Source: Arthrobacter pullicola (GTDB taxonomy: Bacteria > Actinomycetota > Actinomycetes > Actinomycetales > Micrococcaceae). Taken from it: 64,000 bases of DNA. The position numbers and the translations under genes are program-made. A model generated the notes under the pieces. It was not told the origin of the DNA and made no database searches. It saw only the letters and a list, made by a program, of their open reading frames with translations. The DNA is taken from positions 126,555 to 190,554 of the forward strand of contig NZ_JACSQC010000007.1 in assembly GCF_014836875.1 (NCBI RefSeq), given 5' to 3'. Shown piece by piece: positions 1 through 64,000 of the stretch. The first letter of the stretch is position 1; every line of letters starts with the position of its first letter.

Positions 1-552
1 GACGTCCGGCACAACCGGGGCGGACACACCTCGCAGCTGGTGGCGGAACTGATCGGCCGCAAGGTCACGGCCTGGAGCCTTCCGCGAGGCGAGCAGCCCG
101 GCACTTATCCGGCCCAGTCGCCGCGCGGTCCCGTCGTTCTCCTGACGGACGAATTCGCCGGATCCGACGGCGATATTGTGACCCAGGTTGCGAAGCTGCG
201 CGGGATCGGCCCGGTCATTGGCACCCGGACGTGGGGCGGCGTCGTCGGGATCGACGGCCGCTTTGCGCTGGCGGACGGCACCGGAGTGACGCAGCCGCGT
301 TACGCCTACTGGTTCACCGGCGGAATTGGCTTTGGTGTGGAGAACCGCGGCGTAGAGCCGGACATCGAAGTTCCCTACCCGCCGCATGCCTATGCCGCGG
401 GGGAGGACCCGCAGCTCGAACACGGCGTGGGAATCCTCAAGGAGATGCTTTCCGAGCTCCCGACGGATCAGCCGCCGGCGCGGGAGGGCTATCCCAGCCT
501 CCGCCCGGCCCCGCTGCCGCCGCGTCCGCAGGACACGGCAGCGAAATCCTAG
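1..552 (+). CDS. Tricorn/S41-family protease, C-terminal part (5' end outside window)
   Basis: Frame 1 is open from the first base, so this is the last 183 residues of a larger cytoplasmic serine protease that degrades peptides. The motif DEFAGSDGDI (about residues 51-60) has the nucleophile Ser context of the tricorn C-terminal S41 domain, and the later stretch ENRGVEPDIEV is the conserved substrate-pocket segment of the same family. The C-terminus is proline rich and probably disordered. The 5' part, which would hold the beta-propeller and PDZ domains, is not in the window. The gene converges on the OsmC gene with a hairpin between them. S41/tricorn membership is well supported; the number of upstream domains cannot be seen. 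Confidence 0.85.
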   Translation, partial: DVRHNRGGHTSQLVAELIGRKVTAWSLPRGEQPGTYPAQSPRGPVVLLTDEFAGSDGDIVTQVAKLRGIGPVIGTRTWGGVVGIDGRFALADGTGVTQPRYAYWFTGGIGFGVENRGVEPDIEVPYPPHAYAAGEDPQLEHGVGILKEMLSELPTDQPPAREGYPSLRPAPLPPRPQDTAAKS

Positions 553-570
553 CCCGGCTTTCCGCATGGC

Positions 571-604
571 AGAGGACCCCTTCCCTGACGGGGAGGGGTC
601 CTCT
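571..604. terminator. Bidirectional hairpin between convergent genes
   Basis: AGAGGACCCC (571-580) pairs with GGGGTCCTCT (595-604), extended by a nearly perfect inner stem around a short loop. It lies between the convergent protease and OsmC genes and could end both transcripts. No long T run follows on either side. Confidence 0.6.
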
Positions 605-627
605 GACAGTTGCGGCAGGCGGGGACG

Positions 628-1056
628 CTAGGACTCCAGCGATGCCTCCATGGTGATGCTGATGCCGGCCAGCGCCTGGGATACCGGGCAGCCCGTCTTG
701 GCGGAGTCCGCAAGGTCGGCGAATTCTTCCGCCGTCAGCCCGGGAACCACCGCGGAGACCCGCAGATGGCTGCCGGTGATGCCGGTTCCCGGCACGAAGG
801 TGACTTCTGCAGAGGTTTCAATCCGGTCGGCGGTTTTGCCGGCGTCGGCCAGCGCAAGGCTGAAGGCCATGGAGAAGCAGGCGGAGTGCGCGGCGGCGAT
901 GAGCTCTTCCGGGCTGGTGCGGCCCTCGGCTTCCTCCGCCCGCGCTTTCCAGGTGACGTCGTAGGTGCCCAGATGGGACGAATCGAGGGTGACTTCACCC
1001 TTGCCGTGGAGAAGATCGCCGTGCCAGACGGTGTGGGCTGCGCGGACAGTAGCCAT
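628..1056 (-). CDS. OsmC/Ohr-family peroxiredoxin-like protein
   Basis: This 142-residue protein has the OsmC fold: a beta-rich N-terminus, then the first redox Cys in HSACFSM (Cys60) and the second in TGCPVS (Cys123). In this family the pair reduces organic hydroperoxides in the cytoplasm, usually recycled by lipoyl proteins. The gene lies two genes from the E2/E3 lipoyl-enzyme genes, which fits but does not prove such a link. Full length for the family. The ATG start follows TAGGAG at good spacing on the minus strand. Whether it is the OsmC or the YhfA-like branch cannot be told here. Confidence 0.85.
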   Translation of the reverse strand: MATVRAAHTVWHGDLLHGKGEVTLDSSHLGTYDVTWKARAEEAEGRTSPEELIAAAHSACFSMAFSLALADAGKTADRIETSAEVTFVPGTGITGSHLRVSAVVPGLTAEEFADLADSAKTGCPVSQALAGISITMEASLES

Positions 1057-1176
1057 GGATGCTCCTAATTCGGGATGGGCTCGGGGCGGTGTCCCGGCCG
1101 CTGCCGCCCATCCTTGCAGGTCATCCGTGCAGGAACCAGACCCCGCGCAGCTTGGGCGCGCATCGGGAGGGATGGC

Positions 1177-1216
1177 TTAAAAAGAGTTCCTCCCCTCCAA
1201 AGCGGAGGGGAGGAAC
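1177..1216 (-). terminator. Intrinsic terminator for the 1253-1600 gene
   Basis: GTTCCTCCCCTCC (1186-1198) and GGAGGGGAGGAAC (1204-1216) form a 13-bp perfect stem with a 5-base loop. Read on the minus strand it is followed by CTCTTTTTAA, a normal U tract. Confidence 0.8.
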
Positions 1217-1252
1217 CCGGAAATTACTGCCAAGGCAATGAAGAGATGGCAG

Positions 1253-1600
1253 TTACCACATGGTGGCCACAGCGATGTTCACCACGGCGAGGATGCCAAC
1301 GCCGTTGGCCAGGGTGCGCGAAACGGGCTGGTCCTTCTTGTACTTGCGCTGGCCGATGAACGCCAGAACCGTGACGACCACCGTGATGGTGAGCTTAACG
1401 GCGATTTTGGCGTAGTTGATGTCGCCGTCTCCCATCTCGTTCATTCCAACGAGAAGGATGCCGGTGAGCAGCTGCAGCAGCGCAGCGTGGAACTGGCCGG
1501 GCATCACGGTCGGGTTCTTGATCCGGGAAATCCAGATGCCCACGATCATGGCGGCGCCGAGGATGTGCAGGAAGACAAGGAAATTGTGAAGGAAGTCCAT
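1253..1600 (-). CDS. Small four-helix membrane protein with CopD-like features
   Basis: This 115-residue protein has four predicted membrane helices at about residues 5-25, 38-56, 64-85 and 97-115. The first contains His in a FLHILGAA context, reminiscent of CopD/DUF2269-type membrane proteins, and another His opens helix 2. I do not recognise a named family with certainty. The gene stands alone between its own terminator and the E2 gene terminator. The ATG at 1600 has only a weak Shine-Dalgarno site; a TAAGAT hexamer ends 7 bases before it, so a leaderless transcript is possible. Upstream lies a palindrome of the same type as the three in front of cydA, hinting at a role in respiration or redox stress (inference). 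Confidence 0.7.
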   Translation of the reverse strand: MDFLHNFLVFLHILGAAMIVGIWISRIKNPTVMPGQFHAALLQLLTGILLVGMNEMGDGDINYAKIAVKLTITVVVTVLAFIGQRKYKKDQPVSRTLANGVGILAVVNIAVATMW

Positions 1601-1607
1601 GGTCTCG

Positions 1608-1613
1608 ATCTTA
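1608..1613 (-). promoter_or_regulatory. Candidate leaderless -10 (TAAGAT) for the 1253-1600 gene
   Basis: On the minus strand TAAGAT is followed by 7 bases and then the ATG at 1600. An 11-bp palindrome, GACACTGTGTC (1616-1626), lies directly upstream of the hexamer and could be a further operator. No clear -35 was found. Confidence 0.4.
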
Positions 1614-1653
1614 CCGACACTGTGTCAGCGGAACGCAATTCTCTGCATAACAC

Positions 1654-1670
1654 TTCTACAACGGGTAGAA
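1654..1670. promoter_or_regulatory. BlaI/cyd-type operator, fourth copy
   Basis: TTCTACAACGGGTAGAA is a palindrome with 6-bp arms and a 5-base centre. It matches boxes 2 and 3 upstream of cydA (19355-19371 and 19379-19395) at every arm base. It lies 54 to 70 bases upstream of the start codon of the small membrane protein gene. Confidence 0.6.
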
Positions 1671-1684
1671 AAGAGGCGGCTTAA

Positions 1685-1726
1685 CGACGACGGCGGGCGG
1701 CCCCGAAAGGGAACCGCCCGCCGTCG
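1685..1726 (-). terminator. Hairpin after the E2 gene
   Basis: ACGACGGCGGGCGG (1685-1698) pairs perfectly with CCGCCCGCCGTCGT (1713-1726). It lies 9 bases beyond the stop codon of the minus-strand E2 gene. The downstream T tract is interrupted, so termination may be partial. Confidence 0.65.
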
Positions 1727-1735
1727 TTCGCTGGC

Positions 1736-3472
1736 TTAGAGGCCCAGGTCTGCCTCGAAGTTGCCTTCTTCCAGCCGTGCCCGCAGGGTCTGCAGGAAGC
1801 GGCCGGCGTCGGCACCGTCCACCAGGCGGTGGTCGTACGTGAGGGAGAGGTACATCATCGAGCGGATGGCAATGGTGTCATTGCCGTCCGCATCGGTGCG
1901 GACCACCGGACGCTTGACAATCGCGCCCGTGCCCAGGATGCCGACCTGGGGCTGGTTGATAATCGGCGTGTCAAAGAGGGCTCCGACGCTGCCGATGTTG
2001 GTGATGGTGAACGTGCCGCCGGACAGTTCGTCCGGACCGATCTTGTTGTTGCGGGTGCGTGCCCCGACGTCGGCGATGCGCTTGGCCAGGCCGGCGATGT
2101 TCAGGTCCCCGGCGTCGTTGATGACCGGAACCAGCAGACCCTTATCGGTATCCACCGCGATCGCCAGGTGCTCGGCGTCGTGGTAGGTGATCTCCTGCTT
2201 CTCGGCATCGTAGGCGGCGTTGAGGACCGGGTGCTGCTTCAGTGCCTCAACGACAGCCTTGGCGATGAACGGCAGGAAGGTCAGGTTGGCACCGTTCTGG
2301 GCCTTGAACCCGGCCTTGGCCTGCTGGCGCAGAGCGGCGATGCGGGTCATGTCCACTTCGTGGACCTGGGTCAGCTGTGCCGACGTATCCAGGGACTCGA
2401 CCATCCGGCGGGCGATGGTCTGCCGGATCCGGGGAGCCTTGACCGTGGTGCCGCGCAGCTTGGCGCTTTCTTCGCTGATCTTGGCGGCCGGGGCCGGCTT
2501 TCCGGAGGTGGCAGCGGCGGGAGCAGCCTGGGCTTCAGCCTTCTTGGCCTCAGCAGCAGCCAGGACGTCCTGCTTGCGGATGCGTCCGGCAACGCCGCTG
2601 CCCTTGACGGCGGCGAGGTCGATGCCGTGCTCGTTGGCCAGCTTGCGGACCAGCGGCGTGACGTAGGTGCCTTCGGAGCCTGCGGACTCTTCCTTCGCAG
2701 CTTCCTGCTTGGGCGCTTCCTTCGGAGCGGCCTTGGGGGCCTCTTCCTTGGCAGCTGCCTGCTTCGGCTCGGCGACCGGCTCTTCGCGTTCCGTCGACGG
2801 CGCGGCAGCAACCGGCTCGGCTTCCTTCGGTTCTGCCTTCGCCGGCGCGGCGGAGCCGGAACCGATGACAGCCAGAACGGAGCCGACCTCAGCGGTATCG
2901 TCTTCGTTCACCCGGATTTCCAGCAGCTTGCCGGCGACGGGGGAGGGGATCTCGGTATCTACCTTGTCGGTGGAGACCTCGAGCAGCGGCTCGTCCACGG
3001 CAACATCGTCGCCGACAGCCTTCAGCCACCGGGTAACGGTGCCTTCGGTGACGCTCTCGCCGAGGGCGGGCAGGGTGACCTCGGTGCTGTCGCCGGAGCC
3101 GGATCCGGTATCGGACGAACCGGAATCCTGTGCTGCCGGGGCGGCCTCTTCTGCGGGAGCTTCCGGGGCCGGAGCTTCTTCCTTGGCCGGCTCTTCCGCT
3201 GCCGGGGCATCGGAGGAGGAGGCCGAAGAGCCGGAACCGTCGCCGATGCGGACGAGTGCCTCGCCGACCTCGGCGGTCTCGTCTTCAGCGACGAGGATTT
3301 CCTCGATGACGCCGGCTACGGGGGAGGGGATCTCGGTGTCGACCTTGTCGGTGGAAACTTCGAGCAGGGGCTCGTCTACGGCGACGGTATCGCCCACCTG
3401 CTTCAGCCAGCGGGTAACGGTGCCTTCGGTGACGCTCTCACCAAGCGCGGGTAAGTTCACGGTTTCAGACAT
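1736..3472 (-). CDS. sucB: 2-oxoacid dehydrogenase E2 (dihydrolipoamide acyltransferase)
   Basis: This 578-residue protein is the acyltransferase core of a 2-oxoacid dehydrogenase complex. Two nearly identical lipoyl domains each carry [11 protein letters not shown]; the first lipoyl Lys is Lys43. They are joined by Ala/Pro/Glu-rich linkers to an E3-binding domain ([15 protein letters not shown]) and a C-terminal catalytic domain ending in [12 protein letters not shown], with the active-site His and Asp. The ATG at 3472 follows AAGGAGA; the open frame upstream lacks a ribosome site. The E3 gene lpdA lies upstream in the same direction. In actinobacteria this protein is usually named SucB, but work in corynebacteria and mycobacteria showed it serves pyruvate dehydrogenase (DlaT), so substrate choice is left open. 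Confidence 0.93.
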
Positions 3473-3540
3473 ATTGTCCCCGTTTCTCCTTGTTAGTTCT
3501 TTGACCAGCCGTGCCGCTGGTGCTGGTTGGTTTGAGCCTA

Positions 3541-3571
3541 GTGCACCCGGCGGCAATGCTGCCGGGTGCAC
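3541..3571 (-). terminator. Intercistronic hairpin between lpdA and the E2 gene
   Basis: GTGCACCCGGC (3541-3551) pairs perfectly with GCCGGGTGCAC (3561-3571). There is no T run after it on the minus strand, so it may attenuate or protect the lpdA message rather than fully terminate it. Confidence 0.5.
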
Positions 3572-3591
3572 CAGGGAATACTTGCTTTGTG

Positions 3592-4974
3592 TCAGCCGTG
3601 CAGCGGCTTGCCGGCCAGGGCCATGGCAGCCTCGCCGAGGGCTTCGTTCTGGGTGGGGTGGGCGTGGAGCAGGCCGGCCAGATCCTCCGGGTACGCTTCC
3701 CAGTTCACGATCAGCTGTGCTTCACCGATCTGCTCGCCGATGCGGCCGCCGATCATGTGGACACCGATGATGGGGCCGTCCTTCTCCCGGACCATCTTGA
3801 TCAGGCCGGAGCTGCCCAGGATGGAGGTCTTGCCGTTGCCGGCCAGGTTGTATTCCTGGACCTGCACGTTCTCGGCGCCGAGCTTTTCCTTGGCCTTGGC
3901 CTCGGTGAGACCCACGGAAGCGATTTCCGGCTCGCAGTAGGTGACCTTCGGGATGTTGACGTCTTCGACGACAACGGGCTTCAGGCCGGCGATTTCCTCG
4001 GCTACGAAGATGCCCTGCTGGAAACCGCGGTGTGCCAGCTGCAGGCCGGGAACAATGTCGCCGACGGCGTAGACGTTGCCCACGCCGGTGTGCAGGCGGT
4101 CGTTGGTGATAACGAAGCCGCGGTCCATGGTGAGGCCGGCCTCTTCATAGCCCAGGTTGGCGGTGACGGGACCGCGGCCGACGGCGACCAGAAGCAGATC
4201 CGCTTCGAAGGTCTTGCCGTCCACGAGGGTGACTTTGACGCCGTCGTCGTTCTGCTCGACCTTGTCGAAGAAGGTGCCGGTGTTGAACTTGATGCCGCGC
4301 TTCTTGTAGGCGCGCTCCAGGTTCTTGATGATGGCCGCGTCTTCGTTGGGGACCAGGGAGGGAAGGCCCTCGATGATGGTGACGTCCACGCCGAAGGAGT
4401 TCCAGACCGAGGCAAATTCGACGCCGATGACGCCGCCGCCGAGGATGATGGCGCTCTTGGGGACGTAGTCCAGGTTCAGCGCCTGGTCCGACGTCAGTAC
4501 GCGGCCGCCGATTTCCAGGCCCGGCAGTGAGCGGGAGTAGGAGCCGGTGGCGAGGATGATGTTGGAACCCGTGTAGGTTTCGCCGTTCACCTCGATGGTC
4601 TTTTCACTCGTGAGACGGCCTTCGCCCTCGATCACGGTGACGCCCTTGGACTTGATCAGGCCCTGCAGGCCGCGGAACTTGCCGGCAATGATGTTGTCCT
4701 TGTAGGAGTTCACTGCATTCATGTCCACGGAGTCGAACGTGGCCTTGATCCCGTACTTCTCCGCCGTCTTTGCATTTTCGGCGATTTCCGCCGAATGCAG
4801 CAGGGCCTTGGTCGGGATACAGCCGTTATGCAGGCAGGTGCCGCCGAGCTTTCCCTTCTCAATGAGGCCAACGGAGAAACCCAGTTCCACGGACCGGAGT
4901 GCCGCGGCGTATCCGCCGCTGCCTCCTCCGAGGATCAGGATGTCGAATTCTTGCGCAGTTGCCTTATCGGCCAC
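3592..4974 (-). CDS. lpdA: Dihydrolipoyl dehydrogenase (E3)
   Basis: This 460-residue flavoprotein reoxidises lipoyl groups of 2-oxoacid dehydrogenases with NAD+. The FAD-binding motif [11 protein letters not shown] is followed by the redox pair in GGTCLHNGC (Cys47 and Cys52), the NAD-binding motif [12 protein letters not shown], the second FAD motif VYAVGDIV and the C-terminal active-site His-Glu in HAHPTQNE. All key residues are present and the length is normal. A GTG start at 4974 is chosen because GAGGGAG lies just upstream; the ATG 11 codons earlier has no such site. It is followed by the E2 gene after 119 bases. Confidence 0.95.
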
Positions 4975-5105
4975 GTGGACGCTCCCTCGCGTAATCGGTT
5001 GACGCACTCAGGGCGCGTCGGTTAGTGATTTGGGCGGTTGTGATCAGGTCTCACACTATCTCCCCCTTTGTTCCTCAGCCACTCAGCTACGGCGGCGGAA
5101 TAAGG

Positions 5106-5111
5106 ATTGTA
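5106..5111 (-). promoter_or_regulatory. Candidate -10 (TACAAT) for lpdA
   Basis: The minus strand reads TACAAT about 130 bases before the lpdA start. An inverted repeat, GCGCAAC-N13-GTTGCGC (5123-5149), covers the expected -35 region and would make a natural operator. No good -35 hexamer is visible. Confidence 0.35.
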
Positions 5112-5167
5112 AGGAGAAACACGCGCAACAATTGTCTAATGAGTTGCGCAGGTTACAGCTATGGGTG

Positions 5168-6694
5168 TTATACCGAACGCGATATAACGTCTTCGGCGTA
5201 GGCAACCAGTGTGCGGACCGCGACGCCGGTGCCTTCCTTGGGCGTATAACCGTACGGTGCCGCCTCGTTGAACGCGGGTCCGGCGATATCCAGGTGCGCC
5301 CAGGGGATCTTTACTCCGTCGACTTCGCCGACAAACTCACGGAGGAAGACGGCTGCGGTCATCATGCCGCCGAACCGTTCGCCGATGTTCGCGAGATCCG
5401 CGGTTTGTGAGTCCAGGCTCGCGCGCAGCTCCTCCGGGAGCGGCATGGGCCAGAACAGCTCACCGGCGCGGTCCGCGGCGGCTTTCACCGCGTCGCGGAC
5501 GCCGTCTTCACCCATGACCGCGGAGACGCGGTTGCCCAGGGCGACCATCTGGGCTCCGGTGAGGGTGGCGACGTCGATCAGGACGTCCGGTGCTTCCTCG
5601 CTGGCGGCAACCAGGCCATCGGCCATGACCAGCCGGCCTTCGGCATCGGTGTTGAGGACCTCCACGGTGCGCCCGCCGTAAGTGGTCAGGACGTCGGAGG
5701 GGCGCTGCGCGGTCCCTGAAGGCATATTTTCGGCCAGGCAGAGCCAGGCGGTCACCTTGACGGGCAGCCCCAGTTCAGCCACGGCCAGCAGGGCGTTCAG
5801 TACGACGGCGGCGCCGCCCATGTCGGATTTCATGGCCTGCATGCCCGCGGCGGGCTTCAGGGAGATTCCGCCGGTATCAAAGGTGATTCCCTTGCCCACC
5901 AGGGCCAGCTTCGCCTTCGGACGGGCGGGGGCGTATTCGACTTTGACCAGGCGGGGCGGACGGGCGGAACCCTTGCCGACGCCGAGGATTCCGCCAAAGC
6001 CTTCACGTTCCAGTTTCTTCTCGTCCCACACCGTCACCTTGACCGGCAGCGACCGGGCCGCTTCACGGGCAGCCGCGGCGAAGCTCTCCGGGTAGAGGTG
6101 GCTGGGTGGCTGATTGACCAGGGAGCGGGTGGCGTTGACGGCCCGGCCCAGGATGCGGGCCCGTTCAACAGCGGGTTTCAGGGCTGCATCACCCGCGGCA
6201 GCGGTAACCACGGTAACCGCGGACACCGGGGCGGGGACCTTGGAACCCTTCGCGCTGCGGTACTCCGTAAAGCTATAGGCGCCAAGCAGGGCGCCTTCTG
6301 CGACAGCCGCTGCATCGTCGACGGTCGCAGCGGGGAGCGCGAGGGCCACGCTCGAGGTTCCGGCGAGCTGGCGGACGGCGGAGCCCGCGGCCCGGCGGAG
6401 GGTTTCGGTGCTCAGGGATTCGCCGGCGGAAACCGGTCCAAGTCCGGCCAGTACCAGCATCTGGGCATCATGCTCCGGAAGGCCGGGGATCCGGATCACC
6501 TGGTCCGGGGCGCCGGTGACCCCCAGAAGGGAAAAGGAACCGGCGAGGGCGGAGGAAGCCTTCTGTGAGAGCGGGCTGTCGACGAGCACGGGGCCATCCG
6601 GACTTTGCCCGACCCCCACTACCAGGGCCTGCGCTGCTACCTTGCGCGCATCCCGGGAAACCACCTGCAGGTCCGGCTCACTGGCTTTGCTCAC
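5168..6694 (-). CDS. pepA: Leucyl aminopeptidase, M17 family
   Basis: This 508-residue cytosolic metallopeptidase removes N-terminal residues from peptides. The C-terminal catalytic half contains GKGITFDTGGISLKPA, with metal- and substrate-binding Lys and Asp, and the family signature NTDAEGRLVMADGL. The N-terminal third is the variable macrodomain-like region. Length is typical for M17. The GTG start follows AGGATGAAGC. The gene is divergent from the PAC2-protein gene with 216 bases between them; a TATAAG sequence near 6713-6718 on the minus strand could be its -10. Confidence 0.93.
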   Translation of the reverse strand: MSKASEPDLQVVSRDARKVAAQALVVGVGQSPDGPVLVDSPLSQKASSALAGSFSLLGVTGAPDQVIRIPGLPEHDAQMLVLAGLGPVSAGESLSTETLRRAAGSAVRQLAGTSSVALALPAATVDDAAAVAEGALLGAYSFTEYRSAKGSKVPAPVSAVTVVTAAAGDAALKPAVERARILGRAVNATRSLVNQPPSHLYPESFAAAAREAARSLPVKVTVWDEKKLEREGFGGILGVGKGSARPPRLVKVEYAPARPKAKLALVGKGITFDTGGISLKPAAGMQAMKSDMGGAAVVLNALLAVAELGLPVKVTAWLCLAENMPSGTAQRPSDVLTTYGGRTVEVLNTDAEGRLVMADGLVAASEEAPDVLIDVATLTGAQMVALGNRVSAVMGEDGVRDAVKAAADRAGELFWPMPLPEELRASLDSQTADLANIGERFGGMMTAAVFLREFVGEVDGVKIPWAHLDIAGPAFNEAAPYGYTPKEGTGVAVRTLVAYAEDVISRSV

Positions 6695-6837
6695 GAAGCT
6701 TCATCCTCACGTCTTATATCTGTTTGGTAATGCTCTGCTGTACCGATCGTAGTCTCTCCGGGCCGGGACCGCCGGGACGCCGCCCGGTGGTCCGGAATGA
6801 ATCGGGTCCCTGCTGGCGTTTACCCTGTAGTAAGGGA

Positions 6838-6864
6838 TTGACAACACCGCGCTTGTTTTAGACA
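6838..6864 (+). promoter_or_regulatory. Candidate promoter for the PAC2 gene
   Basis: A perfect TTGACA at 6838-6843 is followed after 15 bases by TAGACA. The spacer is short and the -10 imperfect, so this is only a candidate. It lies about 50 bases before the start codon. Confidence 0.35.
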
Positions 6865-6910
6865 GCGCCGCCCGCCGACCAAACGGGACGAGTTGCAGGA
6901 AGGTAAGAAC

Positions 6911-7993
6911 ATGCTTGATCCGCTGACCCTGTTTAACCTGAACCCGGAACTGGCCGATTCCGCTGACCTGCGGGGACTTCGGCTGATCGCCGGGTTTACC
7001 GGTTTCGGCGAGGCAGGCCACGTCGTCACCCAGGTGCGTGACGAACTGTTCGAGAACCTCGAGCACGAGCTGGTGGCGACGTTTGACGCCGACCAGCTCA
7101 TTGATTACCGGGCCCGCCGCCCGCAGCTGACTTTCGTGGAAGACCATTTCACCGGATACGAGCCTCCACGGATCGAGCTGCACCGCTTCTATGACGGACT
7201 GGGGGAGCCTTTCCTTTTCCTCACCGGATTTGAACCGGACTTCCAATGGGAACGGTTCACGGCAGCTGTTCTGCGGATCGTGGAGACCCTGGAGGTTTCG
7301 CTGGTGGCCTGGGTGCACTCCGTTCCGATGCCGGTGCCGCACACCCGGCCGATCGGCGTCACCGCCCACGGCAACCGGCCGGACCTGATCGAGGGAATCA
7401 GCTCCTGGAAGCCGACCGCCCAGATCCAGGCCGCCGTCGGGCATCTGCTGGAGCTTCGGCTCTCCGAGGCCGGAGTCGACGTCATTGGCCACGTGGTCCA
7501 TGTGCCCCACTACCTCTCCGACGCCGAGTTTCCGCCCGCTGCCGTCGCGGCGCTTGAATATCTTGGGGCGGCCGCAAATCTCGTCCTGCCCACTGACCGG
7601 CTCCGGGAGTCCGGCCGCGAGGTTGAAAAGCAGATCGCCGAACAGGTCGAAGCCTCCGCGGAGGTCCGTGGCGTCGTCGCCACCCTGGAAAGCCGGTACG
7701 ACGAGTTCACCGGCAGCACGTCCCGGCGTTCACTGCTGGTCAAGGACAATGATGAGCTTCCCGACGCCGAAGAGCTCGGTGCCGCAGTGGAGGCGTACCT
7801 CGCCAGCCCCCAGGCTGAGGAAGAGACAGAGGCGCTGCTGGATGCGCTGGGCCAGGATTCCGCGGAGGAGCCCGATCCGCAGCAGGTAAAGAAGGACGAG
7901 GACACCGTTGAACCGAATGGCCCCACTGCGCTTCCCGGCAGGGACGAAGATCCCGGACGTTCCGGGGGAGCGGGGTCGCCCCCGGCCGGGTAG
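6911..7993 (+). CDS. PAC2-family protein
   Basis: This 360-residue protein matches the PAC2 family, related to the proteasome assembly chaperone 2 of eukaryotes and widespread in actinobacteria. The recognisable core runs from the N-terminus to about residue 240, including LRGLRLIAGFTGFGEAG and the segment around WVHSVPMPVPHTRP. The last 70 residues are acidic and low in complexity. Its biochemical role is unknown; an ATP-grasp-like or chaperone role is only suggested for the family. The ATG at 6911 follows AGGAAGG at good spacing, which rules out the open ATG 6 codons upstream. It is the first gene of a run with the MFS gene 27 bases downstream. Confidence 0.82.
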   Translation: MLDPLTLFNLNPELADSADLRGLRLIAGFTGFGEAGHVVTQVRDELFENLEHELVATFDADQLIDYRARRPQLTFVEDHFTGYEPPRIELHRFYDGLGEPFLFLTGFEPDFQWERFTAAVLRIVETLEVSLVAWVHSVPMPVPHTRPIGVTAHGNRPDLIEGISSWKPTAQIQAAVGHLLELRLSEAGVDVIGHVVHVPHYLSDAEFPPAAVAALEYLGAAANLVLPTDRLRESGREVEKQIAEQVEASAEVRGVVATLESRYDEFTGSTSRRSLLVKDNDELPDAEELGAAVEAYLASPQAEEETEALLDALGQDSAEEPDPQQVKKDEDTVEPNGPTALPGRDEDPGRSGGAGSPPAG

Positions 7994-8020
7994 CCCGCGC
8001 AACGCTGCGGGGAGGGCAGT

Positions 8021-9379
8021 ATGAAGCACAAGGGGGCCTGGCTGGTATGGGGTGCCGGTGTTTTCGCGTACATGGTGGCCGTCACCCAGCGCACCACGTT
8101 TGGTGTCGCAGGGGTGGAGGCCACTGAGCGGTTCTCCGCAACCGCATCGGTGCTGTCAGTTTTCACGGTCGTACAGCTGCTGGTCTATGCAGGACTGCAG
8201 ATTCCAGTCGGCATGCTGGTGGACCGCTTTGGTCCGCGGCTGCTGATTGCAGCTGGGGCTGCACTGATGTGTGCCGGCCAGTTCCAACTGGCGGTGGCGG
8301 ACTCCGTCGCCGGCGGAATTGCCGGCCGCTCACTGGTCGGGGCCGGAGATGCATTGACCTTTATCTCGGTGCTCCGGCTGCTGCCGGCCTGGTTCCCCGC
8401 AGCGAGAGTTCCCATTCTGACGCAGTGGACCGGAATTATCGGGCAGCTCGGGCAGATCGCCAGCGCCATTCCCTTCGCCTTCGTGCTGCGCAGTTTTGGC
8501 TGGAACACCGCTTTCGTCAGCGCCGCGGCGCTCTCGGTGCTGGCCCTGGTCCTTGCGGCCGCACTGATCCGCAATTATCCCGGCAGCTCCCGGCCACCCG
8601 CTGCCGCCGCCCAGGAAAGCGGTTCCTCGCTCGCCGCAGCCTGGCGGCATCCCGGCACCCGGCTGGGCCTCTGGACACACTTCACCATTCAGTTCCCCGG
8701 CACGGTCTTCGTGCTGATGTGGGGCTATCCCTACCTGGTCAGCGGCGAAGAGGTTTCTCCGGCCACCGCCTCGATCCTCATGACACTGTTTGTTGCCGTC
8801 GCAATTCTCTGCGGACCGTGGCTGGGCACCTGGGTAGGCCGGCACCCGATGCGCCGGTCCACCATGGTCCTGCTAATCGCCGGGGCCATGGCCGCGGCCT
8901 GGCTGGCCGTGATGCTCTGGCCGGGGCCGGCGCCGGTCTGGCTGCTGGCGGTGCTGGTGGCAATGCTCGCCGTTGGCGGGCCGGGATCCATGATCGGGTT
9001 CGATTTCGCCCGGACCTTCAATCCCAGCAGCCGGCTTGGAACGGCAACGGGAATCGTGAACATCGGCGGGTTCCTGGCGTCCCTGATAGCGATGTACCTG
9101 ATCGGCCTGGTGCTGGATCTGCTCTATTCGGGTGGATTCTCCAACGGTGACCTGTACAGCCTTACGTCCTTCCGGATAGCCCTTGCGGTCCAGTTCGCCG
9201 TGATGGGCCTGGGCATCGGCGGGATCCTGCGCAGCCGCAGGATCGTTCGTGCCCGGATGGCCGGTGAAGGGCTGCGGCTGCCGCCGCTTCGGGAAGCTCT
9301 TGCACGCGAACGACGGCGCCGCCGGGATGAACGCCAAGGCCGGGGCGGCACGGGACAGCAGACACATACCGGGGAGTAG
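8021..9379 (+). CDS. MFS transporter
   Basis: This 452-residue protein has about 12 hydrophobic segments and the MFS signature between helices 2 and 3 (GMLVDRFGPRLLI). A second half begins after a hydrophilic linker near residue 195. A basic C-terminal tail rich in Arg follows the last helix. Such proteins move small molecules across the cytoplasmic membrane with protons or other ions; the substrate cannot be inferred. The start ATG follows GGGGAGG. It is close behind the PAC2 gene and may be co-transcribed. Confidence 0.85.
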   Translation: MKHKGAWLVWGAGVFAYMVAVTQRTTFGVAGVEATERFSATASVLSVFTVVQLLVYAGLQIPVGMLVDRFGPRLLIAAGAALMCAGQFQLAVADSVAGGIAGRSLVGAGDALTFISVLRLLPAWFPAARVPILTQWTGIIGQLGQIASAIPFAFVLRSFGWNTAFVSAAALSVLALVLAAALIRNYPGSSRPPAAAAQESGSSLAAAWRHPGTRLGLWTHFTIQFPGTVFVLMWGYPYLVSGEEVSPATASILMTLFVAVAILCGPWLGTWVGRHPMRRSTMVLLIAGAMAAAWLAVMLWPGPAPVWLLAVLVAMLAVGGPGSMIGFDFARTFNPSSRLGTATGIVNIGGFLASLIAMYLIGLVLDLLYSGGFSNGDLYSLTSFRIALAVQFAVMGLGIGGILRSRRIVRARMAGEGLRLPPLREALARERRRRRDERQGRGGTGQQTHTGE

Positions 9380-9477
9380 TCCTCCACACCCTGGTCCGCG
9401 GTCTCAGGGCCGCATCCGTGTCCACAGCCGCGGCGGCCCGCCGCCCGCTTTTGTCATCCGGCGGGCAGGCTGGCCGG

Positions 9478-10914
9478 ATGAACGAATCCCACAGCCCCGG
9501 CAACCCCTTGGCAGGCACAGCGCCAGATCACGCGGCAGGCACGCCGGCTGCTCCTGCTCCGGATGATGCGCCAGACCGTACCGGCACCCACCCGGCTCCC
9601 GGCTGTCCTGAGCCCGACAATGTTCCTGGCAGGCCCCGCGGGTCAGACGCGGAGCCTGCGGCCTTCGAACAGGGCGGGGGCAATGCCGGATTGAGCGCCG
9701 GATCACCGCAGGACATCCTGGCATTCGTGCCGCACTGCCTCGGCTTCGTGCCGGAGGAATCGCTGGTCCTCATGACGCTCCACGGCCGCAGGCTCGGGGC
9801 CACGCTGCGGCTGGACCTCCCCGGCCGCAGCAGCGGTTCCCGCGAGGAGGAGGGTGGGCAGCGGGCGGAGGAGGGCTTCGAAGCAGACTACTCCGCCCGG
9901 ATCTGCAGCCTCCTGAGCGGCGACGTCCAGGCCGACGGAGTGCTCATGGTCATCTACACGCAGGAGCCCTGGGCCGCCGGATGCCCTCCGCCGCGCAGCG
10001 GATTGGTAAACCGCCTCAGGCAGGGCCTGGCAGGGCAGGGTCTGGAGCTGCGCGATGGCTGGCTCTCCGGAAACGGGCACTGGCGGGATTTCTTCTGCTC
10101 GTCCCATGAATGCTGTCCCTGGCCGGGTTTCCCCCTTGAGGAGATCGCGGGGAGCAGGCTCAACGCTGAACTCGTCTTCCGGGGAAGCGCCTACTCGTCA
10201 TCGCTGCAGGCTGCTGTGGAGCTGGCCGGTGCAGGCCTGCCCGGCAGCAGCCCGCCCGATCCCGCTACAGCCCGGAGCCAGGCGGCCAGCCGGCGGCGTC
10301 TAGCCGGCAGATGGACGCAGCCCGGGCATTTCATCCGGACGCTGGAGGCCTGGAACGACTGTCTTAAGGGGCACCGCAGCCCCCGGGACGACGGCCTGCT
10401 CCTGGCGAGCCTGGAATCCAAACCCATCAGGGATGCCGTGCTGGTACTGGCTGCGATAGACCTGCCCGCGGCCGTAGCTGGTTCCCGGTATTGGCTTGGT
10501 GCCGAAGGGCAGGCTGCACGCGGGGAAGATGCGGGAGAGGAAGGCCCAGACGGGGAAGGTCCGGGCCAGCCGCGGGACGGGTCTTTGGAAGCCGGCACGG
10601 TCTTCCGCAGCATGCTGATCGGGCGGGGGAGCCGAGTTCCCGACTGGGACAGTATGGACCGCGCGCATGAGGCCCTCACCTCCCTGCTGCAATCCGCGTC
10701 CGGCGAATCGGCCGCTGCGGTGCTGACGCTGCTCGGCTGGCTGGAATGGGCCCGCGGGCGAAGTTCCCGGGCAAGTCTCTGCTTTTCCGGAGCGCTGCGG
10801 GTCACTCCGGGCTACCGGCTGGCCCAGCTGCTTCAGGCCCTCCTGATGAGGGGAGAACTGCCCGAATGGTCACTGTCTCCGCAGACGGCGTGGCGGGGCG
10901 GTGGTGCAGGCTAG
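9478..10914 (+). CDS. DUF4192-domain protein
   Basis: This 478-residue protein has the DUF4192 opening segment SPQDILAFVPHCLGFVPEESLVLM near residue 75, after a low-complexity Pro/Ala/Gly leader. The C-terminal part contains a TPR-like stretch (AAAVLTLLGWLEWARGRSSRASLCF). The family is confined to actinobacteria and of unknown function. It commonly sits next to the primary sigma factor gene, as here. The start is uncertain: ATG at 9478 is used, but GTG at 9418 is also open and neither has a convincing ribosome site. No signal peptide or membrane helix is seen. Confidence 0.75.
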   Translation: MNESHSPGNPLAGTAPDHAAGTPAAPAPDDAPDRTGTHPAPGCPEPDNVPGRPRGSDAEPAAFEQGGGNAGLSAGSPQDILAFVPHCLGFVPEESLVLMTLHGRRLGATLRLDLPGRSSGSREEEGGQRAEEGFEADYSARICSLLSGDVQADGVLMVIYTQEPWAAGCPPPRSGLVNRLRQGLAGQGLELRDGWLSGNGHWRDFFCSSHECCPWPGFPLEEIAGSRLNAELVFRGSAYSSSLQAAVELAGAGLPGSSPPDPATARSQAASRRRLAGRWTQPGHFIRTLEAWNDCLKGHRSPRDDGLLLASLESKPIRDAVLVLAAIDLPAAVAGSRYWLGAEGQAARGEDAGEEGPDGEGPGQPRDGSLEAGTVFRSMLIGRGSRVPDWDSMDRAHEALTSLLQSASGESAAAVLTLLGWLEWARGRSSRASLCFSGALRVTPGYRLAQLLQALLMRGELPEWSLSPQTAWRGGGAG

Positions 10915-11226
10915 GAGGAAGGCAGGATCCGCGCGTTGGGCGGAGGGCTGAGGCCCGCAGACACGGTGTCCTCCAGCCGGGGCATTGTGCTGGTGGTTGA
11001 CCGAAAACATGCGACAATGGGAACCGAGACCCGGTTGGGTTCGTGTATCAAGTGTCGTTCCGCACCTTCCGTTGACAAAACAGAGGGAATAAGGAACCGG
11101 GCGCGGTGCGTTTTCATAGAAAGCACCCCGCGCACCGACCATTTGGTTTTTAGCACGGACTTGACAGGGTCATAGTGGTGTTGCCCCCATGGTGGCGCCG
11201 CAGCCCGCCGTATTGAAAGGTTTTCT
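10915..11226. other. Intergenic leader of sigA
   Basis: No gene is supported here. TTGACA hexamers occur at 11072 and 11161 but neither has a good -10 at normal spacing. CGGTGCG (11104-11110) can pair with CGCACCG (11131-11137), and its GGTGC also with GCACC (11123-11127), so two exclusive hairpins are possible. ACCATTTGGT and a T5 run follow at 11139-11151. Confidence 0.5.
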
Positions 11227-12477
11227 GTGTCCGCGAGAAAGACAACTGCTGTCAAAGAGACTGACACTGTGACTGCCGCACCCGAGGTTGCCGAGGCGGC
11301 CTCTGCCGCAGGCACCAAGACGGCCGCCAAACCAGCCCGCAAGCCGGCCACCCGCAAGGCCCCGGCCAAGTCCGCTGCCGCCAAGACCGCGGCAGCGAAG
11401 AAGGCAGCCGAGGACGCCGACGCGCAGTCTGATGAGGTTGAGGTTGATCCCGCCGATGTGGACACCGACGCGGCTGATGCCCCTGAGGCTGCGCCCACCG
11501 GATCCGGATTCGTCTACTCCGACGCTGACGACGACGACGCTCCCGCCCAGCAGGTGGTGTCCGCCGGCGCCACGGCAGACCCCGTTAAGGACTACCTGAA
11601 GCAGATCGGCAAGGTTGCACTGCTTAATGCAGAGCAGGAAGTCGATCTGGCACTGCGTATCGAGGCAGGCCTGTACGCCGAAGAGAAGATCGCAGCGGAT
11701 CCGGACATGGATCCCAAGCTGAAGCGGGATCTTCAGCAGATCATCCACGACGGCAAGCGCGCCAAGAACCACCTGCTTGAAGCAAACCTGCGGCTCGTCG
11801 TTTCCCTGGCCAAGCGCTACACCGGCCGCGGCATGCTGTTCCTGGACCTGATCCAGGAAGGCAACCTGGGCCTGATCCGCGCCGTTGAGAAGTTCGACTA
11901 CACCAAGGGCTTCAAGTTCTCCACCTACGCCACCTGGTGGATCCGGCAGGCGATCACCCGTGCCATGGCTGACCAGGCACGTACGATCCGTATTCCGGTG
12001 CACATGGTCGAGGTCATCAACAAGCTTGCCCGCGTGCAGCGCCAGATGCTGCAGGACCTTGGCCGCGAACCGGCTCCCGAGGAGCTGGCCCTGGAACTGG
12101 ATATGACCCCTGAAAAGGTCGTCGAGGTTCAGAAGTACGGCCGTGAGCCGATTTCGCTGCACACCCCGCTTGGCGAGGACGGTGACTCGGAGTTCGGTGA
12201 CCTGATCGAAGACTCCGAAGCCGTGGTGCCGGCTGATGCAGTGAGCTTTACGCTGCTGCAGGAACAGCTGCACTCCGTGCTGGACACGCTGTCCGAACGT
12301 GAAGCCGGTGTTGTGGCCATGCGTTTCGGCCTCACCGACGGCCAGCCCAAGACGCTGGATGAGATCGGCAAGGTTTACGGCGTAACCCGCGAGCGTATCC
12401 GCCAGATCGAATCCAAGACCATGTCGAAGCTGCGCCACCCGTCGCGTTCACAGGTTCTGCGCGACTACCTGGACTAA
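11227..12477 (+). CDS. sigA: Primary RNA polymerase sigma factor (sigma 70 group 1)
   Basis: This 416-residue protein directs RNA polymerase to housekeeping promoters. The first 100 residues are a Lys/Ala/Pro-rich then acidic leader typical of actinobacterial SigA/HrdB. Region 1.2 starts near [11 protein letters not shown], region 2 includes [14 protein letters not shown] and the -10 recognition helix in [11 protein letters not shown], and region 4.2 has the -35 helix-turn-helix ending in [13 protein letters not shown]. All parts are intact. The GTG start follows GAAAGG. It is monocistronic with a terminator just downstream. Confidence 0.96.
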
Positions 12478-12547
12478 TCCAGGCCACAACCGCAATGCGG
12501 GGCAGCAGGATGCACCACAGCTAAGCACCACAGCTAAATAGACGGCC

Positions 12548-12590
12548 GCGAGGGTCTGAGAACGGTATTGCACCGGGCTCAGGCCCTCGC
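12548..12590 (+). terminator. sigA terminator
   Basis: GCGAGGGTCTGAG (12548-12560) pairs with CTCAGGCCCTCGC (12578-12590) with one G-T pair, followed by CCTTTGT. It lies 70 bases after the sigA stop codon. Confidence 0.7.
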
Positions 12591-12666
12591 CCTTTGTCCG
12601 GACGCCCCCCCGGGCCCTGCTGGAAGTCCCAGGCTCACGGCATCGAAGTCAGGGCCACCACATGAC

Positions 12667-12762
12667 GGTGCTGAGTCTGACTGGTGCTGAGCCTGAATGG
12701 TGCTGAGTCTGACTGGTGCTGCGCCTTACTGGTGTGGAGTCCTATTGGTGCTGCGTCTTACT
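12667..12762. repeat. 16-bp tandem repeat, six units
   Basis: Six head-to-tail units of consensus GGTGCTGAGTCTGACT fill exactly 96 bases. Units 1 and 3 are identical; the others differ at one to five positions. A seventh unit begins as GGCG and breaks off. It is non-coding. Confidence 0.9.
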
Positions 12763-12805
12763 GGCGAAGGATTCTCCTGAACCATTGAACCCCTCCCGGC
12801 TCTAA

Positions 12806-12821
12806 TGTAACTTAGCTCACA
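12806..12821. promoter_or_regulatory. GlxR/CRP-type operator
   Basis: TGTAACTTAGCTCACA matches the GlxR consensus TGTGANNTANNTCACA at 11 of 12 defined positions. It lies 97 bases before the MFS start, which suggests cAMP-dependent control by a CRP-family regulator. Confidence 0.6.
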
Positions 12822-12846
12822 TATTCCTCTCAGTGATAAGGAATAT
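12821..12846. promoter_or_regulatory. Inverted repeat ATATTCCT-N10-AGGAATAT
   Basis: The two 8-bp arms are perfect and start at the last base of the GlxR-like site. The spacing would place the half-sites on one face of the helix. The binding protein is unknown. Confidence 0.5.
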
Positions 12847-12858
12847 CCACAATGTGGA
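12846..12858. promoter_or_regulatory. Palindrome TCCACAATGTGGA
   Basis: A 13-bp palindrome with 6-bp arms that begins at the last base of the preceding inverted repeat. It is a plausible operator for a local regulator, but none is encoded next to it. Confidence 0.45.
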
Positions 12859-12917
12859 AAGCCGACTTTGTGTACTCAATGGTGAGTGCCCGGCTGATGA
12901 GCTCAAAGGAGCATTCA

Positions 12918-14342
12918 TTGGAAGAGAGAGTCGCAGAAGCTGGGAGTTCGAAGACCAGCCTCGGCCATCAGATTGAAGGCGCGTATCAGCGCATCGGCGT
13001 TACCGGGGCACACCGCCAGATCGTGGTGATGATTCTTCTGGGTGTGTTCTTCGATGCCCTGGAACAGAACGCTGTGGGAATCACCGGCCCCGTCCTGCGG
13101 GAGTCCTGGGGGCTGGGTGCGGGCGACATTGGGTTCCTGAACACCATGACCTTCACGGCCACAGCGCTCGGGCGCCTGGCAACCGGCCTGATCATGGATA
13201 AGTACGGCCGCCGGAACATGCTGATGATCAACCTGATTATCTTCGCCGGCGGATCGCTGTTGTGTGCCATAGCGCCGAACTACCCCGTTCTTGCTGCCGG
13301 CCGCTTCATTGTCGGGTTTGGCCTGGGCGGCGAAATTGCCGTCGCCGTGATCATGATGGCCGAGTTCTTCGCAGCAAAGCACCGCGGAACCGCCGTCGGC
13401 CTGATCAACGTGACCGCCGCGGGGCTTGGCAACATGCTGGCTCCAGCCTTCGGCATCCTCGTCTTTACTCTCTTCGACGGTCCCGATAAGTGGCGGTGGG
13501 TGTTCGGACTGCTCTTCATCCCAGCCCTCCTGGTGATGTTCTTCCGGCGGTATGTTCCGGAAACTCCCCGGTTCCTTGCCTCCCAGGGGCGGCTCGACGA
13601 AGCAAACCTCGTCATCACCCGGCTGGCGCGGAACAAACTTGCCGGTCGGATCGACGATCCGGATACCTACATCACCGCACTTCCGGGCCCTGCTGTCACC
13701 GAGTCCAAGGGACACTGGAAAGATGCACTGAGGGGGCGCCTGCTGAGGCGGACTGTGCTTATGTGCATCGCGGTGTGCATGTCTTATGCCGCTCAGATTT
13801 CCATGCTTACCCTCATGCCCACCATTCTGGTTTCCCGCGGCTATGAGGTGAACACCAGCCTCTGGTTCACCCTCATCATGCAGTCCGGGTCGCTTGTGGG
13901 TGCCTGCGCCGCAGCCTTCATGGCCAGCCGTCTTCCCCGCAAAAAGGTCCTTACCGGTGCGGCGGTTCTCGGTTGCGCAGCAGGGCTCTCCATGGCCTTC
14001 CTCGCATCAGACATCGTCTTCGTCGTTCTCTTCGGTGTCCTCTTTAACTTTGCGGTTATTATCCTCAACACGACAATCTGGCTGTTTGCCCCGGAGCTGT
14101 ACCCAACCCGAACGCGTGGATTCGGTACGTCCATCATCCTGGCAGCCGGCTCACTCTCCGGCGGGCTGTTCCCCCTCATCTCCGGCATCATTTTTGATGC
14201 TGCCGGACTGATGGGTATGTTTACGGCCCTGGCGTGTCTGTTCATCGTTCTTGCCATCGTTGTCCAGTTCCCGCCTGAGACGTTCGGGCAGCCGCTGGAA
14301 GAGGACACTGATGAAGAAGAAGGAGCCATCTATGGGCACTAG
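12918..14342 (+). CDS. MFS transporter, sugar/organic-acid porter type
   Basis: This 474-residue transporter has 12 predicted membrane helices. DKYGRRNML between helices 2 and 3 and VPETPRFLASQGR after helix 6 match the sugar-porter/metabolite:H+ symporter branches. The substrate is unknown; the next gene, a hydantoin/Asp-Glu racemase relative, suggests a nitrogenous ring compound or carboxylate (inference). A TTG start at 12918 is chosen because AAAGGAG lies 7 bases before it; ATGs at 12852 and 12897 lack ribosome sites. It overlaps the next gene by 11 bases, so translation is probably coupled. Expression is likely controlled by the palindromes upstream. Confidence 0.85.
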   Translation: MEERVAEAGSSKTSLGHQIEGAYQRIGVTGAHRQIVVMILLGVFFDALEQNAVGITGPVLRESWGLGAGDIGFLNTMTFTATALGRLATGLIMDKYGRRNMLMINLIIFAGGSLLCAIAPNYPVLAAGRFIVGFGLGGEIAVAVIMMAEFFAAKHRGTAVGLINVTAAGLGNMLAPAFGILVFTLFDGPDKWRWVFGLLFIPALLVMFFRRYVPETPRFLASQGRLDEANLVITRLARNKLAGRIDDPDTYITALPGPAVTESKGHWKDALRGRLLRRTVLMCIAVCMSYAAQISMLTLMPTILVSRGYEVNTSLWFTLIMQSGSLVGACAAAFMASRLPRKKVLTGAAVLGCAAGLSMAFLASDIVFVVLFGVLFNFAVIILNTTIWLFAPELYPTRTRGFGTSIILAAGSLSGGLFPLISGIIFDAAGLMGMFTALACLFIVLAIVVQFPPETFGQPLEEDTDEEEGAIYGH

Positions 14343-15060
14343 GCCTGTCACCCCCGGTGGGGCCAAGGTGCTCCTGGTCAATCCGAACACGAATCAGGCG
14401 ACGACGAACCTGATGGCAGGTATTGCCGCGGACATCCTTCGGCCCAGGGGATTAGAAGTGGTAGGCCTGACTGCCGCTGCCGGGCCGCAGATGATCCTCG
14501 ATCCGGACTCCCTGGCAGAATCGGCACACCACGTGCAGGATGCTGTCTTCGGTTACCTGCAGGGTACTGACGCGCAGAATGTCAGGGCCGTGGTTGTCGC
14601 TGCCATTGGCGACCCTGGCAGGCAGGCACTGCAGGAAGCGCTGGAGATTCCGGTCATCGGAATCGGCCAGGCGTCCATCCTGTCAGCCTGCGGAGCAGGC
14701 CGCAGTTTTGGCATGGCCACCAGCACTCCGCTGCTGGCAGGCTCCCTGGCAGCTCTGGTGGAGGAACATGGCTGCGGCCAGTGGTTTACCGGCGTCAGGC
14801 TTACCGAATCAGCCCCCTTGGTCCTGGCCGCCGACCCCGAACGGCAGTTCCTTGAACTCGCAGAAGCAGTTCGGGAGGCCAGCCAGGACGACGGCGCGGA
14901 GTCGGTCATCATCGCCGGCGGACCGCTCAGCGAAACGGCACGCCGGCTGAGCCGGACCGGGATGGCCCGTATCGTCGAGCCGGTGCCGAGCGCCTGCGCG
15001 CAGGTTCTGCAGGACGTTGCTCCCGGCGCCGATGCGGCTCAGGGGTACCTCTCCCGGTAG
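14332..15060 (+). CDS. Asp/Glu/hydantoin racemase-family protein lacking both catalytic Cys
   Basis: This 242-residue protein opens with KVLLVNPNTNQATT, the hallmark of the hydantoin/Asp-Glu racemase family, and keeps IGDPG and DDGAESVIIA. In characterised hydantoin racemases the two acid/base cysteines sit in ACFGDPG and LGCAG. Here the matching residues are Ala91 (AAIGDPG) and Gly196 (IAGGP). A normal two-base racemisation therefore looks impossible; Cys120 is at another place. It might be a decarboxylase-like, isomerase-like or binding protein. The ATG at 14332 follows AAGGAG and overlaps the transporter stop; an ATG 7 codons earlier is less well placed. It is the second gene of a transporter/enzyme unit. 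Confidence 0.8.
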   Translation: MGTRPVTPGGAKVLLVNPNTNQATTNLMAGIAADILRPRGLEVVGLTAAAGPQMILDPDSLAESAHHVQDAVFGYLQGTDAQNVRAVVVAAIGDPGRQALQEALEIPVIGIGQASILSACGAGRSFGMATSTPLLAGSLAALVEEHGCGQWFTGVRLTESAPLVLAADPERQFLELAEAVREASQDDGAESVIIAGGPLSETARRLSRTGMARIVEPVPSACAQVLQDVAPGADAAQGYLSR

Positions 15061-15117
15061 TGAGCGCAAAGAACCGGGCAGAATGAATAGCCGGGTCGAA
15101 CGGCCATCCGGGCAAAA

Positions 15118-15147
15118 CGAAGGCCCCTCCCAAAGGAGGGGCCTTCG
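15118..15147. terminator. Bidirectional terminator between racemase-like gene and DUF7455 gene
   Basis: CGAAGGCCCCTCC (15118-15130) and GGAGGGGCCTTCG (15135-15147) form a perfect 13-bp stem with a 4-base loop between convergent genes. Confidence 0.75.
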
Positions 15148-15173
15148 CCAAGTCTGGAAATGCCGGTGCGGAA

Positions 15174-15395
15174 TTACTCTTCCGAAGCGCCGGCCTTCTG
15201 GTGCAGACGTGCGCTTTCATCCTGCCACTCGGACGTCAGGGGCCGAAGGTTGGCCTCTACCGCCCGGGCATGATGAGCGCAGAAGAGCAGTTCCCCACCG
15301 GAGGATTCGAGTACCGCACGAACGTATGCCTGTGCACCGCAGCGGTCACAGCGGTCCAGCGTATTGAGATGACGGGTAGCAACTGCTGCTGTCAT
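15174..15395 (-). CDS. DUF7455 zinc-ribbon-like small protein
   Basis: This 73-residue protein has CDRC near residue 16 and CAHH near residue 39, a Cys2-CysHis arrangement that can hold one zinc ion. It matches the DUF7455 family, conserved in actinobacteria next to the sigA and gyrB/parE-type genes. Function is unknown; a nucleic-acid or protein contact role would fit the zinc site. ATG follows AAGGAGG at ideal spacing. The gene is divergent from parE. Confidence 0.8.
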   Translation of the reverse strand: MTAAVATRHLNTLDRCDRCGAQAYVRAVLESSGGELLFCAHHARAVEANLRPLTSEWQDESARLHQKAGASEE

Positions 15396-15674
15396 GAGTG
15401 CCTCCTTAAGGGTGTTGATACTTCATATAACCACCTTTGCGCCAAAAGCCTTTCCAACAGGCCGCGGCTTTCGCTCTGCGCGTAGGAATCGGGATGCCGC
15501 ACGCACCCGGCAGGGCGGGGTGACCGCGGGGAAACGGCGGGGCGGCTGAGTCGCTGGCAGCCGGAGTCACCGCCGGGCATTAACCTAGATAGAGGCCGGT
15601 TCCCGCCGGCTGCCCAGCCGCAAGGCTATCCGCCGTACAACAGGCCGCACCCCGGCCCGAGGAGTTCAGCACAA

Positions 15675-17801
15675 GTGGTTCCCCTGGATACTGAGTACAA
15701 CGCCCGACACCTTTCCGTGCTCGAGGGCCTGGAAGCCGTGCGTAAGCGGCCCGGCATGTACATCGGCTCCACCGACTCCCGCGGGCTGATGCACTGCCTT
15801 TGGGAGATCATCGACAACTCCGTGGACGAGGCCCTGGCAGGCCACGGCCAGAGCATCCGGATCATCCTGCACGCGGACAACTCCGTGGAAATCCACGACG
15901 ACGGCCGCGGCATCCCGGTGGACATCGAACCCAAGACCGGGCTCTCCGGCGTCGAGGTCGTGTTCACCAAGCTCCATGCCGGCGGCAAATTCGGCGGCGG
16001 CTCCTACGCCGCCTCCGGCGGCCTGCACGGCGTCGGCGCATCAGTGGTCAATGCCCTCTCTTCCCGGCTTGATGTCCAGGTGGACCGGGCAGGCAAGACG
16101 TATCAGATGACGTTCCGCCGCGGAGAGCCGGGAGTTTTCGCTGACACCGGCTCCAAGCCGTCCCCGGACGCGAAGTTCACGCCCTTCCTTGAGAGTTCCA
16201 AACTGGAAGTGGTCGGAAAGGCCAAGCGCGGAGTGACCGGCACCCGGATCCGGTACTGGGCCGACCGACAGATCTTTACCCCGGACGCTAAATTCTCCTA
16301 CCCGGAGCTGGAGGCACGCGCCCGCCAGACGTCCTTCCTGGTGCCGGGCCTGCGTATTACCCTGCGCGACGAACGCCGGCTTCCCGGTACACCGGGTGCG
16401 GACGGTCCTGTCGAAGAGGTTTTCCACCACGACGGCGGCATCTCCGAGTTTGTCGACTTCCTCGCTGCGGATGCCCCGGTCACTGACATCTGGCGGCTGC
16501 ACGGCACCGGCAAGTTCAAGGAATCGGTTCCGGTGCTCGACGAGCGCGGGCACAGCCAGATTACCGAACTGGAACGCGACTGTGAGGTGGACATTGCCCT
16601 GCGCTGGGGGATTGGCTACGAAACCAACGTGCGCAGCTTCGTCAACATCATCGCCACGCCGAAGGGCGGTACACACCAGGCCGGCTTCGAGCAGGCACTG
16701 CTCAAAACCTTCCGTAAGGTCATCGAGGCCAACGCACGCAAACTCAAGGCGGGCAGCGACAAGATCGAGAAGGACGACGTTTTTGCGGGCCTCACCGCAG
16801 TTCTCACCGTCCGGCTGGCCGAACCGCAGTTCGAGGGCCAGACCAAGGAGATCCTGGGTACCTCTGCCGTCCGGGCCATCGTGTCCAAAGTTGTTGAAAA
16901 GGAAATCACGGCCCGGCTGAATTCCACGGCCCGCGGAGACAAGGCCCAGGCAGCCCAGCTGCTGGAAAAAGTCGTCTCGGAAATGAAGTCCCGCATCTCC
17001 GCCCGCGTGCACAAGGAGACCCAGCGCCGCAAGAACGCGCTGGAGACTTCCTCCATGCCGGTCAAGCTGGCCGACTGCCGCATCGATGACCCGGAGCGTT
17101 CGGAACTGTTCATCGTGGAAGGTGACTCGGCGCTGGGTACAGCCAAGATGGCCCGCTCCTCGGATTACCAGGCGCTGCTGCCAATCCGCGGCAAGATCCT
17201 CAACGTGCAGAAGGCCTCCGTGGCGGACATGCTCTCCAACGCCGAATGCGCGGCCTTGATCCAGGTGGTCGGCGCGGGCTCGGGACGCAGTTTCCAGCTC
17301 GATGCGCGCCGCTACGGCAAGGTGATTTTCATGACCGACGCCGACGTCGACGGAGCCCACATCCGTACCCTGCTCCTCACGCTGTTTTTCCGGTACATGC
17401 GCCCGCTGGTTGAAGACGGCCGTGTTTATGCTGCTGTTCCGCCCCTGCACCGGGTAGAGGTCATCAACCATGGCTCAAAAGCCAACGAGATGGTCTACAC
17501 CTACAGCGAGAAGGAGCTGCACCAGCTGCTTTCCCGGCTGGAGAAGGAAGGCAAGCGCTACAAGGAACCAATCCAGCGCTATAAGGGGCTGGGCGAAATG
17601 GACGCAGATCAGCTTGCCGAGACCACCATGGATCCGCGCCACCGTACGCTGCGCCGGATCCGTCTTAGCGAGGCAGCCGAAGCTAACCAGCACGTGGACG
17701 AAGCCACCTTCGAACTGCTCATGGGCAGCGATGTAGCTCCGCGCAAGGACTTCATCATTGCGGGGGCTGCCATGCTGGACCGGGACCGGATCGACGCCTA
17801 G
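15675..17801 (+). CDS. parE: DNA topoisomerase IV subunit B (type IIA, GyrB/ParE family)
   Basis: This 708-residue ATPase subunit works with the ParC-like subunit encoded at 30822-33317 to decatenate and relax DNA. The GHKL ATPase motifs are intact (WEIIDNSVDEALAG, DDGRGIPVD, GGLHGVGASVVNALS). The Toprim domain has EGDSALG and the metal-binding DADVDGAHIRTL, and the C-terminus has RYKGLGEM. Location away from dnaA/gyrA and pairing with a separate ParC gene in the window favour topoisomerase IV over gyrase, although the proteins are close relatives. The GTG start follows GAGGAG at somewhat long spacing. Confidence 0.9.
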   Translation: MVPLDTEYNARHLSVLEGLEAVRKRPGMYIGSTDSRGLMHCLWEIIDNSVDEALAGHGQSIRIILHADNSVEIHDDGRGIPVDIEPKTGLSGVEVVFTKLHAGGKFGGGSYAASGGLHGVGASVVNALSSRLDVQVDRAGKTYQMTFRRGEPGVFADTGSKPSPDAKFTPFLESSKLEVVGKAKRGVTGTRIRYWADRQIFTPDAKFSYPELEARARQTSFLVPGLRITLRDERRLPGTPGADGPVEEVFHHDGGISEFVDFLAADAPVTDIWRLHGTGKFKESVPVLDERGHSQITELERDCEVDIALRWGIGYETNVRSFVNIIATPKGGTHQAGFEQALLKTFRKVIEANARKLKAGSDKIEKDDVFAGLTAVLTVRLAEPQFEGQTKEILGTSAVRAIVSKVVEKEITARLNSTARGDKAQAAQLLEKVVSEMKSRISARVHKETQRRKNALETSSMPVKLADCRIDDPERSELFIVEGDSALGTAKMARSSDYQALLPIRGKILNVQKASVADMLSNAECAALIQVVGAGSGRSFQLDARRYGKVIFMTDADVDGAHIRTLLLTLFFRYMRPLVEDGRVYAAVPPLHRVEVINHGSKANEMVYTYSEKELHQLLSRLEKEGKRYKEPIQRYKGLGEMDADQLAETTMDPRHRTLRRIRLSEAAEANQHVDEATFELLMGSDVAPRKDFIIAGAAMLDRDRIDA

Positions 17802-17833
17802 GGGCTGGAGCCTGCCCCAGCGCAGATGTGAGC

Positions 17834-18799
17834 CTAGTGAATCAGGCCGGGTGCGAACAGGAGCACGGTAGGCACCGCCAGGAGCAGCACGGAGCACGCC
17901 CGGATGAGCAGGCTCGCCCATTGTGCGAGCGGCGGCTGCGGTGTGAGCAACCGGCTCAGCCGCCCGGCCATGCCCACGGTCTCCGTGCTGCCGCCGCCGG
18001 CGACCGCGGCGGTGCTGACTGCCGGGATGCTGGCGGGGGATTCAGCCCCGGATCCCGATCCCACGATGGCTACGGCCCGGATGAGGGTCTGGCGGTCCAC
18101 CTTCTTCAGTGCTTCGTCGTCGGCCAGCATTTCGATCAGCTCGTTGACGGACCGCTGGGCCAGCTGGGATGTCGGCAGCCACGGAAGTGCGGCCCGCCAG
18201 GCGGCAAAGGCCCACAGCAGCAGGTGGTGGCGCTGGCTCAGGTGAGCCTTCTCATGCGTCATGACCGCGGACAACTCCGACTCGGTGAGGATGTCCATCA
18301 GCCCATCGGACAGCACTGTCACGGACTGCGCTCCACCCGGAAGGCAGTACGCCACCGGCGAGGGATGCTGGATGACCAGGGTTGCGGGTGCGTCCTGGGA
18401 AGGCGAGCTGAGCAGGTTGAGCATGTCCCGGTGGCGGCGCCGCGCGGTCTGGATGCGGTAAAACGTCAGCAGCAGCGTAAAGACCAGGTGGGCCGAGAGC
18501 AGCAGTGCTGCGCTGATGGCGAAAACATGGACCAGGCCGAGGGTCTCGGCCGGCCGGCGCTGGATCAGGATGTCCCAGAGGGCGGCGATGCCCTGCGCGA
18601 GATTTTCGCCTATGGGTTCAAGGCCCCACGTCAGCATCGCGCCGATCATTGACAGGCCGCCGGCAAGGGCGATTGCCTGCCACAGCATCATCGCCGTAAA
18701 GGGGGAGCGCGCCGGCCATTTGGCGCGCGAAAGCACCACGGGCACAGGCCAGGCAAGGATTATCGCCAGCCCGGCAAGGAAGTAGGAAGCCCAGAACAT
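17834..18799 (-). CDS. M56-family membrane metalloprotease (BlaR1/MecR1-like, no sensor domain)
   Basis: This 321-residue protein has hydrophobic segments at about 3-22, 35-60, 88-115, 188-205 and 295-315, and the zinc motif HEKAH at residues 182-186. It matches the membrane protease half of BlaR1 but ends without the penicillin-binding sensor domain (BlaR1 is near 600 residues), so beta-lactam sensing in the classic way is unlikely. In such pairs the protease cleaves or inactivates the BlaI-type repressor. That repressor gene lies directly upstream, 21 bases away, in the same direction. The pair is divergent from cydABDC, which suggests it senses a respiratory or envelope signal (inference). 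Confidence 0.85.
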   Translation of the reverse strand: MFWASYFLAGLAIILAWPVPVVLSRAKWPARSPFTAMMLWQAIALAGGLSMIGAMLTWGLEPIGENLAQGIAALWDILIQRRPAETLGLVHVFAISAALLLSAHLVFTLLLTFYRIQTARRRHRDMLNLLSSPSQDAPATLVIQHPSPVAYCLPGGAQSVTVLSDGLMDILTESELSAVMTHEKAHLSQRHHLLLWAFAAWRAALPWLPTSQLAQRSVNELIEMLADDEALKKVDRQTLIRAVAIVGSGSGAESPASIPAVSTAAVAGGGSTETVGMAGRLSRLLTPQPPLAQWASLLIRACSVLLLAVPTVLLFAPGLIH

Positions 18800-18820
18800 A
18801 TGGCGCGCTGTCCCGCCGGA

Positions 18821-19192
18821 CTAGGCGCCTTCCAGCAGCTTGCGCAGGGTCTCGGCTTCGGTAGCAGAGACGGAGCCAACGAACCGGGCGAGAACCGCCT
18901 CGCGGTCATTGGCTGACCCCAGAACCTCGTGCATCAGTTCGGCGGTGTGCTCCGCCCGGGAAGTCACAGCGCGGTAGCGGTGCGGGCGGATGTCGCGTTC
19001 GCGCGCCACCAGGCCCTTCTTCTCGAGCCGGGACAGGACTGTAAGCACAGTGGTGACAGCGAGGCCTTTGGCTTCGGCGCGCCCGGCGTCGTTCTGCGCG
19101 AGCTGTTCCCTCAGCTCATTGGCGGTGGCAGCCTCGGGGGACTCCCACAGCAGGTCCATCATCGCCCGTTCAAGCTCTCCGAGAGTCGCCAT
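18821..19192 (-). CDS. BlaI/MecI-family transcriptional repressor
   Basis: This 123-residue winged-helix protein has the BlaI/MecI/CopY pattern: LGELERAMMDLLWE opening helix, recognition region LAVTTVLTVLSRLEKKGLVARE, a wing with RPHRYRAV, and a C-terminal dimerisation helix pair. ATG at 19192 follows AAGGA; the longer open frame upstream lacks support. It is transcribed with the M56 protease and faces cydA across 229 bases containing three palindromes of BlaI-operator style. Auto-repression and repression of cydA are likely but inferred. Confidence 0.88.
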   Translation of the reverse strand: MATLGELERAMMDLLWESPEAATANELREQLAQNDAGRAEAKGLAVTTVLTVLSRLEKKGLVARERDIRPHRYRAVTSRAEHTAELMHEVLGSANDREAVLARFVGSVSATEAETLRKLLEGA

Positions 19193-19322
19193 ATTCCGTT
19201 CCTTCTTCATTCGGTCTTTCGTTGGGTCCCCGCCGGGGGCGTCCCCGGGCTGGATATCCGCCGAAGCCAGACCCAAATAGTTGTGACGAGAGGGTTAACA
19301 ATACCGGCTTTTAGGACTAGTC

Positions 19323-19337
19323 TCTACGTCTTGTAGA
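19323..19337. promoter_or_regulatory. Operator box 1, blaI-cydA region
   Basis: TCTAC-GTCTT-GTAGA, a palindrome of the TTCTAC-N5-GTAGAA type with 5-bp arms. Its centre is 33 bases from box 2. Confidence 0.55.
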
Positions 19338-19354
19338 AATAAGTCTCCAAAGTG

Positions 19355-19371
19355 TTCTACGATCTGTAGAA
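19355..19371. promoter_or_regulatory. Operator box 2, blaI-cydA region
   Basis: TTCTAC-GATCT-GTAGAA with 6-bp perfect arms. A TACGAT hexamer inside it (19358-19363) could double as a -10 for cydA, though no good -35 is seen. Confidence 0.65.
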
Positions 19372-19378
19372 GAAACTT

Positions 19379-19395
19379 TTCTACTCGTTGTAGAA
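19379..19395. promoter_or_regulatory. Operator box 3, blaI-cydA region
   Basis: TTCTAC-TCGTT-GTAGAA with 6-bp perfect arms, 24 bases centre to centre from box 2 and 27 bases before the cydA start. Bound repressor here would block cydA transcription or elongation. Confidence 0.65.
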
Positions 19396-19421
19396 CTTGC
19401 CTCAACTGAAGGATTCCTCAC

Positions 19422-21023
19422 GTGGAAGCACTGGAGATTGCCCGCTGGCAATTCGGCATCACAACCGTCTATCACTTCCTGATGGTTCCACTGACCATCG
19501 GGCTCGGGCTGGTTGTAGCCTCGCTGCAGACCGCCTGGGTACGCACCGGCAAGGAAGAATACCTCCGCCTTACCAAGTTCTGGGGGAAGCTCTTCCTCAT
19601 CAACTTCATCATGGGTGTAGCCACCGGGCTGGTGCAGGAATTCCAGTTCGGCATGGCCTGGAGCGAGTACAGCCGGTTCGTCGGCGACGTCTTTGGCGCG
19701 CCGCTGGCGCTGGAGTCCCTGCTCGCCTTCTTCACCGAGTCCGTGTTCCTTGGGCTGTGGATCTTTGGGTGGCAAAGGCTCCCGAAGAAACTGCATCTGG
19801 CCACGATCTGGCTGGCCACCGGGGCCTCGGCCCTGTCCGCCTACTTCATCCTGGCTGCCAACTCCTGGATGCAGCACCCGGTCGGAGTTGAACTGGTCGA
19901 CGGCCGTGCCGTCATGACCGATATCTGGGCAGTCCTGACCAACAACACGCTGCTGGTTGCCTTCCCGCACACCATCACCGGCGCCTTTGCCGTCGCCGGC
20001 GGCTTCCTGCTGGGAATCTCCTGGTACCACCTGTGGAAGCGGCGCCGCGACGGCATCGACACTGTCGATGAAAACGGCCGCGTGGTCGTGGGCGAAAACG
20101 CTGCCATCGGGCGTGACAAGACGGACTACGCCGTGTGGATCAAGGCGCTGCGGGTTGGTGCCGCCGTCGCCCTCGTTGCCTTTGCCGGCACAGCGATCAC
20201 CGGCGACCTGCAGGCCAAACTGATGTTCGAACAGCAGCCCATGAAGATGGCGGCAGCCGAAGCTGCCTGCCACAACGGCACCTCCTTCTCCGTCCTGTCC
20301 GTCGGCGATGTCGGCGCGCAGAACTGCGAGGATGTCAAGACCCTGATCGAGGTCCCCGGCCTGCTGTCCTTCCTGGCCAACGGCGACTTTGAGACCGAGG
20401 TCGACGGCGTCAACACCCTCATTCCGGAGTACCAGGAGAAGTACGGCACCCACCTGCCGGACGATCCGATGTACGGGGAGCAGGCCGGTGCCGAAATCAA
20501 CTATCTCCCCGTGATGTCCGTGACGTACTGGGGCTTCCGGATCATGATCGGCTTCGGCGCCATCGCTGCTGCCGCCGCCGCCGTCGCCCTCTGGGTCACC
20601 CGCAAGGGCACGGTTCCGCAGTCCAAGTGGCTGATGCGCCTGGCCGTGTTCGGCATCCTGGCTCCGTTCGGCGCCAACAGCGCCGGCTGGATCTTCACCG
20701 AAATGGGCCGACAGCCGTTCGTCGTTGTGCCCAACCCCAGCTTCACGGGTATCGACAATGTCTTTATGTTCACCGCCGCGGCAGTCTCGCCGGGAGTGAG
20801 CCGGGCCGAGCTGCTGTTTTCCGTCATCTCCTTCACGGTGGTCTACCTGGCCCTGCTGGTCGTGGAGGTGAAACTGCTCTTCAAATACGTGCGGGGCGGG
20901 GTTCCCTCAGCGATGCCTGAGCTGGTCCACGCCGGCGATTCCGGCGACGGTCCGGATTCGGAGGATACTCCGGACAAACCAGGCGGACGGAAGTCCGACG
21001 ACGTCCTTGATTTCGCCTACTAG
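19422..21023 (+). CDS. cydA: Cytochrome bd ubiquinol oxidase subunit I
   Basis: This 533-residue integral membrane protein carries the haem groups and quinol site of the high-affinity terminal oxidase. It starts EIARWQFGITTVYH, where His18 corresponds to the b595 ligand His19 of E. coli. The GRQPF segment replaces the usual GRQPW, and the Q-loop is of the short actinobacterial type. About nine membrane helices are visible. The GTG start follows GAAGGA. It heads the operon cydA-cydB-cydDC and lies behind three palindromic operators next to a BlaI-type repressor gene. Confidence 0.96.
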   Translation: MEALEIARWQFGITTVYHFLMVPLTIGLGLVVASLQTAWVRTGKEEYLRLTKFWGKLFLINFIMGVATGLVQEFQFGMAWSEYSRFVGDVFGAPLALESLLAFFTESVFLGLWIFGWQRLPKKLHLATIWLATGASALSAYFILAANSWMQHPVGVELVDGRAVMTDIWAVLTNNTLLVAFPHTITGAFAVAGGFLLGISWYHLWKRRRDGIDTVDENGRVVVGENAAIGRDKTDYAVWIKALRVGAAVALVAFAGTAITGDLQAKLMFEQQPMKMAAAEAACHNGTSFSVLSVGDVGAQNCEDVKTLIEVPGLLSFLANGDFETEVDGVNTLIPEYQEKYGTHLPDDPMYGEQAGAEINYLPVMSVTYWGFRIMIGFGAIAAAAAAVALWVTRKGTVPQSKWLMRLAVFGILAPFGANSAGWIFTEMGRQPFVVVPNPSFTGIDNVFMFTAAAVSPGVSRAELLFSVISFTVVYLALLVVEVKLLFKYVRGGVPSAMPELVHAGDSGDGPDSEDTPDKPGGRKSDDVLDFAY

Positions 21024-21041
21024 CGCCACCGGAGACCGAAA

Positions 21042-22058
21042 ATGACGCTTCCAACAATCTGGTTCATCGTTATCGCCTTCCTGTGGGTCGGCTATCTCTT
21101 CCTGGAAGGCTTCGACCTGGGCGTGGGCATGCTCATGAAGCTCTTTGCCCGCAATGAACGCGACCGCCGCGTGCTGCTGAACACCATCGGCCCCGTCTGG
21201 GACGGAAACGAGGTGTGGCTGATTACCGCCGGTGCCATGACGTTCGCGGCCTTCCCCTTCTGGTACGCAGCCCTGTTCTCGGCTCTCTACGTGCCGCTGG
21301 TACTGGTGCTGCTGGGACTGATTTTCCGCGCCGTGTCCATCGAATACCGCGGCAAGCACGATTCAGACCGCTGGCGGAGCCGCTGGGACTGGGCCATGTC
21401 GCTGGGTTCGTTTGTCAGCGCCTTCGGCGTCGGCGCCGCCCTGGCCCTGACTTCCACGGGCCTGCCGCTGAATGAAAACGGGGACCGCGTGGGTGGAGCC
21501 TTCGCCTGGCTCACCCCCTGGGCCGTCGTTGGCGGGCTCGCCGTGGTCGGTTTCAGCCTGATCCATGCCTGCGCCTTCCTCATGCTCAAGACCGACGGCG
21601 AAATCCGCGCCCGCGCCCGCCGCGCCCTGGTCCGCTGGCTTCCGCTGGGTATCCTGCCGCTGGCTGCCTGGGCCGTCGGCGTGCAGGTCCTCAACGGGGA
21701 CGCCTTCTCGCTGGTGCCGCTGATTATCGCTGTTGTTGCCGTGGTGATTGCCTGGCGCATGGCCCACCTGGGCAAGGAAGGCCTGGCTTTCACCTTCCTG
21801 GGTCTGTTCCTGCTGGCCGGAGCCGTCTCGATTTTCGCGGCCATGTACCCCGTGGTGCTGCCGTCCACACTGGATTCCGCCTGGAACCTGACCGTCGAGA
21901 ACGCGTCCTCCAGCCCCTACACCCTGCAGGTCATGACCTGGGTGTCCGTGTTCGGCCTGCCGATTGTGCTGCTCTACCAGGGCTGGACCTACTGGGTTTT
22001 CCGCAAGCGCGTTTCGGCTGACTCCATCCCTGCCGTCCATAAGGTCAACGCCCAGTGA
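21042..22058 (+). CDS. cydB: Cytochrome bd ubiquinol oxidase subunit II
   Basis: This 338-residue membrane protein forms the oxidase with CydA. It starts LPTIWFIVIAFLWVGYLFLEGFDLGVGML, the typical CydB first helix, and contains GPVWDGNEVWLI. About eight helices are present and the length is normal. It starts 18 bases after cydA. Its stop overlaps the start of cydDC by 4 bases (GTGA), showing translational coupling. Confidence 0.96.
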   Translation: MTLPTIWFIVIAFLWVGYLFLEGFDLGVGMLMKLFARNERDRRVLLNTIGPVWDGNEVWLITAGAMTFAAFPFWYAALFSALYVPLVLVLLGLIFRAVSIEYRGKHDSDRWRSRWDWAMSLGSFVSAFGVGAALALTSTGLPLNENGDRVGGAFAWLTPWAVVGGLAVVGFSLIHACAFLMLKTDGEIRARARRALVRWLPLGILPLAAWAVGVQVLNGDAFSLVPLIIAVVAVVIAWRMAHLGKEGLAFTFLGLFLLAGAVSIFAAMYPVVLPSTLDSAWNLTVENASSSPYTLQVMTWVSVFGLPIVLLYQGWTYWVFRKRVSADSIPAVHKVNAQ

Positions 22059-25000
22059 AACCAGTCCTTCCCGTCAGCGCCACCAGCCGCCGGGCCCTCT
22101 ACCTGCTGGGCCTGCTCGCGGCGGTGAAGGCCGCAGGCCTGGTCCTGCTTGCCACCGGCATCGCCGCCGGCATTGCAGGGCTGGCCGGCGGCGGCCCGGA
22201 CTGGGGATACGTTGCAGCAACCGGAGTGTCCGGCGCGCTGCTGCGTTCCCTTGCCATGTGGGCCCAGGACACTGTGGCCCAGCGGGCCGCCGCGGGCGTG
22301 AAGGACGAACTGCGCAGCCAACTCACCAACCGCGTATTGGAAGACGGTGGATCGGTTCCCGGGATGGGCAGCGGTTCGCTCAGTGTGCTCCTGACCCGCG
22401 GCCTTGACGGACTGGACAACTATTACGCCAAGTACCTGCCCGCGCTGGTCACCTGTGCCGTGGTGCCGCTGCTGGTGGGCGCGCGCATCCTGGCAGCCGA
22501 CTGGATCAGCGCCGTCGTGATTGTGCTGACCGTTCCGCTGGTACCGGTGTTTATGGTGCTGATCGGCCTGCACACCGGAGATAAGACTGCCAAGGCCATC
22601 GACGCGCTGAACCGGCTCTCGGACAACATGCTGGAACTGGCCAAGGGCCTTCCGGTGCTGGTCGGTCTGGGCCGCGCCCAGGCACAGACCCGTGCGCTCC
22701 GCGACGTCGCCGACCGGTACCGTAAGACCACCCTGGAAACGCTGCGGGTCGCTTTCCTCTCCTCCCTCGCGCTGGAACTCATTGCGACCATCTCCGTGGC
22801 CGTGGTGGCCGTCTTCATCGGCGTCCGCCTGGTTCACGGAGACATGCCGCTGGAAATGGGGCTCCTGGCACTGATCCTGGCGCCGGAGTGCTACCAGCCG
22901 CTGCGTGACCTGGGAACCGCGCACCACGCCAGCGAAGACGGGCTGGAAGCCCTGAAGCGGACCAATGCTGTTTTGGATGCTCCCGCAGCCAAACCGCTTT
23001 CCCGCTCAGCCAACGGAACCGGACACACCGCCGGCCCCGGACTAAGTGTCAGGGGACTGACCGTCCGCTATCCCGGTCGTGCCGAACCCGTGCTCAAGGG
23101 CCTGGAGTTCACAGTGCCCCAGGGAAGCATCGCCGCACTGACCGGTCCCAGCGGCAGCGGAAAGACCACGGTCCTGGAAATCCTGGCTGGCCTGCGCCGC
23201 AGCGGTTCCGGGACCGAAATCTCCGGAGCTGCAGAGGGAATCGACCGTGATGCCATCGCCTGGATCCCGCAGCACCCCGTACTTGTCGAGGACACCGTCG
23301 AGGCGGAGCTTGGCCTGTACTCCGGACTGGCCGACCCGGGCGAGCGGCGCCGGGCCGCGCGCCGCGCGCTGGCTGAAATCGGCGCAGCGCACCTGCTGGA
23401 GGCACAGTCCGGGGACCTCAGCCCCGGCGAGCAGCGCCGGGTTGCCGTTGCCCGGGCCATCGCCCGCATCCAGAACGGCTCCGGTGTCCGGGTCCTGCTG
23501 GCCGACGAGCCCACCGCGCACCTGGACTCCCGCAGCGCTGCCGCAGTCCGTGCTGCCCTGTCCCGCCTGCGGGGACACTGCACAGTCCTGCTCGTAGCCC
23601 ACGATCCGGAAACCGCGGCCCTTGCAGACACCGTTATCTCCGTCTCCGGCAGCGTGAGCCCCGCCGGCGTCCTCCGGCAGGCCGCCGGGGAAGCAGACCC
23701 CGCCCCCCTGCGGCAGGAGGAGGCCCAGGTACCCGCCGGCCCCGCTGCCACGGACACGCAGGGCATCAAGCGCCAGCCGCTCTGGAAAAACCTGCTCATC
23801 CTTCGTCCATGGAGTCCCCGGTTCCTGCAGGCGCTGGCCTACGGCACCGGCGCCACCATCTTCGCCGTTGCCTTGAGCGCCCTGTCCGGATGGCTGATTG
23901 TCAGGGCTTCCGAGCAGCCGCCCATCCTCTACCTGCTGACAGCGATCGTCGGCGTCAGGTTCTTCGGAATCGGACGCGCCGTGCTGCGGTACCGCGAACG
24001 CCTGCACCTGCACGACGCCGTGTTCCGGGCCACCAACTCCATCCGCATCCGGCTCTGGAACGGGCTCCTGAACCGCCCCGAAGGCTGGCGCCGGCTGTCC
24101 CGCGGCGGCGGAGCGCTGGAACGGCTGGTGGGCGACGTCGATGAACTGCGCGATATCGCCCCCCGGGTGGTGTTTGCGCCGCTGACAGGCTTTGTGACCG
24201 CTGCCGCCGCGTGCGCGGCGACCTGGATCCTTGTGCCCGAGGCCATCTGGGTCCAGATCGGCCTCTGCCTGATCGGACTGGTGGGCTCGCCGCTGCTGGC
24301 CCACTGGGCTGATGCCTCCGCCCGTGCCCGGACGGTGACACTGCAGTCACGGGCCATGGCCGGAATGACCAAGCTGCTGGCTGCCGCACCGGACCTGGAA
24401 GGGAACAGCAGCTCAGGGCCGGTGCTTGAGCGTCAGCGAAGCTACGATTCAGCCGCCGCGCATGCCGTCCGCCGCAGTGCCTGGGCCCAGGGCCTGGCCA
24501 ATGCAGTCACAGCTTTGGCCTGCGCCGGATCCGCACTGTGGATCATGACTCTTGCCCAGGACGCGCCTGCAACGGTCGCCGCAGTGATCGTGCTGATGCA
24601 GCTGGCGCTGCTGGAGTGCTTTGCCGCCGTAAACGGTTCCATCCAGCAGCTCGGTGCCTGGCGGATCCTCGGAGACAAGGTCCTTCCGGACCTGGGTTCC
24701 AGCGAGGTGGACCCGGGGACGGCCCCGGAGGCCGGACAATCAGCCGCAGAAGCGGCGGCGTTGGACTCCGGTCGGACAGCCCCCCGGCGGGCTGGAAGCC
24801 TTGAACTGCACGGTATCCACTACCGCTATCCCGGTGCCGCCGCCGATGTGCTCGATGGTGTGGACCTGGTCCTGAAGCCCGGCGACTGGCTGGCTGTCAC
24901 CGGCGAATCCGGCAGCGGAAAATCCACGCTGCTCGGGGTGCTGCTTGGCTTCCTGGAGCCTCAGCGGGGCACCTTCCTCATCGACGGAGAACCTGCCTCG

Positions 25001-25462
25001 GACTTCCCGCGGGAGGGCCGCGGCATGGCCTGGTGCCCGCAGGAGGCGCACCTGTTCGATTCGACCCTGCGGGGGAACCTCCTGCTGGCGCGGGACCGCA
25101 GCAAGGCCCCGTCCACGGCCGAGATGCTGGAAGTCCTCGACGCCGTTGGCCTCGGGCAGCTGATTGCCGGCCTGGAGGACGGCCTGGACACTCGAATCGG
25201 CAACGGAGGCCACTTCCTCTCCGGCGGCCAGCGCCAGCGCCTTGCCGTCGCGCGGGCACTGCTGACGGAAGCCGACGTCGTGCTCCTGGACGAACCCACC
25301 GCGCACCTGGACCCGGCTGCCGGAAAGCAGCTGATGGCAGACCTGCGGAGCGGACTGAGCGGCAAGTCGGTGGTGGTGGTGACGCACAACCCGGCTGACG
25401 CGGCATGGTGCAGCCGGCGGCTCGAACTGGGTTCAGCACAGCGGAGTCTTGCCGTACGCTAA
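22055..25462 (+). CDS. cydDC: CydDC fused ABC exporter for cytochrome bd assembly
   Basis: This 1135-residue protein joins two complete ABC half-transporters. The first half has membrane helices in residues 10-300, Walker A GPSGSGKTT, signature LSPGEQRRVAVARA and Walker B VLLADEPTAHLD. The second has helices at about 590-850, Walker A GESGSGKST, signature LSGGQRQRLAVARALL and VLLDEPTAHLD. In E. coli CydC and CydD are separate proteins that export reduced thiols and are needed to assemble cytochrome bd. A single-chain form is known in actinobacteria. It is the last gene of the cyd operon. Confidence 0.93.
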   Translation: MKPVLPVSATSRRALYLLGLLAAVKAAGLVLLATGIAAGIAGLAGGGPDWGYVAATGVSGALLRSLAMWAQDTVAQRAAAGVKDELRSQLTNRVLEDGGSVPGMGSGSLSVLLTRGLDGLDNYYAKYLPALVTCAVVPLLVGARILAADWISAVVIVLTVPLVPVFMVLIGLHTGDKTAKAIDALNRLSDNMLELAKGLPVLVGLGRAQAQTRALRDVADRYRKTTLETLRVAFLSSLALELIATISVAVVAVFIGVRLVHGDMPLEMGLLALILAPECYQPLRDLGTAHHASEDGLEALKRTNAVLDAPAAKPLSRSANGTGHTAGPGLSVRGLTVRYPGRAEPVLKGLEFTVPQGSIAALTGPSGSGKTTVLEILAGLRRSGSGTEISGAAEGIDRDAIAWIPQHPVLVEDTVEAELGLYSGLADPGERRRAARRALAEIGAAHLLEAQSGDLSPGEQRRVAVARAIARIQNGSGVRVLLADEPTAHLDSRSAAAVRAALSRLRGHCTVLLVAHDPETAALADTVISVSGSVSPAGVLRQAAGEADPAPLRQEEAQVPAGPAATDTQGIKRQPLWKNLLILRPWSPRFLQALAYGTGATIFAVALSALSGWLIVRASEQPPILYLLTAIVGVRFFGIGRAVLRYRERLHLHDAVFRATNSIRIRLWNGLLNRPEGWRRLSRGGGALERLVGDVDELRDIAPRVVFAPLTGFVTAAAACAATWILVPEAIWVQIGLCLIGLVGSPLLAHWADASARARTVTLQSRAMAGMTKLLAAAPDLEGNSSSGPVLERQRSYDSAAAHAVRRSAWAQGLANAVTALACAGSALWIMTLAQDAPATVAAVIVLMQLALLECFAAVNGSIQQLGAWRILGDKVLPDLGSSEVDPGTAPEAGQSAAEAAALDSGRTAPRRAGSLELHGIHYRYPGAAADVLDGVDLVLKPGDWLAVTGESGSGKSTLLGVLLGFLEPQRGTFLIDGEPASDFPREGRGMAWCPQEAHLFDSTLRGNLLLARDRSKAPSTAEMLEVLDAVGLGQLIAGLEDGLDTRIGNGGHFLSGGQRQRLAVARALLTEADVVLLDEPTAHLDPAAGKQLMADLRSGLSGKSVVVVTHNPADAAWCSRRLELGSAQRSLAVR
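25455..25460 (+). promoter_or_regulatory. Candidate leaderless -10 (TACGCT) for the double-GNAT gene
   Basis: TACGCT ends 7 bases before the ATG at 25468, inside the end of cydDC. No Shine-Dalgarno site is present, so a leaderless message is plausible. Confidence 0.45.
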
Positions 25463-25467
25463 AGCGC

Positions 25468-26457
25468 ATGACTGTCCCGGAAAACGTGCAGCGCCCTGGG
25501 CCGCAGACCGGTTTGATCTGGCGTCCCATCACCCCGGAGGACCTGGACGGCTGGTACGCGCTGATCCGCCGGATGGCTGAAGCGGACAAACCAGGCTGGG
25601 TGGAGGACCGGGCGGACCTGGAGCACATCCTCGCCCGTCCCAGTGATGACCCGGCACTGGATACGCTCCTCGGCCATGACAGCAAAGGAACAATCCGGGC
25701 CTTCGGTTCCGTGACCGCCAATCCGGGTTCCGGACGGGTCCTCGGTTTTGGCGGGGTTGACCCGCAGTGGCGCCGGCGCGGGATAGGTACAGCGGTCTAC
25801 CGCTGGCAGGCGGCCCGCGCCCGGAATAGGATCACCGGCAAGGAAAAGGGCGCAGTGCTGCGCAGTTTCGCCGAGGAGAACAACGCATCACATGTGGCAC
25901 TGCTTTCCTCCGTTGGAGCCAAAGTGGTGCGGTACTTCACGGAGATGACCCGGTCTCTGGCCGGGGATCTGCCCACCGTCCCGCTGCCGGAAGGAATGGA
26001 GTTCGTGACCTTTCGGGAGGAACTGTCCGAACGGTTCCGGCTCGCGCACAACGAGGCTTTCCTGGACCACTGGGGCAGTGAGCCCCGGGACGCACAGACG
26101 TGGAAGTTCACGGTCACCCACCCGCAGTTCCGTGCTGACTGGAGCTTTGCGGTGGTGGAAAAGTCCTCGGGCGGCGTAGCCGCGTACCAGCTGGCCAGCT
26201 TCGACCCGGAGACGAAGGAAATCTTCGGCTATACCGAGGGCTATACCGAGCTGCTGGGGGTGCTGCGGGACTGGCGCGGGATGAGGCTTGCACCGGCCAT
26301 GCTTTCCGAGGCGATGCGCCGGTTCCGGGAGTCCGGGATGGAACACGCCGGACTTGGCGTGGATACGGAGAACCCCTCCGGGGCACTGCGGATCTATGAA
26401 CAGCTGGGCTACACGCCGGTGAGCCGCCAGATCACTTTCGACCTGCCGCTTACCTGA
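25468..26457 (+). CDS. Double-GNAT acetyltransferase family protein
   Basis: This 329-residue protein has two GNAT domains. The first shows the acetyl-CoA pyrophosphate loop PQWRRRGIGTAVYRWQ near residue 95; the second has RDWRGMRLAPAML near residue 273 and the C-terminal NPSGALRIYEQLGY typical of GNAT. The two-domain design resembles mycothiol synthase MshD but also many uncharacterised actinobacterial acetyltransferases, so the substrate stays open. It starts 5 bases after cydDC but may have its own leaderless promoter. The stop codon lies at the junction of a short tandem duplication. Confidence 0.8.
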   Translation: MTVPENVQRPGPQTGLIWRPITPEDLDGWYALIRRMAEADKPGWVEDRADLEHILARPSDDPALDTLLGHDSKGTIRAFGSVTANPGSGRVLGFGGVDPQWRRRGIGTAVYRWQAARARNRITGKEKGAVLRSFAEENNASHVALLSSVGAKVVRYFTEMTRSLAGDLPTVPLPEGMEFVTFREELSERFRLAHNEAFLDHWGSEPRDAQTWKFTVTHPQFRADWSFAVVEKSSGGVAAYQLASFDPETKEIFGYTEGYTELLGVLRDWRGMRLAPAMLSEAMRRFRESGMEHAGLGVDTENPSGALRIYEQLGYTPVSRQITFDLPLT

Positions 26458-26479
26458 CCTGCCGCTTACCTGACCTGCC
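26440..26479. repeat. 16-bp tandem duplication across a stop codon
   Basis: GACCTGCCGCTTACCT occurs at 26440-26455 and 26456-26471, then 8 more matching bases follow. The TGA stop of the GNAT gene is formed at the first junction. A GGTGACGC repeat follows directly. Confidence 0.85.
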
Positions 26480-26512
26480 GGTGACGCCGGTGACGCTGAA
26501 AAGCAGCCGGGA

Positions 26513-27190
26513 CTAGGCGGGAACCACCCAGATGGCCTCAGCGGCCGGCAGGCCGAGTTCCACCCGGCCGCCGCTGCGTTCCAGGGTGAGGGTACCTGCG
26601 TAAGCCTGGCGCTCGATGATGCTCAGCTCTGCATCGAGTCCCAGTCCCATACCGCCCAGATAACGCAGCAGTTCAGGGCTGTCGTCCGAAACCCGGGCAA
26701 TCCGCAGCTGCCGGCCCGTCTCGCTCTGACTCAGCCGGGCTGCGTCCAGGGGCGGCAGGCTTCCGTCGCGGGCCGGAATCGGGTCCCCGTGCGGATCCCG
26801 CACCGGGTTGCCCAGCCGGACGGCCAGGGCCTCCACCATTTTGTCGGAGACCGCGTGTTCAAGGTTCTCCGCTTCGTCGTGCACCTCGTCCCAGCCGTAG
26901 CCCAGGTACTCCACGAGAAACGTCTCGATCAGCCGGTGCCTGCGGACCATGTTCACCGCAGCCAGTTCACCCTCGGCGGTCAGCGCGATTGAGCCGTAGC
27001 GGGCGTGGGCCAGGAACCCCTGCGCGGCCAGCTTCTTGACGGCTTCCGAAACGGAGGACGCGGAAAAACCGAGGTGGGCGGAGAGCGCGGACACGGTGAC
27101 GGGTTCATCCGTCCATTCCTGTGCGGTCCAGATGACTTTGAGGTAATCCTCGCCGGCTGTGCTCAGTGCTTTCTTTCCCACGCGTCCCAC
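26513..27190 (-). CDS. DtxR-family metal-dependent repressor with MntR-type ligands
   Basis: This 225-residue regulator has an N-terminal winged helix (VSALSAHLGFSASSVSEAVKKLAAQGFL), a dimerisation/metal domain and a C-terminal FeoA/SH3-like domain. In DtxR/IdeR the primary iron site uses Met10, Cys102, Glu105 and His106. Here the matching residues are Asp15, Glu108, Glu111 and His112, as in MntR (Asp8, Glu99, Glu102, His103). His85, Glu89 and His104 match the ancillary site. Manganese sensing is therefore more likely than iron (inference). No manganese transporter is adjacent, so its targets lie elsewhere. The gene converges on the GNAT gene. Confidence 0.85.
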   Translation of the reverse strand: MGRVGKKALSTAGEDYLKVIWTAQEWTDEPVTVSALSAHLGFSASSVSEAVKKLAAQGFLAHARYGSIALTAEGELAAVNMVRRHRLIETFLVEYLGYGWDEVHDEAENLEHAVSDKMVEALAVRLGNPVRDPHGDPIPARDGSLPPLDAARLSQSETGRQLRIARVSDDSPELLRYLGGMGLGLDAELSIIERQAYAGTLTLERSGGRVELGLPAAEAIWVVPA

Positions 27191-27200
27191 CTTACGCCAG

Positions 27201-27240
27201 CGGCGCCCGCCCCCATGGATTGCAAGGGGAGCGGGCGCCG
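27201..27240 (-). terminator. Terminator of the betaine transporter operon
   Basis: CGGCGCCCGC (27201-27210) pairs with GCGGGCGCCG (27231-27240), with an inner CCCC/GGGG extension. It lies just after the minus-strand operon and just upstream of the regulator gene. Confidence 0.6.
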
Positions 27241-27256
27241 CCGGTGGATGAGGCAG

Positions 27257-28153
27257 TTAGTCCTGGGTGAGGGAGTCCACGAACTCCTGGTTCTCTTCCA
27301 TCCAGGCCTTGACCACGGCTGAGTAGTCCTTGCCGCCGTCTTCACTGTTGAACATGGCGTTCTCGAGAGAGAACAGGGTTTCGGAATCCATGCTGAAGTC
27401 CCTGATCCACCCGGCCAGGGCCGGGAAGTCAGCCTCGAAGTCCTTGCTCGCGAAGGAATGGATGCCCTCAGCGTCGCCGAGGGTGCCCTTGGGATCCTCA
27501 AGATCCTTGATCGGGAAGGCGTCGTAGGCCCAGTGCGGACGCCACAGGGTGACGGCGATGTTCTCACCGTTGGCCGTAGCGCTCTTCAGCTCGGACAGCA
27601 TCGCCGGCGTCGAGGAGGTCAGGTACTCCATCGACTCCAGGCCGTAACCGGGGATCACTTCGTTCGTGGTGGCTTCCGTCAGGCCCGCGGCAGGCTCGAT
27701 GCCCACCAGCCGGTTGCCGAACAAATCCGCATTGGCAGCGAGTTCCTCGAGCGAGTCGATGGGGGCGTCCTCGTTGACGGCAATCGTCAGCTTGGCGTCC
27801 TCGTTCCAGGTGCCCAGGTCCACCATGTCTGCCCCGTACTGCTCCAGGTACGTGGCGTGGGTAATCGGCAGCCAGGTATCAAGGGAGAGGTCATAGTCAC
27901 CGTTGGCCAGGCCGGCGTAGACCGTCCCCGGATCGGCATACTCGAGTTCGACGTCGTAGCCCTTGTCCTCCAGCACGGCCTTCCACAGCTCCGAGGCGGC
28001 AATGCCCTCGTCCCAGCCGTTGAAGACGCCGATCGTGAGGTCCTTCTTATCTCCGTTTTCCAGTCCGGAGCTGGCGTCGGCGTCGGCTCCGCAGCCGGCC
28101 AGGGCCAGGGCGGCCACGGACATGACGGCGGCGAGTTTAGTGAGGTTCTTCAT
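27257..28153 (-). CDS. proX: Glycine betaine/proline ABC transporter substrate-binding lipoprotein
   Basis: This 298-residue protein has a lipoprotein signal peptide with lipobox LALAGC (Cys near residue 20), so it is anchored outside the membrane. Aromatic residues in NGWDEG, DTWLP and LWRPHWAYD are placed as in the Trp cage that binds quaternary ammonium compounds in ProX/OpuAC. ATG at 28153 follows AAAGGAAAG; the 33 codons open upstream are not used. It is the last gene of a three-gene osmoprotectant uptake operon. Betaine, proline betaine or choline cannot be told apart. Confidence 0.9.
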   Translation of the reverse strand: MKNLTKLAAVMSVAALALAGCGADADASSGLENGDKKDLTIGVFNGWDEGIAASELWKAVLEDKGYDVELEYADPGTVYAGLANGDYDLSLDTWLPITHATYLEQYGADMVDLGTWNEDAKLTIAVNEDAPIDSLEELAANADLFGNRLVGIEPAAGLTEATTNEVIPGYGLESMEYLTSSTPAMLSELKSATANGENIAVTLWRPHWAYDAFPIKDLEDPKGTLGDAEGIHSFASKDFEADFPALAGWIRDFSMDSETLFSLENAMFNSEDGGKDYSAVVKAWMEENQEFVDSLTQD

Positions 28154-28202
28154 TTGGTTCTTTCCTTTCGCGGCTGTGCAGGGATGCACAGGCTGTTTGA
28201 GG

Positions 28203-29063
28203 TCAGGAGACGCTGGTGGCCGCCGGAACGGGCTTTCCGACGCGGCTGCCAAAGCTGGAGGTCAGACGGTCCAGGTAGACGGCCAGGAGAACGACGGCGA
28301 TGCCGGCTTCGAAGCCGAGTGCCGGATCCAGCCGGGTCAGGCTGGCCACCACGTCCTGTCCCAGCCCGCCGGCACCGACCATGCCGGCGATAACCACCAT
28401 GGACAGGGAGAGCATGATGACCTGGTTGACGCCTGCCATGATGGTGGGCAGGGCCAGGGGCAGCTGGATCTGGCGCAGGATCCGGCCGGGTGTGGAACCG
28501 AAGGCCGCGCCGGCCTCCACCACTTCGGCGTCGACGCCGCGGATGCCGAGTTCGGTGAGGCGCACTCCCGGTGCCATGGCAAAGATGATGGTCGCCACGA
28601 TGCCCGGCACCACGCCGACCCGGAAGATAATCAGTGCCGGAATCAGATAGACCATTGCGGGCATGGTCTGCATAAAGTCGAGCACCGGGCGGATCGCTGC
28701 GGAAGCCGCACGGGAGCGGGCGGCCAGGATGCCCAGCGGAATGCCGATGAGCACCGCAACCACACTCGCGACGAGCACCAGGGCCAGCGTTTCCATGGCG
28801 TTTTCCCACTGGTCCACACCGTAGATCAGCACGAATCCGGCAGCCATTCCGATGCCCAGCTTCCAGCCGCGGGCCAGCCAGGCCAGTCCGGCCAGGATGA
28901 TCAGGACCGCCCAGAACGGAGGAGCCAGCAGAATCCACTCGAGGCCGTCGTAGGCACCGCGGAAGACGGTCCGGATGGTGTCAAAGACCGGCCCGAAGAC
29001 CTCGGTCACCCAGTCCAGGGCCACCTCAATCCATTCGCCGAGGGGGATGCGGAAGCCATTCAT
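28203..29063 (-). CDS. proW: Glycine betaine/proline ABC transporter permease
   Basis: This 286-residue permease has six to seven membrane helices and the coupling-loop motif around GAAFGSTPGRILRQIQLPLALPTIMAGVNQ, typical of the ProW/OpuAB family. It starts with a short periplasmic or N-terminal amphipathic segment and one extra helix near 50-70. It overlaps the ATP-binding subunit gene by 4 bases (ATGA) and precedes the binding-protein gene, giving a complete importer. Confidence 0.92.
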   Translation of the reverse strand: MNGFRIPLGEWIEVALDWVTEVFGPVFDTIRTVFRGAYDGLEWILLAPPFWAVLIILAGLAWLARGWKLGIGMAAGFVLIYGVDQWENAMETLALVLVASVVAVLIGIPLGILAARSRAASAAIRPVLDFMQTMPAMVYLIPALIIFRVGVVPGIVATIIFAMAPGVRLTELGIRGVDAEVVEAGAAFGSTPGRILRQIQLPLALPTIMAGVNQVIMLSLSMVVIAGMVGAGGLGQDVVASLTRLDPALGFEAGIAVVLLAVYLDRLTSSFGSRVGKPVPAATSVS

Positions 29064-30361
29064 GCGGGGTCTCCTGCCCGGGCGGAGGAATCAAGGGTTG
29101 CGGTCACGAGGTTTTCGGGCAGCGGAGGCGGCGGGGCGTCCACCACCGGAATGTCCGTGGTGGTGGAGGGGACATTGCCCAGGGCGGCCAGCAGGGTGAC
29201 GCGCGGTACAGCACCAACAAGCCTGCCCGTGGCATCGATGACGGCAAGCGGAACCGGGCTCTCCACGGCCATACCGAACAGCTGGGCCAATGCGGTCTCG
29301 CCGTCCACCGGGTTGCCGGGACGGATCGCCGGAGCGAGGTCCGGACTGCGCTGTTCAACCAGTGCCATCACGTCCCGGTCGGTGACCGTTCCGAGGAAGG
29401 TGCGCCGGCGGTCGACGACGAACGCGGCTGACGTCTGCAGGTCACGCATGGTGCGCAGCGCGCCCCGCGGTCCGCCGGTGAGGGTCACAACGGAACGGGC
29501 GGGTTCCATGACGCTGGCAGCGGTCAGGACCCGGGTGCGGTCAACGTCCTGCACAAACTGGGCCACGTAGTCGTTGGCCGGGTGGCTCAGGATGTCATCG
29601 GGGGTGCCGATCTGGACAATTTCGCCGTCCTTCATCACGGCGATCCGGTCACCGAGGAACATGGCCTCATTCAGGTCATGGGTGATGAAGATGATGGTCT
29701 TCCCGAGGTCCTGCTGCAGGGAAACCAGCTGTTCCTGCATTTCCCGGCGGATCAGGGGATCCAGGGCGGAGAACGCCTCATCCATCAGCAGGATCCCGGT
29801 CTCGGAGGCCAGGGCCCGGGCCAGGCCGACGCGCTGCTGCATGCCGCCGGAGAGTTCCGACGGGTAGCGGCTGCCCCAGCTGTCCAGGCCCACCAGTTCC
29901 AGCACCTTGGCTGCGGCCTGGAGCCGTTCGGGCTTTGCCATGCCCTGGACTTCCAGCCCGTAGGCAGCGTTCTCCAGGACGGTGCGGTGCGGAAACAGCG
30001 CGAAGTGCTGGAAGACCATCGAGACCTGCTGCTGGCGTACCGCGCGCAGCTCCCTGTCGGAGATTTTTGACAGGTCCGTGCCCTGGATGGTGACTGAACC
30101 CGCCGTTGCGGGCTGAAGCCCGTTGAGGGTGCGCAGGAGGGTGGACTTTCCAGACCCGGAGAGCCCCATCACCACGAAAATTTCGCCCGCCTTGACCTCA
30201 AAGGAGGCATTGATAACCGCTGCCGTCCCCAAGCCCGCAACCTCGGACCGGGTGGCTCCGTCCCTGAGCCTGCGGACGGCTTCAGCGGGGCGTTTGCCGA
30301 AGACCTTGTAGACGTTCTCCACCTTCAGGACGGTGTCCCGGATGGTGTCGTTCTCACTCAA
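29060..30361 (-). CDS. proV: Glycine betaine/proline ABC transporter ATP-binding protein with CBS domains
   Basis: This 433-residue protein has Walker A GLSGSGKST, signature LSGGMQQRVGLARAL and Walker B ILLMDEAFSALDP, followed from about residue 290 by a tandem CBS module (RTFLGTVTDRDVMALVE). In OpuA/ProV-type importers the CBS module senses ionic strength and gates transport. A TTG start at 30361 is chosen because GGAAAGG lies 8 bases before it; the ATG 7 codons earlier overlaps that ribosome site. First gene of the operon. Confidence 0.9.
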   Translation of the reverse strand: MSENDTIRDTVLKVENVYKVFGKRPAEAVRRLRDGATRSEVAGLGTAAVINASFEVKAGEIFVVMGLSGSGKSTLLRTLNGLQPATAGSVTIQGTDLSKISDRELRAVRQQQVSMVFQHFALFPHRTVLENAAYGLEVQGMAKPERLQAAAKVLELVGLDSWGSRYPSELSGGMQQRVGLARALASETGILLMDEAFSALDPLIRREMQEQLVSLQQDLGKTIIFITHDLNEAMFLGDRIAVMKDGEIVQIGTPDDILSHPANDYVAQFVQDVDRTRVLTAASVMEPARSVVTLTGGPRGALRTMRDLQTSAAFVVDRRRTFLGTVTDRDVMALVEQRSPDLAPAIRPGNPVDGETALAQLFGMAVESPVPLAVIDATGRLVGAVPRVTLLAALGNVPSTTTDIPVVDAPPPPLPENLVTATLDSSARAGDPA

Positions 30362-30612
30362 TATCGTTCCCTTTCCATGCATGCCGGCACCGTAAATGCC
30401 AGCCCGCATGGGTTTCTGGTTCTGTGCTCAGCAACCTGCACTGGCCGGATTCGGCGTGGCAGGGACCCGGAGAGGCCGTTGGCAACCCTAACAATGATCA
30501 GTTCGCTACCGGCGTAATTTGGGGTGGTTCCTGCGGCGGGACGGTTCGTGGGTGTGCTCGCATTCCGCGCCCAGACTGGGAAGCACTGGAGTTATGGCAT
30601 CGTGACCTGAAA

Positions 30613-30627
30613 TACCCCTATGGGGTA
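30613..30627. promoter_or_regulatory. CsoR-like palindrome TACCCC-TAT-GGGGTA
   Basis: Perfect 6-bp arms around TAT. The G-run/C-run design resembles operators of the copper sensor CsoR and relatives. No CsoR, copper chaperone or copper ATPase gene is adjacent, so this is an orphan site. Confidence 0.45.
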
Positions 30628-30750
30628 CGCCTGGAAGAGCGGAATGGAGGCAGGCGGAAATGGGTCCGGTGAGGCGGAAGGGGCAAAAAAAGCCGAAAAG
30701 AGGTGGCATGAAGCCCGGGAACGAGGCGCAAAAGCCGCGCCTATGAGACG

Positions 30751-30799
30751 AAAAAACCGCCTGCGCAGCTTCGACGGGTTACTCAGCTGCGCAGGCGGT
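30751..30799 (-). terminator. Strong intrinsic terminator of parC
   Basis: ACCGCCTGCGCAGCT (30756-30770) and AGCTGCGCAGGCGGT (30785-30799) form a 15-bp perfect stem. On the minus strand it is followed by TTTTT from 30755 leftward. Confidence 0.88.
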
Positions 30800-30821
30800 C
30801 TGTGGCTTCTGTCTGCTCCGG

Positions 30822-33317
30822 CTATTCCGGCTGGCTGAGGCTGGGGCCGATGTGGTCCACAGGGCTGGCCAGGGGAACACCGGAACCGTCCCGCCGCCCG
30901 TGTTCAGTCGGCAGGGCCCGGGCTACACCGTTCGCCGCTGCGGCCTTGGCCGGCCCGTGACCGGCCCATGCGACCACCAGGGAGTCTTCGCCCTTGAGGA
31001 AGCGGTGTGCCCGCACGCCGGCGGTGGCGCGGCCCTTGGCCGGGTACTCCGCGAAGTCGGTGACCTTGACCGACCCTCCGGGGGTACCGGGCAGCGTTTC
31101 AGTGCCCGACGCGACCGTCACCACGACGGCGGCCGGATCGGAGTCGGCCACGACGCCAAAGAAGATGACTTCGTCGCCGTCGCTCAGCTTCATTCCGGCA
31201 ACACCGCCGGCGGTCCTGCCCTGCGGGCGGACCAGTGACGCAGCGAAGCGCAGCAGCTGGGCTTCCTTTGTGGCAAAGACCAGCTGGTCGTCGTCGTTAG
31301 CGGCAACGGCAGCCCCAACCACTTCGTCTCCGGCCTTGAGCGTGATGGCTTCCCAGTCATCCCGGTTCAGCGGGTAATCGGGATTGAGCCGCTTCACCAC
31401 GCCGTTGCGGGTTCCCAGCGCCAGGACAGTGTTCAGCGGCACCAGGCCGATCAGCTTCTCGCCCTTGGCGAGGGTCATGAAGTCCTTTGCCGGAACACCG
31501 CCGGCCAGGTTCGGCAGGCCGTTCGTCGGCGGAAGCGCAGGCATGTCCATGACCTGGACCCGGATCATCCGGCCGGAGGAGGTCACCGCGCCGATTTCAC
31601 CGCGCGCCGTCGTCGCCACCACGGAGCGGAACACATCGTGCCGGGTGCGCTGGCCACCCTCAGCCAGCGGCTCCTGGTTGGCGGTGCGCGCCAGCTGGCC
31701 GGAAGCGGAAAGGACCACCCAGCAGGGATCATCGGGAATTTGAAGCGGGAGGACCGCCTTGGCCCCCTTGCCCGCCTTGACCGCGGCAGCTTCAGAGGCC
31801 AGGGGCGCGACCGCCTCGGATTCGAGCAGCACCGTCCGGCGCGGGGTTGCGTACTTGGCAGCCACCTCGCCGAGTTCATCGGAAACCAGTCCGCGGAGCC
31901 GTTCCTCCGAGTCCATGATGGCCTGGAGTTCCCCGATCGCTGCCTGCAGCTCTTCCTGCTCCCTTTCCAGCTCAAGCCGCGAGTACTTGGTGAGCTGGCG
32001 CAGGCGCAGCTCCAGGATGTGGTTCGCCTGGATTTCGGTGAGGTCGTAGATGGACATCAGGCGGGTCCGCGCTTCGGCGGTCTCATCCGAGCTGCGGATG
32101 ACCTGGATGACCTCGTCAATGTCGACGATCGCGATCAGCAGGCCCTCGACCAGGTGCAGCCGGTCCTTCTTGCGTCCCAGCCGGTAGGCGGTGCGGCGGC
32201 GGACCACCCCCAGGCGGTGTGCCACGTAGACCTGGAGCAGTTCCACCAGGCCCAGTGTCCGCGGCTGGCCATCCACCAGGGTCACGTTGTTGATGCCGAA
32301 GGAATCTTCCATCGGGGTGTAGCGGTAGAGCTGGGCCAGGACGGCCTTGGGATTGAAGCCGTTCTTCAGCTCGATCACCAGGCGCAGGCCGTTCATGCGG
32401 TCCGTCAGGTCCACCACATCGGAAATGCCCTGCAGCTTCTTGGACGTGACGGCGTCCTTGATCTTCTCGACGACCTTTTCCGGCCCCACCATGTAGGGCA
32501 GTTCGGTGACGACCAGGCCGGTCCGGCGCGCACTGAGCTGCTCCACTTCGACCTTGGCCCGGGTCTTGAACGAACCGCGGCCGGTGGCGTACGCATCGCG
32601 GATGCCGTCCAGGCCCACGATGCGGCCGCCGGTGGGAAGGTCCGGTCCGGGGACAAACCGCATCAGGTCCTCGAGCGAGGCGCCCGGGTGCTTGATCAGG
32701 TGCTGGGTGGCGGCGATGACTTCGCCGAGGTTATGCGGCGCCATGTTCGTGGCCATGCCGACGGCGATGCCCGTGGTGCCGTTGACCAGCAGGTTTGGGA
32801 ACGCGGCGGGCAGGACTTCCGGCTGCAGCAGCTGGTTGTCATAGTTGGGGACAAAGTCCACCACGTCTTCATCAAGGTGGTCGGTGAGGGTCAGTGCCGC
32901 CGCGGCCAGCCGGGCTTCGGTGTAACGGGAAGCAGCCGGACCATCGTCCAGGGAGCCGAAGTTGCCGTGCCCGTCAATCAGCGGCAGGCGCAGTGCCCAG
33001 TCCTGCGCCATGCGGACCATCGCATCGTAGATAGCGGAGTCGCCATGGGGGTGCAGCTTGCCCATGACCTCACCGACAACGCGTGCGCTTTTAACATGGC
33101 CGCGGTCCGGACGCAGGCCCATCTCCGCCATCATGTACAAAATGCGGCGCTGCACCGGTTTGAGGCCGTCGCGCGCATCGGGAAGGGCGCGGGAATAGAT
33201 CACCGAGTATGCGTACTCGAGGAAAGATTCCTCCATCTCGGTGGAAACATCGATGTCGATGATGTTCTCGGCGATGGGTTCGCCGGGAGGGGGTGCGGAG
33301 GCGGAGCGCCGGGCCAT
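30822..33317 (-). CDS. parC: DNA topoisomerase IV subunit A (GyrA/ParC family)
   Basis: This 831-residue protein is the DNA-cleaving subunit that pairs with ParE. The catalytic Tyr is in [10 protein letters not shown]. The quinolone-determining stretch reads [19 protein letters not shown], with the Ser and Asp of the sensitive form. The C-terminal half forms a beta-pinwheel but lacks the QRRGGKG GyrA-box expected of true gyrase, which supports topoisomerase IV. ATG start without a strong ribosome site; the divergent gene starts 141 bases away. A strong terminator follows. Confidence 0.92.
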
Positions 33318-33445
33318 GGAGTTGTTGCGTCCTTGCGGTTGTCGGTTGGAGTGTATTGCCTGCGGATCCGATCCGGTGCGGGTCCCAAGGGGAAGCCGGG
33401 TGCCGGTCGCTGGCGGTTCGGTGGTGGGTTCTGAAAAATGCCCAC

Positions 33446-33451
33446 TACGCT
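33446..33451 (+). promoter_or_regulatory. Candidate leaderless -10 (TACGCT) for the Pat-like gene
   Basis: TACGCT ends 6 bases before the ATG at 33458 and there is no Shine-Dalgarno site, as expected when transcription starts at the start codon. Confidence 0.5.
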
Positions 33452-33457
33452 GAGTCT

Positions 33458-36253
33458 ATGGCGGAGCAGGGACAATACCCCGAATATTGGGAAGCTGATG
33501 TCGTGTTGCGGGACGGCGGCACGGGCCATCTCAGGCCCGTCTCACCGGCCGACGCCGAGGCGTTGCAGGCGTTCCACATGAGGCAGTCGCAGAGCTCCAT
33601 CTATCTGAGGTTCTTCACCTATAAGGCTAAACTGAGCGGCCGGGAGCTGAAGCGTTTTACTCACGTGGACTACCGGAACCGCGTTGCGTTTGTCATCACA
33701 ATTGGGTCCGAAATCGTCGGAATCGGCCGCTATGACCGGCTTGATGACCCCTCTGAGGCTGAGGTTGCCTTCAACATTTCGGATGAACATCAGGGCCGCG
33801 GCATCGGGTCCATCCTCCTGGAACACCTGGCCGCGGCTGCCCGCGAGAACGGCATCAGCCGCTTCAGTGCCGAGGTCCTCCCGGAGAACCGGAAGATGCT
33901 CGGTGTCTTCGCCGATGCCGGCTACGAGGTGCGGCGCGCCTTTGACGACGGGGTGATCGCCCTGGACTTCGACATTGATCCCACGGACAAGTCCCGTGCC
34001 GTGATGGAATCCCGGGAGCACCGTGCCGAGGCGCGCAGCGTTGCGGACCTCCTGGCGCCGTCGTCCATTGCCGTGATCGGGGCCAGCCGGGAGTGGGGCA
34101 CCGTGGGGTACCAGCTCATGGAACACATCGTGGAGGGCGGATTCACGGGGTCCGTCTACGCGGTGAACCCGGAGGCCTTCGAACTGGCGGGCATGGTCTC
34201 CTACGCGAAAATCTCTGAGATCCCCGAACCCGTCCAGCTGGCCGTCATCGCCGTGCCTTACGAACAGGTCCTCGGAGTTGCGGAGGAATGTGCCGCTGCG
34301 GGAGTGAAGCACCTGCTGGTGGTCAGTGCCGGGTTCGACGACGGCGAAGCGGGCCTGGCCCGCCAGCGCACCCTGGTACGGCAGGCCAGAGCCAACGGCA
34401 TGCGCGTGGTCGGTCCAGCCTCCCTGGGGCTGATCAATACCCGCCCCGATGTCTCGCTGAACGCCTCGATGGCTCCGGCCCTGCCGCGGCGGGGCGGGCT
34501 TGGCCTCTTCAGCCAGTCCGCGGCGATCGGGGTGCTGCTCTACGCGGCGGCCCAGCGGCGGCAGTTGGGACTTTCCTCCAAAATATCGGCCGGCAACCGC
34601 GCCGACGTCTCCGGTAACGACGCCATGCAGTACTGGGAAGACGACGCCGACACCCAGGTGGTGGGGTTGTACCTGGAATCCGTGGGCAACCCGCGTAAGT
34701 TCTCCCGCATCGCCCGCCGCCTGGCGACCAGCAAACCTGTCATTGTGGCGAAGTCCGACGTCACCGGGCTGCAGCTGCCTCCGGGGCACGCCGTCCGCCT
34801 GACCCAGGCTCCTAAGGGCGCCCTGGATGCGATGCTGCGCCAATCCGGTGTCATCCGGGTCGACACCAATGAAGAGCTGATGGACGTGGCCCAGATTGCC
34901 TGCAGCCAGCCGCTGCCGCGCGGGAAGGGACTGGCCGTCCTGAGCAACTCCGTGGCCCTTGGCCGGGTGCTGGCCGATGCCTCCGGCGCACTGGACCTGG
35001 AAACGGTGCACCTGCGCACGGACCTGGAGCTGGACCGGGGGATGAGCGTGGCCCTGCCCCTGCTCCGTGACGCGGTGGCGAAGGCGCTGGCAGATGAAGC
35101 GGTTCACTCCGCCGTCGTCACCCTGCTGCCTTCACCCGGGCTGACCACTGACCGCATCGCCGAATGCCTGCTCGAATGTGCAGCCGAGGCGGACAAGCCG
35201 GTCATTGCCGTCTTCACCGGCATCATGGACCCCAGCCACTCCGCCGAAGGCATCCTGGCAGCCCGCGAACCTTCGGCAGGCACCGCCCGGACTATCGAAG
35301 GTTCCGGTGCTGCGGCAGGCAGCGCCGCGGGAGACGGTGCAGGTGGGAACGGTGCAGATGAAGGCGGGGGAGGGCGCACAGTGCGGCTCCCTGCCGGGCT
35401 CCCGGGTTTCTCCAGCCCGGGCGCCGCAGTCAACGCGCTGTCCGCGATTGTCCGCTACACCGAGTGGGCAGGGCGGGAACACGGTCACTTCACGGAACCT
35501 GCGGGCGTGGACACGGACGGTGCGCACGCCTTCATCGATGCCCAGATGGCCCGCGTGGCCAACACCGAGCTGCTCCGCCTGGGACCGGAGGAAACCACCG
35601 AACTGCTGGGCTACTACGGTGTGCGGCTGCTGCCCTCACTGCCCTTCTCCACCGAAGACGAAGCCGTGGCCGCCGCAGACCGGCTGGGCTGGCCAGTGGT
35701 CGTTAAGACCATGGACGAGCACCTGCGCCACAGATTGGACCTGGGTGGAGTGCGGCTCAATATTTCCTCGCCGCAGTCGCTGCGCAGCAACATCTCCGAA
35801 ATGCGTGCGGCGCTGGAACCCTATGGCCGGTTTGAACTTGAGGTGCAGTCCATGGCACCGTCCGGCCAGGGCTGCGTCCTGCGCGCCATCGAAGACCCGC
35901 TGCTGGGGCCGGTCCTCTCCTTCGGCATTGCCGGTGACGCCGTGAACCTGCTCGATGACTGGGCGCACGGCATCCCGCCGCTGACCGACGTCGATATTGC
36001 CGACCTCGTCCGGGCGCCCCGGGCATCGCGCCGCCTGTTCGGCTACCAGGGGCTGCCCAAGGTGGACGTTGCCGCCCTGGAGGACGTCATTGCCCGGCTC
36101 GCACTGCTGAAGGACGAACACCCGGAGATCGCCCTCGTCGAGATCAACCCCGTCCTGGTGTCCGTCCAGGGCGTCACAGTGCTCAGTGCCGACATCCGGC
36201 TGGGAAACCCCCAGCAGCGCACCGACAGCGCCCGCCGCGCGATGCGGGATTAG
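33458..36253 (+). CDS. Pat-like GNAT acetyltransferase fused to NDP-forming acyl-CoA synthetase
   Basis: This 931-residue cytosolic protein has an N-terminal GNAT domain (about 15-170, loop EHQGRGIGSILLEHL), a CoA-binding domain (SSIAVIGASREWGTVG, VGPASLGLIN), ligase-type domains, a Gly/Ala-rich linker at about 604-645, and a C-terminal ATP-grasp domain (about 700-931). Such fusions acetylate lysines of acetyl-CoA synthetase and other enzymes. In active NDP-forming synthetases the phospho-His lies in SHTGALAG; here that stretch reads GHAVRLTQ, so ligase activity is doubtful and a regulatory acetyltransferase role is favoured (inference). ATG at 33458 is set by the leaderless -10. Divergent from parC. 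Confidence 0.85.
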   Translation: MAEQGQYPEYWEADVVLRDGGTGHLRPVSPADAEALQAFHMRQSQSSIYLRFFTYKAKLSGRELKRFTHVDYRNRVAFVITIGSEIVGIGRYDRLDDPSEAEVAFNISDEHQGRGIGSILLEHLAAAARENGISRFSAEVLPENRKMLGVFADAGYEVRRAFDDGVIALDFDIDPTDKSRAVMESREHRAEARSVADLLAPSSIAVIGASREWGTVGYQLMEHIVEGGFTGSVYAVNPEAFELAGMVSYAKISEIPEPVQLAVIAVPYEQVLGVAEECAAAGVKHLLVVSAGFDDGEAGLARQRTLVRQARANGMRVVGPASLGLINTRPDVSLNASMAPALPRRGGLGLFSQSAAIGVLLYAAAQRRQLGLSSKISAGNRADVSGNDAMQYWEDDADTQVVGLYLESVGNPRKFSRIARRLATSKPVIVAKSDVTGLQLPPGHAVRLTQAPKGALDAMLRQSGVIRVDTNEELMDVAQIACSQPLPRGKGLAVLSNSVALGRVLADASGALDLETVHLRTDLELDRGMSVALPLLRDAVAKALADEAVHSAVVTLLPSPGLTTDRIAECLLECAAEADKPVIAVFTGIMDPSHSAEGILAAREPSAGTARTIEGSGAAAGSAAGDGAGGNGADEGGGGRTVRLPAGLPGFSSPGAAVNALSAIVRYTEWAGREHGHFTEPAGVDTDGAHAFIDAQMARVANTELLRLGPEETTELLGYYGVRLLPSLPFSTEDEAVAAADRLGWPVVVKTMDEHLRHRLDLGGVRLNISSPQSLRSNISEMRAALEPYGRFELEVQSMAPSGQGCVLRAIEDPLLGPVLSFGIAGDAVNLLDDWAHGIPPLTDVDIADLVRAPRASRRLFGYQGLPKVDVAALEDVIARLALLKDEHPEIALVEINPVLVSVQGVTVLSADIRLGNPQQRTDSARRAMRD

Positions 36254-36342
36254 GCGGCCCGCCAGGGGGACCCGGAGAACCGGCCGCAAGGTTGCGCGCG
36301 CCTTTTTAGGTGCACAGGCCCGGTCTGGGGGAAACTGGAGAT

Positions 36343-37014
36343 ATGTCGCCGTTACTTTCCGCTGAACGCCGCAGCCTTGACGCCTCCATGGAACGCGCCG
36401 GCTTCTATCCCACGTTGCTGGCCGATGTGGTCCACGATGCCCTCGACGGCCGTGAGCCCCTGTCCCACATCATCCATCTGGAAACCCACTTCGAGCGCAC
36501 CGAGGTGCACCGGCACATCACCGTGCTTGTCCTCACCGATGACATGCTGGTGATCACGCACGTGGATGATCAGCAGCTGGACGAGGAGGGGGAGCAGATG
36601 ATGGCCCAGGTCTCCACCGAATCGGTTCCGGTATCCCAGATCCGCTCGGTGGTGCTCGGCTACATGTACTCCCAGCCACAAAACTACAAGCCCTCCGACC
36701 AGGCACGCGAGCTGACCCTTGCCATTGCCTGGTCCGGCGGACAGCGGCTGGACATGGGGCCGGCAGGATGTGCCGATCCCCAGTGCGAGGCTGACCACGG
36801 CTACACCGGCACCATCGCCCAGGAGGACATAGTCCTGCGGGTCAGTGCCGAGGCCGACGGCATCCAAGCCGTCCAGAACGCCAAGGCCTTCGCCCGCGCC
36901 CTGCGCAAGGTCAACACCGACACCGTAAACATGCGCACCTTCGATTCCGCCGCCGACAGGCAGCGTATGCCCGGCATCGGCAGCCGCTTCAACCGCGGCC
37001 ACCACCAGCGGTAA
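36343..37014 (+). CDS. DUF5998-family protein
   Basis: This 223-residue soluble protein matches DUF5998, an actinobacterial family of unknown function. It has no signal peptide or membrane helix. The central region SQIRSVVLGYMYSQPQNYKPSD and the two Cys in GCADPQC are visible; the latter could be a metal or disulfide site. ATG at 36343 follows GGAG at short spacing. It is followed after 5 bases by the phosphodiesterase gene, so the two are probably co-transcribed. Confidence 0.75.
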   Translation: MSPLLSAERRSLDASMERAGFYPTLLADVVHDALDGREPLSHIIHLETHFERTEVHRHITVLVLTDDMLVITHVDDQQLDEEGEQMMAQVSTESVPVSQIRSVVLGYMYSQPQNYKPSDQARELTLAIAWSGGQRLDMGPAGCADPQCEADHGYTGTIAQEDIVLRVSAEADGIQAVQNAKAFARALRKVNTDTVNMRTFDSAADRQRMPGIGSRFNRGHHQR

Positions 37015-37019
37015 GGGGC

Positions 37020-38201
37020 ATGGACTCAGCATCCGCTCCCGCGGAACCGCTGCCCAAGGCGCCAGGGTACGGCCAAAGCTCCGTCGCTGAGGTCCTGACC
37101 AGCGCGGCCGCTGCCCTCCAGGTTCCCGGCTATGCCAACACCCTGGGACTTCCCGCCGCACGCCGCGTCTGCGTGGTCATGGTGGACGGCCTGGGCCGGA
37201 GCCTGCTTAAACAGCGGGCCGGGCACGCCCCTTATCTTCGGTCCCTGATGAATACCGGACGCACGCTCAGTGCCGCATTCCCGACGACGACGGCGGCTTC
37301 CCTGGCCTCGCTGGGCACCGGCCTCCCGCCCGGGCAGCACGGCATGGTCGGGTATGACGTCCTTGACCCCGGCCAGGACAAAGTCGTCAACATGCTCGGC
37401 AACTGGGACGCCGGCGTCGACCCTAAACTCTGGCAGCCGTTCCCCACCGTGCTTGAGCAGGCTGCGGAACACCTTCCGGTCGCATCGGTCAGCCTGCCCC
37501 GGTTCGCTGACTCAGCGATGACCCGTGCAGCGCTGCGCGGCGGATCCTTCGTTGCCGGGACCGGTATCCACGCGCGTGTCCAGGCGGCGGCGGAGACACT
37601 CGCCTCCGAGAAACGCATGCTGATGTACTTCTACTTCAACGAACTGGACCGGGCCGGGCACCGGCACGGTGCGCAGTCCTCCGAATGGGGCGGGACGCTG
37701 GAGGAAATCGACTCCGCGCTCAAACGGTTCAGCAGCAGGCTGCCTGCAGACACCCTGGTACTCCTCACCGGAGACCACGGCATGGTGGACATCGCCGAGC
37801 AGGACAGGATTGACTTCTCCACGGATCCGGAGCTGGTGGACGGGGTGCGCCATACCGGCGGAGAGCCGCGTATGGTCCACCTTTATCTTGAACCGGATGC
37901 CCCCGCAGGTGCCCTGGAACGACTGAGAGCGGCGTGGCGCAGCGCCTATGGTGCGAAGGCCTGGATCCTGACCCGGGCCGAGGCCATCGAAGCGGGGCTC
38001 TTTGGGCCCGTCCGTGCGGAGGTGCTGCCGCGCATCGGGGACCTGCTGATTGCTGCCCGGGAACCCATTGCCCTGTATGATATGCGCCGGACCAATCCGT
38101 CTGCCCTGCAGATGGTGGGCCAGCACGGGTCCCTGACACGGGCGGAACGCGAAGTTCCACTGCTGACGCTGGCTCAGCCGGCCAAGGGCGGGCGGAAATA
38201 G
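37020..38201 (+). CDS. Nucleotide pyrophosphatase/phosphodiesterase-family protein (alkaline phosphatase superfamily)
   Basis: This 393-residue protein has the metal-binding Asp56 in VVMVDGLG and the nucleophile Thr in FPTTTAASLASLGTG (Thr90 region), then LDRAGHRHG, TGDHGMVD and GQHGS, which supply the remaining Asp and His metal ligands. It is a phosphodiesterase/nucleotide pyrophosphatase of the alkaline phosphatase superfamily. No signal peptide is visible, so it probably acts in the cytoplasm. Its substrate is unknown. It sits between DUF5998 and thymidine kinase with only a few bases on each side, which suggests one operon. Confidence 0.85.
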   Translation: MDSASAPAEPLPKAPGYGQSSVAEVLTSAAAALQVPGYANTLGLPAARRVCVVMVDGLGRSLLKQRAGHAPYLRSLMNTGRTLSAAFPTTTAASLASLGTGLPPGQHGMVGYDVLDPGQDKVVNMLGNWDAGVDPKLWQPFPTVLEQAAEHLPVASVSLPRFADSAMTRAALRGGSFVAGTGIHARVQAAAETLASEKRMLMYFYFNELDRAGHRHGAQSSEWGGTLEEIDSALKRFSSRLPADTLVLLTGDHGMVDIAEQDRIDFSTDPELVDGVRHTGGEPRMVHLYLEPDAPAGALERLRAAWRSAYGAKAWILTRAEAIEAGLFGPVRAEVLPRIGDLLIAAREPIALYDMRRTNPSALQMVGQHGSLTRAEREVPLLTLAQPAKGGRK

Positions 38202-38204
38202 GCT

Positions 38205-38921
38205 ATGGCCGAACTGGTTTTCTTCTCCGGCACCATGGACTGCGGCAAATCCACGCTGGCCCTGCAAATGGACTACAACCACAGCGCCCGCGGCAGGGGC
38301 GGCATCCTCTTCAGCCGGAACGACCGCGCCGGGGATTCGGTGATCTCCAGCCGCTTGGGCCTGAGGACGCGCGCCGTGGAAGTCCGGGACAGCACCGACT
38401 TCTGGGACGAAGCAGTTCGCCGCCGCAGCGTCGGTGACCGCGTGGACTACCTGATCTGCGATGAAGCGCAGTTCTACAGCGAAGAGCAGGTGGAACAGCT
38501 GGCCCGGATCGTAGACGAGCTGGAGATCGATGTCTTTGCCTTCGGCATCGCCACGGACTTCCGCACAAAGCTCTTCCCCGGGTCGCAGCGGCTCATCGAG
38601 CTCGCCGACCGGATTGAGGTGCTGCAGGTCAGAGCGCTGTGCTGGTGCGGACGGAGAGCCACTCACAACGCAAGGACCGTGAACGGCGTCATGGTGGTGA
38701 CCGGGGACCAAGTAGTGGTGGGGGACGTGAAGAAACGTTCCTCCGAGCCGGATCCGGAAGCCCTTTTCGCGCCCGAGGAAGCCGGGGCGGCACCTGTTGT
38801 TGGTTACGAAACACTTTGCCGGCGCCACTATATGCGGCGGATGGGTGCCCAGCAGGCTGCCAGGTTCAAGGAACTCGACGGCGATCCCGGCATCTGCGCC
38901 GTAGCTTCCCCGCGGGGCTAG
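38205..38921 (+). CDS. tdk: Thymidine kinase, TK1 type
   Basis: This 238-residue enzyme phosphorylates thymidine in the salvage pathway. P-loop GTMDCGKST is at residues 9-17, the catalytic Glu is in DEAQF (86-90) and the zinc site is formed by Cys146, Cys148, Cys205 and His208. Length is slightly above the usual 200, owing to an Ala/Glu-rich insert near 180-195. It starts 3 bases after the phosphodiesterase gene and is the last gene of that run. Confidence 0.93.
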   Translation: MAELVFFSGTMDCGKSTLALQMDYNHSARGRGGILFSRNDRAGDSVISSRLGLRTRAVEVRDSTDFWDEAVRRRSVGDRVDYLICDEAQFYSEEQVEQLARIVDELEIDVFAFGIATDFRTKLFPGSQRLIELADRIEVLQVRALCWCGRRATHNARTVNGVMVVTGDQVVVGDVKKRSSEPDPEALFAPEEAGAAPVVGYETLCRRHYMRRMGAQQAARFKELDGDPGICAVASPRG

Positions 38922-39005
38922 ACCGCTGTCCGGCGGATCCGCAGGGGCCTTGCCCGGGTCGGCGGGGCTGGCTGAGCCCGAACTGCGGGCCCAGCGTGCA
39001 GCCGG

Positions 39006-40244
39006 TTAGTCGCCCTTGCGGCCAAAGACAATCTCGTCCCAGCTGGGGACGGAGGAGCGCTTGGGCTTGATCGGGCGCCGCTCGGTTGGCTCCTTGGGTG
39101 CCCCTTCTGCCTCCGTACGTTCTGCCCCCGTACGTTCCTCCCCGGTACCCCCGCGGTTCTCGCCGGGTTCCGCAGTTTCCGGCCGGGAGCCGCGCAGCGG
39201 ACGGGCCAGGACGCTGATTTCGCGGGTGGATGTGCTGACACCTTCATCGAGCCGCAGCGGGTCGGCCTCTTCGCTGCCTTCGTCCGCAGCAGGTTCCTCG
39301 ATGGCAGGGAGGGCAGCCGGAGCAAGGCTCAGCCTGCCGGTCCGCGGGCGGAGCGGGGACTCGTCTTCGAGCTCGGCCTGCCCTTCCCGCGGGTGGGCGG
39401 CAGGAATGCTGCCCTTGGCCAGGAGTGCGGCCAGGGCATCGTCGCCGTCTTCATCGGTGCCCAGGCGCTGCCCGCGGCGGGAGCGGAGGACGTTGAGCAG
39501 CTCATCGGTCTCTTCCCCGGTGACATCGGCGGGTTCCTCCGCCGGGCTCTCCGCTTCGAAATCGAACACCCGGTCTGCCACGGCGGAAAGCCGGCGGGAC
39601 GGCACAGGCGAGTCGACGGGCGCCAGTTCGCTGAGCAGCTGCGCCCATCGGTTGGCATTGGTGACCTGGCGCCGCAGTGGATTGTAGGTCCAGCGGGCCG
39701 GGGGTTCTTCGCCAACAGAGACCCGGGACTGCTCCCCAAGGCTGAAGCGTGCAACGACGTCCCAGGATCCTTCCGGGCGCCGCCAGGAATCCCATTCCAC
39801 GGTCTCGGGATCGACGCCGAACGCGCGGAGCCGGTGGCTGACCATGTCGCCGAGGTTGACGGGCGAGTCTCCGAAGGCCGAACGGTGGCTGTCCTGGGCT
39901 GCGGACATCGGCGCTGCGACCTCCACGGCCTGGGCCTGACGGGCAATGTACTCCCGTTCGGCGAGTACAGGGCCTTCGTAGCGGTGGATGTGGGCGATGT
40001 CGTGTCCGGAGAGTTCGGCGACCTCTTCGGCACTGGCGCCGGCGCGGATCCGTGCCTGGATGTCCCGCGGGGTCATGCTGGGACCGGCTTCGGGCTCTGC
40101 AGGGGTACCTGCCCGCCGTCCCGGGCGGGACACGGCAACACGCAGGGCTTCATCAATGCGCAGCCGGAAGGTCTCGCCGCCCCGTCCGCTCAGCAGTAGA
40201 TGTTCGCCGCCCTCGTGGATCCCCACAAGCCGTAGATCCTGCAT
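39006..40244 (-). CDS. sepH: Septation protein SepH
   Basis: This 412-residue protein matches SepH (DUF3071), an actinobacterial cell-division protein that binds FtsZ through its N-terminal helix-turn-helix region. The N-terminus MQDLRLVGIHEGGEHLLL and the segment SMTPRDIQARIRAGASAEEVAELSG are characteristic; the C-terminal half is acidic, disordered and ends SVPSWDEIVFGRKGD, the conserved short tail motif. ATG at 40244 follows GAGGA. A 12-bp palindrome, GCTATCGATAGC (40257-40268), lies just upstream of the ribosome site. Faces DUF4193 divergently. Confidence 0.9.
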   Translation of the reverse strand: MQDLRLVGIHEGGEHLLLSGRGGETFRLRIDEALRVAVSRPGRRAGTPAEPEAGPSMTPRDIQARIRAGASAEEVAELSGHDIAHIHRYEGPVLAEREYIARQAQAVEVAAPMSAAQDSHRSAFGDSPVNLGDMVSHRLRAFGVDPETVEWDSWRRPEGSWDVVARFSLGEQSRVSVGEEPPARWTYNPLRRQVTNANRWAQLLSELAPVDSPVPSRRLSAVADRVFDFEAESPAEEPADVTGEETDELLNVLRSRRGQRLGTDEDGDDALAALLAKGSIPAAHPREGQAELEDESPLRPRTGRLSLAPAALPAIEEPAADEGSEEADPLRLDEGVSTSTREISVLARPLRGSRPETAEPGENRGGTGEERTGAERTEAEGAPKEPTERRPIKPKRSSVPSWDEIVFGRKGD

Positions 40245-40567
40245 GAAACAATCCTCGCTATCGATAGCAACTCCTTCTTGAAACAATGCCACCCGGGCAC
40301 CCAAAATCCTATCGTTTGGGCCGGTGTGGCGCGGATCCGGACCCTCGCAGGGCCACGGTTTAGGCATCCGGACAGCGCTGTGGATGGGCGGGCTTGGCTA
40401 TTTCGTTCTCCATCAGCAAAAATCTGTCTTCGGCGGGCACAAACAGCGCGTCCGCGGCGTTGATAGTTCCTAGCCGCTCTAGCGACACGTGGACGATGGG
40501 TCCCGGAGCCGCGGACCGGCCGGCATAACCCGTTCAGTACCGACACCGATGGTGAGAGATAAAGATT
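40245..40567. other. Divergent promoter region between sepH and DUF4193
   Basis: No gene is supported. It contains GCTATCGATAGC at 40257-40268, which is a perfect 12-bp palindrome next to the sepH ribosome site, and a TTGATA at 40460-40465 without a good -10 partner. Nothing else was recognised. Confidence 0.45.
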
Positions 40568-40867
40568 ATGGCGACAGACTATGACGCGCCGCGCAAGCCC
40601 GACGAGGACGCCAGCGAAGAGTCGATTGAAGAGCTGAAGACCCGCCGGACCAATACCCAATCCGCCGTGGTGGATGAAGATGAAGCGGAGGCCGCTGACA
40701 GCTTCGAGCTCCCGGGCGCTGACCTGTCCGGGGAAGAACTGATGATCCGGGTCCTCCCGGCGCAGTCCGATGAATTTACCTGTGCGTCCTGTTTCCTGGT
40801 CCGCCACAGGTCCCAGATAGCGAAGGAAAAAGACGGCCTCTACTACTGCGTTGAGTGCGAAGGCTGA
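40568..40867 (+). CDS. DUF4193 zinc-ribbon protein
   Basis: This 99-residue protein has an acidic N-terminal half and a C-terminal CASC...CVEC pair of CxxC motifs that form a zinc ribbon. DUF4193 is a conserved actinobacterial family located between sepH and dut. In mycobacteria and streptomycetes it is highly expressed; some family members are thought to contact RNA polymerase or act in gene control, but its role is not settled. ATG follows a weak GAGAGAT. Convergent with DUF3093. Confidence 0.82.
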
Positions 40868-40889
40868 TCCCGGGGCTTTCCCTGAAACG

Positions 40890-41354
40890 CTAGGAGCGCA
40901 GTGCGTCGACCAGCTTCTCCGGGTGCCGTGTGGAGGTGAGCCAGTACGGTGTCCGGTCCGCCGGATCCGTGATTTCGATTTTCACGACGGGGCTGATCCA
41001 GCCGCGGATGCACAGGAACGCCGTCGCGTTCAGTGCCGGTCCGCGCTGCTGGGTGGCCGCCTCCCCGTGGAAAGCCTCGACGTCGCCGATCCAGCGGCGT
41101 TCGATCTGTGCGCGCCCCACCTGCAGTGTGTCCGCAGTCACCCGGATGGTCGGCGTGGACATCAGCAGCAGGACGGTGAGGATGAGAGCGGCCACGACGG
41201 CCACCACGATCCCCACTTCGATGCTGATCGGAATGAAGGCCAGGACGAAGGTTCCTGCGATACCGGCGATGACCAGCCAGATCCACACGGCGGGCAGCAG
41301 CCGCTCGGAGTACAGCACGGTCTGGGAAGGGCTTTGGTCAGCAGGGGTCGACAT
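40890..41354 (-). CDS. DUF3093 membrane protein
   Basis: This 154-residue protein has two adjacent membrane helices at about 20-40 and 45-66 followed by a soluble domain containing [25 protein letters not shown], the family core. DUF3093 is actinobacterial and of unknown function. It is divergent from dut with 168 bases between starts and converges on DUF4193. The TAGGAG before the ATG is very close to the start. Confidence 0.8.
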
Positions 41355-41522
41355 ACTCCTAGCTTTTCACCTTTGCCCGCCGTTTTCATCTTGGCCCTAC
41401 CCCGCCGGCCTCCCCGCGCGCCGGGGACGCACGGGCGGGCCCAGGCGCTAAAGTGGGGGTGGCGCCGGTACGGCGCTGTTTTGTGCCATGAATCAACCCT
41501 TCAAAGAATCCCGGAGACAACT

Positions 41523-41993
41523 GTGCAGGAAGCAGGACCCAGCGTGAAAGTCGGGCTGAAGATGCTCGACGACGGCCTCGAAGCGCCGTCCTACGCCCAC
41601 CCCGGCGACGCCGGAGCGGACCTGAGGTCCCGCATCGACGTCGAATTGGCGCCGGGTGAGCGGCGCTTGGTGCCCACCGGTGTTTCGATCGCACTGCCCT
41701 TCGGCTTCGTGGCACTGATCCACCCACGCTCCGGGCTGGCAACCAAGCACGGCCTGACGATAGTCAATGCACCCGGAACGGTTGACGCCGGTTACCGGGG
41801 TGAAATCTCCGTCACACTGTTAAATACAGATGTGTCACAGCCGATCAGCCTGAAGCGCGGGGACCGGATCGCCCAGATGGTGATCCAGCGTGTGGAGCAC
41901 GCGGTCTTCGAACCGGTGGCCGAGCTCTCCGAATCGGTTCGCGGAGCGGGCGGCTTCGGTTCCACCGGCGGTTTCGGCACATCCCCGGCTTAG
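41523..41993 (+). CDS. dut: dUTP diphosphatase
   Basis: This 156-residue trimeric enzyme hydrolyses dUTP to dUMP. All five motifs are present: PGDAGADL (27-34), the PTGVSIALP region, [26 protein letters not shown], and [13 protein letters not shown] at the C-terminus. The GTG start at 41523 follows GGAGA; the long upstream extension of the frame is not coding. It begins a run dut-DUF3710-OB-fold-DUF3159 that is conserved in related actinobacteria. Confidence 0.95.
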
Positions 41994-42050
41994 GCCGGCA
42001 CATCCCGGGCCGCAACGGTCCGGCTCCAGATGAGGAAAGAGGACCAGGCG

Positions 42051-42797
42051 ATGGCATTTGGGCGCCGCAAGAAGACCACAGCTGAACCAGTAGGGTCAGC
42101 CGGATCCGCTGAAGAGACAGCGTCGGCAGCACCCGGCACGGAGAACGGTGCCGCCGGAAGCGCTGACAGCGGGCCTGAGCACGGACCCTTCGACGCTGCG
42201 GACCGTCCGTCGGAAGAAGGCTACGTCGACCTCGGCGCGCTGCGCATCGCGGCAACCCAGGGACTGGCCCTCCGGCTCGAAGTCGAGGAGAAAACAAAGC
42301 GCGTCGTCGCCGTGACACTGGACCTGGACGGCTCCAGCCTCCAGCTGCAGGCATTCGCCGCACCGCGTTCGGAAACCCTCTGGGATGAGATCCGCGCACA
42401 GATCGTAAAGTCCGTTTCCTCACAGGGCGGCACCGCAGATGAACTTGAGGGCCGCCTCGGCACCGAGCTGCTGGCCAGGGTTCCCGCCCAGGCGCAGGAC
42501 GGCTCCAAGGGTTACCGGGTAGCCCGCTTTGTGGGCGTCGATGGTCCGCGGTGGTTCCTCCGCGGCGTCTTCGGCGGTCCGGCCGCCATGAACCCGGATG
42601 CCGCCGCACCACTCGAAGACGTGTTCCGCAACGTCGTCGTGGTGCGTGGTGACGCACCCCTGCCGCCCCGCGATCTGCTGCAGCTGACCCTGCCACGCGA
42701 TGCCTCACCGCTGCCGAAACGGAATGAGGACTCAGCGGGAGATGCGTCGAAGCCGGAGCCGCCGCAGCGCGGCCCGGAAATCACGACCATTGGCTAG
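42051..42797 (+). CDS. DUF3710-family protein
   Basis: This 248-residue soluble protein has a low-complexity Ala/Glu/Gly leader and a DUF3710 core from GYVDLGALRI to the C-terminus, with WFLRGVFGGPAA as a recognisable segment. The family always occurs near dut in actinobacteria and has no known function. ATG at 42051 follows GAGGA; the ATG 7 codons upstream lacks spacing. Four bases separate it from the OB-fold gene. Confidence 0.8.
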   Translation: MAFGRRKKTTAEPVGSAGSAEETASAAPGTENGAAGSADSGPEHGPFDAADRPSEEGYVDLGALRIAATQGLALRLEVEEKTKRVVAVTLDLDGSSLQLQAFAAPRSETLWDEIRAQIVKSVSSQGGTADELEGRLGTELLARVPAQAQDGSKGYRVARFVGVDGPRWFLRGVFGGPAAMNPDAAAPLEDVFRNVVVVRGDAPLPPRDLLQLTLPRDASPLPKRNEDSAGDASKPEPPQRGPEITTIG

Positions 42798-42801
42798 GCG
42801 G

Positions 42802-43146
42802 ATGCCGCCTGCCGCCGGAGCTTCGTCCCTGCTCAGGATCGCGGACCTCCCGGCCCGTGGGCGGGTCCACAGCAGCGGGTACGTGGAATCGGTCACCCTG
42901 GCTCCCGCGGACGCCGCTCCGCGCTTCTGCGCCGTCCTGGACGAACTCCAGGGTGTCTACAGCGATCCCGGTGCTGCCCGGGCCCGCCGCCGGGTGCGGC
43001 TTGTCTGGATTGGCCAGCGCCGTATACCAGGGCTAGTTGCAGGTACACAGGTAGCCTTCGAGGGCATGGTGAGCACGGTCCAGGGAACCGCAACCGTCTT
43101 TAACCCCCGCTATGAAATCATCGGACGTCCGGAAGGCGAACAGTGA
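42802..43146 (+). CDS. OB-fold nucleic-acid-binding protein
   Basis: This 114-residue protein resembles a single OB-fold domain of the tRNA-anticodon-binding type, with alternating beta strands and the exit segment RRIPGLVAGTQVAFEGMVSTVQGTATVFNPRYEI. It probably binds single-stranded nucleic acid, but no target is known. The start ATG at 42802 is set by proximity to DUF3710; its last 4 bases overlap the DUF3159 start (GTGA). Confidence 0.75.
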   Translation: MPPAAGASSLLRIADLPARGRVHSSGYVESVTLAPADAAPRFCAVLDELQGVYSDPGAARARRRVRLVWIGQRRIPGLVAGTQVAFEGMVSTVQGTATVFNPRYEIIGRPEGEQ

Positions 43147-43856
43147 ACACCAGCCCAGAACACGAAGGCAAGGACCGGGACAGCACCCAGCCTTCGATGA
43201 GTGAGCTGGCAGGCCAGTACGCTGCCCGCTCCGGAGTCGAACGCGGCGAGGACGGCCAGATCGACGTGCTGAAGTCCATCGGCGGCGTCCGCGGGCTGGC
43301 CGAAGCAATCCTTCCCGGACTGCTCTTCACACTTCTCTTCACGGTAACCGGCGGACTCTACCTTTCCCTCGGCGCAGCCGTGGTGGCCGCAGGTGCCTTC
43401 GCCGTCGCGAACCTGGTCCAGAAGCGCCCCCTGGTGCAGTCGCTGACCGGGGTCATCGGCGTCGCCATCTGTGCCTTCTTCGCTCTCCGCAGCGGCAGCG
43501 GAACCACCTTCTTCGTCCCCGGCTTCTACACCAACGGTGCCTACATTGTGGCCTTCGCTGTGTCCATCGCCGTGAAGTGGCCGGTGGCAGGGCTGCTGTT
43601 CGGCTTCATCCGCGGTGAGAACGTGGCCTGGCGCGCCGAACCCAGGCGCCTGCGGGCCTACGCGCTGGCCACCTGGATTATTATTGCCGTCTTTGTCCTG
43701 CGCCTGGCCGTGCAGCTGCCGCTCTTCCTTGCGGACAACGTCGCTGCGCTGGGCACCATGCGGCTGGCGATGGGCGTTCCGCTCTATGCGCTGGGCCTGT
43801 GGCTCGCCTGGGTCGTTTCCCGCCCGCAGCCGGAAAAAACCGGGAAAACCGCCTAG
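43143..43856 (+). CDS. DUF3159 membrane protein
   Basis: This 237-residue protein has about six membrane helices after a hydrophilic N-terminus of 50 residues. Segments LFTVTGGLYLSLGAAVVAAGAFAVANLVQK and GENVAWRAEP match DUF3159, an actinobacterial membrane family of unknown function next to TrkA-type genes. GTG start overlaps the OB-fold gene. Its TAG stop shares the CTAG sequence with the stop of the convergent TrkA gene. Confidence 0.85.
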   Translation: MNTSPEHEGKDRDSTQPSMSELAGQYAARSGVERGEDGQIDVLKSIGGVRGLAEAILPGLLFTLLFTVTGGLYLSLGAAVVAAGAFAVANLVQKRPLVQSLTGVIGVAICAFFALRSGSGTTFFVPGFYTNGAYIVAFAVSIAVKWPVAGLLFGFIRGENVAWRAEPRRLRAYALATWIIIAVFVLRLAVQLPLFLADNVAALGTMRLAMGVPLYALGLWLAWVVSRPQPEKTGKTA

Positions 43857-44527
43857 GACCCGGCCCCGCCGGAGGGCGAGAGCAGGGCCCGCAGATCGTC
43901 CTCCGCAGAGATCGTCGTCACGAAGAACAGTTCATCCCCGCCTTCGATCACGTCGTCACTGCTGGGTGTGATCGGGGCGTCGTCGCGCAGGATCGCCACC
44001 AGCGTGGCGTCCTGAGGCCACGGCACGGAACCCACACGGGAGCCCGCCATGGGCGAGGCTGCGGGAACCGTGAACTCGACCATGGACGCCACACCGGTCT
44101 GCAGCGTCAGCAGCCGCACCAGGTCGCCAACCTCCACAGCCTCTTCGACCAGGGCCGTCATCAGCCGCGGGGTATTCACGGCAACGTCCACCCCCCAGGA
44201 ATCGTCGAACATCCAGTCGTTCTTCGGGTTGTTCACCCGCCCGACCGTCCGTGCCACGCCGAACTCGGTCTTGGCCAGCAGCGAAACCACCAGATTGACC
44301 TTGTCATCCCCGGTCGCCGAGACCACGACGTCGGCCTCGTCCAGTTTCGCGTCCTTGAGCGTCGTGAGCTCACAGGCGTCACCGATCAGCCAGCGGGCGG
44401 CGTCGAGGCCGCTTCGGCCCTCAGTCTCAGGCTTTGGATCGATGAGCAGCACCTCGTGCCCGTGGGAGAGCAGTTCCTTGGCGATGGTGGACCCCACGCT
44501 GCCTGCCCCGGCAATCACGACTTTCAC
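43853..44527 (-). CDS. TrkA-type K+ channel regulatory protein (NAD-binding)
   Basis: This 224-residue cytosolic protein starts KVVIAGAGSVGSTIAKELLSHGHEVLLID, an RCK/TrkA-N Rossmann domain, and ends in a TrkA-C domain. Such subunits gate Trk/Ktr potassium channels in response to NAD(H), ATP or second messengers. It is the second of a pair (CeoC-like) and overlaps the upstream TrkA gene by 4 bases (GTGA). The channel subunit is not in the window. Confidence 0.9.
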   Translation of the reverse strand: MKVVIAGAGSVGSTIAKELLSHGHEVLLIDPKPETEGRSGLDAARWLIGDACELTTLKDAKLDEADVVVSATGDDKVNLVVSLLAKTEFGVARTVGRVNNPKNDWMFDDSWGVDVAVNTPRLMTALVEEAVEVGDLVRLLTLQTGVASMVEFTVPAASPMAGSRVGSVPWPQDATLVAILRDDAPITPSSDDVIEGGDELFFVTTISAEDDLRALLSPSGGAGS

Positions 44528-45198
44528 TGGTTCTCCTTCGCGGGGGAATGGGACAGGATACGGCTGATCTCCGCCGTGCGGTCAACGTTCATCATTGCGT
44601 GCAGCACGTCGCCCTGCTGGTAACTGGTATCAGGGCGTGGAAGCATGCCCTCGCCGAAGCGGGTGACGTAGGCGATCCGGACGCCCGCCGCTGCTTCAAC
44701 TGTATGCAGCGGGTGGCCAAGCCAGGACGGATCCAGGGAAAGCTCGCCCAGGATCAGCCGCCCGGAGGACTCGCGGAAGTCACCGTTGATGCTTTGCTCC
44801 GGCAGGATCCGGCGCAGCACCTGATCTGCGCTCCAGCGGACGGCCGCGACCGTGGGAATGCCCAGGCGCTGATAGATTTCCGCCCGCCCCGGGTCGTAGA
44901 TGCGGGCGACGACGTGCGGCACATGGAACGTCTCCCGGGCCACGCGGGTGGCCAGGATATTGGAGTTATCACCGCTGGAAACCGCAGCAAAGGCGAAGGC
45001 TTCTTCGATCCCGGCCTGCGTCAGCGTGGTCCGGTCGAAACCCACACCAGTAACCTGGGTCCCGCCGAAAGTGGGACGCAGCCTGCGGAAGGCGCGGGGC
45101 TCCTGGTCGATGACCGCCACGGAATGGCCGGCGTTGTCGAGGGTATGCGCCAGCATGGCACCGACCCTGCCGCATCCCATGATCACGTAATGCGCCAC
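44524..45198 (-). CDS. TrkA-type K+ channel regulatory protein (CeoB-like)
   Basis: This 224-residue protein starts AHYVIMGCGRVGAMLAHTLDNAGHSVAVID, a TrkA-N domain, with a TrkA-C domain after residue 140. A GTG start at 45198 follows GGTGGAG. The frame stays open far upstream through the methyltransferase gene on the other strand, but that part has no coding character. With the next gene it forms a TrkA pair as in other actinobacteria (CeoB/CeoC). Divergent from the RNA methyltransferase. Confidence 0.9.
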   Translation of the reverse strand: MAHYVIMGCGRVGAMLAHTLDNAGHSVAVIDQEPRAFRRLRPTFGGTQVTGVGFDRTTLTQAGIEEAFAFAAVSSGDNSNILATRVARETFHVPHVVARIYDPGRAEIYQRLGIPTVAAVRWSADQVLRRILPEQSINGDFRESSGRLILGELSLDPSWLGHPLHTVEAAAGVRIAYVTRFGEGMLPRPDTSYQQGDVLHAMMNVDRTAEISRILSHSPAKENQ

Positions 45199-45336
45199 CT
45201 TGCTCCACCTCGGTTTCTTAGCGGATGCACCGCCTGCTGCTGCCGCCCGTTTTGGGCCAAGGGACAGCTTAGTCCGGCCACGGGCGGAAATCGTGGTGTG
45301 ATGGTGTTTTGGCACCAACACGGAAGTCCCACAGTC

Positions 45337-46674
45337 ATGCCCCAGGAAAAAATGCCCATCGATCTTGAACTGACCATTGGCGCAGCAGCGCACGGCGGCC
45401 ACTTCGTGGCCCGGCACGAGGGGCGGGTTGTCTTTGTCCGGCATGCACTGCCCGGCGAACGCGTCCGGGCACGGCTGACCGACGCGGGGGAGAAGGCCAA
45501 ATTCTGGCGGGCGGACACCGTGGAGGTCCTTGAAGCCTCGCCGCACCGGGTTGACCATTTCTGGGCTCCGGCGGACGCGCTGCGTGCTGCCGGCCGGGAC
45601 CGGCTGCCCGTGGGTGGTGCCGAGTTCGGACACATTGACCTGGAGGAGCAGCGCCGGATCAAAGGTGCAATCTTCGCTGAACAGCTGCAGCGCCTTGGCG
45701 GGGTTCAGCAGGACGTCGCCGTCGAAGCTGCTCCGCAGGAAAGCGCAGACGGGCTGGGCTGGCGCACCCGCGCCAGCTTCTCCGTGGCTCCGGGCGGAAA
45801 GCTTGCCATGCACCCGCACCGTTCCGAGGAGCTGCTTCCTGTCCAGGAGATGCCCCTGGCCTCGGGTGCCATCAACGCCCTGAAGCTGTGGGAGGTGGAC
45901 TTTACCGGTGCCGACCGGGTGGAGGTGGCTGCGCCCGCCGCCGGCGGCGCGCCGCTGGTCCTGGTCATTCCGTCGCCGGGTACGCATCCGCGCACACTGG
46001 CCCGAATCGCGGCTGAAGTCGGAACGGCTGCCGATGCCGGTGCCGGGGAAACCGTGTCGGTTGCGGCCTGGGATCCCGAAGAGCACGTCCTGACCCGGCT
46101 GCGCGGACGCACCTGGGTCCGGGAGACCGCCCTCGGACATGATTTCCGCGTGACCGGCGCCGGCTTCTGGCAGATCCACCGCAGTGCCCCCGAGGTGCTG
46201 GCATCCGCCGTCCGCGACGGGCTGGCCGTGCAGCCCGGTGAACGTGTGGCGGACCTCTTCGCGGGAGCGGGCCTGTTCACTGCTCCGCTGGCCGCGGCTG
46301 CCGGGGAAACCGGGCACGTCCTCTCGGTTGAAGGTTCCCCCGGGGCCAGCCGCGACGCCCGGAAGAACCTGTTCGGCTTCCCCCAGGTCGAGGTCGTCCA
46401 GGGGCGGGTGGACAAGGTGCTGCGCAGCCACGAAGGTGCCCTCGACGTCGTCCTGCTGGATCCGCCGCGCACCGGAGCGGGCCGCACCGTCGTGGAACAG
46501 ATCAGCACTGCCGCCCCGCGGGTCATCGGCTACATCTCGTGCGATCCGGCTTCCTTCGCCCGCGACCTGGGCTGGTTCCGGGAAGCCGGCTGGGAGCTCG
46601 ATGCCCTGCGCGTCTTCGACCTCTACCCCCACACACACCATATGGAGTCCTTCGCGGTTCTCCGCCGTCCGTAG
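45337..46674 (+). CDS. TRAM-domain, TrmA/RumA-type RNA uracil-5 methyltransferase lacking the Fe-S cluster
   Basis: This 445-residue protein has an N-terminal TRAM domain (about 10-65), and a class I methyltransferase domain with SAM motif DLFAGAGLFTAPLA, the LDPPRTGAGR motif, the catalytic Cys in YISCDPASFARDL and the general-base Glu in HHMESFAVLRR. RumA carries four Cys for a 4Fe-4S cluster between the TRAM and catalytic domains; here the whole region up to residue 120 has no Cys. The target RNA is unknown. ATG at 45337 is used; ATG at 45352 with AGGA before it is an equal alternative. It sits between the TrkA pair and acnA. Confidence 0.85.
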   Translation: MPQEKMPIDLELTIGAAAHGGHFVARHEGRVVFVRHALPGERVRARLTDAGEKAKFWRADTVEVLEASPHRVDHFWAPADALRAAGRDRLPVGGAEFGHIDLEEQRRIKGAIFAEQLQRLGGVQQDVAVEAAPQESADGLGWRTRASFSVAPGGKLAMHPHRSEELLPVQEMPLASGAINALKLWEVDFTGADRVEVAAPAAGGAPLVLVIPSPGTHPRTLARIAAEVGTAADAGAGETVSVAAWDPEEHVLTRLRGRTWVRETALGHDFRVTGAGFWQIHRSAPEVLASAVRDGLAVQPGERVADLFAGAGLFTAPLAAAAGETGHVLSVEGSPGASRDARKNLFGFPQVEVVQGRVDKVLRSHEGALDVVLLDPPRTGAGRTVVEQISTAAPRVIGYISCDPASFARDLGWFREAGWELDALRVFDLYPHTHHMESFAVLRRP

Positions 46675-46869
46675 CAGGCCGCGTGTGGCGAGCGTTATAG
46701 CTGCGTCCCGGCGCGGTGTTCCGGGCCGTGGAACGCGCGTCCGGCTAGGATGGGAAGTAGTTGTCCCGCTCCGTGCCGAAGGATTCCCACTGGGGCGTTT
46801 GCACGGCAAGGAAACCGACCCAGCCGGGGAATCACCCACCATTCCCCGGTCGGCCCTTCAGCTATGTCG

Positions 46870-46885
46870 GTTAGGAAATCCTAAC
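46870..46885. promoter_or_regulatory. Palindrome GTTAGGA-AA-TCCTAAC upstream of acnA
   Basis: Perfect 7-bp arms around AA, 56 bases before the acnA ATG. It is a likely operator. The half-site TTAGG recalls iron boxes of DtxR/IdeR, but those have a 9-base centre; here TTAGG and CCTAA are 4 bases apart. Confidence 0.5.
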
Positions 46886-46940
46886 TAGCGTGCGGCGGAT
46901 CACTGGACAAAGATAAAGCGGTGGCGAGAGGAGTCCTGTT

Positions 46941-49766
<2,826 letters not shown>

Positions 49767-49786
49767 GCTAATCAACTCCAGCATCA

Positions 49787-49839
49787 CGCCCCGTTTCGCT
49801 AGGCTATCGAGTAATCGAAGCCCTGAAACGGGGCGTTTT
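49787..49839 (+). terminator. acnA terminator
   Basis: CGCCCCGTTTC (49787-49797) pairs perfectly with GAAACGGGGCG (49825-49835), followed by TTTTG. A smaller GGCT/AGCC stem lies in the loop. Confidence 0.85.
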
Positions 49840-49875
49840 GCGTGCCGGGGGAAATGCCTGGCCGGACGCAGGCGG

Positions 49876-49881
49876 TAGAAT
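49876..49881 (+). promoter_or_regulatory. Candidate -10 (TAGAAT) for dxs
   Basis: TAGAAT lies 56 bases before the dxs start and after the acnA terminator. Just downstream, GTG at 49890 opens an 8-codon frame that ends TAA at 49916, a possible leader peptide. No good -35 is seen. Confidence 0.45.
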
Positions 49882-49936
49882 TAGTGGTTGTGACGGTGCG
49901 TTTGCCCGTTGCCTAAGACGCAAGGGAGGCGCCCTT

Positions 49937-51910
49937 TTGGGACTTCTGGAAACCATCCGTGATCCGCGGGACCTCAGCAAACTGAGCGCTTCCCAGCTGT
50001 CGGCCCTGGCCGGAGAGATCCGGTCCTTCCTCATCACGAATGTGGCCCAGACCGGAGGACACCTCGGACCGAACCTTGGCGTCGTTGAACTGACCATGGG
50101 TATCCACCGGGTCTTCGATTCCCCGCGTGACAGCATTGTGTTCGACACCGGACACCAGTCCTACGTCCACAAGATGCTCACCGGCCGGCAGAACTTTGAA
50201 ACGCTCCGGCAGCAGGGTGGACTCTCGGGGTACCCTGCCCGGGCGGAATCCGTGCATGACATCGTTGAAAGCTCCCACGCCTCCTCCTCCCTCTCCTGGG
50301 CGGACGGCATCTCCCGGGCCCGCCAGCTGACCGGGGAAAGCGACCGCTACACCGTGGTCATGGTGGGCGACGGAGCGCTGACCGGCGGCATGGCCTGGGA
50401 AGCGCTGAACAACATTGCTGCGGACCAGCGGCGCCGCGTGGTCATCGTCGTCAATGACAACGGCCGCTCCTACGCGCCGACCATCGGCGGTGTGGCGGAC
50501 TACCTGGCGTCCCTGCGCCCGACCCTGGACACCGTGCGCACGCACCACATGTATGAGAACACCATGGATTGGTGGAAGGGCCGCCTGCAGAGCGGCGGGC
50601 CGGTGGGCCGGTTCGCCTACCACAGCCTGCATGCCGCCAAGAAGGGCATCAAGGACTGGTGGGCACCCCAGGGACTGTTCGAAGACATCGGCATGAAGTA
50701 CGTGGGCCCGGTGGACGGCCACGACCTGGCAGCGGTGGAGCAGGCGCTGCTTACCGCCAAGAACTACGGCGGTCCGGTGATTGTGCACGCCATCACCGAG
50801 AAGGGGCATGGCTACGCTCCGGCCCGGGCGAACGACGAAGACCAGTTCCACGCGGTCGGCATCATCGACCCGGAAACCGGTGCGCCCGTCGCAGCGGGCG
50901 GTAAGCAGTCCTGGACGTCCGTGTTCGCCACTGAGATCGCGGAGATCGCGGACGAGCGCAAGGACATCGTCGGTATCACCGGTGCCATGCTGATCCCCGT
51001 CGGGCTGCACCGCTTCGCGGCCAAGCATCCGGACCGGGTGTTCGACGTCGGCATTGCCGAGCAGCATGCGCTGACGTCCGCCGCAGGCATGGCCTACGGG
51101 GGACTGCACCCGGTGGTAGCCCTGTATGCGACCTTCCTGAACCGTGCCTTCGACCAGCTGCTGATGGATGTGGCGCTGCACAAGGCCGGCGTCACCATAG
51201 TCCTGGACCGCGCCGGTGTGACCGGCCCCGACGGCCCCAGCCACCACGGCATGTGGGACATGTCCATGCTGCAGATCGTTCCGGGCCTGCACCTGGCCGC
51301 ACCGCGCGATGCCACCCGGCTGAAGGAGGAACTGCGCGAGGCCGTGGCGATCTCCGATGCCCCCAGCGTGGTGCGCTTCTCCAAGGGCACCGTGGGCCCC
51401 GACCTCGATGCCGAAGAGCGCACCGAAGACGGCGTGGACGTCCTGGCCCGGCGGCCTTCGGGCGATACCCGGAACGATGTCCTGATTGTCAGTGTGGGTG
51501 CCATGGCGGAGATGGCGCTGGACGTCGCCGACAGGCTGGGCGCCCAGGGGATCAGTTCCACCGTGGTTGACCCGCGATGGGTCCTTCCCGTGCCGCGGTC
51601 CATCATCAGCATGGCTGCCGCCCACCGGATTGTCATTGTGATTGAAGACGGCGTCCGCGCCGGCGGCGTTGGATCCCGGATCCGGCAGGAGATGCGTGCC
51701 GCCGGCGTGGACACTGCGCTGAATGAGGTTGGGCTGCCGGCCGAATTCCTGGACCATGGGACACGTGCGGAGGTGCTTGAACGGGTGGGACTGACCGCCC
51801 GCCAGGTAGCCCACGACGTCGTCGCCCAGGTCCTCGGCACGAAGGTGCCGTTTGCCCGTCCGCTGCCGGGCCAGCCGGCACCTACGGGACAGATTCCGAA
51901 GATCAACTAG
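49937..51910 (+). CDS. dxs: 1-deoxy-D-xylulose-5-phosphate synthase
   Basis: This 657-residue thiamine-diphosphate enzyme makes the first intermediate of the MEP isoprenoid pathway from pyruvate and glyceraldehyde 3-phosphate. The cofactor motif [16 protein letters not shown]...VNDN, the conserved His in [10 protein letters not shown] and the transketolase C-terminal domain are all present. A TTG start at 49937 is chosen because AGGGAGG lies 8 bases upstream; the longer frame is not supported. The oxidoreductase gene follows after 29 bases. Confidence 0.94.
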
Positions 51911-51939
51911 GCTCCGCGGCCCGGCGGGGCAGGAAAGAA

Positions 51940-52800
51940 GTGGCCACCATGGCAGATAACCTTCCCACCCTCGCCGTCACCGGAGCCACCGGAGCGCTTG
52001 GGGGCGCCGTGGCCCGCCAGCTCGCCGATGCCGGTGTTCCGCACCGTCTGCTGGCGCGGCACGCGGCCAAAGTTTCCCCGCCGCCGGAAACACCGGTTTT
52101 CGCGCTGTCCTACGCGGACCGGGACCACGCCGTACGGGCGCTGGAGGGCGTGCAGACCCTCTTTATGGTCTCGGCCGCGGAGAACCCGTACCGGGCGCAG
52201 GACCAGCGGACCTTCGTTGACGCGGCGGTGGATGCGGGTGTGCAGCACATTGTGTACACCTCGTTTATGGGGGCGGGCCCGGACGATGTTTTTACGCTCG
52301 GACGGGACCACTGGGACACCGAGCAGCACATCAAGGCCCGCGGCCTGAAGTACACGTTCCTCCGGGACTGTTTCTACCAGGACATCCTGCCCTCCTTTGT
52401 GGGGCGCGACGGCGTGATCCGCGGGCCCGCCGCTGACGGCAGGTTCGCGCCGGTCGCCCGCAGCGACGTCGCCGCTTCCGCTGTCCGGATCCTCAGGGAC
52501 CCGCAGTCCCATGCCGGGGCCATTTACACCTTGACGGGACCGCAGTCGATCACCATGAATGACGTAGCGGAAATACTTACGCGGGTCACCGGGCAGCAGG
52601 TCACCTACCATGCTGAATCGCTTGACGAGGCGGTCGAATCCCGCATTGCCGCCGGCGCGTCCGAGTGGCAGGCAGTCGCCTGGGCAACCAGCTACGCGGC
52701 CATAGCCACCGGTGAACTCGCCCAGGTCAGCGACGATGTGGCTCGGCTGACGGGCACGGCCCCCCTGAGCTTTGAAGACCATCTGCGCAGCAGAGGCTAG
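51940..52800 (+). CDS. NmrA/SDR-type NAD(P)-binding oxidoreductase
   Basis: This 286-residue protein has the atypical SDR nucleotide motif TGATGALGGAVARQL near the N-terminus and the family segment around HIVYTSFMGAGPD. It lacks an obvious YxxxK catalytic pair, as is common in NmrA-like and quinone-oxidoreductase 2-like proteins. It may act on quinones or serve as a redox sensor. GTG at 51940 after AGGAAAG is used; ATG at 51949 is an alternative. It may be read through from dxs. Confidence 0.82.
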   Translation: MATMADNLPTLAVTGATGALGGAVARQLADAGVPHRLLARHAAKVSPPPETPVFALSYADRDHAVRALEGVQTLFMVSAAENPYRAQDQRTFVDAAVDAGVQHIVYTSFMGAGPDDVFTLGRDHWDTEQHIKARGLKYTFLRDCFYQDILPSFVGRDGVIRGPAADGRFAPVARSDVAASAVRILRDPQSHAGAIYTLTGPQSITMNDVAEILTRVTGQQVTYHAESLDEAVESRIAAGASEWQAVAWATSYAAIATGELAQVSDDVARLTGTAPLSFEDHLRSRG

Positions 52801-52841
52801 TGTTCACCTGCAGGACCCTTCCCAACCACGGAACCCGTGGC

Positions 52842-52847
52842 TAGGGT
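52842..52847 (+). promoter_or_regulatory. Candidate leaderless -10 (TAGGGT) for the 52854 gene
   Basis: TAGGGT ends 6 bases before the ATG at 52854; no Shine-Dalgarno site is present. Confidence 0.45.
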
Positions 52848-52853
52848 CGAAGT

Positions 52854-53171
52854 ATGGATCAGGTACTAGTTGGCCCCGTCGCGGACTTTTTGCGGGAATG
52901 CACCATCACCGGACTGGATGAGACCGAGGCTACGCCCGCTGCGGATCTCTATGGGATGTACATGATCTGGTGCGAGCAGGCGGATCAGGAGCCTGTTTCG
53001 GCGGGTCTGTTCTCCCGGCAGGTCCAGGCGTCCGGCAGTCAGCCGCGGCGGCGGAACCATGAGCGCGTTTACCCCGGTATCCTGCCCACCGGGCCGATTC
53101 CCATTCAGTACATCCTGGAGACCGATAAACCTCCCAGCCTGAACGGCCCGCTCAACACCTTCGGAACCTAG
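52854..53171 (+). CDS. Small protein resembling a primase C-terminal winged-helix domain
   Basis: This 105-residue protein is not a recognised named family. Its segment ADLYGMYMIWCEQADQEPVSAGLFSRQV is close to the C-terminal domain of phage P4/D5-type primase-helicases, where LYxxYxxWC and xPxSxxxF residues build a winged helix. No helicase or primase gene is near, so it would act as a stand-alone DNA-binding protein (inference). The C-terminus is Pro rich. The stop shares CTAG with the stop of the convergent membrane-protein gene. Confidence 0.6.
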   Translation: MDQVLVGPVADFLRECTITGLDETEATPAADLYGMYMIWCEQADQEPVSAGLFSRQVQASGSQPRRRNHERVYPGILPTGPIPIQYILETDKPPSLNGPLNTFGT

Positions 53172-53548
53172 GCCGCCTTCATCCGGTTTCCGCCGGACAG
53201 ACGTCCGGCGAGCGGGCTGATAACCAGGAGCGAAGCCCAGACCAGCCGTCCCGGGACGGGACCGGCCAGGAGGGTGACCGGAATCGACGCCAGGAAAACA
53301 ACCGGCACGGCCAGGTGCCCCAGCAGGGGCCGGAACCCCGTTCCGATGCCGGCGAAGCTCAGCAGGAAACCGAACAGCTGGCTCAGCAGCCCGGTATTCA
53401 GCAGATCCTCCACACTGGCCCAGGCAGCGGCCGGCGGCAGGTCGATGTTGGTGATGAGCAGGGTGATGGCAAAGCCGTAGATCGCGTCGAAGAAAGATAT
53501 GCCCCGCCCAAACTCGACGGTGCTCCGGTCAAAAAGCTGGTTGCCCAT
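53168..53548 (-). CDS. TMEM175/DUF1211-family membrane protein, internally deleted
   Basis: This 126-residue protein begins RSTVEFGRGISFFDAIYGFAITLLITNIDLPP, the first helix and signature of the TMEM175 (DUF1211) potassium-channel family. Family members are about 200-220 residues with six helices. Here the second helix (SFAGIGTGF) runs straight into a C-terminal part (VPVVFLASIPVTLLAG, ISPLAGRLSGG), so roughly 80-90 central residues are missing while the frame is kept. It may be a decayed gene or a reduced protein. ATG follows GGAGACCC. Confidence 0.6.
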   Translation of the reverse strand: MGNQLFDRSTVEFGRGISFFDAIYGFAITLLITNIDLPPAAAWASVEDLLNTGLLSQLFGFLLSFAGIGTGFRPLLGHLAVPVVFLASIPVTLLAGPVPGRLVWASLLVISPLAGRLSGGNRMKAA

Positions 53549-53635
53549 AGGGTCTCCATCGTCTGCGTTACAGCATCATTTCATTCGCCCGGGTTCCGGG
53601 GCAGGGCCAGGCCGCAGGTCCGCATCCGGAGTTGA

Positions 53636-53641
53636 TAGCGT
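53636..53641 (+). promoter_or_regulatory. Candidate leaderless -10 (TAGCGT) for the aldo/keto reductase gene
   Basis: TAGCGT ends 6 bases before the ATG at 53648. The intervening GGGGAG could also act as a very close ribosome site. Confidence 0.4.
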
Positions 53642-53647
53642 GGGGAG

Positions 53648-54625
53648 ATGACCACCTACAACAGGCTCGGCAACTCCGGCCTCACCGTTTCCACCGTCGG
53701 ACTTGGCTGCAACAACCTGGGCCGCCCCGGCACCGCCACCGAATCGCAGGAGGGCACTGACGCCGTCGTGCATGCGGCGATCGACGCGGGAATCACGCTC
53801 TTTGATACCGCCGACATATACGGGGCCGTGCCTGGTCTGAGCGAGGAGCGCCTCGGTAAGGCCCTGGGCTCCCGGCGCGGCGACGTTGTCCTGGCGACCA
53901 AGTTCGGGATGGACATGAACGGCGCCAACGGCCCGGATTTCGGCGCCCGCGGCTCCCGGCGCTACATCATGACGGCCGTGGAGGCATCCCTGCGCCGGCT
54001 CGGCACGGACTGGATCGACCTGTACCAGTTCCACACCCCCGATCCGCTGACACCGATTGATGAAACACTTGCGGCCCTGAATGACCTCGTCACCAGCGGC
54101 AAGGTCCGCTACATCGGGCACTCCAACCGGGCCGGCTGGCAGATCGCCGAAGCGGAGTTCACCGCCCGGGCTGCCGGGACCACCCGCTTCATCTCCGCGC
54201 AGAACCACTACAACCTGCTGGACCGCCGCGCTGAACTTGAGGTCACTCCGGCCGCGGAAGCCTACGGGCTGGGTGTGCTGCCGTACTTCCCACTGGCCAA
54301 CGGCCTGCTCACCGGCAAGTACAGCGCCGGGAAGGCTCCCGAGGGAAGCCGCCTGACCCACTCCCGGACGAACCTGCTGCAGGATGCCGACTTCCAGCAG
54401 CTGCGTGAATTCGGGGAGTTCGCCGCAGAACGTGGACTGAGCGAAATCCAGGTGGCGTTCTCCTGGCTCGCGTCGCGTCCGTCGGTGTCCTCGGTGATTG
54501 CCGGAGCCACCAGGCCGGAACAGATTCGCGAGAACGCGGAAGCGGCTTCCTGGGTGCCGGGGGAGAAGGACCTGGAAGAACTGGACCGGATCTTCCCGCA
54601 GGCGCCAAAGGTAGCTCTCTTCTAG
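53648..54625 (+). CDS. Aldo/keto reductase
   Basis: This 325-residue NADP-dependent oxidoreductase has a TIM-barrel layout with the catalytic tetrad residues in FDTADIYG (Asp and Tyr), LATKFGM (Lys) and YIGHSN (His). The C-terminal NADP-binding motif is in SSVIAGATRPEQIRENAEA. It is similar to the YghZ/AKR-type group. It stands alone and is probably transcribed leaderless. Confidence 0.9.
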   Translation: MTTYNRLGNSGLTVSTVGLGCNNLGRPGTATESQEGTDAVVHAAIDAGITLFDTADIYGAVPGLSEERLGKALGSRRGDVVLATKFGMDMNGANGPDFGARGSRRYIMTAVEASLRRLGTDWIDLYQFHTPDPLTPIDETLAALNDLVTSGKVRYIGHSNRAGWQIAEAEFTARAAGTTRFISAQNHYNLLDRRAELEVTPAAEAYGLGVLPYFPLANGLLTGKYSAGKAPEGSRLTHSRTNLLQDADFQQLREFGEFAAERGLSEIQVAFSWLASRPSVSSVIAGATRPEQIRENAEAASWVPGEKDLEELDRIFPQAPKVALF

Positions 54626-54788
54626 GTTCGCCGGCGCGCCCCATCCTGCTGTTCTGCTGCATGGATGGCAAAGGCGTTTCGGCGTGGCGCGCCGAGGACA
54701 GGACCGGCACGGGGTTGGAACGGCACCAGGGAGTAACACCGTGGGTGAACTCCCGCACAGAAGCCGGGTACGCAGCCGGGGCCCCTGT

Positions 54789-54794
54789 TAGCGT
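54789..54794 (+). promoter_or_regulatory. Candidate leaderless -10 (TAGCGT) for the uvrA2 gene
   Basis: TAGCGT ends 6 bases before the GTG at 54801, same layout as at 53636. Confidence 0.45.
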
Positions 54795-54800
54795 CGAAGG

Positions 54801-57353
54801 GTGAGCACCAAACCTGTACCCGCCGTCCAGTCCGCTCCCAACACCAACAGCACCGCCGGCAACGGCATGGTCCGCGTCCGGGGCGCGGAGGAAAACAACC
54901 TCCGCAGTGTCGACGTCGAAATCCCCCGCGACGCGATCGTCGCCTTTACCGGGGTCTCCGGATCCGGCAAGTCCTCGCTCGCCTTCGGCACGATCTACGC
55001 CGAAGCGCAGAAGCGGTACTTCGAGTCCGTTGCTCCCTATGCCCGCCGGTTGATCTCCCAGGGCCACAACCCCAAGGTGGAGGCCATCACCGGGCTGCCA
55101 CCCGCCGTCGCGCTCCAGCAGCGCCGCGGGACCGCCAGCTCGCGCTCCACGGTGGGAACGCTGACCACCCTCTCCAACTCCATGCGCATGCTGTTTTCCC
55201 GCGGCGGCACCTACCCGGCCGATGCAGCGCCCGGCAGCCTGGACTCGGACGCCTTCTCGCCCAACACCGCTGCAGGTGCGTGCCGTGAATGCTCCGGCCT
55301 GGGCATCGCGCATACCGTCACCGAGCAGTCCCTGGTCCCGGATCCGTCGCTGAGTATCCGGGATGGCGCCATTGCTGCCTGGCCCGGTGCCTGGCAGGGC
55401 AAGAACCTCCGGGACATCCTGATTCACCTCGGCTACGACGTCGATGTGCCCTGGCGGAAGCTGCCGAAAAAGGACCGCGACTGGATCCTCTTCACCGACG
55501 AGCAGCCGGTGGTGACCATTACCCCGCAGCGGGACCGGGTTGCCAAACCCTACAAGGGCAGGTTCTGGAGCGCTAAAAGCTACGTGCTGCACACCCTCGC
55601 CGATTCCGGCAGCGCCAAGATGCGTGAACGCGTGCTCGAGTACATGGTCTCCGGGCCGTGCCCGGTGTGCGGGGGAGCAGGCCTGCGGCCCGAGGCGTTG
55701 GCCGTCACCTTCGCGGGCCGGAACATCGCCGAACTGAACGGGGCGACGCTGGGCGAACTGGCGGAGATTATCCGGCCGACGGCGGAGCTGAAAGCCGCGG
55801 GCACCGCGTCCCGGTCCGCGGCGTCGAACGAAGACACCGAAGTCGCCGTCACCATTACCCGTGACCTGCTGTCCCGGCTTGAAGTGCTGATATCCCTGGG
55901 CCTGGGCTATCTCAGCCTCTCCCGGGCCACACCCACCCTGTCGCCGGGGGAGATGCAGCGGCTGCGGATTGCCACGCAGCTGCGCTCCGGACTGTTCGGC
56001 GTTGTGTATGTCCTGGATGAGCCCTCCGCCGGTCTGCACCCGGCAGATGCCGAGCCGCTGCTGGCCGTGCTGCAGGAGCTCAAAGACGCCGGGAACTCGG
56101 TGTTCGTCGTCGAGCACAACATGGACGTGGTGCGCAGCGCCGAGTGGATTGTCGACGTCGGCCCGCAGGCCGGCGACGGCGGTGGGACAGTGCTCTACAG
56201 CGGGCCGGTAGCCGGACTCGCCGCTGTAGCCGAGAGCGCCACGCGGCCCTTCCTTTTCGGTGAGGCCGAGGACACCGCTCCTGCCCGCCGCCGGGCCGAG
56301 CGCTGGCTCTCGCTGAAGGGCATCACCCGGCACAACCTGCGGGAGCTCGACGCCGAGATCCCGCTGGGCGTGCTCACGGCCGTTACCGGTGTGTCCGGTT
56401 CCGGCAAATCAACGCTGGTCAGCCAGGTACTGGCCGAGGCCATTGGCGCGCAGGTCAACGGCGCTCCGCCTGAGCCGGCGGAGGCAGATGAATCCGGCGA
56501 CACCGGGGTCCCGGACGAGGACCCGGCTGTCCAGGTGCGCAGCATCGCCGGGCTGGAACACCTGGACCGGCTGGTCCGGGTCGATCAGCGTCCCATCGGC
56601 CGTACCCCGCGTTCCAACCTGGCCACCTACACGGGACTGTTCGACGCCGTCCGCAAGCTTTACGCGGGCACGGATGAAGCCCGCGCCCGCGGATACACCG
56701 CCGGACGCTTCTCCTTCAACGTGACCGGCGGGCGGTGTGAAGCCTGCCAGGGCGAGGGGTTCCTCGCCGTCGAACTCTTGTTCCTGCCCGGCACCTACGG
56801 GCCCTGCCCGGCCTGCCACGGCGCGCGCTATAACGAGGAAACCCTGCAGGTCACCTACCGCGGCAAGTCCATTGCCGACGTGCTGGCCATGCGGGTGGAA
56901 ACGGCTGCCGAGTTCCTGGCTGATATTCCGGCCGCGGCCCGCAGCCTGCGGACCCTGCTCGACGTCGGCCTGGGCTACCTGCGGCTCGGTCAGCCCGCCA
57001 CGGAACTCTCCGGCGGCGAGGCCCAGCGGATCAAACTGGCCACCGAGCTGCAGCGCGCCCGCCGCGGCCACACCCTGTACCTGCTGGACGAGCCGACCAC
57101 AGGACTGCACCCGCAGGACGTGCAGCTGCTGCTGGCCCAGCTGAACCGGCTTGTGGAAGCTGGAAACACCGTGGTGGTGGTGGAGCACTCGATGAACGTA
57201 GTGGCCTCTGCGGACTGGGTGATCGACATGGGTCCGGCCGGAGGCGACGACGGCGGCCGCATCATCTGTGCCGGGACCGCGGACGAGGTGGCGGCGTGCG
57301 AAGCGAGCCGGACTGCGCCGTATCTGAGTGCTGCGCTGAGGCGGCTCGTCTGA
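54801..57353 (+). CDS. UvrA2-type (class II) excinuclease ATPase
   Basis: This 850-residue protein has two ABC ATPase modules and zinc motifs of UvrA: Walker A SGSGKSS and SGSGKST, signatures LSPGEMQRLRIA and LSGGEAQRIKLATEL, and Cys pairs in CRECSG, CPVCGG, CEACQG and CPACHG. It is shorter than UvrA (about 950) and has the SPGE-type first signature, as in class II UvrA proteins, which lack the UvrB-binding domain. These are linked to drug or DNA-adduct tolerance, for example in producers of DNA-binding antibiotics. No uvrB is adjacent. Confidence 0.88.
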   Translation: MSTKPVPAVQSAPNTNSTAGNGMVRVRGAEENNLRSVDVEIPRDAIVAFTGVSGSGKSSLAFGTIYAEAQKRYFESVAPYARRLISQGHNPKVEAITGLPPAVALQQRRGTASSRSTVGTLTTLSNSMRMLFSRGGTYPADAAPGSLDSDAFSPNTAAGACRECSGLGIAHTVTEQSLVPDPSLSIRDGAIAAWPGAWQGKNLRDILIHLGYDVDVPWRKLPKKDRDWILFTDEQPVVTITPQRDRVAKPYKGRFWSAKSYVLHTLADSGSAKMRERVLEYMVSGPCPVCGGAGLRPEALAVTFAGRNIAELNGATLGELAEIIRPTAELKAAGTASRSAASNEDTEVAVTITRDLLSRLEVLISLGLGYLSLSRATPTLSPGEMQRLRIATQLRSGLFGVVYVLDEPSAGLHPADAEPLLAVLQELKDAGNSVFVVEHNMDVVRSAEWIVDVGPQAGDGGGTVLYSGPVAGLAAVAESATRPFLFGEAEDTAPARRRAERWLSLKGITRHNLRELDAEIPLGVLTAVTGVSGSGKSTLVSQVLAEAIGAQVNGAPPEPAEADESGDTGVPDEDPAVQVRSIAGLEHLDRLVRVDQRPIGRTPRSNLATYTGLFDAVRKLYAGTDEARARGYTAGRFSFNVTGGRCEACQGEGFLAVELLFLPGTYGPCPACHGARYNEETLQVTYRGKSIADVLAMRVETAAEFLADIPAAARSLRTLLDVGLGYLRLGQPATELSGGEAQRIKLATELQRARRGHTLYLLDEPTTGLHPQDVQLLLAQLNRLVEAGNTVVVVEHSMNVVASADWVIDMGPAGGDDGGRIICAGTADEVAACEASRTAPYLSAALRRLV

Positions 57354-57393
57354 TCTGCTGTGCGGTCGGAGGGCCCGGAACGGCGGCAACGAA

Positions 57394-57422
57394 ACTCCCA
57401 GCTCGCAGAGCTCGCCGGGAGT
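57394..57422 (+). terminator. Possible terminator after uvrA2
   Basis: ACTCCC (57394-57399) pairs with GGGAGT (57417-57422) around an inner GCTC/GAGC stem, followed by ATTAAA. It is weak. Confidence 0.35.
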
Positions 57423-57589
57423 ATTAAAGCCGTCTAACCCGGACCCTGCGGCCGTCCGGTGCCGTGGCTGGCTTGAGTGGTTCGGTTCAGCTAGGCGGGT
57501 GCAGCCAGCTTCACCGTTCGGTGGAGGGAGAGGCTACAGTACGAAAGTGCCAAGATGGGGGAGTGAACTTTCCCGGAGTCGTTGAGCGC

Positions 57590-58576
57590 ATGGAGCGACA
57601 CCAAATTGCGCTCTATCTCGGCGCGCTCCTCGCAGGTGCGCTGACGGGGTGGTTCGCTCCGGTGGCCGCGCCGGTGTTCGAGTCCACCGTTAACCCGGCG
57701 CTCGGCGCGCTGTTGTACGCGACGTTTCTGGGCATTCCCTTCGGCAGGCTGATCGAGGCGGTGCGTGAGCGCGGGTTTATGGCCGCCGTCCTGGTCCTGA
57801 ACTTCCTGCTGGTACCGGTTGTTGTTTTTATCCTGACCCGCTTTATCGCGGGGGAGCAGGCGCTGCTGATCGGGGCGTCGATGGTCCTCCTGACCCCGTG
57901 CATCGACTACGTAATCGTGTTCTCCGGGTTGGCTGGCGGCGCCAGTGACCGGCTTCTGGCCGCCGCACCCGTCCTGATGGTGCTCCAGATGCTTCTGCTG
58001 CCCCTTTACCTGCTGGTCTTTGTGGGCCCGGACATTGGCGCGCTCCTGGACCCCGGGCCGTTTATCGCCGCTCTTGTGTGGCTGATCCTCGTTCCTCTGG
58101 CTCTGGCTGCGATGACGCAGGCGGCCAGCCGGAGATCAGACGCGGCGCGGAGGTCCGCGAGGTTCGTGCAGGATCTGATGGTGCCGCTTATGATGCTCAC
58201 CCTGGCCGTTGTGGTTGGCTCCCAGATCAGTGCTGTCGGCGGGGAACTCCCGGCTCTGCTCGCCGTCGTGCCTCTGTACGCGGCTTTCCTGATACTCATG
58301 GTTCCCATCGGGATGGGAATGGCCCGCGCTCTGAAACTGGATGTTCCTGGTACCCGGGCCGTCATCTTCAGCGGAGCAACCCGGAATTCCCTGGTGGTCC
58401 TTCCACTGGCACTCGCCCTCCCGGCGCACCTGGCGTTGGTGCCGCTCGCCGTCGTCACCCAAACCTTGGTTGAACTCGCCGGAATGGTGCTTTTGGTGCG
58501 GCTCATCCCGCGGCTTGTCCCCGAGGCGCCGCGAAGTGCTTGTGAGCGCAAGCAGGGGCGTAGGGTGCTCCCATGA
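57590..58576 (+). CDS. ACR3/bile-acid:sodium-symporter-family carrier (arsenic resistance type)
   Basis: This 328-residue membrane protein has about 10 helices and matches the ACR3/BASS superfamily; GIPFGRL, MVLLTPCIDYVIVF and SGATRNSLVVLPLALALP are characteristic segments. TPC in the fourth helix contains the Cys needed for arsenite transport in ACR3. No arsR or arsC gene is near, so arsenite export is possible but not proven. ATG at 57590 is used; a GTG at 57563 preceded by GGGGGA is an alternative. The last 4 bases overlap the next gene. Confidence 0.82.
   Translation: MERHQIALYLGALLAGALTGWFAPVAAPVFESTVNPALGALLYATFLGIPFGRLIEAVRERGFMAAVLVLNFLLVPVVVFILTRFIAGEQALLIGASMVLLTPCIDYVIVFSGLAGGASDRLLAAAPVLMVLQMLLLPLYLLVFVGPDIGALLDPGPFIAALVWLILVPLALAAMTQAASRRSDAARRSARFVQDLMVPLMMLTLAVVVGSQISAVGGELPALLAVVPLYAAFLILMVPIGMGMARALKLDVPGTRAVIFSGATRNSLVVLPLALALPAHLALVPLAVVTQTLVELAGMVLLVRLIPRLVPEAPRSACERKQGRRVLP
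58561..58566 (+). promoter_or_regulatory. Candidate leaderless -10 (TAGGGT) for the 58573 gene
   Basis: TAGGGT ends 6 bases before the ATG at 58573 and lies in the end of the carrier gene. The gene may have this promoter besides read-through. Confidence 0.4.
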
Positions 58577-59103
58577 GCGACGCATTAGCGCAGTTGACCG
58601 ATCCCACCCCCGAAGCGGTTGTTCAGTTCCTTGCCAGGGTGATTGATGCGCCCTGGCCGCAGGAATCCGGCGCCTTCACAGCCCATTTTGACCGGCTCGG
58701 GTGTACTGCGGGGGAGCCGCTGGAATACGCCGATCCGGTGCCGGGGAGCATCGGCGGCCCTTTCACATGCGACGGTATTTCCTTGGAGACCGGGTCGTGG
58801 GCGGCGTTCAACGGGCAGTTGTTTTCCCTAAACTTCTTCCTCTACTCCGGCAGGCGGGACTCGGAGACAATAGCTGAAGCTGGATTCGAAGCTGTCCGGG
58901 AACATCTCAGGGCCGTATGCGGTCCACCTGAGGACGAAGGCACTGACGCGAACGGCAGCCTTTCGGCGTTTTGGAACCCTGGCGAAAACTCGATCGAGCT
59001 TTACGGTCACGTCACCCTGGCACCGGCGCTGCAGGTCGGCGTGGGCCGGCGCAGTGTGGAGGCTTTGTACAACGAAGGCGCCCGGCACGCTGACCGAAGG
59101 TAG
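58573..59103 (+). CDS. Uncharacterised protein, possibly immunity-like
   Basis: This 176-residue soluble protein is not recognised. It has no signal peptide, membrane helix or obvious catalytic motif. Aromatic residues, an acidic composition and a C-terminal Tyr/Asn segment (VEALYNEGARHADRR) are seen; such features occur in immunity proteins of actinobacterial polymorphic toxins, but this is a guess. ATG overlaps the stop of the carrier gene by 4 bases. Confidence 0.6.
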   Translation: MSDALAQLTDPTPEAVVQFLARVIDAPWPQESGAFTAHFDRLGCTAGEPLEYADPVPGSIGGPFTCDGISLETGSWAAFNGQLFSLNFFLYSGRRDSETIAEAGFEAVREHLRAVCGPPEDEGTDANGSLSAFWNPGENSIELYGHVTLAPALQVGVGRRSVEALYNEGARHADRR

Positions 59104-59134
59104 GCTGGAATTTCACCGATCGGAGAGCACACGA

Positions 59135-59818
59135 ATGGCTGCGACAGGGACGACCGCCACCACGGTGGATGAGGTGCTGGCCCAGCTGGCCGCGCTGGAG
59201 GATCCGAAGGCTAGGGCCGTCAACGAAAAGCATGGTGATGATCACGGCGTGAACCTGAGCAAGCTCCGCGCTGTCGCGAAGCAGTTGAAGACGCAGCAGG
59301 AGTTGGCCCGGGAGCTGTGGAAGACGGGTGATACCCCGGCACGGCTGGTGGCATTGCTGATCTGCCGGCCGAAAGAGTTCGAACGCAGCGAACTGGACAC
59401 CATGCTGCGCGAAGCCCGCGTCCCCAAGGTCCACGACTGGTTCGTCAACTATGTCGTGAGGAAGAGTCCGCATGCACAGGAGCTGCGGATTCTCTGGTTC
59501 GCGGACCCGGACCCGGTGGTGGCCAGTGCCGGCTGGGCGTTGACCAGTGAGCGGGTGTCCAAGAGCCCTGACGGGCTGGATCTGTCCGGTCTGCTGGACA
59601 CGATTGAAGCCGAGATGAAGGATGCTCCGGACCGCCTGCAATGGGCAATGAATAACTGCCTGGCCCAGATCGGCATCGCCCATCCTGAGCTTCGGGCCCG
59701 GGCCATCAGCATTGGCGAACGGCTGGAAGTGCTCAAGGACTACCCGACGCCGGCAAACTGCACCTCACCGTACGCACCCATCTGGATCACGGAAATCGTG
59801 CGCCGGCAGGAGAACTAA
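59135..59818 (+). CDS. AlkD-like DNA alkylation repair protein
   Basis: This 227-residue all-helical protein matches the HEAT-repeat DNA glycosylase family AlkD (DUF4375-free type): DEVLAQLAALEDPKARAVNEKHG at the N-terminus, then HEAT repeats with VVASAGWALTSERV and WAMNNCLAQIGI. AlkD enzymes remove alkylated purines without base flipping; the key Trp and Asp cannot be placed with certainty. ATG at 59135 follows GGAGAG. Confidence 0.8.
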   Translation: MAATGTTATTVDEVLAQLAALEDPKARAVNEKHGDDHGVNLSKLRAVAKQLKTQQELARELWKTGDTPARLVALLICRPKEFERSELDTMLREARVPKVHDWFVNYVVRKSPHAQELRILWFADPDPVVASAGWALTSERVSKSPDGLDLSGLLDTIEAEMKDAPDRLQWAMNNCLAQIGIAHPELRARAISIGERLEVLKDYPTPANCTSPYAPIWITEIVRRQEN

Positions 59819-59844
59819 GGCCCGCTGTCCGGGTCCGGCCGAAA

Positions 59845-60384
59845 CTAGCTCACCGTAGCTTCGCGGAGGGCCACACCCTGGCGGAATGCCAGATGGCCGC
59901 CCAGGAACCCTGCTCCGGCAGCAGCGGCGTTGCCGGCCAGGCCAAGGCCCATGCCTATTCCGTGACGGCCGCGTCCCCGGGCGAGCAGGGAGCCGATCAT
60001 CAGGAACATGGACACGTCGGTGCCCAGCGAGTGGACTGCGCCGATGCGGCGCTCGGCTCCCGTCAGATCAGCCCAGTCGGCCGCGCCCGCAAACCCCGCC
60101 ACCAGGCCTCCCACGACCCCGGCGCCGGTGAGCAGCCCTGCACTGCGCTGTGCCTGCGCACCTCCGGCCACATCCAGGATGGAGGCACTGACCCAGCACC
60201 CGAGCGTCAGGTGCGTGAGTACCGGATGGATCGAGTAGCCAAGCACGCTCGTGTGCAGCGGTCCCCGGCGGGCCCAGTCAATGACCGGTTTGTAAAAGGC
60301 GGCCTGGGCGTCAGCCACCCGTTCGGCGGCGGGGCTCTCACCCACGGCCCGAACCAAGCGCTGCGGCTTTGAAAGACGGTTCAC
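59845..60384 (-). CDS. DUF2231 membrane protein
   Basis: This 179-residue protein has four membrane helices after a 50-residue soluble leader, and contains IHPVLTHLTLGCWVSASILD, the DUF2231 signature with its conserved His. Family members are small membrane proteins, some proposed to bind haem. A GTG start at 60384 is used; the ribosome site is poor (GGAGG lies 14 bases away). Converges on the AlkD-like gene. Confidence 0.72.
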   Translation of the reverse strand: MNRLSKPQRLVRAVGESPAAERVADAQAAFYKPVIDWARRGPLHTSVLGYSIHPVLTHLTLGCWVSASILDVAGGAQAQRSAGLLTGAGVVGGLVAGFAGAADWADLTGAERRIGAVHSLGTDVSMFLMIGSLLARGRGRHGIGMGLGLAGNAAAAGAGFLGGHLAFRQGVALREATVS

Positions 60385-60540
60385 GCCAGCAGACGATACC
60401 TCCGCATGACCCTGCTGCACAGGGTAGAAACCTCGACCTGCCACGGCCTTCGCCGTTACTGTGGCACCAAAAGTGCGGCGATCCCTGGCCGGATCCACCG
60501 GTCTGTGCGAAAGGCAGCCGCGCAGGCGAAGGAGCACACC

Positions 60541-61155
60541 GTGGGAACTCTATCCCTGGACTCGTTCATCACGCTCGACGGCGTTTACCAGGCGCCCGGA
60601 GGGCCCGAAGAGGATCCGGAGGGAGGCTTCGAATACGGCGGCTGGCAGGCTGCCTATTCCGACGACGAAGCAGGCCAGTCCATCATGACGAACATCGACA
60701 GCATGGACGCCCTACTCCTCGGCCGCAAAACCTATGACATCTTTGCTGCGTTCTGGCCCGTTCAAAGCGCCGATGACCCCATCGCCGCCAAGTTCAACGC
60801 CATGCCTAAATTCGTAGTGTCCCGGTCCCTGGCCGACCCCTCGTGGGAAGGCACCGAGGTGCTGGCAGGACCAGCGGATGTTGCCCGGCTCAAGGATCGG
60901 TTCAGCGATATCCACATCATTGGCAGCGGAGACCTGGCCCGGTCGCTGCTCAAGGACGGCCTGATAGACCGGCTGAACCTCTTCCTGTATCCACTGACCT
61001 TCGGCACCGGCAAACGGCTGTTTCCTGACGGGATGGGGGTGCCTGCGGCCTTCGCCCTCGCCTAGCCGCCCAGGGGCTTCCCCAGGGGAGCGGTCTCTCT
61101 TGTCTATGAACTTGCGGGCACACCCATCACAGGGATCACTATCGGCCAGGAGTAG
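60541..61155 (+). pseudogene. RibD/DHFR-family reductase gene interrupted by an in-frame TAG
   Basis: From GTG at 60541 the frame encodes a dihydrofolate-reductase-like protein (LSLDSFITLDGVYQAPGG start, LLLGRKTYDIFAAFWP, HIIGSGDLARSLL). It stops at TAG (61063-61065) after 174 residues. The same frame then continues for 29 codons as PPRGFPRGAVSLVYELAGTP to a second TAG at 61155, which is the normal C-terminal strand of the family; the uninterrupted length would be 204 codons, the usual size. A single base change (for example GAG to TAG) explains it. It may be a true nonsense mutation, a sequence error or a shortened but working protein. Confidence 0.8.
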
Positions 61156-61211
61156 CAGCGGGAGCCGGTGCCCCGCTGGAGCCGCGCACCGTTGCTTCAC
61201 GCGAGGGAAGG

Positions 61212-62168
61212 TTATCCGTCACGCAGCTTCAGGGCACGGTAGATCGTGTCATGGATCGGCACCGGAACTCCGTAGCGCCCCGCGATGCGCACGACTGCCC
61301 CCGTCTGCTCGTCGATTTCCGAGGGCCGGCCGGCAGCCAGATCCCGCTGCATCGAGGACGTGCTGCTGGGATCGAAGGTGTCGTACTGCCGCATCATCGC
61401 CTCGACGTCGGTTTCGTCCAGGGGAGTGCCGGCAGCCGTGGCGAGGTGGGCCACTTCGCTCATGGCGTCCCGGACGAGGCTTCGGCTGAGCGGGTTGGCA
61501 CGCGTCCGGCCCACCGGTTCCCGGGACAGGGCTCCTACTCCGCCGTAGGAGGTGATGAGCATGAACTTCCGCCACATGTCAGCAGTGATGTGCAGGGAGA
61601 TGGTGGTCTGCACCTGGGCGTCCGCGAGCGCCGCTGCCAGTTTCTCTACCCGGCTGGTGACGTTCCCGTTCAGTTCTCCCAGAGTGATTCCCGGTTGGCT
61701 GCCCACGTGATGCACAATCCCCGGTTCGGTCAGGTAGGAGATGATGAGGCAGACTCCGCCCAGTGCATGCCCGGGACCGACGGCGTCGGTAATCTGCTGT
61801 GTGGCGCTCACCCCGTTTTGCAGCGGGAGGACAGCCGTGTCGGTCCCCACCAGGGCCTTGGCCTCCAGCAGTGCTTCGCGGACCTGGCCGGCCTTGCTGG
61901 CGACAATTACCGCGTCACAGGCACCAATCTCCGCCGCATCCGTGCTGATGCTGGCCGGCCTTGCGGTGAACCCCTCCGACCCGTCTCCTCTGGTGACGCG
62001 GATTCCGTTGGACCGGATGGGCTCGATATGCCGCGGGGTCGCCACTAAGTGCACTTCGTGGCCGGCGCGGGCCAGCACAGCGGCGAAATATGCACCGACT
62101 CCTCCGGCCCCCACCACCCCGATCTTCAAGGTGTCTCCGCTGGCCGGTGCCTCGGCTGAATTTGTCAT
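61212..62168 (-). CDS. 2-dehydropantoate 2-reductase-family protein (ApbA/PanE)
   Basis: This 318-residue protein has the N-terminal NADP motif IGVVGAGGVGAYFAAVLARAGHEV and the C-terminal ketopantoate-reductase domain with the conserved Lys in MWRKFMLIT and NGV near residue 118. It may make pantoate for coenzyme A or reduce other 2-keto acids; family members are often misnamed. A TACGTT hexamer 6 bases before the ATG suggests a leaderless message. It lies next to LysE and AraC genes but is transcribed from its own promoter. Confidence 0.85.
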   Translation of the reverse strand: MTNSAEAPASGDTLKIGVVGAGGVGAYFAAVLARAGHEVHLVATPRHIEPIRSNGIRVTRGDGSEGFTARPASISTDAAEIGACDAVIVASKAGQVREALLEAKALVGTDTAVLPLQNGVSATQQITDAVGPGHALGGVCLIISYLTEPGIVHHVGSQPGITLGELNGNVTSRVEKLAAALADAQVQTTISLHITADMWRKFMLITSYGGVGALSREPVGRTRANPLSRSLVRDAMSEVAHLATAAGTPLDETDVEAMMRQYDTFDPSSTSSMQRDLAAGRPSEIDEQTGAVVRIAGRYGVPVPIHDTIYRALKLRDG

Positions 62169-62174
62169 GCCCCC

Positions 62175-62180
62175 AACGTA
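62175..62180 (-). promoter_or_regulatory. Candidate leaderless -10 (TACGTT) for the PanE-like gene
   Basis: On the minus strand TACGTT is followed by 6 bases and the ATG at 62168. Confidence 0.45.
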
Positions 62181-62237
62181 GTGCCATCACTCCTCGGTGG
62201 CATGGAAGGCAGGCCGTGGCCTGGAGACCGGACGTCC

Positions 62238-62855
62238 CTACCGTAAGAGGTCAACGATGAGGGTGATGATCATCCCGGTACCTAACAGCACGAGAAAACC
62301 CCCGGCTGCCTTCGTGACCCAGGGCAGGAAGCGGGAGAGTGCCGCGAGCGCACGGTCGGTTCCCAGGGCAACGGCGACGAACAGATCCCAGACCAGGACG
62401 ACGGCGAACATCCAGGCACCGTAGAGCAATAGCTCCCCGGCAGCAGCGTTTGAAAGCCCGGCGGCGAGGGCGACGTAGAAGAGTGCGTTCTTCGGGTTGA
62501 GCAGGCCGGATGCGAATCCGAGTCCCAGGCTCCGTCCCCAGGTGCTGCCAGGCGGTGCAGGTCCGCTGACGACACTGATGCGGATACTCGAACGGAGGAA
62601 CGCGATGCCAATGTACGTCAGAAACAGCCCGCCGGCCGTTTGGATAATTCCGAGCAGAGTCGGATGCGAGACCAGGGACAGCCCGGAGAACGCGGCAGCG
62701 ATAAAGATGCCGTTGGCCAGCGCGATCCCGAGGCACGCTCCGCTGGCGGCCCGCCATCCGCTGCTTACAGCGCTGCGGGCGATCAGGAAAAAATCCACCC
62801 CGGGGATCAGCAATGCCAAAAAATGTGCTGCTGCCACAGCAAAAAACTGCTCCAT
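62238..62855 (-). CDS. LysE/RhtB-family amino-acid exporter
   Basis: This 205-residue protein has six membrane helices and the LysE family signature LIPGVDFFLIARSAVSSGWRAA near the N-terminus and LLNPKNALFYVALAAG in the middle. These proteins export amino acids or related metabolites. The gene follows an AraC regulator gene by 78 bases in the same direction, so control by that regulator is likely (inference). Confidence 0.88.
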   Translation of the reverse strand: MEQFFAVAAAHFLALLIPGVDFFLIARSAVSSGWRAASGACLGIALANGIFIAAAFSGLSLVSHPTLLGIIQTAGGLFLTYIGIAFLRSSIRISVVSGPAPPGSTWGRSLGLGFASGLLNPKNALFYVALAAGLSNAAAGELLLYGAWMFAVVLVWDLFVAVALGTDRALAALSRFLPWVTKAAGGFLVLLGTGMIITLIVDLLR

Positions 62856-62933
62856 CTATCCCCAGCTATCTCGACGACGTACCTCGTCAAGAATGCGGGT
62901 TGAGCAGGGGGACGGTCTTGTACGAAATTGCGG

Positions 62934-63719
62934 TCAGCCGCGATAGGTTCCAGGGGACGTGGCTACATGGGCGCGAAAGACCCTGTGGAAGTGGCTCTGG
63001 TCAACAAACCCCAGGGCATGGGCGGTCTCTGCCAGGGCCCGTCCTTCGCGGAGCATCCTCCGGGATGCAGTGACGCGTTCGTTCTGCCGCCAAGCCAGCG
63101 GCGCGAACCCGGTCAAGCGCTTCATGGCCCGGATGAGCTGGTATCTTCCCATCCCCGCCAGTTCAGCAAGCTCCGCGAGAGGCGGGTTCGATTCATCCTG
63201 CCGCAGCCGCCTGAGTACCGGATCCAGACGGGCAAGAAGCTCCTGATCACTGCAGGTAACCAACTGGTGTGCCGGTTCAACAGAAGCACATTCATGCAGG
63301 CCAGTGCGAAACCCGGATTCGATCCCGCTTGGCGCCGCATCGGTGAACAGCGTGTTGTTGATGGCAGTGAACCAGCGGTAAATCTGCGGCTGCCGGTACA
63401 CCTTGATTCCGGCCAGGAGATGTGCCGCCGGCGGGGGCAGCAGGGCCGCGATCCAGTCCTGATCCGCCTGGATCATTTGGTACTCCCAATGGCCTTCATC
63501 CGGATTGCATGCGTGGACGTGACCTGCCGGAATAAGAATGACGTCGCCGGCCGCCAACCGGATCGGGTCTCCCGCCGCGCCGCTGAATACGGTGGTGCCT
63601 GAGTCGACCAGACCTATCGAGAACCGGTCATGGGTGTGCGGACGGTAGCAGGTGTTCTCCCGGCACGACCGGCGCGATTCCAGATGCGGCACCTGCCGGC
63701 TATGCCAGAATTCCGTCAC
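62934..63719 (-). CDS. AraC-family transcriptional regulator
   Basis: This 261-residue regulator has an N-terminal cupin sensor (HTHDRFSIGLVDSG, AGDVILIPAGHVHAC) and a C-terminal double helix-turn-helix ending QSHFHRVFRAHVATSPGTYRG, the AraC signature. GTG at 63719 follows AGGA; the longer frame upstream is not supported. It probably controls the LysE exporter gene just downstream, a common pairing in which the exported amino acid is the inducer. Confidence 0.88.
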   Translation of the reverse strand: MTEFWHSRQVPHLESRRSCRENTCYRPHTHDRFSIGLVDSGTTVFSGAAGDPIRLAAGDVILIPAGHVHACNPDEGHWEYQMIQADQDWIAALLPPPAAHLLAGIKVYRQPQIYRWFTAINNTLFTDAAPSGIESGFRTGLHECASVEPAHQLVTCSDQELLARLDPVLRRLRQDESNPPLAELAELAGMGRYQLIRAMKRLTGFAPLAWRQNERVTASRRMLREGRALAETAHALGFVDQSHFHRVFRAHVATSPGTYRG

Positions 63720-63961
63720 GCGTTTCCTGCCTCTTTCCGGTGTATTCGGCTTCAATCCAGGATCAATATTCCCCCGCCGCCATCGCGGTTTCCGTAGTCG
63801 GAGACGCGTCAATCAAAGCTGTGGAAGTCTACAGGACTGTCCCTCAGGATCTCCACGGCGGCGGCCGGATCCCGGTTCCGTCGATGTGCTGCACCCAGCG
63901 ATCCAAGAATGCCCGGGGGCCCACCGGACAGTGCTGGAGCGGCGCATCAGGTCCTGACTGC

Positions 63962-63967
63962 TACGCT
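63962..63967 (+). promoter_or_regulatory. Candidate leaderless -10 (TACGCT) at right edge
   Basis: TACGCT ends 6 bases before an ATG at 63974, as at 33446. Confidence 0.4.
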
Positions 63968-63973
63968 GCCGCC

Positions 63974-64000
63974 ATGGTGGATTCAACAACTAGGTGGAGG
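63974..64000 (+). CDS. Start of a gene running out of the window
   Basis: ATG at 63974 opens a frame, MVDSTTRWR, that continues past the end. Only the leaderless-type hexamer supports it, so product and reality are uncertain. Confidence 0.3.

Follow-up and report, generated by a model that had tools for sequence, protein, structure and literature searches.

Why should the gene of a small membrane protein carry the operator of a terminal oxidase operon located far away on the same contig? Within the stretch of DNA analyzed here (the window, 64,000 nucleotides), the sequence TTCTACAACGGGTAGAA at positions 1654-1670 forms a 17-bp dyad of the pattern TTCTACN5GTAGAA. It is situated past the 3' end of a sucB-type gene (1736-3571, reverse strand), and 53 bp separate its end from the ATG of P0001 (1253-1600, reverse strand), a 115-aa membrane protein with four helices and no named family, as judged from its translation, profiles and structural model. 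An exact pattern scan of the window confirms this box. It shares all 12 arm bases with two exact copies upstream of cydA, box 2 (19355-19371) and box 3 (19379-19395), which are accompanied by box 1 with one mismatch (19322-19338). The original prediction of an exact cyd-type box some 18 kb from the oxidase genes is therefore borne out, the P0001 ATG and the cydA start lying 17.8 kb apart. Its further remark that no other copy was noticed in the window outside these two places stands at up to one mismatch; with two mismatches, 60413-60429 is the sole additional site. Five window sites at up to two mismatches compare with 0.31 expected (sd 0.58), a number reached in none of 100 dinucleotide shuffles.

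The three cyd boxes lie between a BlaI-type (Penicillinase_R) repressor gene (18821-19192, reverse strand; PF03965, E 2.2e-21) and cydA (19422-21023; PF01654, E 1.5e-150), cydB (21042-22058; PF02322, E 3.9e-103) and a cydD-cydC fusion (22055-25462; TIGR02857 and TIGR02868 over cut-off), all on the forward strand. BlaI/MecI proteins are repressors. Among solved structures, the window protein comes closest to 2g9w_A (E 3e-18), an entry titled conserved hypothetical protein, which we take to be M. tuberculosis Rv1846c. Adjoining the repressor gene, positions 17834-18799 (reverse strand) encode a 321-aa membrane metallopeptidase with HEKAH at residue 182, a BlaR-like candidate anti-repressor. It scores 41.5 bits against PF01435 (M48; cut-off 20.3, E 1.7e-10), 20.7 bits against the M56 domain PF05569 (below the cut-off of 31) and 11.5 bits against the NCBIfam model blaR1_generic (cut-off 400). 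The pair has in common with staphylococcal BlaI/MecI-BlaR1/MecR1 the Penicillinase_R repressor fold and a HEXXH membrane peptidase, but unlike BlaR1/MecR1 the peptidase yields only PF01435 and PF05569 in Pfam at E <=0.001, and no penicillin-binding sensor domain.

A closer parallel is found in M. tuberculosis, where a BlaI-type repressor (Rv1846c) also adjoins a BlaR-type peptidase (Rv1845c). PMC5473688, citing Sala 2009, describes BlaI binding at the promoters of cytochrome bd and ATP synthase, together with a mycobacterial BlaR that lacks a sensor domain. Passages of PMC5874750, PMC8265638 and PMC7924339 cite the same regulon, and the last also places cydB under SenX3/RegX3. According to excerpts of PMC12565901, M. 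tuberculosis BlaI binds the promoter of Rv1303, which is co-transcribed with the ATP synthase genes, and represses it. The sections seen of PMC11561320 add nothing further on BlaI targets, and those of PMC12140626 do not mention BlaI. Within the top-ranking open literature, to which the search was limited, the studies found deal with mycobacterial BlaI, and none places BlaI at respiratory genes in Arthrobacter or its relatives.

How far does this box extend beyond the window? The nearest named relatives of the window genome are Arthrobacter, and a pattern scan of its 3.62 Mb returned 15 places at up to one mismatch (6 exact and 9 with one mismatch), compared to 6 for the reversed pattern and 5, none exact, for a second control, CATCTTN5AAGATG. 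The 11 places outside the window were inspected and their targets identified from profiles. Together with the three cyd boxes and 1654-1670, 13 of the 15 stand at promoters judged plausible by position, mostly of respiration and haem genes. Exact boxes precede a flavohaemoprotein gene (NCBIfam match below cut-off, Pfam domains above theirs) and hemQ, the latter box lying 9 bp past the preceding ORF, ahead of the HemQ match and then the ferrochelatase (hemH) and porphobilinogen deaminase (hemC) genes. One-mismatch boxes are found upstream of the gene for aa3 oxidase subunit III (ctaE) with qcrC and qcrA; of genes for an ABC ATPase, an ABC-2 permease and COX15-CtaA; of a ResA/TlpA-like gene with DsbD_TM (CcdA-like) and ResB genes; of sucC and sucD; and of a 163-aa ORF without a Pfam match, followed by ATP synthase subunit a, which resembles mycobacterial Rv1303 by position. 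The ctaE-qcrCA box is also 12 bp ahead of a divergent ORF named trpD-like by eye. Two unnamed small membrane ORFs carry a box as well (C7:308927, exact; C11:213424, one mismatch). The two remaining places, both with one mismatch, comprise C9:280557, which has no clear target, and C12:214257, which lies within a dioxygenase-type gene. None of the six exact copies falls inside a profile-supported coding region, so the motif is not one that abounds in coding DNA, as would have spoken against the original prediction. At the places that were opened, no beta-lactamase gene was recognized.

Because the cyd boxes are part of a set spread across the genome, mostly at respiration and haem genes, P0001 is no odd outsider and its link extends beyond cytochrome bd. 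The initial view of a fourth cyd operator stranded at an unrelated gene thus gives way to membership in this set, and the suggested tie to the cytochrome bd regulon survives in part: a box is kept at P0001 beyond chance, but it marks respiration and haem genes generally. As in M. tuberculosis, where BlaI is reported at the ATP synthase and cytochrome bd promoters, boxes occur here at both operons. In contrast to that species, blaI adjoins cydABDC, and the set adds bc1-aa3, cytochrome c and haem a assembly, haem synthesis, sucCD and P0001. The sequence features of an M. tuberculosis-type regulon are present: a BlaI-family repressor is encoded in the genome (PF03965; 2g9w), a common operator occurs at blaI/cyd, at ATP synthase (with one mismatch) and at P0001, and the operator is kept at P0001 within the family, Micrococcaceae, although not outside it. 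The P0001 box would be a new member beside the already reported mycobacterial BlaI control of respiration.

Seven other genomes of the same genus contain 14-16 places each at up to one mismatch, compared to 5-13 for the control. This background is not negligible, and a single near-match therefore requires a test of conservation. In three of these seven genomes, 20 places (12, 5 and 3), taken from a listing that covers two of the seven in part, were inspected and labeled by own-genome proteins. They include hemQ (three), the junction of a DUF308 gene with a 131-aa ORF (three), sucC (two), and one each of tlpA, the Rv1303-like ORF, ctaE, ABC-ctaA, the membrane gene type seen at C11:213424 and the doubtful C9:280557 place; six had no label. 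One of these six, in relative G146 (L323:1457-3001), is a one-mismatch box directly ahead of a CopD-CtaG fusion gene. At the DUF308 junction, boxes with different spacers occur in three relatives, and in one locus (L011:2528-2973) an exact box stands 33 bp ahead of the 131-aa unnamed membrane ORF.

Conservation was gauged at P0001 itself, which has matches in 124 of 149 genomes of the family. Upstream DNA was taken for 90 listed matches and the box scored within 250 bp. At least 10 of the 12 arm bases are present in 48 of the 90 loci (0.33% in mononucleotide shuffles) and at least 11 in 37 (0 of 4,500 shuffles), while the reversed consensus never exceeds 9. All eight same-genus loci retain 11 or 12 arm bases, as do 69 of 80 named loci, whose species overlap with the 90; in 78 of these 80, a sucB-type gene is directly upstream. 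Such retention, well beyond chance, supports a tie between this gene and the family of boxes at blaI and cytochrome bd. The arms of the 48 box-bearing loci are TTCTAC/GTAGAA in 13, TACTAC/GTAGAA in 10, TTCGAC/GTCGAA in 10, TTCTAC/GTCGAA in 8, TGCTAC/GTAGAA in 4 and three other forms once each. They drift across genera, so affinity may differ, whereas the cydA boxes stay TTCTAC/GTAGAA; within single genomes, the arms at the two genes were not found to drift together. Of the 136 family genomes with cydA, 63 had their cydA upstream region examined, and every one of these regions contains an exact box, including that of G004, whose cydA lies on another contig than its best blaI match.

The protein family, which extends through the class, reaches well beyond these boxes. 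Matches to P0001 occur in 111 of 198 genomes of an order sample and in 32 of 396 of a phylum sample, family members included in both. Outside the family, at least 10 arm bases are present in only 4 of 69 order loci, all within a single family (4 of 13 there), leaving 65 without a box; of 28 loci in the phylum sample, 23 score no higher than 8 of 12, nine phylum-sample loci being reused in the order count. The idea that this operator generally accompanies the protein family is consequently rejected outside Micrococcaceae and, given the rarity of the box there, the P0001 family is wider than its predicted BlaI control. Upstream of the P0001 homologue, two loci from a single genus outside the order (L347 and L352, excluded from these counts) have TACGACN5GTAGTA (9/12), which may be a diverged version of this operator.

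Does the box follow the repressor? A BlaI match is present in 131 of 149 family genomes. At P0001, none of the 12 loci from genomes lacking a detected blaI has the box, against 48 of the 78 loci whose genomes have one (Fisher p 4e-5), an association confounded by descent as the 12 loci come from three genera; the other 30 of the 78 have blaI and no box. Furthermore, P0001 occurs in six genomes that yielded no cydA (G005, G014, G068, G083, G134 and G147), which argues that it is not a dedicated part of cytochrome bd.

The promoter region offers additional clues. A probable -10 hexamer, TAAGAT (1608-1613, reverse strand), lies 7 nt before the P0001 ATG, and 76 of the 90 orthologue loci have TANNNT 4-9 nt ahead of their start codon, compared to 4.3% in shuffles. 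Its closeness to the start codon suggests that P0001 is likely transcribed without a leader. The box is proximal in 33 of the 48 box-bearing loci and ends 5-9 nt before a -10-like hexamer in 27 of these 33, an arrangement that fits repression of such a promoter. Scans of 1500-1800 for sigma-70 promoters and terminators found nothing. A second dyad, TGACACAGTGTC (TGACAN3TGTC; 1616-1627, reverse strand), overlaps the promoter and recurs in the alignment with at least 8 of 9 bases in 25 of 90 loci (null 0.5%), including all eight of the same genus. A second regulon built on it was rejected, since an own-genome scan of both strands gave 13 places against 11 for a control; the P0001 copy is the only exact instance of the extended form TGACAN3TGTCN3AA in that genome.

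Taken together, these observations make it highly probable that 1654-1670 is a site of the BlaI encoded beside cydA. By this account, BlaI would bind the box as one of a respiratory set comprising cytochrome bd, bc1-aa3, ATP synthase, haem and cytochrome assembly, sucCD and P0001, and would repress the probably leaderless P0001 promoter until the adjacent membrane peptidase inactivates it, upon which P0001 would be expressed. Coincidence is a very poor alternative. A GC-rich inverted repeat does lie between the sucB-type gene and the box, as might suit a terminator of that gene, and in some relatives the one-mismatch background nearly equals the signal; a chance dyad or terminator fragment would nevertheless have to account for a separate conserved block whose arms stay while its spacing from the start codon differs between classes, and for arm scores of 11 that neither shuffles nor the reversed consensus ever reach.

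The identity of the binder leaves somewhat more room. Some family genomes have two or three BlaI-type matches, and the variable arms at P0001 (the two GTCGAA forms account for 10 and 8 of 48) beside constant cydA boxes could reflect another factor of similar specificity, such as a paralogous BlaI/CopY-type protein. This is improbable, as the window genome has one BlaI match only and identical arms at both places, and the box is missing from every sampled locus without a detected blaI. A more serious, if still unlikely, proposal concerns the manner of action. Within the window's genus, 52-63 bp separate the box from the start, so that it need not overlap a leaderless promoter; 15 of the 48 box-bearing loci have it more than 35 bp away, and the second dyad occupies the promoter in all eight same-genus loci. 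BlaI might there act from upstream, as an activator or together with the second dyad, rather than by simply blocking the promoter. Against this stand the predominance of proximal boxes and the repressor nature of BlaI/MecI proteins at large. Repression is likewise what the excerpts of PMC12565901 report for Rv1303. BlaI as a repressor at P0001 thus remains the preferred reading.

What, then, might P0001 do? An AlphaFold model built with 48 sequences (mean pLDDT 96) has helices at 2-25, 34-56, 63-88 and 95-114. In an alignment of 164 rows, which include repeats of species and are counted where a row has a letter, His12 (161/161), Gly47 (164/164), Lys69 (164/164) and Trp115 (158/158) are invariant, placing a histidine in helix 1 and a lysine in helix 3. 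At position 99, His occupies 112 of the 138 family rows, but the window protein has Asn there. Gln stands at position 36 in all but one of the 138 family rows, and all 26 rows from outside the family have Met. P0001 has no Pfam family at E <=0.001, none in Pfam or NCBIfam over cut-off and no sequence match to solved structures. DUF2269, SirB and CopD-type proteins are akin to one another, and P0001 resembles them in its four helices and helix-1 histidine, but all its profile matches to them are sub-threshold: among 48 orthologues, DUF2269 appears in 10 and SirB in 1, none better than E 0.02 (DUF2269 at best 0.053). Gene searches for UPF0093 (HemJ) and DUF2269 gave no loci in the genomes searched, nor, for DUF2269, in any control genome, which leaves the DUF2269 result uninformative. 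The fold search returned 272 matches at E <=10 and none at 0.001, the best being a designed two-haem bundle (E 0.09, TM about 0.66-0.72). P0001 does not fit a bis-histidine haem b protein, as His12 is the sole invariant histidine and two invariant axial ligands are lacking; haem might still be ligated through a dimer or another ligand. Regulon membership and the intramembrane histidine invite the guess of a haem or quinone role. P0001 probably serves the respiratory membrane generally, in haem, quinone or oxidase assembly or protection and not bd alone, by a weak line of reasoning; copper handling, also proposed originally, finds no specific support. One could go further and regard P0001 as the first recognized member of an actinobacterial membrane family, widespread in its class, that has an intramembrane His12/Lys69 pair, acts on a respiratory cofactor (haem or menaquinone) and, in Micrococcaceae, was recruited into a BlaI/peptidase switch controlling most of the aerobic respiratory chain and not beta-lactam resistance, a speculation we consider rather doubtful as a whole.

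An unnamed, widely conserved membrane protein nonetheless gains a physiological setting, that of energy metabolism. The BlaI/peptidase pair, named for beta-lactamase control, is suggested to act mainly on oxidative phosphorylation in these actinobacteria. This may also affect the interpretation of BlaI in mycobacteria, for which control of ATP synthase and cytochrome bd has already been reported.
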